NCBI GenBank assembly: GCA_007127095.1
Contig: SKZY01000249.1
Location: 1 to 33,918 of the forward strand
Reading direction: 5' to 3'
From: Planctomycetaceae bacterium
GTDB lineage: Bacteria; Planctomycetota; Planctomycetia; Pirellulales; Pirellulaceae
Length of the DNA stretch: 33,918 bases
Shown: in pieces, positions 1 to 33,918 of the stretch
How the letters are laid out: every line of letters begins with the position of its first letter
Position numbering within the stretch: the first letter of the stretch is position 1
Translations under genes and position numbers: made by a program
Notes under the pieces: model-generated
Database searches by the model: none
Seen by the model: the letters and a program-made list of their open reading frames with translations, nothing else
What the model was told of the DNA's origin: nothing

Positions 1-194
1 AGTCTTTGGGAATAACGCTTCTCTCGGCACGACCAGCTCGCTGGGGCGTTTACTCGCAAAGATTTACGAAGGGGGCTTGGTTGTGTGATGGATTGCGGGG
101 AGCACCTCGGGATCGGGATAGACTCGACAGTGATTATCCCGAAGGGATACAGACGCTGATCGCCGGCCGGTCACTGTCCGGTAGGGGGGAGTGG
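1..194. other. Left-edge non-coding stretch with a small hairpin
   Basis: No convincing gene is seen here; a short plus-strand open frame has no family resemblance and runs into the antisense of the next gene. Bases 135-140 (TATCCC) and 144-149 (GGGATA) form a 6-bp inverted repeat with a 3-base loop just downstream of the minus-strand gene ending at 195. It could help end that transcript, but it has no clear T run, so this is a weak suggestion. Confidence 0.3.
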
Positions 195-752
195 CTATTG
201 TTCGACACGTTCCCATCGAATGCCGAATTGATCACGTGCTGCTTCTAAACATGCCGCAAATCGCGGAATGCTGTCGATCGAGTTGACGGTGAAATGGAAT
301 TTTTTTCCATCTTTACGGTAAAGCACGAAGCTGCGGTCGAGGTTCTTGAGCACAGCACCAGGCACTTTCAGCACTTTCAATTGCTCCTCCGTGAATACTT
401 CCTCAATCTTCTCCAGTTCGGACCAAGGGCAGGTGTCGGTCGATCCCGCATAGGCAAATGTAAATCCGTCTGCGTGAACCGTGACGCGATGGGAAGCGAG
501 GCGCTTCATCCGTAGAAGTAATGCAATGCCACCGGTCGGGGCACCGATACCCAATACCGCGAGGAGCACATATTTTGCGATGCGGTCGCCCATGTCGAGT
601 GGCTTGGTTTCGTCTTGCTGTGCTAGAACGAGAGCGAGCGAAATGCCGCCAATGAGTAGAGTCAGACCGATGATCGCTCCCGCGATGACGTTCGCCATCT
701 TGGGACGGAAGGTTCGGCGAATTTCACCGAGGTCACCTGCTAAGTGATTCAT
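195..752 (-). CDS. Small membrane protein with two TM helices and a C-terminal PH-like domain, function unknown
   Basis: A 185-residue protein that I cannot assign to a named family. It has a short cytoplasmic N-terminus, hydrophobic helices at about residues 19-44 and 60-82, and a soluble C-terminal half (about 88-180). That half alternates beta-type segments, including 'FVLYRKDGKKFHF', and ends in an amphipathic helix. This plan resembles bacterial PH-like membrane proteins that place a lipid- or protein-binding domain at the inner membrane. I chose the ATG at 752 because GAGG lies 6 bases upstream; the in-frame TTG at 767 has no ribosome site. It is co-directional with the MoxR/VWA operon but 325 bases away from it, so membership in that operon is uncertain. 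The coding call is fairly sure; the function is unknown. Confidence 0.75.
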   Translation of the reverse strand: MNHLAGDLGEIRRTFRPKMANVIAGAIIGLTLLIGGISLALVLAQQDETKPLDMGDRIAKYVLLAVLGIGAPTGGIALLLRMKRLASHRVTVHADGFTFAYAGSTDTCPWSELEKIEEVFTEEQLKVLKVPGAVLKNLDRSFVLYRKDGKKFHFTVNSIDSIPRFAACLEAARDQFGIRWERVEQ

Positions 753-1077
753 AGAATCCTCAATCAATCTTGAGTCTTGATCTTTTTGCCATGGCGCAAA
801 CCCATTGACCGTAGCTGCGATTTATCCGCCGGACGCAAACGCCAGGCGGCAAGCTTACTCGAAGCGTTGAGTGAAATGAAGTTTCACGATTTGGCCGCGG
901 GATTGCGACTCGCTTGGGAAGCGCCTTCTGCCAGTTCGTTCCCGCTCGAATCAGCAAAACGGAGTCGGTGGCCACCTGGAGACGGATAAGGCATTGTGAG
1001 AAGATGCCGCCGGCGGCTACGCCCGCCTTGATGCGCTCGTCAAGGTCGTTCGAGGCAACCTCATCCGTCAACGCAGG
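753..1077. other. 325-base gap between operon end and the small membrane protein gene
   Basis: An open frame on the minus strand runs 1071-760 from a TTG start just after the upstream stop. It has no ribosome site, no recognisable family and an irregular, Arg-rich composition in its second half, so I do not call it a gene. No intrinsic terminator with a T run is visible. The stretch is long enough to hold a separate promoter for the gene at 752. Confidence 0.4.
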
Positions 1078-2568
1078 TCAGTCCGCTGAGAACTCTCTGT
1101 CGGGACGGATGCGTTCGAAGTACTGCCGTACGGTTTCGCGGTGGCCCAACGGCAGAGGTTCGCTGTCCAAGACTGCCTCAGCTTGGCTGCGGAACTTTTG
1201 GTAGCGCGCGGCGAAGGCTCGGGCCGCGGCCTGTTCTCCTTCGGGAGCTTCGAGCACTTCGCTCTCGCTCGGTCCGGAACCCTGGGCCCCGGTTAGCTGT
1301 TCTTGGTGGCGGGTCGAATCGAGATCAGTTTGTTGGCCCTCGGGATTGCCGGACGCCCCGCGACCCCACTTCTGCGACGGCGAATCCGACTTGGCCACCG
1401 ATTCACCACCGTTCTTACCGGCGCCGCGGCATTGGCCTTTACACTGGGCCAGGCGATTGAGTTGACAAGCCATGCAATCGCCGATTTTTTGGTTCAATGC
1501 CTGTGTTTGGCAGAGGCTGGCCAGTTGACAGAGACCGTCTTTGCACTGGGAATCGTTTTTTTGTTCCAGCCCTTGTTGGATTTCGCGGGCGGCCTGTGAG
1601 AGCTTTCCGGATTTGGCTTGGGAAAGCTTGCTGAGGAACTTTTTCAGGTCATCCGAGACTGCACGGCGTTCTTGATCGCTCAACGCCGCGGGATCGATCG
1701 ATTCGAGTTGTTTGCCTGCGTCTTCATAACGTTTTTCCTGCATCGCTGTGGCCGATCGTTTCATCGCCTCGGACCCCTGCAGTGCGGCGGCCAGTTCGTT
1801 GAGTTGAGCCGCGACCACATCGATCTGCATCGCATCGCGTGTCTGGGCGATCGCCTGCTCGATTTCCGACAGCTTCGCCATCAGATCGAGTTCATCGACT
1901 GACTCCGATTCCATCTCATCAAGCAATTCTTCCAGTTGCTCGGTCAGCGCGTCGATCTCGGGAACGTCCGCATCTTCCTGACGCAGTGCAGCGACCTCAG
2001 GCATCATCGTTTGACGGAGCAGCGACGCTTGTTGGACGGCCAGGTCGACCACCGGCGCCTCGTCACTGAGGCTTTGTGGCGGGGTCAACAGGAGGACCGC
2101 CCAGGCCAGCAGCCCCAGCGTCGCCGCGGAGAAGAGAGCGGGGCGGTGGGGGACGAACCGGATACAATCTTCGGGACGGACTTGGCGGAGGTGGTGGCGG
2201 GCATCGTTCACCTGCATCTGGCGGACTGGGTCGGGGTCCGATTCGAATTGCAGTGCCGTGATCGCTCGATCCTTCATGCCGTAATAGGCGTCGATTCGCC
2301 GGGCTGCGGTCGCCAGTGAAACCGGCAGGGCCGCGCCGACCAAGCCACCCGCCGCGGCCATCGCGATCATCGCCAGCGGCAGCCAGAGCCACGGTAGCGG
2401 CGTTACCGCGGCAACGCCGGCCAATGCCACTGCGGTGAAACCGCCGCAGACGGCTCCCAGGCTAGCCGCAGCGATCGCGTTCCGCTGGCGGATCCGCCAG
2501 CGAACCGAGTTCAGCACCTGCCGGACACCGTCTCGAAGCGACTGCGAGCCGAAGTGATCACTGGACAT
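1078..2568 (-). CDS. Membrane-anchored coiled-coil protein with cysteine cluster, last gene of the MoxR/VWA operon
   Basis: A 496-residue protein of unknown function. Residues 34-58 and 59-90 are hydrophobic helices, and a third lies at about 145-162. Residues 175-340 are rich in Glu, Gln, Leu and Ala with heptad-like spacing, so a long coiled coil is likely. Seven cysteines follow in 39 residues (342, 347, 353, 365, 368, 376, 380), including a CMAC pair and a CKGQC pair, which could bind metal or form disulfides. After this comes a Gly/Ser/Gln-rich, probably disordered, stretch and a helical C-terminus. The ATG at 2568 has AGGGG 7 bases upstream; an in-frame TTG at 2643 is less likely. A TATATT element at 2642-2647 (minus strand) could give this gene its own promoter. 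Proteins of this kind often end planctomycete MoxR/VWA clusters; the role is inferred from context only. Confidence 0.85.
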   Translation of the reverse strand: MSSDHFGSQSLRDGVRQVLNSVRWRIRQRNAIAAASLGAVCGGFTAVALAGVAAVTPLPWLWLPLAMIAMAAAGGLVGAALPVSLATAARRIDAYYGMKDRAITALQFESDPDPVRQMQVNDARHHLRQVRPEDCIRFVPHRPALFSAATLGLLAWAVLLLTPPQSLSDEAPVVDLAVQQASLLRQTMMPEVAALRQEDADVPEIDALTEQLEELLDEMESESVDELDLMAKLSEIEQAIAQTRDAMQIDVVAAQLNELAAALQGSEAMKRSATAMQEKRYEDAGKQLESIDPAALSDQERRAVSDDLKKFLSKLSQAKSGKLSQAAREIQQGLEQKNDSQCKDGLCQLASLCQTQALNQKIGDCMACQLNRLAQCKGQCRGAGKNGGESVAKSDSPSQKWGRGASGNPEGQQTDLDSTRHQEQLTGAQGSGPSESEVLEAPEGEQAAARAFAARYQKFRSQAEAVLDSEPLPLGHRETVRQYFERIRPDREFSAD

Positions 2569-2706
2569 CTGCGAGCCCCTGAATGAATAGGATGGGGATG
2601 CACGGGATGGGTTCGCTTTCAGAAGTACTGATAACCCTCCCAATATAGTGGTGAGCGAGGGCGACGGAAGCAGGAAAAAAATAAAAAAGGGTGCGAACGT
2701 AATGGT

Positions 2707-5367
2707 TCATCGCCGGGCGAAGTCGATGCGTCTGAGGGCGACGTCGCCCAGGAACAGTCCCAGCGCCGCCATCAGCAGGTAGGGCCACAGTGACAGCGGC
2801 TTGCGTGCCGAAGCATCGCTGCGTTGCAGCAAGTCGGTTGGCGAGGCATCGAACCGCCCGCCGCTGACTTCAGCAATTTGCCGCAGGACCGACTCGTTGG
2901 TCGGTTGCAGCCGCAGTTCGTCGGGATAGCCGATTACGATCCCACGCGATTGTCGAACCGCTTGACCACCGGGACGGCTCTGAGCCAATTCGAGCTGGTA
3001 ATTTCCTCGCAGCGGTGTGTGGAGCCGAGCTTCGTACCGGCCTGGGGCCGATTGGTGCAACGGGATCTGCTCGGTCTTGAGCCGCGGATCGATCAGGGTC
3101 AACGTCGTCTCTTGACCATCGATGAACTCGCCTTGATCATCGACGCTGTCCATCACCACGGTCGTCGTTTGGTCGCTCCGCTGGACATCGACAAAGATGC
3201 CCCGGGTATCGTTTTTACGCATGGCGTGGCGGATAATTTGGGCCCAGAACGGTCCGAAATCAGGCCAGGTCAACCACTCGGCGGCCCACCGCGCCTTGGC
3301 ATCGCTGGTAAATGCGACGGTCATCCCCAATCCGTAGCGCCACCAAACCAGCAGCGGATCACCATTTTCGCTCGCCAGGATGAATTCGCTGGTCGGCTTG
3401 GGCCGTGTCACCACATAGCCCAGCAGCAGCGGGGCCAGGTCGAGTTCGATCCCCTCGAGGACCTGGGTCGCGCGAACCTGTTGAGGCAGAAACGGCAGCT
3501 CGTTGATCGCAGACTTGCTCGCTTCGACCGTTTCTTTGGCAAACACCTGCGGGACCGACTGGGGGTCATCACAAAAGTAGTACCGGCCGCCGCCGATTCG
3601 CGCGATGTCTTCCAGTAATTGTTGACTGGCGCCTTGCCCCATCGCCACGGTCGAAACCGTGATGCGGCTGGCCGCCATCTCCGCTGCCAAGCCTTCAAAA
3701 TCGCCCGGCGCAGACACGCCGTCGGTCAACAGGATACAGTGTTTTAGCTTCGCCGAGGCGGATGACAACGCACGATAGGCATCTTCCATCGGCGGATACA
3801 TGTTGGTCCCACCACTCGCCTCGATGGTGCTGATTCGGTCGAGGATATAACCTTTGTCGCTAGCGGTCCGTAGCTCGCTGACCCAGTAACTGTCACCGTC
3901 AAAGGCGATCACGCCGATCGAGTCACGGGGGCTGAGTAATTCGACAGCGGCCTTAGCGGCGTCCTTGGCCAGTTCCATCGGCTGGCCCCCCATCGAACCG
4001 CTTTTGTCGATCACCAACACCATCGCGATGCTTGGTTTTTCGCGTTCTTTTTCGAAGTTACTGCGGACTGGGAGGATTTCTTCCAGGTGTGTTCGGTAGT
4101 AGCCACCGAGCCCGAACGATTGATCGCCGCCGAGCATCACCAGCCCGCCGCCGAGATCCTGGACATAGCTGCGGATCAGCTGCATTTGTCGCATCGTCAT
4201 CGCGGTCGCGGGAACGTTGGAGAGGATCAAACACTCGTACCCTTGCAGCTCCGTCAAATCACGCGGCACGCCTTCGGCCGGGCGGACCTCGACATCGATT
4301 TTCTGTTCGTCCAAGGCCCACCGCAGCGAATCGGTTTGGTGGGTATCGGGATCGATCAGCAGCACACGTGGGCGACCGGAGGCGGCAACGATCGCCATCG
4401 CTTCGTTGTTATCGAGCAGCGTGTCGGCGGCATCGAAGCCACGGAGCCGCGCCGCAAACGTGACCTGGCGTTGGGCGGTGATCGATTGACGAATGCGAAA
4501 CCGATTTTCGCCAGCTTGTAATTCAACCCGATCGTTCTGGTCTTCGCCGATGCGAATATCGCCACGGTAAAGATCGACGAAACCGCTGGCCGGTCCGGTG
4601 CTGTTGACGATCACATCGAGATAAAACGGTTCACCTTGTCGGACCTGGGCCGGAGCGTTGATAGCGGCGAGTTGAACCTCTGGCTCGCTCCGCTGCGGCA
4701 GCGGGACCGGCCAGATCGGAATGCCACAGGACGCCGCCGCGGAAACCGGGTCGTCGGTGGTCGCATTTCCGTCGCTGAGCAAGACCACCGTCGGGATATA
4801 ACTGGGCGGGATCGCTGCGACCGCGGTACGGATTGCCGCGGCGATATCGGTGCCCGGCGATTCTTCTTGTCGTTCCTTGGCCTCGGTGCCGTCCTGCCTG
4901 CCGCCGGCGGGCTCGGCAGTGCCTCTGGTTCGCGTGATAGTCTGCTCGCGGGTCGACTCGGGTGCTGGTCGATCGTTTCTGGGCGGAGGCCGATCAGGCG
5001 ACAGCTCGCCGGGCAGACGTTGAAAGTCGAGGAACCGGAGTTCGACATCACTCATTTCGGCCGCCGCTTGTTGCAGCGACTCGGCGAAGCGATCGGCCAC
5101 CTCTTCGGCTGCGGCATCGATACTTTCACTGCGATCGATCGCCACCACAACCATTCGGCGTTCGGTCGAAACCAGCCACACCAGCCCGGCGAGTGCCAGC
5201 GTAATCAACATGACCACACCACAGCGAAGCGCGAGGCTGAGCCACCGTTGCCAGAGCGGAAAATCGCTCAGCGAGCGAAAATGCAGCATCAGCAGCCAGG
5301 GCAGAATCACGACCAAGGCCCACATCATTTGTGGGCGCATCCACTCCACTTGCAGCGATTCCGTCAT
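2707..5367 (-). CDS. Membrane protein with two VWA domains flanking a glutamine-amidotransferase-like domain
   Basis: An 886-residue inner-membrane protein. Hydrophobic helices lie at about 14-29 and 43-66, with a last one near 858-876. A first VWA domain begins at about 71 with a metal-site motif D78-x-S80-x-S82, is interrupted by a Pro/Arg/Glu-rich insert (about 118-170) and resumes at 'VVLLSDG' (194-200). Residues 330-435 resemble class I glutamine-amidotransferase-like domains, but the expected nucleophile loop reads GGDQSFG, with no cysteine, so amidase activity is unlikely. A second, complete VWA domain spans about 447-620 (D454-x-S456-x-S458, T521, D549). The ATG at 5367 overlaps the upstream stop as ATGA and has GGTGGTGGG just before it, so I prefer it to the ATG 30 bases earlier. 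VWA domains with such sites bind divalent metal and partner proteins; the MoxR ATPase upstream is the likely remodeller. Confidence 0.9.
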   Translation of the reverse strand: MTESLQVEWMRPQMMWALVVILPWLLMLHFRSLSDFPLWQRWLSLALRCGVVMLITLALAGLVWLVSTERRMVVVAIDRSESIDAAAEEVADRFAESLQQAAAEMSDVELRFLDFQRLPGELSPDRPPPRNDRPAPESTREQTITRTRGTAEPAGGRQDGTEAKERQEESPGTDIAAAIRTAVAAIPPSYIPTVVLLSDGNATTDDPVSAAASCGIPIWPVPLPQRSEPEVQLAAINAPAQVRQGEPFYLDVIVNSTGPASGFVDLYRGDIRIGEDQNDRVELQAGENRFRIRQSITAQRQVTFAARLRGFDAADTLLDNNEAMAIVAASGRPRVLLIDPDTHQTDSLRWALDEQKIDVEVRPAEGVPRDLTELQGYECLILSNVPATAMTMRQMQLIRSYVQDLGGGLVMLGGDQSFGLGGYYRTHLEEILPVRSNFEKEREKPSIAMVLVIDKSGSMGGQPMELAKDAAKAAVELLSPRDSIGVIAFDGDSYWVSELRTASDKGYILDRISTIEASGGTNMYPPMEDAYRALSSASAKLKHCILLTDGVSAPGDFEGLAAEMAASRITVSTVAMGQGASQQLLEDIARIGGGRYYFCDDPQSVPQVFAKETVEASKSAINELPFLPQQVRATQVLEGIELDLAPLLLGYVVTRPKPTSEFILASENGDPLLVWWRYGLGMTVAFTSDAKARWAAEWLTWPDFGPFWAQIIRHAMRKNDTRGIFVDVQRSDQTTTVVMDSVDDQGEFIDGQETTLTLIDPRLKTEQIPLHQSAPGRYEARLHTPLRGNYQLELAQSRPGGQAVRQSRGIVIGYPDELRLQPTNESVLRQIAEVSGGRFDASPTDLLQRSDASARKPLSLWPYLLMAALGLFLGDVALRRIDFARR

Positions 5368-7280
5368 CCCACCACCCTTCGCTGGTAGAGGAACCATTCA
5401 GCGGTGATCAATCCGAGCGCAGCGCAGGCGAGGTAGAACCAGAGCGAGCGACGCCCTGAGCCGGCGATCGAAATCGGCTGCGGACGCGGTTCCAGACGCG
5501 GCTTCAGATCACTCTCGCCGCGATCACAAAGATTGACCGCCAGGGTGATCGATTCACTGCTCGGTTCTGGTGACGGACCGGTCGAGGGCGAGTTGCTAGG
5601 CGTCTGGCTTTTTGCTGGCGGGTTCGGTTGGGGAGCATCCTGCGACCGCAGCGGCCGTAGTTCGACGATACCGACATGGTCGACCGGCCCGATAACCGCC
5701 TTTTCGTCAGCCACCGAAGCCGCTGCCGCACGTCCGGTCGGGTCGAGCCACTGCCAGGCCGGATAGGTTGAGCCGCCGATCGGGATCTCTGCCAATCGGC
5801 CCGTTCGCAGCGCCGGCTGCAGTTCCCCGGTCCGTCCCAAAAACCAGTTGACCGCGTTGGTCATCAATACCGGAAAAGCGATTCGCAGTGGCAAATCGCT
5901 GCCCTCCAAATCGGCCGCCAGCACGATCAAACGATCGTCGCCACGGACTCGCGAGGCCATCAAGGTCGCTCCACCGGCCTCGACCAACAGCGATTCGGCG
6001 TCGTCGCCCATGAGCAGTTCCGACGCGCCGGGCAGGGCGACGTTCGTCAACCGTACATGAGGCAGCAGGGGGGAGCCGGAGGCTTGTTCCGCGATCATCG
6101 CTTGTTCGAGTGGTCGTCCGCGTTTCCAGGCGTCGCTATCACCTTGGGGATCGATGGCGAAGACCGCCCCGCTGGGCAACGATTCGGGGACGATGCGATG
6201 GAGCATCATGAACCCGCCTCGGGGCGCCTGGGGTGGGGCGGTTGTCGTGACCGTCAAGTCGACCAGCGGGATCGCTCCCAAGACGCTCTCCAGATACAAA
6301 CTCGGTTCGGCCGTGACCAGTAAGACTGGAATCCGCGGCCGCTTTGGCAGCACGGCGATTGCCTCGTTGTCGATCGATAGGCCATCGCGATGATTCAGCG
6401 AAACTCGCAACAGCCCTCCTTCGGCCGATGCACCGGTGATGGTCTTCCGCCACGATTGGCCGGGATCGATGTTCAGCGGAATCACATCGACCAGTTCGCC
6501 GGCCAATTCGATCGTCAACCGGCTGCTGACCGCGGTCTCGCCGAAGTTTTCGACTTCGATTAGCGCCGCATAGCCGATCGGGTCGACCAACGAGCGTCTC
6601 AGGGCGAGTTGCGTGACGGCTAAGTTATCGGTGGCCTCGCCGACGGCGATCCAATCGACATCGTCGATGGTTTGGAGTTGCTCAGCACCGTCAAAACAAG
6701 CGTCGCTGATCAACACGATGCTGCGATGTTCCGGCGCGCGGGTGAGTCGTCGCGCCGCGGCGACGGCTTCGAGCGCGCGGCTTGGTCCATCGGTAGGTTT
6801 GAGGGCTCGGATGGCATCGCGGACGGCTGGCGTGAAGTCGGTCATCCCGACCGGCACACGGACGCTGCTGCCAGCGGTAACCAGGGCGACTTCGTCACCG
6901 TCACGCACCGCCGCGAGAACCGCCAAGGCTTGATCGCGAGCCTGGTCAAACCGCGTCGGGCCACTGGCGGTTGCGGCGGCCATGCTGGCCGAATTGTCGA
7001 CAACGATTACGACTTGCCGGGCCTGGTTCCCTTCGCCTTCCCACAGCGGATCGACCAAGGCGGCGACCACCAATAACAAAAATGCGAGTTGTAACAGCAA
7101 GCTGACCCAATGCCGCAGACGCTGCCACCAAGAACGCTGGCGTTTTTGGTCGAAGACCTGGTCCCAGAACAACAGCGTCGCAACGCGTTGACGGCGGAGC
7201 CGTGTGCGGAGGATGTAAAGCGCCAAGATCGGCAGCGCGATCAGCAGCCACATCCATCGATCCGGTGAAGCAAAACTCAT
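5364..7280 (-). CDS. BatA-like VWA membrane protein
   Basis: A 638-residue protein with the BatA (aerotolerance regulator) N-terminal layout: a membrane helix at about 10-25, an Arg-rich stretch with 'LLFWDQVF', a second helix at about 58-76, then a VWA domain from about 89 with metal-site residues D95-x-S97-x-S99, T163 and D193. The long region after it (about 280-600) is beta-rich and includes a Pro/Ser-rich linker near 555-580. A final membrane helix lies at about 615-632. The start ATG overlaps the upstream stop by one base (TGATG), and GGAG lies 9 bases before it. Related Bat proteins act in the inner membrane with MoxR ATPases; their substrates are not firmly established. Family assignment is good; the exact process is open. 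Confidence 0.92.
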   Translation of the reverse strand: MSFASPDRWMWLLIALPILALYILRTRLRRQRVATLLFWDQVFDQKRQRSWWQRLRHWVSLLLQLAFLLLVVAALVDPLWEGEGNQARQVVIVVDNSASMAAATASGPTRFDQARDQALAVLAAVRDGDEVALVTAGSSVRVPVGMTDFTPAVRDAIRALKPTDGPSRALEAVAAARRLTRAPEHRSIVLISDACFDGAEQLQTIDDVDWIAVGEATDNLAVTQLALRRSLVDPIGYAALIEVENFGETAVSSRLTIELAGELVDVIPLNIDPGQSWRKTITGASAEGGLLRVSLNHRDGLSIDNEAIAVLPKRPRIPVLLVTAEPSLYLESVLGAIPLVDLTVTTTAPPQAPRGGFMMLHRIVPESLPSGAVFAIDPQGDSDAWKRGRPLEQAMIAEQASGSPLLPHVRLTNVALPGASELLMGDDAESLLVEAGGATLMASRVRGDDRLIVLAADLEGSDLPLRIAFPVLMTNAVNWFLGRTGELQPALRTGRLAEIPIGGSTYPAWQWLDPTGRAAAASVADEKAVIGPVDHVGIVELRPLRSQDAPQPNPPAKSQTPSNSPSTGPSPEPSSESITLAVNLCDRGESDLKPRLEPRPQPISIAGSGRRSLWFYLACAALGLITAEWFLYQRRVVG

Positions 7281-8170
7281 CAGTTGAGTGCTCCGGCGAC
7301 GCGCATCATCTTCAACAATACCTCGTCATACGGCACGTCGGCCGTGGCACGCGTGTGGCTCAGCCCATAACGCCGACAATACGATTCCACATCACGGAGG
7401 AATGCTTGGAAGCGTGCCTCGTATTGCCGCAGCTTTCGTTCGGTGATGGTCACCTTCCGGAGCCTGTCGGATTCGACATCCAACAGTTCGACGTCCCCGA
7501 GCAATTGCGGGTTCGCTTCAGCCGGCGTGTGAATCTGGATCACGTGTGGCTCAAACTTTCGGTGTCGCAAGCGATCGATGCCGACGTGAAATCCCTGTTG
7601 GTCGAACAGATCGCTGATCACCAACACCAAGCCTGTCCGCGGCGCTCGGCGGGTGAAATCGGCGGCGACGGTCGCCAGGTCGGTAGCTTCGCCGGTGGTA
7701 CTGAGGCGTTCCAAGAACCGCAGCACCGTGAACATGTTGTCTTTCCCACGGGCCAGCGGCAGGGCTTGACGGACTTTCGCGTCATAGGCCACCACCGAGA
7801 CACGATCGAGATCGGCTAGCGCGATGTAGGCCAATGCGGCGGCGAGTTGCCGCGCGAAGCGAAACTTATCAACCGTCAGCGTCGGCTCGGTCGGGAGCGA
7901 ATCCATGGAGCGGCTACAGTCCAACAGGATGTAGACATGGAGGTCTTCTTCTTCCTGAAAGCGTTTCAGCAGCAGATCGCCGTGGCGTGCGTAAACGTTC
8001 CAGTCCATATACCGTAGATCGTCGCCGTGGATGTATTCGCGGTGATCGGAAAACTCGACGCCGCCACCGGTCTGCTTGGTCCGCCGCTGGGCGAGCAATT
8101 GGCCTTGAAAGACCCGCTTGGACAGCAGCGACAGGTATTCCAATCGTTTCAGGAAATCGGAATCGAACAT
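7280..8170 (-). CDS. DUF58 domain protein (VWA-like), MoxR partner
   Basis: A 296-residue soluble protein. Residues about 37-130 carry the DUF58 signature: 'EFSDHREY' followed by 'GDDLRYMDWNVYAR', then a VWA-type metal site D84-x-S86-x-S88 in 'LLDCSRSM'. A second typical VWA strand is seen at 'LVLVISDL'. No membrane helix or signal peptide is present, so a cytoplasmic protein is expected. DUF58 genes almost always follow moxR, and this one lies 50 bases downstream of it and overlaps the next VWA gene by one base. No ribosome site is obvious at the ATG. The likely role is an adaptor between the MoxR ATPase and the membrane VWA proteins, inferred from family context. Confidence 0.93.
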   Translation of the reverse strand: MFDSDFLKRLEYLSLLSKRVFQGQLLAQRRTKQTGGGVEFSDHREYIHGDDLRYMDWNVYARHGDLLLKRFQEEEDLHVYILLDCSRSMDSLPTEPTLTVDKFRFARQLAAALAYIALADLDRVSVVAYDAKVRQALPLARGKDNMFTVLRFLERLSTTGEATDLATVAADFTRRAPRTGLVLVISDLFDQQGFHVGIDRLRHRKFEPHVIQIHTPAEANPQLLGDVELLDVESDRLRKVTITERKLRQYEARFQAFLRDVESYCRRYGLSHTRATADVPYDEVLLKMMRVAGALN

Positions 8171-8220
8171 CAGCGGATCACATCAGCCGCTGTGCGGCCG
8201 CCAGGAGGTTGGTTTAAAAC

Positions 8221-9228
8221 TTAAACCGCTTGCAAAACTGGCGCGGATTCCAGCAGGTGATCGACGATCTGGTCGGTATCGATCGCTTCGGCCTGGCCCT
8301 CAAAGTTCAACATGATGCGGTGTCGCAGCACATCCTTAGCCACCGCCTTGAGATCATCGGTAGCGACGTGGAAGCGATCGTCGAGGATCGCACGAATCTT
8401 GGCCGCCAAGATCAGTCCTTGAGCGCCTCGTGGGCTGCTACCGTAGCGGACGAATTGGCGGACCATCGGTGGGGCGAGTTCTTGATCGGGATGGGTCCGC
8501 ATCACCAATTCGATCGCGAATCGCCGCACCGCATCAGCGATCGGAATTTGCCGGCTCAGGCGGCCCATTTCCAGCACCTGTTGCGGTTGAATCTGGATCG
8601 ATGCGGTCGGCGTTTGAACAGCGGTGGTGCGGTCCATGATCGTTTCCAATTCTCGGACCGTGGGAAAGGGGACCATCAGTTTGAACATGAAACGGTCCAA
8701 CTGCGCTTCGGGGAGCGGATAGGTCCCTTCCATTTCCAGCGGATTCTGAGTCGCCAGCACGAAGAAGACGCCTTCGAGTTGATGCGTGGTGCTACCGACG
8801 GTGACGCTGTGTTCTTGCATCGCCTCCAGCAGCGCCGATTGGGTTTTCGGGGTCGCGCGGTTGATCTCGTCGGCCAGCACAAGGTTGGCGAACAGCGGGC
8901 CGCGGCGAAATTGAAACTCCTTGGCTCCATCGGCCGATTCAATCAACACTGTGGTGCCGATCAGGTCAGCCGGCATCAGGTCGGGGGTGAATTGGATACG
9001 GGAAAAGTGGCTATCGATCACTTCGGCCAAGGTCCGTACCAACATCGTCTTTCCCAATCCGGGAACGCCTTCTAGCAACACATGGCCGCCGGCGATCATG
9101 GCGGTCAGAACGGCATCGACGATCGCTTGCTGGCCCACGATCACTTTACCCACTTCATCTCTTAAACGACGGAAATCGTCGCGAAAATCGCGCAGCTGAT
9201 CCCGGAACTCCGGATCGATTTGGGTCAT
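8221..9228 (-). CDS. MoxR family AAA+ ATPase
   Basis: A 335-residue AAA+ ATPase, a normal length for the MoxR family. The Walker A motif is GVPGLGKT (54-61), Walker B is LVLADE (116-121), and 'TQNP' with N162 provides sensor 1; 'PEAQLDRFMFK' follows as usual in MoxR proteins. The C-terminal lid region contains 'RYGSSPRGAQ', a typical MoxR sensor 2 segment. MoxR proteins act as chaperone-like remodellers of VWA proteins. I chose the ATG at 9228: it gives the standard family N-terminus, whereas upstream in-frame starts add about 55 residues of unlikely sequence that would cross into the regulatory region of the divergent gene. No ribosome site is evident. This is the first gene of a leftward operon of at least five genes. 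Confidence 0.96.
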   Translation of the reverse strand: MTQIDPEFRDQLRDFRDDFRRLRDEVGKVIVGQQAIVDAVLTAMIAGGHVLLEGVPGLGKTMLVRTLAEVIDSHFSRIQFTPDLMPADLIGTTVLIESADGAKEFQFRRGPLFANLVLADEINRATPKTQSALLEAMQEHSVTVGSTTHQLEGVFFVLATQNPLEMEGTYPLPEAQLDRFMFKLMVPFPTVRELETIMDRTTAVQTPTASIQIQPQQVLEMGRLSRQIPIADAVRRFAIELVMRTHPDQELAPPMVRQFVRYGSSPRGAQGLILAAKIRAILDDRFHVATDDLKAVAKDVLRHRIMLNFEGQAEAIDTDQIVDHLLESAPVLQAV

Positions 9229-9483
9229 GTTTTTTGGCCGTTGAAAAGCTGAATGAATGAGCGCCCGGTCTCGCAGTCTTAACCGCTGCGGCGCGGCGAT
9301 GCAACGTTTCACTCGCAATTTCGGCCGGTCAACCGCAGCCCTGCTACCAGGGTAGGCGGTTTGGTCGCTATCGGTAGAGCTTTCACCCGCCACGCGAGCG
9401 GGGCGTTACAATGCGGGCTAGCCGAATACCACACTTCGGCACATGCGTCGCTCCTCATCCGCCGACTCTCTGGAACGCCACTC
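9229..9483. promoter_or_regulatory. Divergent intergenic region between moxR and the giant TPR gene
   Basis: These 255 bases must hold the promoters for both divergent units. On the plus strand a TACAAT at 9407-9412 is a plausible -10 box for the giant gene, with only poor -35 matches (TTCACC or TTTCAC about 19-20 bases upstream). CCCTG and CAGGG at 9341-9354 form a short inverted repeat with a 4-base loop. No clear minus-strand promoter was recognised. The assignment as regulatory rests mainly on position. Confidence 0.35.
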
Positions 9484-12400
9484 ATGAGACGCGCCTTTTT
9501 TAGAAAATCGACGGCCCTGCTGGTCGTGTTGGTAACGATCGTCTTGAGCTCTACGAACCAAGCGTTCGCTCAAGACGATGGGGATGCCCAACGGGAGCGG
9601 CAAATCGCGGAACGGTTCGTCGAAGTGTTGCTACGGCGGCCACGGCCGGGTACGGCACTGGACCGCGTCTATAGCTATCACGTCCAAGCCGGCACGCTCG
9701 ATGAATGGATCGCGAGTCTCGAAACCGATAAAGGCGACGGCGCCGAACCGGGATCGCGAGCGATGCTGCGAGGGTTGGTGTTGTTGCGGCGTGGGAGTGA
9801 CGCGGAGGCGGCTAAGGCGTTGGCCGACGCCGAAACGGTCCGCGATGAGGACGCGATGGTCAGTTTTTATCTCGGCAAGGCGCTGTTGAACGTCGGGCGA
9901 ACCGATGCGGCAGCCGAGGCTTTGCAACGCGCGATCGATCGTGGCCCGGCGCGGAATGAGGCGTTGCCGGTGTTCACCGAGCTAGGTCGACTCTACCAGC
10001 GGGCTCAGCAGCGTGACAAAGCGTTAGCGGTTTGGAACCGATTGGAGGCGGTGTTTCCTGGCGACGGGCGTGTTGGCGAACAGATCGCCAGCATTCTCGC
10101 CGATGAAGGCCAAATCGAAGCGGCGTTGGAGCGCTATGAGCGGCTGGCGCACGAGGCCGGTCCGGCCGACGACACTCGCACCATCGGCTACCAGATCGCG
10201 GCGGCGGAGATGCGCCGCCGGCTGGGGCAGACCGAGCAGGCGTTGGAAGATTTGGAATCGATCGCCGGGCGGCTACGCCCAGCGAGCTGGCTGTACAGCG
10301 ATGTCCGCCGACGGATCGAAGCGGTGTTCTTGCGGAGCGGCGATTATTCGGCGTTAGCAGATTACTACGCACGGCAGGTGGAGCAGCGTCCCGATGAGAT
10401 CGCGCTGCGCCTCCGTCATGGGCAAACATTGGCCAAGGCGGGTCGCGTCGACGAGGCCGAAAAGGCGCTAGCGGAGAGCATTCGCCTCGCCCCAGGCGAT
10501 ACCGATGCCCGGTTGGGGATGATCGATGTCCTCAAATCCGCAGGCAAGTCGGAACAGGTGGTTGAACAGTGGGAACAGCTTGCCGAACAGGACCCCGAGA
10601 ACCCCGACTACCTTGTCCAATTAGGAAACAGCTGGCTCGAGACGACCACGGCGGACCAAGCCGCCCGGCGCGAGCGAGCCGCCGCGGTCTGGCAGCGACT
10701 GGCCGAGGCGAAGCGTGACGACGCCGTCGTGACCGCCCAGGTCGCCGACCTGATGCGGCGGATCGAGCATCATGACGCAGCGATCGAACTCTATCGGCGT
10801 GCGATCGAGCTGGCTCCCGACCAACCGCAGTACCGCGAGTACCTCGGCGAGTTCCTGCATCGGCTGGACCGTCATGACGAAGCGGTCGAGGTGTGGGCGG
10901 CGATCGCCGAGCCGCCCCGCGATAGTCGCGATAACCTGATCCGCTTAGCCGAGGTGTTTCACACGTTCGACGAGCCGGAACGCGGGTTGGAGGTATTCTT
11001 GCAAGCCGCTCAGCTCGACCCGACGTTTCCCCAGCGGCTGCGGTTGGCGGAGTTGCTGGCGCGAGCAGAACGTTTCGACGAAGCCTTGGCACAGTTGGAT
11101 CAAGCCGACGGGGTGGCCGATTCGCCCGAGCAGCGTGAGCAGGTGTTCCAGGCGCGGGTCAGCGTCTATGGCAGCAGCGGCACTCTGCAGGACCGCATCG
11201 CGGAGGCGCGAGAGCAAGCCGCGGCGAGTGGTCTCGCCGAGGAGCATCGCCGGCTGGCGTTGATGCTCGACGCAAGCGGCAGCCTGGCCGAGGCGACCGT
11301 AGCGATCCGAGACGCGCTTCAGGCCGATGAAAACGATATCGCAGCGCTGACTGTCGCCGCGGAACTGTACCGCAAAGGGTCACGGCTGGGTGATGCGGTG
11401 GAAGCGTTTCGCCAGCTCGCCCGCCGCGATACTCGATTCCTGCCGAATTACCTGAAGCGGATTTCGGGTTTGCAGTTGCAGTTGGGCCAAACCGACGCTG
11501 CGTTAGCGACGGCAGCCGAGTTGATCGAAGCCCAACCGGGCAATCCTGATTCCTATCGTTTTTACGCCGACCAGTGTTTCAAGGTCGGGCGTGATGACGA
11601 AGGTCTCGAGACGCTCCGCCGGGCGCTGCAAGCAGCCCCACGCGATCCCGACACCCGCCAAGCGCTCGCCGCAGCGCTGGCCAATCGATTCAGAACCGCC
11701 GAAGCAATCGAACTTTATTGGGACTTGTTGGAGGATGCGACCAGTCTCAATGAAGAGAAACGCTTGGTCGGCCTGTTGGCCGGACTCTATGATCAGCAAG
11801 GGGATTTTGATCATTTGGTCAGTCGCCTTGAGCTGCGCGGACGGGAAGCGTCTGACACGCGTACCGCCACCTTGCTCATTTCGGTTGCTCACAGCTCGGT
11901 ACGCGACTTCGGCACGGCCAGACAAACCCTTGAGCCGCTGTTGGTCGACAGCCCGCGGGATCCGGAGTTGCTGGGCGAAATCGTGAATCTGGCCGGTGCG
12001 GCATCGGAGCCCGAAGTGGCGTTGGGCTATCAACAGCAGTTGGTGGCGGTCGCCGATACGCCGGATAATCGCAGCCGGCTATTAAAATTGATGGTCGACA
12101 GCGGCCAGATCCAGCAGGCCGAGGCGTCGCTGCAACGGCTGCAGGGGATGGACGATCCGGTAGCGATGATCGACTTGATCGATCGCACATTCAGCCGCGG
12201 CGATACCGAAGCAGCGATCCGATTCGCTCGCGCGGTCCTGGAGCGACAACCGGATTTGTGGGAGGTGCGAATCCGGTTGGCGGCGTACTTGATGGCGGCT
12301 GACGAGGTCGATGAGGCGGTAGCCCAAGCAGCTGAAGTTGAGGCATTGCAGCTCGACGCATCGACACCGACTCGGAACCGGCAAGCGTTGCTGGCCAGCC

Positions 12401-15400
12401 GCGGATCCAATGCGGCAGCGATTCAAGCGGCCGCCTCCTCCCGTCTGAACCAAGCCCAGCAGGCCTACAGGTTGGCCAGCCTGCTTCGACTGGGACGTTA
12501 CAGTACCGGACGTTATGGGATTTCGTCTCAAGGCCGAGACGTAGTGAACGCAACCGATTTTGGCCAGGCCCGATTTTTGGCGATGGCGCTCCGTTTGGCC
12601 GCCGCTGCCAAAGCGGACAAACTGGATGAAGTCGAGGAGCCTTTAAGCGACGTATCAGAGCTGGCGGCGATCGAGGACCCGGAGCAACTTTGGGACTTCG
12701 TCGCCATTCGCGCGATCAAGGAAGCGTTCAGCAGTCAGCAGACGACCTCCGGAAGTTTGGTTTACTATCAGTCTCAGCAATTGATGGTCAACGTATTGTG
12801 GCGGCTTGCGGAGATCGACGAGAGTGAGCGCGGCACGTTGATCATGCAGCAGCTTTCGATGCGTCAGCAACTCCGCAACCCACCACCCCAGCTGGCTCAA
12901 GAGACCGCTGCACTCGAGCCGCTCTCCGAGCAGCAATTGGCGCTGGTTCAGGAAGCCTATGACAGCGCGCCCCAATCGGCCAATACCAGCGGTGCGATGG
13001 CGGCTATGGTTCATCAAGAACTCGTCGCGGCCGGCAAGATTGAGCGGGCCGAGGCGTTAGGTGAAGCATTTCGATCGCCTGATCGCCCCGCGGCTGCCGC
13101 AGGTTCACTCCGGTTCTCCACCGCGAGCCATGCCCTGGATTCGATCCCGGCACTACTCGAGGGTGTCGCCCAATCACTTTCCGATTGGGCCTTCACAATG
13201 CCTGCTGCCGAACGGGCGAACCTGCGGTCGGCGGTCGCGGCCGTGCTTACCGTGGGCGAACTTCCCTTCGAAGCCAAATTGGTCGCTGTCGATTTGGCGA
13301 TCGCCCTGCAGGCGATTGACCAAAGCAGTTCGCCGCCGCGGCGCATCTCCTCGCCGAGTCAGGGCACAGCGAACGTCTACTACCAGGACGGTTCCGGGTA
13401 CCAATCGAGCGAACTATCGGTGCCGTTTTCCGAACGTCTGCTGTCTTCGTCTTTCGTCCAGCAGCTTTATGGCGGGATTCGCCTGAGTGAGGACTCGCCT
13501 GAGCGGCAGCAATTGCTGCGGCACCTCGACGGGGCGGACGGCTTGTTCGCAGACGATTCGCCGTTGGTGGGGGAAGAGCAGAAGCTTCGCGCCACGCTCG
13601 CCGCATTTGCTCGTTGGTGGGCCGCCGATTTGCCGGGTGCCTTCGATCGGATCATCGTCGCGACCGAGCGATATCCCGATGACCATGACCTGTGGATCGA
13701 ACGGGCGCGGATGGCCGCCGAGCTGAACCGGCCCGAGGCGGCACTGCATGCTCTCGACGCGATCGAGCCGATGGACCAGGCAACGCTGCGCGTGCGTGAA
13801 TTGGCGGCGATGAACCTGGCGGCACAATTGGGGCGGTTGGAGCGGGCGCGGACTGCGGCCCAGCGGCTGTTCGGCATGCGGCTCGACGCGTCGACCGAGA
13901 TGGCATTGGCCGATCAACTGACGCGGTTGGGAATGCATACGATGGCCTCGGCCGTGCTGCAACGGACACAGCGCCGCGGTGGCCAATCGCCAACGGTCTT
14001 GCTGCAATTGGCTCAACAGTTTCTCGACGCGGGTAACAAGGAAGCCGCCGCAGAGGTCGCCTATCAGTCGCTGCGGCAAAGCGGCGGTCCCGCGGCATCC
14101 AACAGCAGTTACTACCGCCAACAGGCTGTCCGCTTGCTGCAGCGTGCAGGCCGCTTGGACAAATTGCTTCAACAGGCGGAGCGACGGGTAGCAGCCTCGC
14201 CTCAGTCGCTGATGTTAAAATCCGAACTGGCGGAACTCTATACCGCCGCGGGACGCAGCGACGATGCCGACCGGCTGTTCGAGCAGATCGCTGAACTGCA
14301 GCCCGCAGATCCCAAGTCGCTCTGGGATACCGCTACGCGACTTAGCCGGGCGGGTAAACACGAGGAAGCGGTAGACAAGTTCCTGGCGGCGATCGAGAAG
14401 CAACCCGAGTTGCTAGAACGAGAGTTCTATATTTTTCAACAAGCCGTCAGCTCATCCAACCAGAGCGACAAGGCCTATCGGAGCCTGATGCAGGTACCGA
14501 TCGACCGGATTCCTTCACACTACATCGGTCAACTTGCTCAGCTCTACCGGCGCGGTTCGGCAGAACCGAGCGAGGCCGCCCAAGCGTTCATCGACCACAT
14601 CCTCAGCAATGCTCCGGTCGAGGCATTGGGGACGGTACTGCGCAGTATCGGTCGCGATCCGCAGATCCATCGAACCGAAGCGATAGCCAAAGCCGTCCGA
14701 CGGATCTTTGAGGCCGATCTGGTTTACCTCCACGGCAGTCCATTTTGGCAAGGGTATGGGATCAGTAGTAACGGCGAACTTTATGGGCCGCTGCAACCTT
14801 GCATCGGCGCGCTGAAGGCAAACAAAGAATTGGCCACCGAGGTGCGCGAGCAATGGCTCCAGCGAGTCAAGACTGACGACGAGGCAGCACGCTTGTTGGT
14901 CAACCTGCTGCTGCTCGCGCTCGATGCCACAACGCCCGAACAGCAATCCACCGCGACAGAGGATCTGGAAAGTCGCCTGCGGGAATTGATCGCGACTGAT
15001 GCAAAGCTGCTGTCACAAAACATGTGGTGGGAACTGGGGCAGGTTCTGCAGGACCAGCAAGGTCTGGAACATCTAGCGGTGATGGCTTTGGAACATGCCG
15101 AGGACGATTACGTTTCGTCGTATACGCGACAGTATGAGTTCTCCGTCCATGCGCGTTTGACCAATGCCTATGTCGCCGCAGGGCAAAAAGAGAAAGCCCG
15201 CCGTGCGCTGCTGAAGGGTTACCAGCAGACGGATAACTCCGAACAGAACCGCGGCAATCCTGGCTATGGCGATTACTCCGACTTGCGGTCCTATGCGGCG
15301 ATCACGGAAAAGTTGGTTCAGGTTGATGGCCGGCTCGAGGCGATCCGCATCTACAGCGACGCACTGGCTGATCCAGAGCGATTTGAGCGTGCCAAGCGGT

Positions 15401-18400
15401 GGGGAGGTAGCAACGAGTTTCGCAGCAGCTTCCAACAGGGGCTCGACACGACACTGGAATCGTTGGACGAAGCCGATTTGGAGCGGTTCCTGGCGTTTCA
15501 GGATTCCGCTGCGACAACAGGCGAACAGGCAGACGCCGAAGCGGCAACGGGCGTCGGCAATGACGACACCGCTGCGGGCCAGCGATTCGATCTCATGCCG
15601 CTGGTTGCGACCGCCGAGACGCAGCCGGAGCGGACGTCGCTGGCCGCGCTGGTCGTAACGCGTCTTGCGGAGTCCGAATCGGGGCGAGAACGTTTGGCGG
15701 GCTTTGAGCAGGAACTTGCCGAACAGGTCGAAGTCCACCCTCGTGATTGGTCACTCGTCGCCATGCAGGCGATGGTCGGCATCGCGTTGGAAACGGATGT
15801 GGCTGGGGAAGCGATCAGCCGTTTGGCTGAGAGTCTTCCAGCCGACCCGGCTGAGGTGAGCGAGTCGGAGATACCGCTCACATTAGCGCTCTATTCACCG
15901 GCCATACTCGCCTTGGCGTCGGAGCGTGCGGCTGTGCGGTCCGCCGCCGCCCCCTTGGTCGACAAGGTGGTAGCTGTAGCCCAGCGAGCCGAGCGGAGCG
16001 AGATCGCCCGTACGCTGCTGATGGCCAAGGCGCGGACCATCGGTGCGAACGATCCCGCCGCCGCCGTGACTCCGCTGCGTGAGATGTTGGGCGCGTTGGT
16101 GCCGGCTGCGGAGACGCCTCGCGTGTTGTCGACGGAAGTGGCTCGAGAGTGTCTGCAGCTGGCGGAAGCCGCGGCTAAAGCCGGTGCCTGGAAAGTGACC
16201 GGTGAGGCGTTGCAGCGAGCCCTGGCCGCCGGTCCGCCGCTGAGGAAATTGGAAACGACCAGTACGGGATCGGCATTCGTGATCCCGACCCAGCGAAGGA
16301 CCGTCGGGTCGGTGGATCAGCCGCAGGAAGATCTCGATTGGATTCCTCGCCGAGTCGCGTCGATCGTTGCCCTCGCCCAAGATGCGATGTCATCAGCGAC
16401 AGAAGATGCCCCCAGTGCGGCTGGCGAAGTACTCTTCGAGGCGCTCCGGGATGCGGTCCTGCCCGAACAGCGCCGTGATGAGGCCTTTCCCTATCCCGTA
16501 ATGCTGTTGACCGGCAGTTCCACCAACAGGTACCCCGAACCGGAAATGCAGCCGTTGAGTCTGTCGAAGCTGTTAGCCGATTTAGCTGTGGCGACCGACC
16601 GAGCCGAGGAGCTGCGAGAACGGTTGAGCGCGCGACAGGCCGAGTCAAAAACGCCGTATCGATTCGACCTGGTGGGCGTTCATCTGGCGATTGCCGAGGA
16701 TGATCCGGCGGCAGCCGATCAGGCGCTGCGTAGCTTGGCCAACGGCTTGGGCGTCGACATCGCCGGAGCCGATTCGCCGCCATTGCCGGCGGTCGCTCTC
16801 AATCGTTCGCAGCAGGGGAGCGACGAGGTGGTCACGAACGACCTGCTGCACGCGGTCCTGCCGATTCACAAACGTTGGGGCCTGGAACCCGCAGTCGCCG
16901 CTCTTGAAATCCATCTGCTGAGCGAAGCGCGACGCGTCAAGTCGGTCAGCGATGCTGGAGAAATCTGGGGCTGGATGGTTCGGCAAATTGTCGCCGATCC
17001 GCGAGTCGATGATCGTCTGGCTCAACAAGCGATCGATCATTACCTGGCCAGCGTGCAGCTTCACTATTCCAATTACTCCGGCAGCTACGGCAGCGATCGT
17101 CAAAACGCGGAAATGGCGGAGTTAGGCACGCGGGTTCTCGCTTCGAAACGCTGGTCGATTGCTGGTAGAATGCTGCGTCAGGCGGTCAATCGTGAGCCGG
17201 GCTTTCAGGAAGGACGCGCCACGGTTGCCCAGCTCGGCCTCGCTCTGGTCGGCGTCGATGCCCAACAGCGATATCGGTTGCTGAGCGAAATCGTTTTTGG
17301 TGAGGCCGATGATCCGGACCAAGAGGCTGCGACAAGTCAGGGTGACCAAACGCTGCTGTCGGCGTCCAACATGCTGCTCTATGCTGATCCGCCGCCGGCG
17401 CTGCAGGCTTCGTTCGCCGGTCACGCCGATCCGAGTCAGGTGCCCGTTGCCGGTAAGGATCTGCCGATCGTCGAATTGAACGTATTGCTGGTCGAAGCAG
17501 CCGCGGAGAGCGGTCAAACCACCCCGCTGATCGCGCGGCTGGAGCCGCGGATCGAACATCCGGGCGACGAAATCGAGGCCATGATCGGTCTGGCCCAGTT
17601 GATCAACGGCGAGCATGAGGCGGCTCTCGAGCGGTTAAAGCGGGTGCGTGACCGACTGCTCCAGACCGCACCCAAGGGGATGGTCGACACACCGCTGCCG
17701 ATCAATTCCGCGACATTTGCCACCCGCGCCCTGGCGGTCGATCAACTTCGCGCGACCGCGACCGAAGCCTGGCAGCCGATGTGGACTCACGCCCAATTTC
17801 GCTATCTCGGTGTCGCTGCGGCGTTGTTCAACCGGATGGCGGTCGTAACCGGCGCCTCCGACATGTCTGGCACTGCCGAGGGATCGCCGCTGAAACATTT
17901 CATCAGCGTCCAAACCCCTTATGGCCTGAAACCGGTCAGCACCATGACCGAACCACTGTATGCGATGGAGGAGGGGATTCTGCGGTATGCCGCAGGGAGT
18001 GGCCACAACATCCTGATGCTCAAATATCCACTCGAGGGCGATTACACGTTCACTCATCGCAACCTACACGGTTTCCGCGGCGAAAGTCATACTTACTTCG
18101 GTGGGGTTGCCTACATGCCGAAACCCGAGGGTTCCGCGGCGACCGTCCGCGGGCTGGTATCGAGAGGGCAAGTCGAGTTCAAAAACCTCCCCTTAGCACG
18201 TAATCAAGAAATCACTCAGGCGCTGAGCCTCACCGACGATCGCATCACAATGACCATCGACGGGAATGCTGCCGTGGAGGATCGCCGCAGCGCATCGGCA
18301 CCGTTTGTGGGTGTGGTGTTCGAACATCACACCGTCGTGTCGACCACGGGCTACGCCTTGGCGGGCAATCCGCGGGTCGCACGTCACGTGAATCTGATCG

Positions 18401-19056
18401 ATGCGGACCTGCGCGGATGGACCGCCAACATCACCGGCGGCAGCATACCCGCCATCGACCTACCGATCCCACCCGATCAAGACATTGATCAGGTTCGGGC
18501 GCAGCGTCAGCGGAACGCGGAAAACCACCATCGCTTCGCTTGGTACAGCCGCGACGGCCAGCTGCTGTCCGGCAGCGGCAATTCGCAACCCGATGCGGCC
18601 GGTCAACGCCACATCCAGTACCATCGGCCGCTGCTCGACGGCGAGTCGATCGATTACCGGTTCCAGTACGATGCCGGTTCCCTCGAGGTCCATCCCGCGA
18701 TCGGTCGTGTAGTCATCTTGCTGCGACCAGAAGGGATCAAGTTGCGTTGGCTCAGCCAAGCCCACTCATTGGAGTCGTTTGAGTTACCGCCACTGCACGA
18801 AGTCGATCCCGATGAATTGATCGGCAGTGGAAAACCGAAACTGCGGCAGGGTGATTGGAACGAAGTGAAGTTGACCGCTGAGGGGGACCAAGTCGTCGTC
18901 GAGGTCAATGGCGAAGCGGTCTGCCGCGTGGGGCTTGGGTTCGATCGCCGTTTCGGCCTGGTGAGCGAAGCGGAGCGGGAATGTCAGGTGCAGGAGATCC
19001 GTTTAACCGGCCCCTGGCCCGATATCTTACCGGACGACCTGATGGAACGCCGCTAG
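9484..19056 (+). CDS. Giant exported TPR-repeat protein with DUF1583-like C-terminal domain
   Basis: About 3190 residues. The first 29 form a classical signal peptide (basic start, hydrophobic core, AFA before Q30), so the protein is exported. Residues about 40-960 are tandem TPR-type helical hairpins, for example 'VSFYLGKALLNVGRTDAA' and repeated LG/A..A patterns. A second TPR block lies at about 1360-1700, and less regular helical sequence follows to about 2700. The last roughly 450 residues change to beta-rich sequence ('HRNLHGFRGES', 'DADLRGWTANITGG', 'GDWNEVKLTAEGDQ'), resembling planctomycete DUF1583-type domains and lectin-like folds. I chose ATG 9484 because it starts the signal peptide; longer in-frame starts have no support. 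It is divergent from moxR. Function is unknown: TPR blocks suggest a large periplasmic or paryphoplasmic scaffold, the end domain suggests ligand or polysaccharide binding. The DUF1583 label is from memory of the pattern. Confidence 0.93.
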   Translation: MRRAFFRKSTALLVVLVTIVLSSTNQAFAQDDGDAQRERQIAERFVEVLLRRPRPGTALDRVYSYHVQAGTLDEWIASLETDKGDGAEPGSRAMLRGLVLLRRGSDAEAAKALADAETVRDEDAMVSFYLGKALLNVGRTDAAAEALQRAIDRGPARNEALPVFTELGRLYQRAQQRDKALAVWNRLEAVFPGDGRVGEQIASILADEGQIEAALERYERLAHEAGPADDTRTIGYQIAAAEMRRRLGQTEQALEDLESIAGRLRPASWLYSDVRRRIEAVFLRSGDYSALADYYARQVEQRPDEIALRLRHGQTLAKAGRVDEAEKALAESIRLAPGDTDARLGMIDVLKSAGKSEQVVEQWEQLAEQDPENPDYLVQLGNSWLETTTADQAARRERAAAVWQRLAEAKRDDAVVTAQVADLMRRIEHHDAAIELYRRAIELAPDQPQYREYLGEFLHRLDRHDEAVEVWAAIAEPPRDSRDNLIRLAEVFHTFDEPERGLEVFLQAAQLDPTFPQRLRLAELLARAERFDEALAQLDQADGVADSPEQREQVFQARVSVYGSSGTLQDRIAEAREQAAASGLAEEHRRLALMLDASGSLAEATVAIRDALQADENDIAALTVAAELYRKGSRLGDAVEAFRQLARRDTRFLPNYLKRISGLQLQLGQTDAALATAAELIEAQPGNPDSYRFYADQCFKVGRDDEGLETLRRALQAAPRDPDTRQALAAALANRFRTAEAIELYWDLLEDATSLNEEKRLVGLLAGLYDQQGDFDHLVSRLELRGREASDTRTATLLISVAHSSVRDFGTARQTLEPLLVDSPRDPELLGEIVNLAGAASEPEVALGYQQQLVAVADTPDNRSRLLKLMVDSGQIQQAEASLQRLQGMDDPVAMIDLIDRTFSRGDTEAAIRFARAVLERQPDLWEVRIRLAAYLMAADEVDEAVAQAAEVEALQLDASTPTRNRQALLASRGSNAAAIQAAASSRLNQAQQAYRLASLLRLGRYSTGRYGISSQGRDVVNATDFGQARFLAMALRLAAAAKADKLDEVEEPLSDVSELAAIEDPEQLWDFVAIRAIKEAFSSQQTTSGSLVYYQSQQLMVNVLWRLAEIDESERGTLIMQQLSMRQQLRNPPPQLAQETAALEPLSEQQLALVQEAYDSAPQSANTSGAMAAMVHQELVAAGKIERAEALGEAFRSPDRPAAAAGSLRFSTASHALDSIPALLEGVAQSLSDWAFTMPAAERANLRSAVAAVLTVGELPFEAKLVAVDLAIALQAIDQSSSPPRRISSPSQGTANVYYQDGSGYQSSELSVPFSERLLSSSFVQQLYGGIRLSEDSPERQQLLRHLDGADGLFADDSPLVGEEQKLRATLAAFARWWAADLPGAFDRIIVATERYPDDHDLWIERARMAAELNRPEAALHALDAIEPMDQATLRVRELAAMNLAAQLGRLERARTAAQRLFGMRLDASTEMALADQLTRLGMHTMASAVLQRTQRRGGQSPTVLLQLAQQFLDAGNKEAAAEVAYQSLRQSGGPAASNSSYYRQQAVRLLQRAGRLDKLLQQAERRVAASPQSLMLKSELAELYTAAGRSDDADRLFEQIAELQPADPKSLWDTATRLSRAGKHEEAVDKFLAAIEKQPELLEREFYIFQQAVSSSNQSDKAYRSLMQVPIDRIPSHYIGQLAQLYRRGSAEPSEAAQAFIDHILSNAPVEALGTVLRSIGRDPQIHRTEAIAKAVRRIFEADLVYLHGSPFWQGYGISSNGELYGPLQPCIGALKANKELATEVREQWLQRVKTDDEAARLLVNLLLLALDATTPEQQSTATEDLESRLRELIATDAKLLSQNMWWELGQVLQDQQGLEHLAVMALEHAEDDYVSSYTRQYEFSVHARLTNAYVAAGQKEKARRALLKGYQQTDNSEQNRGNPGYGDYSDLRSYAAITEKLVQVDGRLEAIRIYSDALADPERFERAKRWGGSNEFRSSFQQGLDTTLESLDEADLERFLAFQDSAATTGEQADAEAATGVGNDDTAAGQRFDLMPLVATAETQPERTSLAALVVTRLAESESGRERLAGFEQELAEQVEVHPRDWSLVAMQAMVGIALETDVAGEAISRLAESLPADPAEVSESEIPLTLALYSPAILALASERAAVRSAAAPLVDKVVAVAQRAERSEIARTLLMAKARTIGANDPAAAVTPLREMLGALVPAAETPRVLSTEVARECLQLAEAAAKAGAWKVTGEALQRALAAGPPLRKLETTSTGSAFVIPTQRRTVGSVDQPQEDLDWIPRRVASIVALAQDAMSSATEDAPSAAGEVLFEALRDAVLPEQRRDEAFPYPVMLLTGSSTNRYPEPEMQPLSLSKLLADLAVATDRAEELRERLSARQAESKTPYRFDLVGVHLAIAEDDPAAADQALRSLANGLGVDIAGADSPPLPAVALNRSQQGSDEVVTNDLLHAVLPIHKRWGLEPAVAALEIHLLSEARRVKSVSDAGEIWGWMVRQIVADPRVDDRLAQQAIDHYLASVQLHYSNYSGSYGSDRQNAEMAELGTRVLASKRWSIAGRMLRQAVNREPGFQEGRATVAQLGLALVGVDAQQRYRLLSEIVFGEADDPDQEAATSQGDQTLLSASNMLLYADPPPALQASFAGHADPSQVPVAGKDLPIVELNVLLVEAAAESGQTTPLIARLEPRIEHPGDEIEAMIGLAQLINGEHEAALERLKRVRDRLLQTAPKGMVDTPLPINSATFATRALAVDQLRATATEAWQPMWTHAQFRYLGVAAALFNRMAVVTGASDMSGTAEGSPLKHFISVQTPYGLKPVSTMTEPLYAMEEGILRYAAGSGHNILMLKYPLEGDYTFTHRNLHGFRGESHTYFGGVAYMPKPEGSAATVRGLVSRGQVEFKNLPLARNQEITQALSLTDDRITMTIDGNAAVEDRRSASAPFVGVVFEHHTVVSTTGYALAGNPRVARHVNLIDADLRGWTANITGGSIPAIDLPIPPDQDIDQVRAQRQRNAENHHRFAWYSRDGQLLSGSGNSQPDAAGQRHIQYHRPLLDGESIDYRFQYDAGSLEVHPAIGRVVILLRPEGIKLRWLSQAHSLESFELPPLHEVDPDELIGSGKPKLRQGDWNEVKLTAEGDQVVVEVNGEAVCRVGLGFDRRFGLVSEAERECQVQEIRLTGPWPDILPDDLMERR

Positions 19057-19092
19057 GGATCAAGAGCCTCACGAGTAGAAGGCATCAAAAAA

Positions 19093-19290
19093 ATGACAGG
19101 TTTTTATGACGGCGGCCACGAAAACTACCTAGCTGCACTTGTTCAGCAATATGCAAAAGCGATCGACGAATTAGAGAGCCAGCTGCGTGATTGTGCAGTC
19201 GATGAAAAGCAGGTATTGCGTGAAAAGTTGAAAACGCTGAAGGCGGAAAGGTCGAATAAAATGAAGGACGCTAACCGCCTGCTGTTTTAA
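19093..19290 (+). CDS. Small coiled-coil protein (65 aa), function unknown
   Basis: A 65-residue charged protein, mostly helical after residue 10 ('YLAALVQQYAKAIDELESQL'), with a Lys/Glu-rich second half that can form a coiled coil. It has one cysteine, no signal peptide and no membrane segment. AAGG lies about 11 bases before the ATG, after an A7 run. It sits 36 bases after the giant TPR gene on the same strand and could share its transcript. Composition looks like a real soluble protein, but no family was recognised. Confidence 0.6.
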   Translation: MTGFYDGGHENYLAALVQQYAKAIDELESQLRDCAVDEKQVLREKLKTLKAERSNKMKDANRLLF

Positions 19291-19353
19291 GTTTTCCCAC
19301 GGGGTGGATCGGTCTGGGGGATTGCGTGGTTACTCCAGGAAATGATGCGAAGC

Positions 19354-19362
19354 TGGTATAAT
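19354..19362 (+). promoter_or_regulatory. Extended -10 promoter upstream of the LexA-like gene
   Basis: TGGTATAAT is a perfect -10 hexamer (TATAAT, 19357-19362) with the TG extension. A TTACTC sequence at 19330-19335 is a poor and distant -35. It lies 30 bases before the ATG of the wHTH gene, leaving a short leader that contains the AAGGG ribosome site. Confidence 0.5.
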
Positions 19363-19391
19363 GTCGTCGAATTCCACACTGAAAGGGCGAC

Positions 19392-20162
19392 ATGGCTGAC
19401 TTTACTCCCACTCAGGGCCGCTACTTGGCGTTCATCCACGCCTACATTCAGCGCCGCGGTTTTCCGCCAGCGGAGTCGGAAATCGCTGCGGCGATGTGTG
19501 TCTCACCGCCGTCGGTGAATCAAATGGTGAAGACGCTGGAAAAGAAGGGGTTGGTATTGCGCCAGCCAGGCCAAGCACGAGCCCTTCAGATCCTGATTCC
19601 GGAAGACGAAATTCCACCGTGGGGCAACCGCAAGTCGAAACAGAGTCCTTCGCGATCGAGCAAGGCGCCGATCAGCCCGAAAGCGGCCAAGGCTTCGCCG
19701 CCAGCGAATCTCTTCGTGTTGACGGCGTACTTGGTCGGCGGCCCGATCGGCAAGAAGTTCAGCAATAAGATAATCAGTCGCGAGATTGAAATCCGCGGCG
19801 ATCAGACGCTTGAAGAGCTGCATCACATCCTTTTCAAGGCCTTCGACCGAGAAGAGGAGCATCTGTACGAGTTTCAGTTCGGCAAACGCCCCTTTGACCC
19901 TGAGGGGGCGAACTACGGAGTTCCCGACTCGCAGGCAAAACCTGGGAAAAAGTCAAAGAAGAAAACGGGCGATGCGCAGAAGATAACGCTCGACGACCTC
20001 GATTTGCAGCCGCATCGTACTTTCGGCTATTGGTTCGATTTCGGCGACAATTGGTTCCATCACGTCAACGTCGAACGGATCGAGCAAGCGATCCCAACGG
20101 TCCCCTATCCGCGTATCGGCAAACGGGTCGGCAAGTCGCCACCGCAACATGCCGACGAATAG
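19392..20162 (+). CDS. LexA-type winged-helix domain fused to a pRiA4b ORF-3-like domain
   Basis: A 256-residue two-domain protein. Residues 1-68 match the LexA DNA-binding winged helix: 'FTPTQGRYLAFIHAYI', 'GFPPAESEIAAAM', a recognition-helix region 'SPPSVNQMVKTLEKKG', then the wing. A Lys/Ser/Pro-rich linker (70-106) follows. Residues 107-245 resemble the plasmid pRiA4b ORF-3-like family: 'FSNKIISREIEI', 'QTLEELHHILFKAFD', 'HLYEFQFG' and 'FGYWFDFGDNWFHHVNV'. The LexA serine-lysine protease domain is absent, so this is not a self-cleaving SOS repressor. AAGGG lies just before the ATG. It is probably a transcription factor whose C-terminal domain senses or binds something unknown. The domain reading is good; target genes are unknown. 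Confidence 0.9.
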   Translation: MADFTPTQGRYLAFIHAYIQRRGFPPAESEIAAAMCVSPPSVNQMVKTLEKKGLVLRQPGQARALQILIPEDEIPPWGNRKSKQSPSRSSKAPISPKAAKASPPANLFVLTAYLVGGPIGKKFSNKIISREIEIRGDQTLEELHHILFKAFDREEEHLYEFQFGKRPFDPEGANYGVPDSQAKPGKKSKKKTGDAQKITLDDLDLQPHRTFGYWFDFGDNWFHHVNVERIEQAIPTVPYPRIGKRVGKSPPQHADE

Positions 20163-20453
20163 GGGCCACTACACTTGTCAACGCGTGGTCAATATCCCCG
20201 GGCGCGATATCGTGCCTCGGGGAATACTGCCTGCCCTCCGCTTGCTTATCGAACGAAGTTCATCGCAGCAGCAAACCGGGTGCACTCCTAAAATCCGGCA
20301 CAATCATCACTTGAAAATATTGCTCGACGACCTCGACTCGACGGCAACGCGTCGATGGGCCGACCGCGGCTGCGGTGTCGCTTGCGTTATTCGCTCTTTT
20401 CGGTAACGTTTTTGCGATTGAGTGACACCTGATTTCCAGCCTGAGCCGCCCGT
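20163..20453. other. Intergenic stretch with a long imperfect hairpin, upstream of the helicase gene
   Basis: No gene is supported in these 291 bases. Bases 20195-20223 fold into a long hairpin: TCCCCG pairs with CGGGGA, and the inner parts continue pairing with one bulge and G-T pairs around a tiny loop. No T run follows, so it is not a standard intrinsic terminator, though it could protect the 3' end of the upstream transcript. A weak promoter (TTGCGT at 20382, TAACGT at 20404, 16-base spacing) might serve the helicase gene. Confidence 0.35.
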
Positions 20454-23400
20454 TTGAATGCCGAGCCGCAGCGGATCGTTTCGATCCCGAGTATCGATTA
20501 TCCCGACGAGTTGCCGATCACGGCACACCGCGATGTCCTGCTGAAGCTGCTTGCTGAGCACCGTGTGTTGGTCGTTTGCGGAGAAACCGGCAGCGGCAAG
20601 AGCACGCAATTGCCGAAGCTCTGTTTGGAGGCGGGTTTGGGCCGGCGGGGGATGATCGGTCATACGCAACCGCGGCGGATGGCGGCCCGTAGCATCGCAG
20701 CGCGGTTGTCGGAGGAACTCGGGACGGTCGGGGACAGTCGCGTCGCCTACAAAATTCGCTTCGGTGACCAAACGTCGCGAGACACGCTGATCAAGCTGAT
20801 GACCGACGGGATCTTGTTGGCCGAGACGCAGTCCGATCGCGATCTGCGAGCCTACGACGCGCTGATCATCGACGAAGCGCATGAGCGGTCGTTGAACATC
20901 GATTTCTTGCTCGGCTATCTTCACGGGTTGGTCCGTCGGCGGCCGGAGTTTCGCCTGATCATCACGTCGGCGACGATCGACGCAGAACGGTTCGCGGAGC
21001 ACTTCGGTGAAGCCGGCGCGCCGGCACCGATCGTCACGGTCGAAGGACGTGGCTTTCCGGTCGAAACCCGTTACCTGCCGTGGACCGCGGTCGACCCTCA
21101 GGCGGAGGACGAAGCGGATCATTACGATTTGGCTCGCCATGTGATCGCCGGGATCGATGAGGTCTGCCGCGACGGCGGCGGTGACATCCTGGCGTTCCTG
21201 CCGACCGAACGCGATATCCGCGAGGTGTCGCACCGCACCGCGGGTCACTTCAAGCGGCTCGGATTGGCGAACCGGGTCGACGTGTTGCCGTTGTATGCCC
21301 GCTTACCACAGGGCGAACAGCAACGGATTTTTCATCCCGACGGGGGGCGTCGTCGAATCATCTTCGCAACCAATGTCGCCGAATCGTCGCTGACGGTGCC
21401 CGGGATCCGTTACGTTGTCGATTCAGGGACCGCTCGGATCAGCCGTTACAGCCCGCGGAGCCGGGTCCAGCGGTTACCGATCGAGCCTGTCAGCCGAGCC
21501 AGTTGCGACCAACGGGCGGGGCGCTGCGGGCGGATCGCCGCGGGCGTCTGCGTGCGGCTCTATTCACGCGACGATTACGAATCGCGGGACGCGTTCACGA
21601 CGCCGGAAATCCGCCGCACCAATCTGGCCGCGGTGATCTTGCAGACATTGAACCTGCGACTCGGCAGGATCGATCGATTTCCGCTGATCGACCCACCGCG
21701 TCCCGACTCGATCCGCCAGGGCTATCGCACGCTCCGCGAACTCGGGGCGGTCGACGATCGGGACGAATTGACGGAGATCGGTAGGCGGTTGGGGAGGATG
21801 CCGGTCGATCCGCGGGTCGGCCGGATGATTTTGGCGGCGGACGAGTTCGGGGTACTGCCCGAGGTGTTGGTAATCGCCGCCGCGATCGAGGTTCAGGACC
21901 CACGGGACCGACCGCCGGAACGTCGTGAGGCGGCCGACGAGGCGCACGCCAAGTTTCAACATCCCCGCAGCGATTTCCTGAGCTATTTGAAGTTGTGGCG
22001 GTTTTACCAACAACAGCGAGAGGCGGTCAGCCGCGGCAGGTTGGAGCGGATTTGTCGCAGCCATTTTCTGTCGCCACAGCGGATGCGGGAATGGTCGGAC
22101 GTCTACCGCCAATTACGTGGCTTGGCCGCGACGGTGGTCCGCCAGCGATCGATCGGACCGCCGCGATTCGACGAGGAGGATCAGGACCGGGTGGTCGATC
22201 AGGGACGTTATGCCACCATCCACCAAGCGCTGCTGACCGGCCTGCTGTCGGGTGTTGCTTTGGCGGGTGACAAGGGCGAGTACACCGGTGCCGGCGGATT
22301 GAAACTGTTTTTGTGGCCGGGCAGCGGCGTGTTTCAAGCCAAGCCGAAATGGATCATCGCCGGTGAGTTGGTCGAAACGACCAAGCAGTACGCCCGCACC
22401 GTCGCCGCGATTCAACCCGAGTGGATCGAGCCACTGGCCGAACATTTGGTCAAGCGTCAGCACAGTGATCCTCATTGGAGTCACAAATCGGGCGGGGCCT
22501 ATTGTTATCAGCAGGTTTCGCTGTTCGGGCTGCCGATCGTCTCGCGGCGAAGGTTGCCGCTGGCTTCGATCGACCCGGCGACGGCCCGTGAATTGATGAT
22601 CGACCAAGGCTTGATGGAAGACGTGATGCCGACGACGGCGCGGTTCGTGCGATTCAACCGTCGTTTGGTCGAATTGATCGGTGAATTGGCCGCCAAGACC
22701 CGCAGTCGGCAATTGGTGGTCGATCCCTATGCCGTGCGGAACTTCTACGCGTCACGATTGCCGGAACAGGTCTGCGATCGGGTGCGGTTGGAAAAGTATG
22801 ACCGTGGCACGGCGGTCCCGGCTTGGACCAAGACGTTGACCGACTCGGAAGCGGTGGCGAATTGGCTGCGATCACCGCCAGCGGCCGACGCCACGGAAGC
22901 GGGTGATGAGGGGAGCACCTCGGAATACCCGATCCCGTACATGCGGCCTGACGACCTGGTGCCGGTCGCCGAAACTCCGTTGTCGGCGGAGGCGTTTCCT
23001 GATGAATTGGTCGTTGGCGAGACGCGTCTGCCCTTGGAGTATCGATTCGAGCCGGGTGGGGAGCGAGATGGCGTTCGTTTGACGATGCACCGAGCGGCTT
23101 TGGCGCAGGTGAGTGACGAACGTCTCGGTTGGCTGGTCCCCGGGCTGCTCGAGGCGAAGCTGTTGGCGATGATCAAATCGTTACCGAAACGGATCCGTCG
23201 CAACTTGGTTCCGGCGGCCGATGTGGCCAAACGGGTCGCCGCCGAACTCGGCCCGGCCGAGGGTCAAGCGCCGTTCATGGCTACGGTTTGTGACTTGTTT
23301 TCGCGATTGGCGGAGGTTCCGATCGCGCCGTCTGATTTTTCCGCTGAAAAGTTGGAGCCGCATCTCGAGTTCTTGATTCGGGTGGTCGATGATCAGGGCG

Positions 23401-24374
23401 AAACGATCGCCGAGACCCGAGGCATCGATGAAGCACGTCGGCTGATCGGGGCGGAGTCGGCAGCGGAAGTCGAATCACCGAGCGAGCCCGACGAAGCCTG
23501 GACTCGCGCGGATATGAAGACCTTTGACATCGACCAGCTACCCGAGCAGGTGGTGCGGGTCCGGGGTGGTGTCAGGGTCGCTCAGTTTCCTGGCCTGGTC
23601 GATGCTGGCGACCATGCCGCGACACGTCTGTTCGCCGATTCGGCAGCGGCTTCGGCATCGACACGCCGCGGGCTGATGCGATTATTCGCGATCACTGAGC
23701 GGAAGGAGCTTCGCGCCCAAGTCCGGCACTTACCCAGTTTGGGCGACGCCAAACTGAGGCTCGCCCCGATCCTTCCGGCCGCGACGTTCGAGGACGCTTT
23801 GGTCGACCTGTTGGCCCGTCGCGCGTTTGTCGAAGCGACGCCGTTGGTCCGTTCGCGAGAGCAGTTCGAGTCGCTGCGGGGTGAGCGTGGCCGGCGGATC
23901 GGGGAAGCGGCTTGCGAGTTGGGGCCGTGGTTGCCGGCTTTCGCCGAGGCCTATCATGCCGCCCGGTGTCAGTGGGAATCGATCGGTCGGTCGGATCGCA
24001 GCGGGGCGATCGCCGATGTCGAAGCGCAGGTGGCTCGACTCGCTTTTCCCGGGTTCCTATCGACCGTCCCCTGGTCGTGGCTGCGACACTACCCTCGTTA
24101 TTTTTCAGCGATCGCTTATCGACTTGACAAACTGCGGAGCGGTACGGCGGGCAAGGATGCCGAATCGATGCGATTGGTCCAAGACCTGTTCAGCCGTTGG
24201 TTCGCCGGCCTGCCGGAGGCGCAGCGGACACCCGAGCAGTGTTGTGATGCCGAGTTGCGGTGGATGATCGAAGAATTGCGCGTCAGTCTGTTCGCTCAGC
24301 CACTTGGGACAAGCGTCAAGGTTTCGCCCAAGCGATGTGAAAAGCTACTCCAGGATACGAATGCACGACGGTGA
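20454..24374 (+). CDS. hrpA: ATP-dependent RNA helicase HrpA (DEAH box)
   Basis: About 1306 residues, the same size as E. coli HrpA. Superfamily 2 motifs are complete: I GETGSGKST (43-51), II DEAH (140-143), III SAT (172-174), and VI QRAGRCGR (353-360); 'FATNVAESSLTVPGI' is the typical motif V region. The helicase-associated domains follow to about 700, and the C-terminal half matches the HrpA-specific DUF3418-type extension. HrpA unwinds RNA or RNA-protein structures in the cytoplasm; in other bacteria it is linked to mRNA processing and rescue of stalled ribosomes. The start is a TTG at 20454, the only in-frame candidate before motif I, with no ribosome site; a nearby ATG at 20459 is out of frame. 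The 3' end overlaps the convergent lactonase gene by 30 bases. Confidence 0.93.
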   Translation: MNAEPQRIVSIPSIDYPDELPITAHRDVLLKLLAEHRVLVVCGETGSGKSTQLPKLCLEAGLGRRGMIGHTQPRRMAARSIAARLSEELGTVGDSRVAYKIRFGDQTSRDTLIKLMTDGILLAETQSDRDLRAYDALIIDEAHERSLNIDFLLGYLHGLVRRRPEFRLIITSATIDAERFAEHFGEAGAPAPIVTVEGRGFPVETRYLPWTAVDPQAEDEADHYDLARHVIAGIDEVCRDGGGDILAFLPTERDIREVSHRTAGHFKRLGLANRVDVLPLYARLPQGEQQRIFHPDGGRRRIIFATNVAESSLTVPGIRYVVDSGTARISRYSPRSRVQRLPIEPVSRASCDQRAGRCGRIAAGVCVRLYSRDDYESRDAFTTPEIRRTNLAAVILQTLNLRLGRIDRFPLIDPPRPDSIRQGYRTLRELGAVDDRDELTEIGRRLGRMPVDPRVGRMILAADEFGVLPEVLVIAAAIEVQDPRDRPPERREAADEAHAKFQHPRSDFLSYLKLWRFYQQQREAVSRGRLERICRSHFLSPQRMREWSDVYRQLRGLAATVVRQRSIGPPRFDEEDQDRVVDQGRYATIHQALLTGLLSGVALAGDKGEYTGAGGLKLFLWPGSGVFQAKPKWIIAGELVETTKQYARTVAAIQPEWIEPLAEHLVKRQHSDPHWSHKSGGAYCYQQVSLFGLPIVSRRRLPLASIDPATARELMIDQGLMEDVMPTTARFVRFNRRLVELIGELAAKTRSRQLVVDPYAVRNFYASRLPEQVCDRVRLEKYDRGTAVPAWTKTLTDSEAVANWLRSPPAADATEAGDEGSTSEYPIPYMRPDDLVPVAETPLSAEAFPDELVVGETRLPLEYRFEPGGERDGVRLTMHRAALAQVSDERLGWLVPGLLEAKLLAMIKSLPKRIRRNLVPAADVAKRVAAELGPAEGQAPFMATVCDLFSRLAEVPIAPSDFSAEKLEPHLEFLIRVVDDQGETIAETRGIDEARRLIGAESAAEVESPSEPDEAWTRADMKTFDIDQLPEQVVRVRGGVRVAQFPGLVDAGDHAATRLFADSAAASASTRRGLMRLFAITERKELRAQVRHLPSLGDAKLRLAPILPAATFEDALVDLLARRAFVEATPLVRSREQFESLRGERGRRIGEAACELGPWLPAFAEAYHAARCQWESIGRSDRSGAIADVEAQVARLAFPGFLSTVPWSWLRHYPRYFSAIAYRLDKLRSGTAGKDAESMRLVQDLFSRWFAGLPEAQRTPEQCCDAELRWMIEELRVSLFAQPLGTSVKVSPKRCEKLLQDTNARR

Positions 24375-25520
24375 CGGCATTTCGATCGGGTCCCCGGCTG
24401 ATTCGAGTCGTCCGTCGGCGGTGATGCGAAACACCGCCACGTTGTTTCCCGGCATGTTGGCACATAACAACCAGCGCCCGTCCTGGGTAATCGCCAAGTT
24501 TTGAGGGCCCCGACCGAGGCTGGCAGTAATCTCGATCGGCTCGAGCTTTCCTTGGGCTTCGATCCGGAACGCGGCGATGCTGTCGTGCCCGCGGTTGGTG
24601 CCGTAGAGGAATCGGCCGTCGGGAGTGACTTTGACGTCGGCTGTGTGGCTGGTGTCGGCGAAATCGGGTGGCAACGTATCGACGGAGTCACGTTCGATCA
24701 GCATCCCCGTCTCAGGGATCACGACGAAGCTGGTCAGAGTATTGCTCAGCTCGTTGATGACGTACAACTGCTGGCCGTCGGGGTGAAACGCCAAATGGCG
24801 TGGCCCACTTCCCGGAGCGGTGCGAACAAAGGGTTGGCGATTGGGGGAAAGTTCCGCGGTCGACGGATCGACGGCGTAGCAGAGGATGCGATCGATGCCC
24901 AAGTCGGCGGCGTAGGCGAAACGCCCGTCGGGGCTGAAGATGAAGCAATGGGCATGGGGCTGTTGTTGGCGTTTCGGATCGACGCTGGAGCCTTCGTGCT
25001 GGACGAAGGAAACCGGTTCGGACAACGAGCCATCGGGATCAATCCGGTACGACGCGACGCTGCCGCTGGAGTAATTGGCGACCAACAGCCGTTTGCCCTC
25101 GGAATCGGTTTCCAGGTAGCAGGACGCGGTCCCGCGGGTCGATCGCTGGCCGAGCGGTTCAAGTCTTCCGGAGCGATCGAGGATTCGGAAGGCGGCGACC
25201 AATTCAGGTTCGCTGCCGCCGAACGTCGGAGTGTCGATGGCGTAGAGAAACCGTTGGTCGGGCGAGACGGCGATAAAGAACGGGTTTTCGATCGCCGCTT
25301 CGCGATGCGTCGGCAGCAGGGTGCCTCGGGTCGTATCGAGTTCGAAGGCGTGAATCGCGCCCTCTTCGCCAGCGGTGAAGGCTGAAACGAAGACCAGTGG
25401 TGGAGCGGCTTCGGCCGCGGCTGGAACCGCCATGGTGGTCACCCAGATAAGCAGTGTGCAGGATAAAAATGACCGGCAGCGAGTGGTCCGAGCAGCCCTG
25501 ATAGGACTCGGTTCTGTCAT
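24345..25520 (-). CDS. Exported lactonase-family seven-bladed beta-propeller protein
   Basis: A 391-residue protein of the 6-phosphogluconolactonase (YbhE/Pgl-type, PF10282-like) beta-propeller family. Recurrent blade motifs are visible: 'ENPFFIAVSPDQRFLYAID', 'SDGKRLLVANYSSG'-type, 'PHAHCFIFSPDGRFAYAAD', 'GPRHLAFHPDGQQLYVINE', 'PDGRFLYGTNRGHDSI' and 'GPQNLAITQDGRWLLCAN'. The N-terminus has Arg residues, a hydrophobic stretch (about 17-35) and AAA-type cleavage sites, so it is probably exported, unlike the cytosolic sugar-phosphate enzyme. The substrate is therefore unknown. I chose ATG 25520 over a TTG at 25553. It reads towards hrpA and the two genes overlap tail to tail by 30 bases. Confidence 0.9.
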   Translation of the reverse strand: MTEPSPIRAARTTRCRSFLSCTLLIWVTTMAVPAAAEAAPPLVFVSAFTAGEEGAIHAFELDTTRGTLLPTHREAAIENPFFIAVSPDQRFLYAIDTPTFGGSEPELVAAFRILDRSGRLEPLGQRSTRGTASCYLETDSEGKRLLVANYSSGSVASYRIDPDGSLSEPVSFVQHEGSSVDPKRQQQPHAHCFIFSPDGRFAYAADLGIDRILCYAVDPSTAELSPNRQPFVRTAPGSGPRHLAFHPDGQQLYVINELSNTLTSFVVIPETGMLIERDSVDTLPPDFADTSHTADVKVTPDGRFLYGTNRGHDSIAAFRIEAQGKLEPIEITASLGRGPQNLAITQDGRWLLCANMPGNNVAVFRITADGRLESAGDPIEMPSPSCIRILE

Positions 25521-25658
25521 GGTCGTAAAACTCTTGGAGTCGGCAGTTATCAATGAACCGGGGCAAAAGCCTTGGGGCTGATTGTACTGAATGAAAGCGG
25601 GGCGGTTCGGTTGAGGGCGAGCGGATGGCGACGGGCGGGAGGGCTGTGCGGATGGGAA

Positions 25659-25686
25659 TTGACAATCGATTTGAGAGGCTTATCAT
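25659..25686 (+). promoter_or_regulatory. Sigma70-type promoter for the cimA leader
   Basis: TTGACA (25659-25664) is a perfect -35 hexamer; TATCAT (25681-25686) matches five of six -10 bases; the spacing is 16 bases. Transcription would start near 25693 and run into the leader and cimA. It is the best promoter match seen in the window. Confidence 0.6.
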
Positions 25687-25739
25687 TCGGAGCTCAGATT
25701 AGCCACCACCCGATCACTTCTTGTGTCCGACTGTCGCCG

Positions 25740-25799
25740 ATGCGTATCGCACTCCCTCGCGTACTGATTACCAACTCCGCTTTCCGGCGGCATACCTGA
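25740..25799 (+). CDS. Possible 19-residue leader peptide upstream of cimA
   Basis: A short open frame lies about 47 bases after the predicted transcription start: MRIALPRVLITNSAFRRHT. It has Ile, Leu, Val, Leu and Ile codons with a VLI run at residues 8-10, fitting branched-chain control, but the overall I/L/V content is ordinary. Its TGA stop lies two bases before the CGGGGGAT antiterminator element. There is no clear ribosome site, so translation is uncertain. Confidence 0.25.
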   Translation: MRIALPRVLITNSAFRRHT

Positions 25800-25942
25800 T
25801 CCGGGGGATAGGGTATTCGGTGGGTGGGAAAGCGGAGGCATTGATTCGGCAGCGACCCACCCGTTCAGACTTAGATCGATGGATCATTTCTGGACTGCCG
25901 CTGCGACGGTAGCTGGGGGGCGGCCCGATGTCGACCACCCGC

Positions 25943-25958
25943 TCGAAATCGATTTCGA
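25943..25958. repeat. Perfect 16-bp palindrome before the cimA terminator
   Basis: TCGAAATCGATTTCGA is identical to its reverse complement. It sits directly against the A-rich foot of the terminator hairpin. It could be an operator for a dimeric regulator; as RNA it cannot fold tightly because it has no loop. Confidence 0.5.
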
Positions 25959-26000
25959 AAAAATCCCCCGAGGTCATCCCCGCCTCGGGGGATTTTTTTT
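25958..26000 (+). terminator. Strong intrinsic terminator in the cimA leader
   Basis: A 10-bp GC-rich stem (TCCCCCGAGG with CCTCGGGGGA) extended by six A-T pairs surrounds a 9-base loop (25974-25982) and ends in eight T residues (25993-26000). The A run on the 5' side means it could also act on the other strand. No complete gene lies upstream on the plus strand, so it most probably ends the leader RNA from the promoter at 25659. Confidence 0.8.
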
Positions 26001-26058
26001 CGTCTGACACGGCATCGACGCCGTCATTCGTTTGCAGCCTCAAGAAAGCCGATATTTG

Positions 26059-27756
26059 ATGACTACGGAAACAGCCGCCTCGACCACCGATAGAACGGTC
26101 GAGATCTACGACACGACGTTGCGTGACGGGACGCAGGGTGAAGGGGTCAGTTTTTCGCTTCAAGACAAGCTCAACATCGCCCGCCGATTGGCGGAGATCG
26201 GGATCGATTTTATCGAAGGCGGTTACCCGCTTTCGAACGAGAAGGACGTCGCTTTTTTCCGCGATGTCCGCAAGCTCGATCTCGGCAAGAGTCAGGTTTG
26301 TGCTTTCGGTATGACGCGGCGAAGGTCGCTGAAGGTGGCCGACGACCCTGGCATGCAGGCGTTGGTGGCCGCCGAAACGCCGGTTGTGACGCTGGTCGGC
26401 AAGACCTGGGACTACCACGTCACCGAGGTTTTGAACGTCTCGCCGGACGAAAACCTCGACATGATCGGTGAGAGCACGGAGTTCTTGGCGCGACACGGTC
26501 GCGTGATCTACGACGCTGAGCACTTCTTCGACGGCTGGAAGGCGAATCCCGAGTATTCTGCCAAAACGCTGCAGGCGGCTGTCGCTGGCGGCGCGTCGCA
26601 CTTGGTGTTGTGCGATACCAACGGCGGATCGTTGCCCGAGGAGATCGCGGAATTGGTCCGCCAAGCCCGTGAGGCCGTCGCCGGGCACGACGTGACGATC
26701 GGGATCCACTGTCACAACGACAGCGATCTGGCGGTCGGAAATACGCTGGCCGCCGTCGATGCCGGCGCCGGGCAGGTTCAGGGAACGATCAACGGGATCG
26801 GTGAACGTTGTGGCAACGTCGACCTGATTTCGGTCCTAGCGAATTTAGGGCTGAAGAAACGCGGCTACCGTGTGCTCGGTGGCCGTTCTTTGGAACCGCT
26901 GACCGAATTGAGTCGGTTTGTTTATGAAACCGCAAATCTGCAGTGGCGAAATAACCAGCCGTTCGTTGGTCAAAGCGCGTTCGCCCACAAGGGCGGGATG
27001 CACGTGCATGCGATCAACAAGTCGTCGGGCACCTACGAGCACATCGAACCGGCGTCGGTTGGTAATGAACGGCGGATCTTGGTCAGTGAGTTGAGCGGAC
27101 GGAGCAACATTGCGGCGGTCACGTCGAAACACGATCTGGCCAACAACCGGGAATTGATGGACGCGATCCTGGGCGAAGTCGTGCGACTGGAGAACCAAGG
27201 ATATCAATTCGAATCGGCAGGGGCTTCGTTCGACCTGTTGGTCCGCAAGGTCGCGAATTCGTTTCGCGCCCACTTCAGTCCGATCAAGTACCGGGTCGTT
27301 GCCGGCGATCGGAATGTGGCGGGGCACAGCGTATTCGCGGAGGCGATCATCAAGCTGAAAGTTGGTGACCGGCTCTGTTTCGACGCGGCCGAGGGGCATG
27401 GGCCGGTCAACGCATTGGATGCAGCACTGCGAAAAACGTTGGAGGGCGTCTATCCGTCGCTTTCCGAAATGCGATTGATCGATTACAAGGTTCGCGTCGT
27501 CGATTCGGGTGGCGGGACCGCCGCTTCGATTCGGGTCAACATCGAAAGCGGTGATCAACATGAGACCTGGGGTACGATCGGCGTCAGCGAAAACGTGATC
27601 GAGGCGAGTTGGCAGGCGTTGGTCGACGCGGTCGAGTACAAACTTCATCAGGACGAAGCGAAACGGGGCGAACCCGGCGGTGCGATGAACCGACCCGCGG
27701 TCGCCGGTGTCATCGCTGGCGTGGAGGCCCCCGCAAGCAGAGGATCGAAATCATGA
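26059..27756 (+). CDS. cimA: (R)-citramalate synthase, isoleucine biosynthesis
   Basis: A 565-residue enzyme of the 2-isopropylmalate/citramalate synthase family. CimA condenses pyruvate and acetyl-CoA to citramalate, giving 2-oxobutanoate for isoleucine without threonine deaminase. The N-terminal TIM barrel shows 'DTTLRDGTQGEG' (R22, D23, Q26) and the metal-binding HCH motif at 217-219 in 'GIHCHNDSDLAVGN', then 'GTINGIGERCGN'. The C-terminal LeuA-type regulatory domain lies at about 430-545, as expected for feedback inhibition. The very similar sequence before Walker-free 'GFGMTRRR'-type segment and the TLRDGTQ-EGV variant favour CimA over LeuA. I chose ATG 26059; a TTG at 26032 is less likely. 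The stop overlaps the valS start as ATGA. The leader upstream carries a putative attenuator. Confidence 0.9.
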   Translation: MTTETAASTTDRTVEIYDTTLRDGTQGEGVSFSLQDKLNIARRLAEIGIDFIEGGYPLSNEKDVAFFRDVRKLDLGKSQVCAFGMTRRRSLKVADDPGMQALVAAETPVVTLVGKTWDYHVTEVLNVSPDENLDMIGESTEFLARHGRVIYDAEHFFDGWKANPEYSAKTLQAAVAGGASHLVLCDTNGGSLPEEIAELVRQAREAVAGHDVTIGIHCHNDSDLAVGNTLAAVDAGAGQVQGTINGIGERCGNVDLISVLANLGLKKRGYRVLGGRSLEPLTELSRFVYETANLQWRNNQPFVGQSAFAHKGGMHVHAINKSSGTYEHIEPASVGNERRILVSELSGRSNIAAVTSKHDLANNRELMDAILGEVVRLENQGYQFESAGASFDLLVRKVANSFRAHFSPIKYRVVAGDRNVAGHSVFAEAIIKLKVGDRLCFDAAEGHGPVNALDAALRKTLEGVYPSLSEMRLIDYKVRVVDSGGGTAASIRVNIESGDQHETWGTIGVSENVIEASWQALVDAVEYKLHQDEAKRGEPGGAMNRPAVAGVIAGVEAPASRGSKS

Positions 27757-30700
27757 GTACGACCGATTCGTCCGATTCGGCAGATTGCCCCGAGGCGACC
27801 GATTCGTCCGAGCAGGCGATTCCGAACCGTTTCGATTTCGCCACCGCCGCCGAGCGAATTCAAGCGGCCTGGGATCAGGCCGGTACTTGGCGAGCTACGG
27901 TCAATCCGGATCGCAAGCCGTTTACGATCGTGATCCCGCCGCCCAACGTGACCGGGGCACTGCACCTCGGTCATGGGCTGAATAACACGTTGCAAGACGT
28001 CTTGGTCCGTACCCGTCGGATGCAGGGGTTTGAAGCGTTGTGGATGCCGGGCACCGATCACGCCGGGATCGCGACCCAGGCGGTCGTCGAACGCCGGCTC
28101 AAGGAGCAGGAGAACAAAACCCGTCATGACCTCGGTCGTGAAGCGTTGGTCGACCGGATTTGGCAATGGAAACAGCAGTACGAAGCCCGCATCCTCGGCC
28201 AGTTGAAGCGGATGGGGTGCAGCTGCGATTGGGATCGTACCCGTTTCACGCTCGACCAACGCTGTGCCGCGGCTGTCCGGGCGACCTTTTATGATCTGTT
28301 TCAAAAGCGGCTGATCTACCGCGGTAAACGGTTGGTCAATTGGGACACCTTCTTGCAGACCGCGGTCAGCGACGACGAGGTGTTCAACGAGACCGTCAAA
28401 GGGCATTTCTGGCATATTCGATACCGTGTGATCGAGCCGCAGGCGGGTGAACCGACCGAAGTCGAGATCGCCACCACACGTCCCGAAACGATGTTGGGTG
28501 ATACCGCCGTGGCGGTCCATCCCGACCCGGCGGCGGCCTTCGATTCGCTGATCGACCAGGCGACCGAGAAACTCGCCGCGGCGACCGACAAGGATCGGGC
28601 CGGTTTGCAGGGCCAACTCGACGCTTTGGTCGCTCGTCGTGACCAGATGTTGCCGTCTTTGACGCGGTTGCGCGATATGGCGTTGGACGGTCGGATGGTG
28701 ATGTTGCCGCTGGTCGATCGTCCGATCCCCTTGGTAGCCGATCTGTGGGCCAAGCCCGAGATGGGCAGCGGTTGCGTCAAGATCACTCCGGCACACGACC
28801 CGAATGACTACGAAGTCGGGCTACGGTGTGGGTTGCCGATGATCAACATCCTGTCAGCCGACGGCACGCTGAACGCTGCCGCAGGGCGTTATGAGGGGCT
28901 GACGATCAAGCAGGCTCGAACCAAGGTCGTCGACGACCTGGAGGCGATCGGACTGCTCGGCGACATCGAGGACCGTGAGATCGAATTGCCGCACAGCGAC
29001 CGCAGCAAGACACCGATCGAACCGCTGTTGGCTGATCAATGGTTCGTCAAGATGGATTCGTTGGCCCAATCGGCGATGGATGCGGTGTCGACCGAGTCGG
29101 TGAAGATTTTTCCGACCCGCTATCGCAAGGGTTATCTCGATTGGCTGGGTGAGAAACGAGATTGGCCGGTCAGCCGACAATTGTGGTGGGGCCACCAGAT
29201 TCCGATCTGGTCGAGCGAGGCGATCGGTGCGGCCGAAGCGAAAGAATTGGCCGATCGACTCGATGGGTTGGGTGCCGACGCCGATGCGTTGACGCATCAG
29301 ACCGAATCCGATGAAGCGGGTAATCGACAGGTCTTCGTCTGTTTGCGCAAAGAGGATGCCAAACTGCAAGAGGCGGTCGAAGCCCTCGGGATGACCCGCG
29401 ACCCCGACGTACTCGACACCTGGTTTTCGTCGGCCCTGTGGCCTCATAGCACCCTCGGTTGGCCGGAGCCTTCCGCCGACCTCGACTATTTTTATCCGAC
29501 CAGCACACTGATCACGTCCCGCGACATCATCACACTATGGGTCGCCCGGATGGTGTTGATGGGGCTGAACAACACCGGCAAAGTCCCCTTCGACGAAGTC
29601 TTCATCCACCCCAAGATACTCGACGGTCTCGGCGAGACGATGAGCAAGTCGAAGGGGAACGGCGTCGACCCGATCGATATCATCGAAAAGTTTGGTCCCG
29701 ACGCGATGCGGTTCGCGCTCGCCTGGCTGGCGACCGAGACCCAAGACGTGCGGATGCCGGTGCAGTATGAATGCCCCCATTGCGGAAAGCTGATCGACCA
29801 AACCAAAAAGAACCGCAGCCTGCCGAAAGTGCCCTGCAAGGGTTGTGGTAAGTCGTTTTCCACGCAGTGGGCCGAAACCGAGGAAGATCGTGCGTTGCCT
29901 CGCGGCGCGGTGGTCAGCGAACGGTTTGAGACCGCCCGCAACTTCGTCAACAAGCTTTGGAACGCCGCTCGGTTTACCCTACTGAACCTCGACGATTTTC
30001 GACCGACACCGATCGACCGGTCGAACCTGCCCTTGGAAGATCGCTGGTTGCTCAGCCGCTTGGCGACGGTAACCGCCGAAGTGACCGAGTCGCTCGATCA
30101 CTATCGTTTCGCCGAAGCGGCGCGGGTGTTGTACGATTTCGCCTGGGACGAGTTTTGCAGCCTGTACGTCGAAATGGCGAAGGCTCGGCTGGCTGACCCC
30201 GACGCCCGCGGGGCGACGCAATCGATCATCGCCCATGCACTCGATACGCTGTTGCGGCTGTTGCACCCGTTCATGCCGTTCGTCACCGAGGAGATCTGGG
30301 GCCATTTGGCCACCGTCGCCCCGGTCCGAGGGCTCGCCGCCGATGCCGAAGCGGAGCCGGCCGGCCGCTTTGTGATGCTGGCCGCCTGGCCGAAGGTGTT
30401 CCCGGGTGATGTCGGCGACGGCCAGATCGAGCGTCAGTTCGAAGTTTTCCGGGAAGTCCTGGGTGGCATCCGGCGGATTCGCAGTAGCCAGAACATCGCG
30501 CCGCGGGAAACCGTGCCGGTCGCGGTCCGCTGCGATGCGGCGACCGAGGCCTTGTTGGCGCCGATGAAGGTCTTACTCGAATCGCTGGCCGGTGCCGACG
30601 TGATCACGCTCGGTCCGAACGCCGAGCCGTTCGCTACCGATGCTCCCCTGTCGATTCCGGCTTTCGACGTCGAGTTGCACGTCGACCTGGAACGATTCAT

Positions 30701-30917
30701 CGACGTCGACGCCGAACTGCAGCGGCTGGAGAGACTGTTGGGTCAGATCGTTAAGCAGATCACCGGCAAGCGACAGAAGTTGAGCAATGAGAACTTTGTC
30801 AGCCGGGCTCCCGAGCAGGTCGTCGCCCAGGAACGTCAGTCGCTGGAGGAACTCGAGCGACAGCAGCAGGGGATCGACGCCGACATTGCCAAGTTAAAAC
30901 AACGGGTCGACGGATAG
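27753..30917 (+). CDS. valS: Valyl-tRNA synthetase with an inserted zinc ribbon
   Basis: A 1054-residue class I synthetase that charges tRNA-Val in the cytoplasm. Signatures: HLGH (71-74) in 'PPNVTGALHLGHG', 'WMPGTDHAGIATQ', an editing domain with 'TTRPETMLGDTAVAVHP', 'DWPVSRQLWWGHQIPIW', and MSKSK at 630-634, where the usual first Lys of KMSKS is Thr. After the catalytic core an extra segment holds C674-x2-C677-x17-C695-x2-C698, a zinc-ribbon pattern absent at this place in E. coli ValRS; the anticodon-binding domain then begins at 'NFVNKLWNAARF'. The C-terminus (about 970-1050) is the usual ValRS coiled-coil arm. The ATG overlaps the cimA stop by four bases and AGAGGA lies 8 bases upstream, so the genes are probably co-translated. 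Confidence 0.97.
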   Translation: MSTTDSSDSADCPEATDSSEQAIPNRFDFATAAERIQAAWDQAGTWRATVNPDRKPFTIVIPPPNVTGALHLGHGLNNTLQDVLVRTRRMQGFEALWMPGTDHAGIATQAVVERRLKEQENKTRHDLGREALVDRIWQWKQQYEARILGQLKRMGCSCDWDRTRFTLDQRCAAAVRATFYDLFQKRLIYRGKRLVNWDTFLQTAVSDDEVFNETVKGHFWHIRYRVIEPQAGEPTEVEIATTRPETMLGDTAVAVHPDPAAAFDSLIDQATEKLAAATDKDRAGLQGQLDALVARRDQMLPSLTRLRDMALDGRMVMLPLVDRPIPLVADLWAKPEMGSGCVKITPAHDPNDYEVGLRCGLPMINILSADGTLNAAAGRYEGLTIKQARTKVVDDLEAIGLLGDIEDREIELPHSDRSKTPIEPLLADQWFVKMDSLAQSAMDAVSTESVKIFPTRYRKGYLDWLGEKRDWPVSRQLWWGHQIPIWSSEAIGAAEAKELADRLDGLGADADALTHQTESDEAGNRQVFVCLRKEDAKLQEAVEALGMTRDPDVLDTWFSSALWPHSTLGWPEPSADLDYFYPTSTLITSRDIITLWVARMVLMGLNNTGKVPFDEVFIHPKILDGLGETMSKSKGNGVDPIDIIEKFGPDAMRFALAWLATETQDVRMPVQYECPHCGKLIDQTKKNRSLPKVPCKGCGKSFSTQWAETEEDRALPRGAVVSERFETARNFVNKLWNAARFTLLNLDDFRPTPIDRSNLPLEDRWLLSRLATVTAEVTESLDHYRFAEAARVLYDFAWDEFCSLYVEMAKARLADPDARGATQSIIAHALDTLLRLLHPFMPFVTEEIWGHLATVAPVRGLAADAEAEPAGRFVMLAAWPKVFPGDVGDGQIERQFEVFREVLGGIRRIRSSQNIAPRETVPVAVRCDAATEALLAPMKVLLESLAGADVITLGPNAEPFATDAPLSIPAFDVELHVDLERFIDVDAELQRLERLLGQIVKQITGKRQKLSNENFVSRAPEQVVAQERQSLEELERQQQGIDADIAKLKQRVDG

Positions 30918-30930
30918 GAGTGACGACGCG

Positions 30931-31581
30931 ATGGATTTTACCGCGATCGATTTTGAGACGGCGAATCATGGCCGCCACAGCGCCTGCCAGTTGGCGGCCG
31001 TGAAAGTCCGAGGAGGGCAGATTGTCGACCAGCATTGCTGGCTGATCCGGCCGCGTCCGTTCGACTTCAGCCCGATGAATATCGCCGTCCACGGGATTCG
31101 GCCCGAAGCGGTTGCCGGGGAACCCGAGTTCGGTCAGTGCTGGTCATCGATCTTTCCGCAATTGGACGGTGAATGCTTGATCGCGCACAACGCCCCGTTC
31201 GACATCGGTGTGCTTCGAGCCTGTTTGCAGTTCCACGAATTACCGATCCCCGAATTGCAGTTTTCCTGCACTCGGCTGATCTCGCGAAACGCCTGGCCGG
31301 GCCGCGATGGTTATGGGCTGAAGCCGTTGGCGAGTTGGCTGGGAGTCCGCTTTCGCCACCATGACGCCTTGGAAGATTCGATCGCCTGCGCGAAAATCTT
31401 GTTGGCCGCAGCCGAATCGACGAACACCAAATCGATCGAAGCCTTGGAAGAGCGACTATCGCTGCGCCGCGGAACGGCCGGCGAGTGGGGTTACCGCGGA
31501 GCCAAGGCCGCACCGCCGAAGCGGCGTGCGGCCCGCAAGCCGCCGCTGACGAGCGTACGCTTGTCGCTGCCGCCACAATGA
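30931..31581 (+). CDS. DEDDh 3'-5' exonuclease (DnaQ/epsilon-like)
   Basis: A 216-residue protein with a full DEDDh exonuclease fold. Exo I is 'AIDFETA' (D7, E9), Exo II is 'AHNAPFD' (D91), Exo III is 'HDALED' (H144, D149). These residues bind two metal ions for 3'-5' hydrolysis of DNA or RNA. Residues after about 165 form a Lys/Arg/Ala-rich tail that may bind nucleic acid. It is too short and lacks the alpha-binding tail to be called polymerase III epsilon with confidence. It starts 13 bases after valS; AGGAG overlaps the valS stop codon, 10 bases before the ATG, so it is the third gene of the cimA-valS operon. Substrate unknown. Confidence 0.9.
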   Translation: MDFTAIDFETANHGRHSACQLAAVKVRGGQIVDQHCWLIRPRPFDFSPMNIAVHGIRPEAVAGEPEFGQCWSSIFPQLDGECLIAHNAPFDIGVLRACLQFHELPIPELQFSCTRLISRNAWPGRDGYGLKPLASWLGVRFRHHDALEDSIACAKILLAAAESTNTKSIEALEERLSLRRGTAGEWGYRGAKAAPPKRRAARKPPLTSVRLSLPPQ

Positions 31582-31860
31582 ACCGTCGAAACCAAGAAAC
31601 CATCCCTTGGGAGGGTTAAATCTTTCGGCTACTCAAGTTGCAGCATATGCAAGGAGAGCACATCGTCGCTTCGCGACTTGTGTAAATTACAATTCCCTGG
31701 GGTGAGCACCTGACGAACGGTTCAGAACACTTTTGTTTCCCGCTGATGGTTAAGCTAAGCTCTGCCAGGAAATCGGGCTGACCCGTTGGAGCGGGCCTGG
31801 TCCCTTTTCCGACGGTGCCTGCCGACTTCCCTCCCGCCGATTCTCACCTCGGAGCTGCCG
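31582..31860. other. Intergenic stretch between exonuclease and ceramidase-like genes
   Basis: No gene is supported in these 279 bases. AACCATCCC and GGGAGGGTT (31598-31617) form an imperfect inverted repeat with a tiny loop, followed by AAATCTTTC; it is at best a weak terminator for the operon. A TACAAT at 31688-31693 and TGTAAATTACA at 31681-31691 (inverted repeat) are possible promoter or operator elements for the next gene, without a good -35. Confidence 0.3.
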
Positions 31861-33297
31861 ATGTCCCGTCATCTGATCCCACCGTTCCTCGTTGCCCTCG
31901 CGATCCTCGCTCTGCCCGCCACCGCGATCGCCGAACTCCGTGCCGGGGCAGCGACCAGCAACATCACACCGCCACTCGGTGGCGATATCGTTGGCAACTT
32001 TCTGCCGATCACCGCCACCCATATCCATGACGAACTCCACGCCCGTTGCCTGGTGCTGGACGACGGCAAAACCCGCTTGGCGATCGTCGTCTGCGATCTG
32101 CTGGGCCTGCACCGCAGTGTCAGCGATGCGGCTCGCGCGGAGATCGAATCACGATTATCGATCCCAGCCGAAAACGTACTGATCTCCGCCACCCACACGC
32201 ATTCGGCGATCAGCGCACTGGGGTCCAGCCGGTTCGCCGTCGAGCAGGAGCTCGATGATTACCAAACGTTTGTAGTCACCCGGATCGTCGACGGCGTGCA
32301 GCGAGCCGCTAACTTGCTCCGCCCCGCCGAACTCGGTTTCGGCACGGCCGAGGCACCCGAGCATGTCTTCAATCGCCGCTGGTTCATGCACGAAGGCTAT
32401 ACAGCGACCAGCCCCTACGGTGACATCGATCAGGTCAAGATGAATCCGCCGGGCGGCAGCGATCTGTTGGACAAGCCGGCCGGTCCGACCGACCCGACCG
32501 TCTCATTCCTGTCGGTCCGCGAGCCCGATGGGACGCCGATCTCGCTGTTCGCCGCCTACTCATTGCACTACGTCGGCGGCGTCGGCCCAGGACATATCTC
32601 GGCCGATTACTACGGCATGTTTTGCGAAGAGCTGACGCGGCGGATCGCTGCCACCACCGACGATGCGGATCCGCTCGCCCCGGCCTTCGTCCCGATGTTG
32701 GCAAACAGCACCAGCGGCGACGTCAACAACATCAACTTTTCCACACCGCGTCCCCGTGCGGCGGCGTATGTACAGATGCATGCGGTCGCTACCGATGTCG
32801 CCGCCAAAGTCCACCAGGCGATCGCGCGGGTCGAGCACAGCGACCAGATCGAATTGGCGGCGGCCTACCGAGAGACGCCCGTACGGTGGCGAAAACCGTC
32901 ACCCGCCCTGACCGCCTGGGCTGAAGAAAAATTGGCTGAACCGCCGACCGAATCACGCCGAGCCGACCTGCCACGGATCTACGCCGCACGCGCCCTGGCG
33001 ATGCTCGATCACCCCGAAGAAGCGGTGGTGCCGCTGCAAGTGCTGCGGATCGGTGAGATCACGATCGGTACGATGCCGTTCGAGGTCTTCTGTGAAATCG
33101 GCTTGGAATTCAAACAGCGAATCGGCGATTCTCCCGCTTTTTTGGTGTCGCTCGCCCACGGCTACTTCGGCTACCTGCCGTCGCCGGCCCAGCATCAACT
33201 CGGCGGCTATGAAACCTGGTTGGGGACCAATCGGGTACAGACCGATGCCTCGGACATTTTCCTCGATCAATTGACCGACATGGCCGCCGGGCTGTGA
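31861..33297 (+). CDS. Exported neutral/alkaline ceramidase-like protein, probably lacking the catalytic serine
   Basis: A 478-residue protein with a signal peptide (hydrophobic core, TAIA before E25). It resembles the N-terminal catalytic domain of neutral ceramidases (PF04734-like): 'AGAATSNITPPLGG' at the start, 'ISATHTHS' with H112 and H114, 'PFEVFCEIG' with E412, and 'HGYFGYLPSPAQHQLGGYE' with Y435/Y438, which match the zinc-ligand regions. In bacterial ceramidase the nucleophile serine follows NSGDV; here the segment reads STSGDVNNIN (283-292), so Asn stands in that place. It may therefore be a hydrolase of another amide or ester, or a binding protein. GGAG lies shortly before the ATG. 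Such proteins are very common in planctomycetes; the substrate is unknown. Confidence 0.88.
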   Translation: MSRHLIPPFLVALAILALPATAIAELRAGAATSNITPPLGGDIVGNFLPITATHIHDELHARCLVLDDGKTRLAIVVCDLLGLHRSVSDAARAEIESRLSIPAENVLISATHTHSAISALGSSRFAVEQELDDYQTFVVTRIVDGVQRAANLLRPAELGFGTAEAPEHVFNRRWFMHEGYTATSPYGDIDQVKMNPPGGSDLLDKPAGPTDPTVSFLSVREPDGTPISLFAAYSLHYVGGVGPGHISADYYGMFCEELTRRIAATTDDADPLAPAFVPMLANSTSGDVNNINFSTPRPRAAAYVQMHAVATDVAAKVHQAIARVEHSDQIELAAAYRETPVRWRKPSPALTAWAEEKLAEPPTESRRADLPRIYAARALAMLDHPEEAVVPLQVLRIGEITIGTMPFEVFCEIGLEFKQRIGDSPAFLVSLAHGYFGYLPSPAQHQLGGYETWLGTNRVQTDASDIFLDQLTDMAAGL

Positions 33298-33544
33298 CCG
33301 TTTCCCAACGGCTTTCGGCTCGGCTTGTTGATTTGAATCAGCCGCCTCACGTTCGGGGTGACCAATTGTCGCTGACGCTTCGATTCGACTTGTCCGCTGA
33401 CGAGTCGAGGCGGACACTGTTTTGAGAAGGGCGATCTTCACAGAGCGGCGGTAGATCGCCAGCGGATCACGACCGTGTGGTCACCTCGACCGCCGCGTCC
33501 GTCGCCCGCATCGGCGACGCTCCCGCCGCACCAATTGATTGACG
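33298..33544. other. Intergenic stretch with two inverted repeats before ccoG
   Basis: No gene is supported. TGTCCGC (33391-33397) pairs with GCGGACA (33410-33416), followed by CTGTTTTG, a possible weak terminator for the ceramidase-like gene. GGCGATCT (33430-33437) pairs perfectly with AGATCGCC (33453-33460) around a 15-base loop and could be an operator or RNA hairpin in the ccoG leader. No good promoter match was found. Confidence 0.35.
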
Positions 33545-33918
33545 ATGGCTAACCCAACGGCTCCCAATCCTGAGCCAATCTCGCAAAAAAGCGCCCTGCA
33601 TCAGGACGAGGTTGCGACGTTGACCTCGCCCGAGCATGTGCTCAGTACGCTGGAAAGCGACGGTTCGCGGCGTTGGCTCTACCCACTGCTTTCCAAAGGG
33701 CGATTTTGGAAACGTCGCCGCGTCGTCGCCTATCTGCTGGCGGTCGTCTTCATCGCCCTGCCCCACCTCAGTATCGGTGGTAAGCCGCCGATCCTGCTCG
33801 ACGTCGCCGCCCGCGAGTTCACCCTGCTGGGCACCACGTTTCTGGCCACCGACACGCTGCTGCTCGCCTTTGGCATGCTGCTGGTCTTCTTCACGATCGT
33901 CTTGGCGACGGCGATCGG
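33545..33918 (+). CDS. ccoG: Cytochrome c oxidase accessory protein CcoG (FixG/RdxA), 5' part
   Basis: The first 124 codons of a gene cut by the window end. After a hydrophilic N-terminus come 'RRWLYPLLSKGRFWKRR', a membrane helix ('VVAYLLAVVFIALPHL'), 'IGGKPPILLDVAAREFTLLGTTF', and a second helix, the conserved order of the CcoG/FixG/RdxA N-terminus. The ferredoxin-type cysteine motifs should follow directly beyond the end. CcoG is an inner-membrane iron-sulfur protein that reduces copper for assembly of cbb3-type cytochrome oxidase. No ribosome site is seen before the ATG. Assignment rests on the N-terminal pattern only; neighbouring cco genes would be expected to the right. Confidence 0.85.
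   Translation, partial: MANPTAPNPEPISQKSALHQDEVATLTSPEHVLSTLESDGSRRWLYPLLSKGRFWKRRRVVAYLLAVVFIALPHLSIGGKPPILLDVAAREFTLLGTTFLATDTLLLAFGMLLVFFTIVLATAI

Follow-up and report, generated by a model that had tools for sequence, protein, structure and literature searches.

What is the function of a transcription terminator that precedes a biosynthetic gene when the neighboring gene is transcribed away from it? This question is raised by the cimA gene of a Planctomycetaceae bacterium, in a stretch of 33,918 nucleotides (contig SKZY01000249.1, positions 1-33,918) that is called the window. The adjacent upstream gene (24345-25553, minus strand) encodes a 6-phosphogluconolactonase-like beta-propeller protein and points away from cimA, so the terminator can end only a plus-strand transcript of intergenic or far-upstream origin. 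An earlier note on this DNA proposed an attenuator. Comparative evidence indicates that the region is very probably a transcription attenuator of the classical, ribosome-mediated type, which would respond to the charging of tRNA-Ile and control cimA and usually valS too. Leader translation, stalling, and regulated read-through are what we infer from this evidence.

Anatomy of the cimA leader

Direct reading found a promoter, a 19-codon open reading frame (ORF), an element after its stop codon, a terminator, and the complementarity between the last two, all at the positions claimed in the earlier note (Table 1). Codons 8-10 of the ORF read V-L-I, and the AUU codon lies 5 bases 5' of strand 1. 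The 11 bases of strand 1 pair with a downstream arm to form a protecting hairpin whose loop buries CGGGGGAU, and within this loop the element folds as AUCC-GGG-GGAU. The leader stop is 2 bases 5' of strand 2, and CGGGGGAT is the exact complement of ATCCCCCG (25963-25970) within strand 3, 153 bases downstream. The last T residue of the terminator is 58 bases from the cimA start codon.

Table 1. Features of the cimA leader and of the genes that follow it, in window coordinates
Feature	Coordinates	Strand	Remarks
Promoter TTGACA - 16 nt - TATCAT	25659-25686	+	Hexamers 25659-25664 and 25681-25686; 11/12 matches
Leader ORF MRIALPRVLITNSAFRRHT, 19 codons	25740-25799	+	ATG 25740; TGA 25797-25799
AUU (Ile), putative control codon, codon 10	25767-25769	+	Conserved in 5/5 genus genomes
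Strand 1 CUCCGCUUUCC, 5' arm of protecting hairpin	25775-25785	+	Equal fold in four genus genomes
Strand 2 CGGGGGAU (DNA CGGGGGAT), putative antiterminator element	25802-25809	+	Invariant within genus
GGAAAGCGGAG, 3' arm of protecting hairpin	25827-25837	+	Genus alignment; folding
Strand 3, 5' arm of terminator	25958-25973	+	Direct reading; genus alignment
Strand 4, 3' arm of terminator and T8	25983-26000	+	Kept in the four genus genomes covering the region; 25983-25998 pairs with strand 3 (16-bp stem); T8 is 25993-26000
cimA, citramalate synthase	26059-27756	+	TIGR00977, 640 bits (cut-off, 450)
valS, valyl-tRNA synthetase	27753-30917	+	NF004349 and TIGR00422, above cut-off
DnaQ-family 3'-5' exonuclease	30931-31581	+	Third gene, 13 bases after valS

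The predicted structures are more stable than expected for the whole window leader (z = -3.5), for the protecting hairpin (z = -3.6 to -4.9 across four genomes of the genus), and for the terminator at 25958-26000 (z = -5.75). We estimate that chance alone would give an 8-base complement in roughly 2% of cases, and the Ile/Val score of the leader ORF is not significant against shuffled sequences (P = 0.17, for whichever frame scored highest). The absence of a ribosome site, a weak point already raised in the earlier note, is real: no Shine-Dalgarno sequence precedes the leader ORF. A leader peptide that likewise lacks a ribosome-binding site is known from ilvBNC of Corynebacterium glutamicum (Morbach et al. 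2000, as cited in PMC10272879). The window by itself is insufficient to establish an attenuator, and the case depends on relatives.

Farther upstream, a large HrpA-type DEAH helicase (20454-24374, plus strand; TIGR01967, 1305 bits) is encoded convergently with the lactonase-like gene, and the two genes overlap by about 30 bases.

Proposed mechanism and folding

The leader has the components of trp- and ilv-type attenuators, namely a codon-matched ORF, a terminator, a mutually exclusive antiterminator, a protecting hairpin, and a stop codon near strand 2. In the proposed mechanism, RNA polymerase would initiate near 25693, the predicted transcription start, and a ribosome would translate the 19-codon leader. 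When Ile-tRNA is plentiful, the ribosome would reach the stop codon and cover CGGGGGAU, and strands 3 and 4 would then pair and terminate transcription before cimA. When Ile-tRNA is scarce, a ribosome stalled at the AUU codon would open the protecting hairpin at strand 1 and free strand 2, which could pair with strand 3 while strand 4 has yet to be transcribed, so that polymerase continues into cimA and valS. If no ribosome is present, the protecting hairpin would sequester strand 2, and termination would be the default.

Folding of the window leader as far as strand 3 gives numbers of pairs between strands 2 and 3 that are consistent with this scheme. The expected number is 0.46 pairs with no ribosome, rises to 6.0 when a ribosome occupies the AUU codon (modeled by masking the RNA to 25781), and falls to 0.0 when it occupies the stop codon. 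When the window leader is folded at equilibrium, the full terminator is always dominant, which means that the switch has to operate kinetically. In strand 3, the free GAGG could serve as a toehold through which the pairing of strands 2 and 3 is displaced. A simulation of ribosome positions over all loci was discarded, because a control with swapped terminator arms was equally significant.

The dominance of this very stable terminator is also what would be expected of an ordinary terminator that reduces constitutive expression without sensing any amino acid, and the nonsignificant ORF score in the window alone points the same way. However, the divergent upstream gene would leave such a terminator only the leader's own transcript to end, and the ORF, its codon, and the competing strand are conserved, with specificity for isoleucine across genera. 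We regard this reading as highly improbable, and it is the least probable of those considered.

Conservation within the genus

A DNA search located one cimA-linked site per genome in all five available genomes of the genus. Four of the five could be aligned over the leader; the contig of the fifth, G128, ends 5' of the terminator. In all four aligned genomes, the leader ATG and GATTACC are kept, as are the protecting hairpin and the motifs ATCCGGGGGATAGGGT and ATCCCCCGAGG...CGGGGGATTTTT, and the sequence between these elements has diverged. G128 retains an in-frame 19-codon ORF and CGGGGGAT, so that the ORF, its AUU, the protecting hairpin, and the element are found in all five genomes and the terminator in four. 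Promoter hexamers identical to those of the window, with the same 16-nt spacing and at the equivalent position in the alignment, occur at two loci (L002 and L003), and G128 has TTGACA-N16-TAAGAT located farther upstream.

The leader peptides of the genus, translated by eye, are MRIALPRVLITNSAFRRHT, MRVHHPIASITGSAFRRQT, MYPILPIVLITGSVFRQQT, MRFVLPVVLITGSVFRQQT (G128), and MLPCHFFSRITGSAFRQQTQSGG, in which the stop has moved into strand 2. In G088, the usual leader stop is absent and the ORF ends within strand 2, which makes this genome the exception to the rule that a ribosome at the stop covers strand 2. The only invariant branched-chain codon in these peptides is AUU, and the G088 leader has no Val codon. 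Of the V-L-I run pointed out in the earlier note, the single isoleucine codon is thus the conserved putative sensor, and the run as a whole is not. The ordinary isoleucine, leucine, and valine content that the earlier note counted as a weak point is likewise real in this genus, as regards its low isoleucine, yet it is exceptional among relatives.

Because the arrangement of ORF and complement is conserved across the genus, it is beyond chance. The earlier note had staked its interpretation on conservation of the ORF and the pairing in relatives; this comparison was made, and the attenuator interpretation withstood it. Within the genus, the short ORF is kept together with each of the two alternative pairings, and other genera show an equivalent design built from different sequences.

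Approximately 78 nt around CGGGGGAU are much more conserved than their flanks within the genus and have a stable fold. These are properties that might be expected of an aptamer, either a riboswitch or a protein-binding leader, in which a ligand chooses between the protecting hairpin and the antiterminator and the short ORF is incidental. Searches with Rfam models argue against an aptamer of a known class. No family reached its gathering cut-off in the window, where low-threshold matches to leader families sit on the terminator hairpin and were rejected; 20 related loci contained no leader family, but only a tRNA; and the T-box model (RF00230) has no match in the window genome. The genus-specific core GGGGGATAGGGT was also sought in relatives and is present in this genus only, so sequence search alone would miss the system elsewhere.

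Isoleucine-rich leaders in Pirellulaceae

Distinct cimA upstream regions from Pirellulaceae were scanned for strong terminators between -320 and +60, and one is present at 100 of 139; in the remaining approximately 30%, the scan detected no strong terminator. For every terminator, the best preceding short ORF was tested for enrichment in all twenty amino acids in turn, with dinucleotide-shuffled sequences as the background. Enrichment is found for isoleucine at 66 of the 100 terminators, for valine at 27, for glycine at 10, and for each other amino acid at 8 or fewer, counts that should be read with the caution that automatic ORF picking is wrong in the window and probably at some other loci, and that loci partly overlap between collections. 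Terminators elsewhere in the loci examined served as a control, and an Ile-rich ORF precedes 3 of 219 of these.

Isoleucine codons in the leaders are also shifted toward one kind. ATT accounts for 256 of 341 (75%), as compared with 746 of 3100 (24%) in the bodies of cimA genes (P = 3e-77), and the leaders counted were selected for isoleucine content and not for a particular isoleucine codon. The window cimA itself uses 3 ATT and 24 ATC codons. An aptamer would leave this codon shift unexplained, as it would the change to leucine at leuA that is described below, and other genera retain an Ile-rich ORF without the sequence that is conserved in the window genus. We therefore consider an aptamer very unlikely.

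A sister group has the layout ATT-ATT-xxC-CGC-GTC ... TGA-CGCGGGGG, in which a hairpin formed by CCGCGTC and GACGCGG lies over the end of the ORF. In the alignment of this hairpin, 97% of cells are paired and two pairs have changed on both sides; its sequence is unlike that of the window genus. At 19 loci, TGA or TAA is found directly 5' of CGCGGGG, with one extra codon intervening in two.

Competition between the antiterminator and the terminator was examined across loci, with the automatic ORF choice at locus L001 corrected by hand. Strand 2 pairs better with its own terminator arm than with swapped arms, and none of 5000 permutations was as good. The own-arm pairing gives z = -4.6 on 56 dereplicated loci, from which relatedness has been only partly removed. 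When strand 2 is instead compared with its own shuffled versions, the signal is weak, with 31 of 90 loci below z = -1.5. The long separation of the competing strands, put at about 150 bases when it was first noted as a weak point, makes the window spacer an outlier (approximately 160 nt, against a cluster near 30 nt). Distances from leader stop to terminator arm at cimA fall into a large class of 29-33 nt and a second class near 70-90 nt, with the window genus near 125-160 nt.

Leader amino acid and gene context

The leuA genes of the same genomes provide a comparison. A terminator precedes leuA at 25 of 30 loci, and the leader is Leu-rich in 20 of these 25. The window genome has such a leader upstream of its own leuA (G000:C281, L295), with the sequence MSRLQNLLPLLLLLPQPGCSG... 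No matching leader signal was found at ilvB or trpE, where a terminator of any kind occurs at 9 of 30 and 1 of 30 loci, respectively. Judged from sequence, the leader amino acid tracks the pathway, with isoleucine and then valine at cimA and leucine at leuA. No ilvA model scored above its cut-off in the window genome, which is approximately 96% complete; this agrees with isoleucine synthesis starting from cimA.

Outside the family, a terminator is found at 14 of 39 planctomycete cimA upstream regions, and in 13 of these 14 the leader is rich in isoleucine, as in MNIQNIIISIIINIGGD and MTNTLIIIGRIII. Leaders rich in Ile, or in Ile and Val, thus reach into other classes of planctomycetes. The pattern differs in the order to which a named Gemmatales genome belongs, in which a terminator is present at 29 of 30 cimA upstream regions and valine is enriched in 17 of the 29 leaders and isoleucine in 10. 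A peptide core like AAQGVRxVVV recurs in these leaders (L340-L369; genome of L094). The replacement of isoleucine by runs of valine suggests that the sensed amino acid has changed in this order or that both are sensed.

A related variant of the preferred explanation is that valine is sensed with isoleucine, or instead of it, in keeping with the presence of valS in the operon. Its rank as the second-enriched amino acid at cimA terminators and the commonest in the Gemmatales order favors valine, but a valine sensor is at odds with the invariant AUU of the window genus and with the G088 leader. We consider this variant unlikely, and isoleucine remains the preferred signal at the window locus.

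The proposed operon of cimA, valS, and an exonuclease gene is in part general. The valS start overlaps the cimA stop (ATGA), valS gives one match per genome and is a single-copy gene in the window genome, and no promoter-like sites were found between 27300 and 32000 of the window. Within the examined flank of cimA, valS is present on the same strand at 75 of 104 loci, mostly as the adjacent gene and at a distance of approximately 250 bases or less, and cimA-valS is thus a conserved unit. The exonuclease gene follows valS in the genus-mates G038 and G088 and is absent from that position in two other genera (G028 and G055), so it belongs to the unit in this genus only.

Relation to known systems and implications

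The enterobacterial ilv attenuators and the Corynebacterium ilvBNC leader (ilvB-II motif, PMC10272879) likewise comprise an ORF with branched-chain codons, an antiterminator, and a terminator. In contrast to these, the target here is cimA, with valS, and not ilvB; the phylum is different; the window genus has a single conserved AUU; and there is no similarity to Rfam leader families. Leader-peptide attenuators of Actinobacteria (PMC1262725) and Proteobacteria resemble the planctomycete leaders, including those of leuA, in that the leader amino acid corresponds to the pathway, whereas here leuA and cimA of one genome each have a leader of their own, the two differing in amino acid, and no Rfam model matches. 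T-box riboswitches, too, would make a tRNA synthetase gene responsive to the charging of tRNA through a terminator and an antiterminator, but the proposed sensor here is a translated ORF, and no T-box model matches in the genome.

Short ORFs upstream of planctomycete genes were described by Korolev et al. 2016 (PMC4833913), whose leader genes lie approximately 10-13 bp from the gene and were proposed to aid reinitiation. That paper distinguishes its leader genes from attenuation and mentions neither cimA, leuA, nor isoleucine. Planctomycete leader-peptide attenuation was not found in the open literature searched; a broad comparative survey by Lopatovskaya et al. 2010 (cited in PMC4833913) may contain an earlier prediction. 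The mechanism is known; the phylum and the target, cimA, appear to be new as far as the searched literature goes.

It seems likely that attenuation of cimA, often together with a single valS, and of leuA extends throughout the phylum and includes the Gemmatales order. Such attenuation needs a ribosome close behind RNA polymerase, and thus predicts that transcription and translation are coupled. A separation of the two processes has been suggested in Gemmata obscuriglobus (Gottshall et al. 2014, as cited in PMC5287468 and PMC5394234). Conserved attenuators in the Gemmatales order would be hard to square with a complete separation of the two processes where these transcripts are concerned, and they offer a simple genetic test of coupling. 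If the window attenuator is real, isoleucine controls a tRNA synthetase gene, valS, that is present in a single copy. The leaders also flag short, putatively translated ORFs that are likely to have been overlooked by annotation.

Leaderless transcription was considered as a general rule for these ORFs and was not supported, as only 6 of 43 promoter-bearing leaders start 4-12 nt past the -10 box. The ATG of the leuA leader in the window genome lies a few bases past a TACCTT box, and its transcript may be leaderless.
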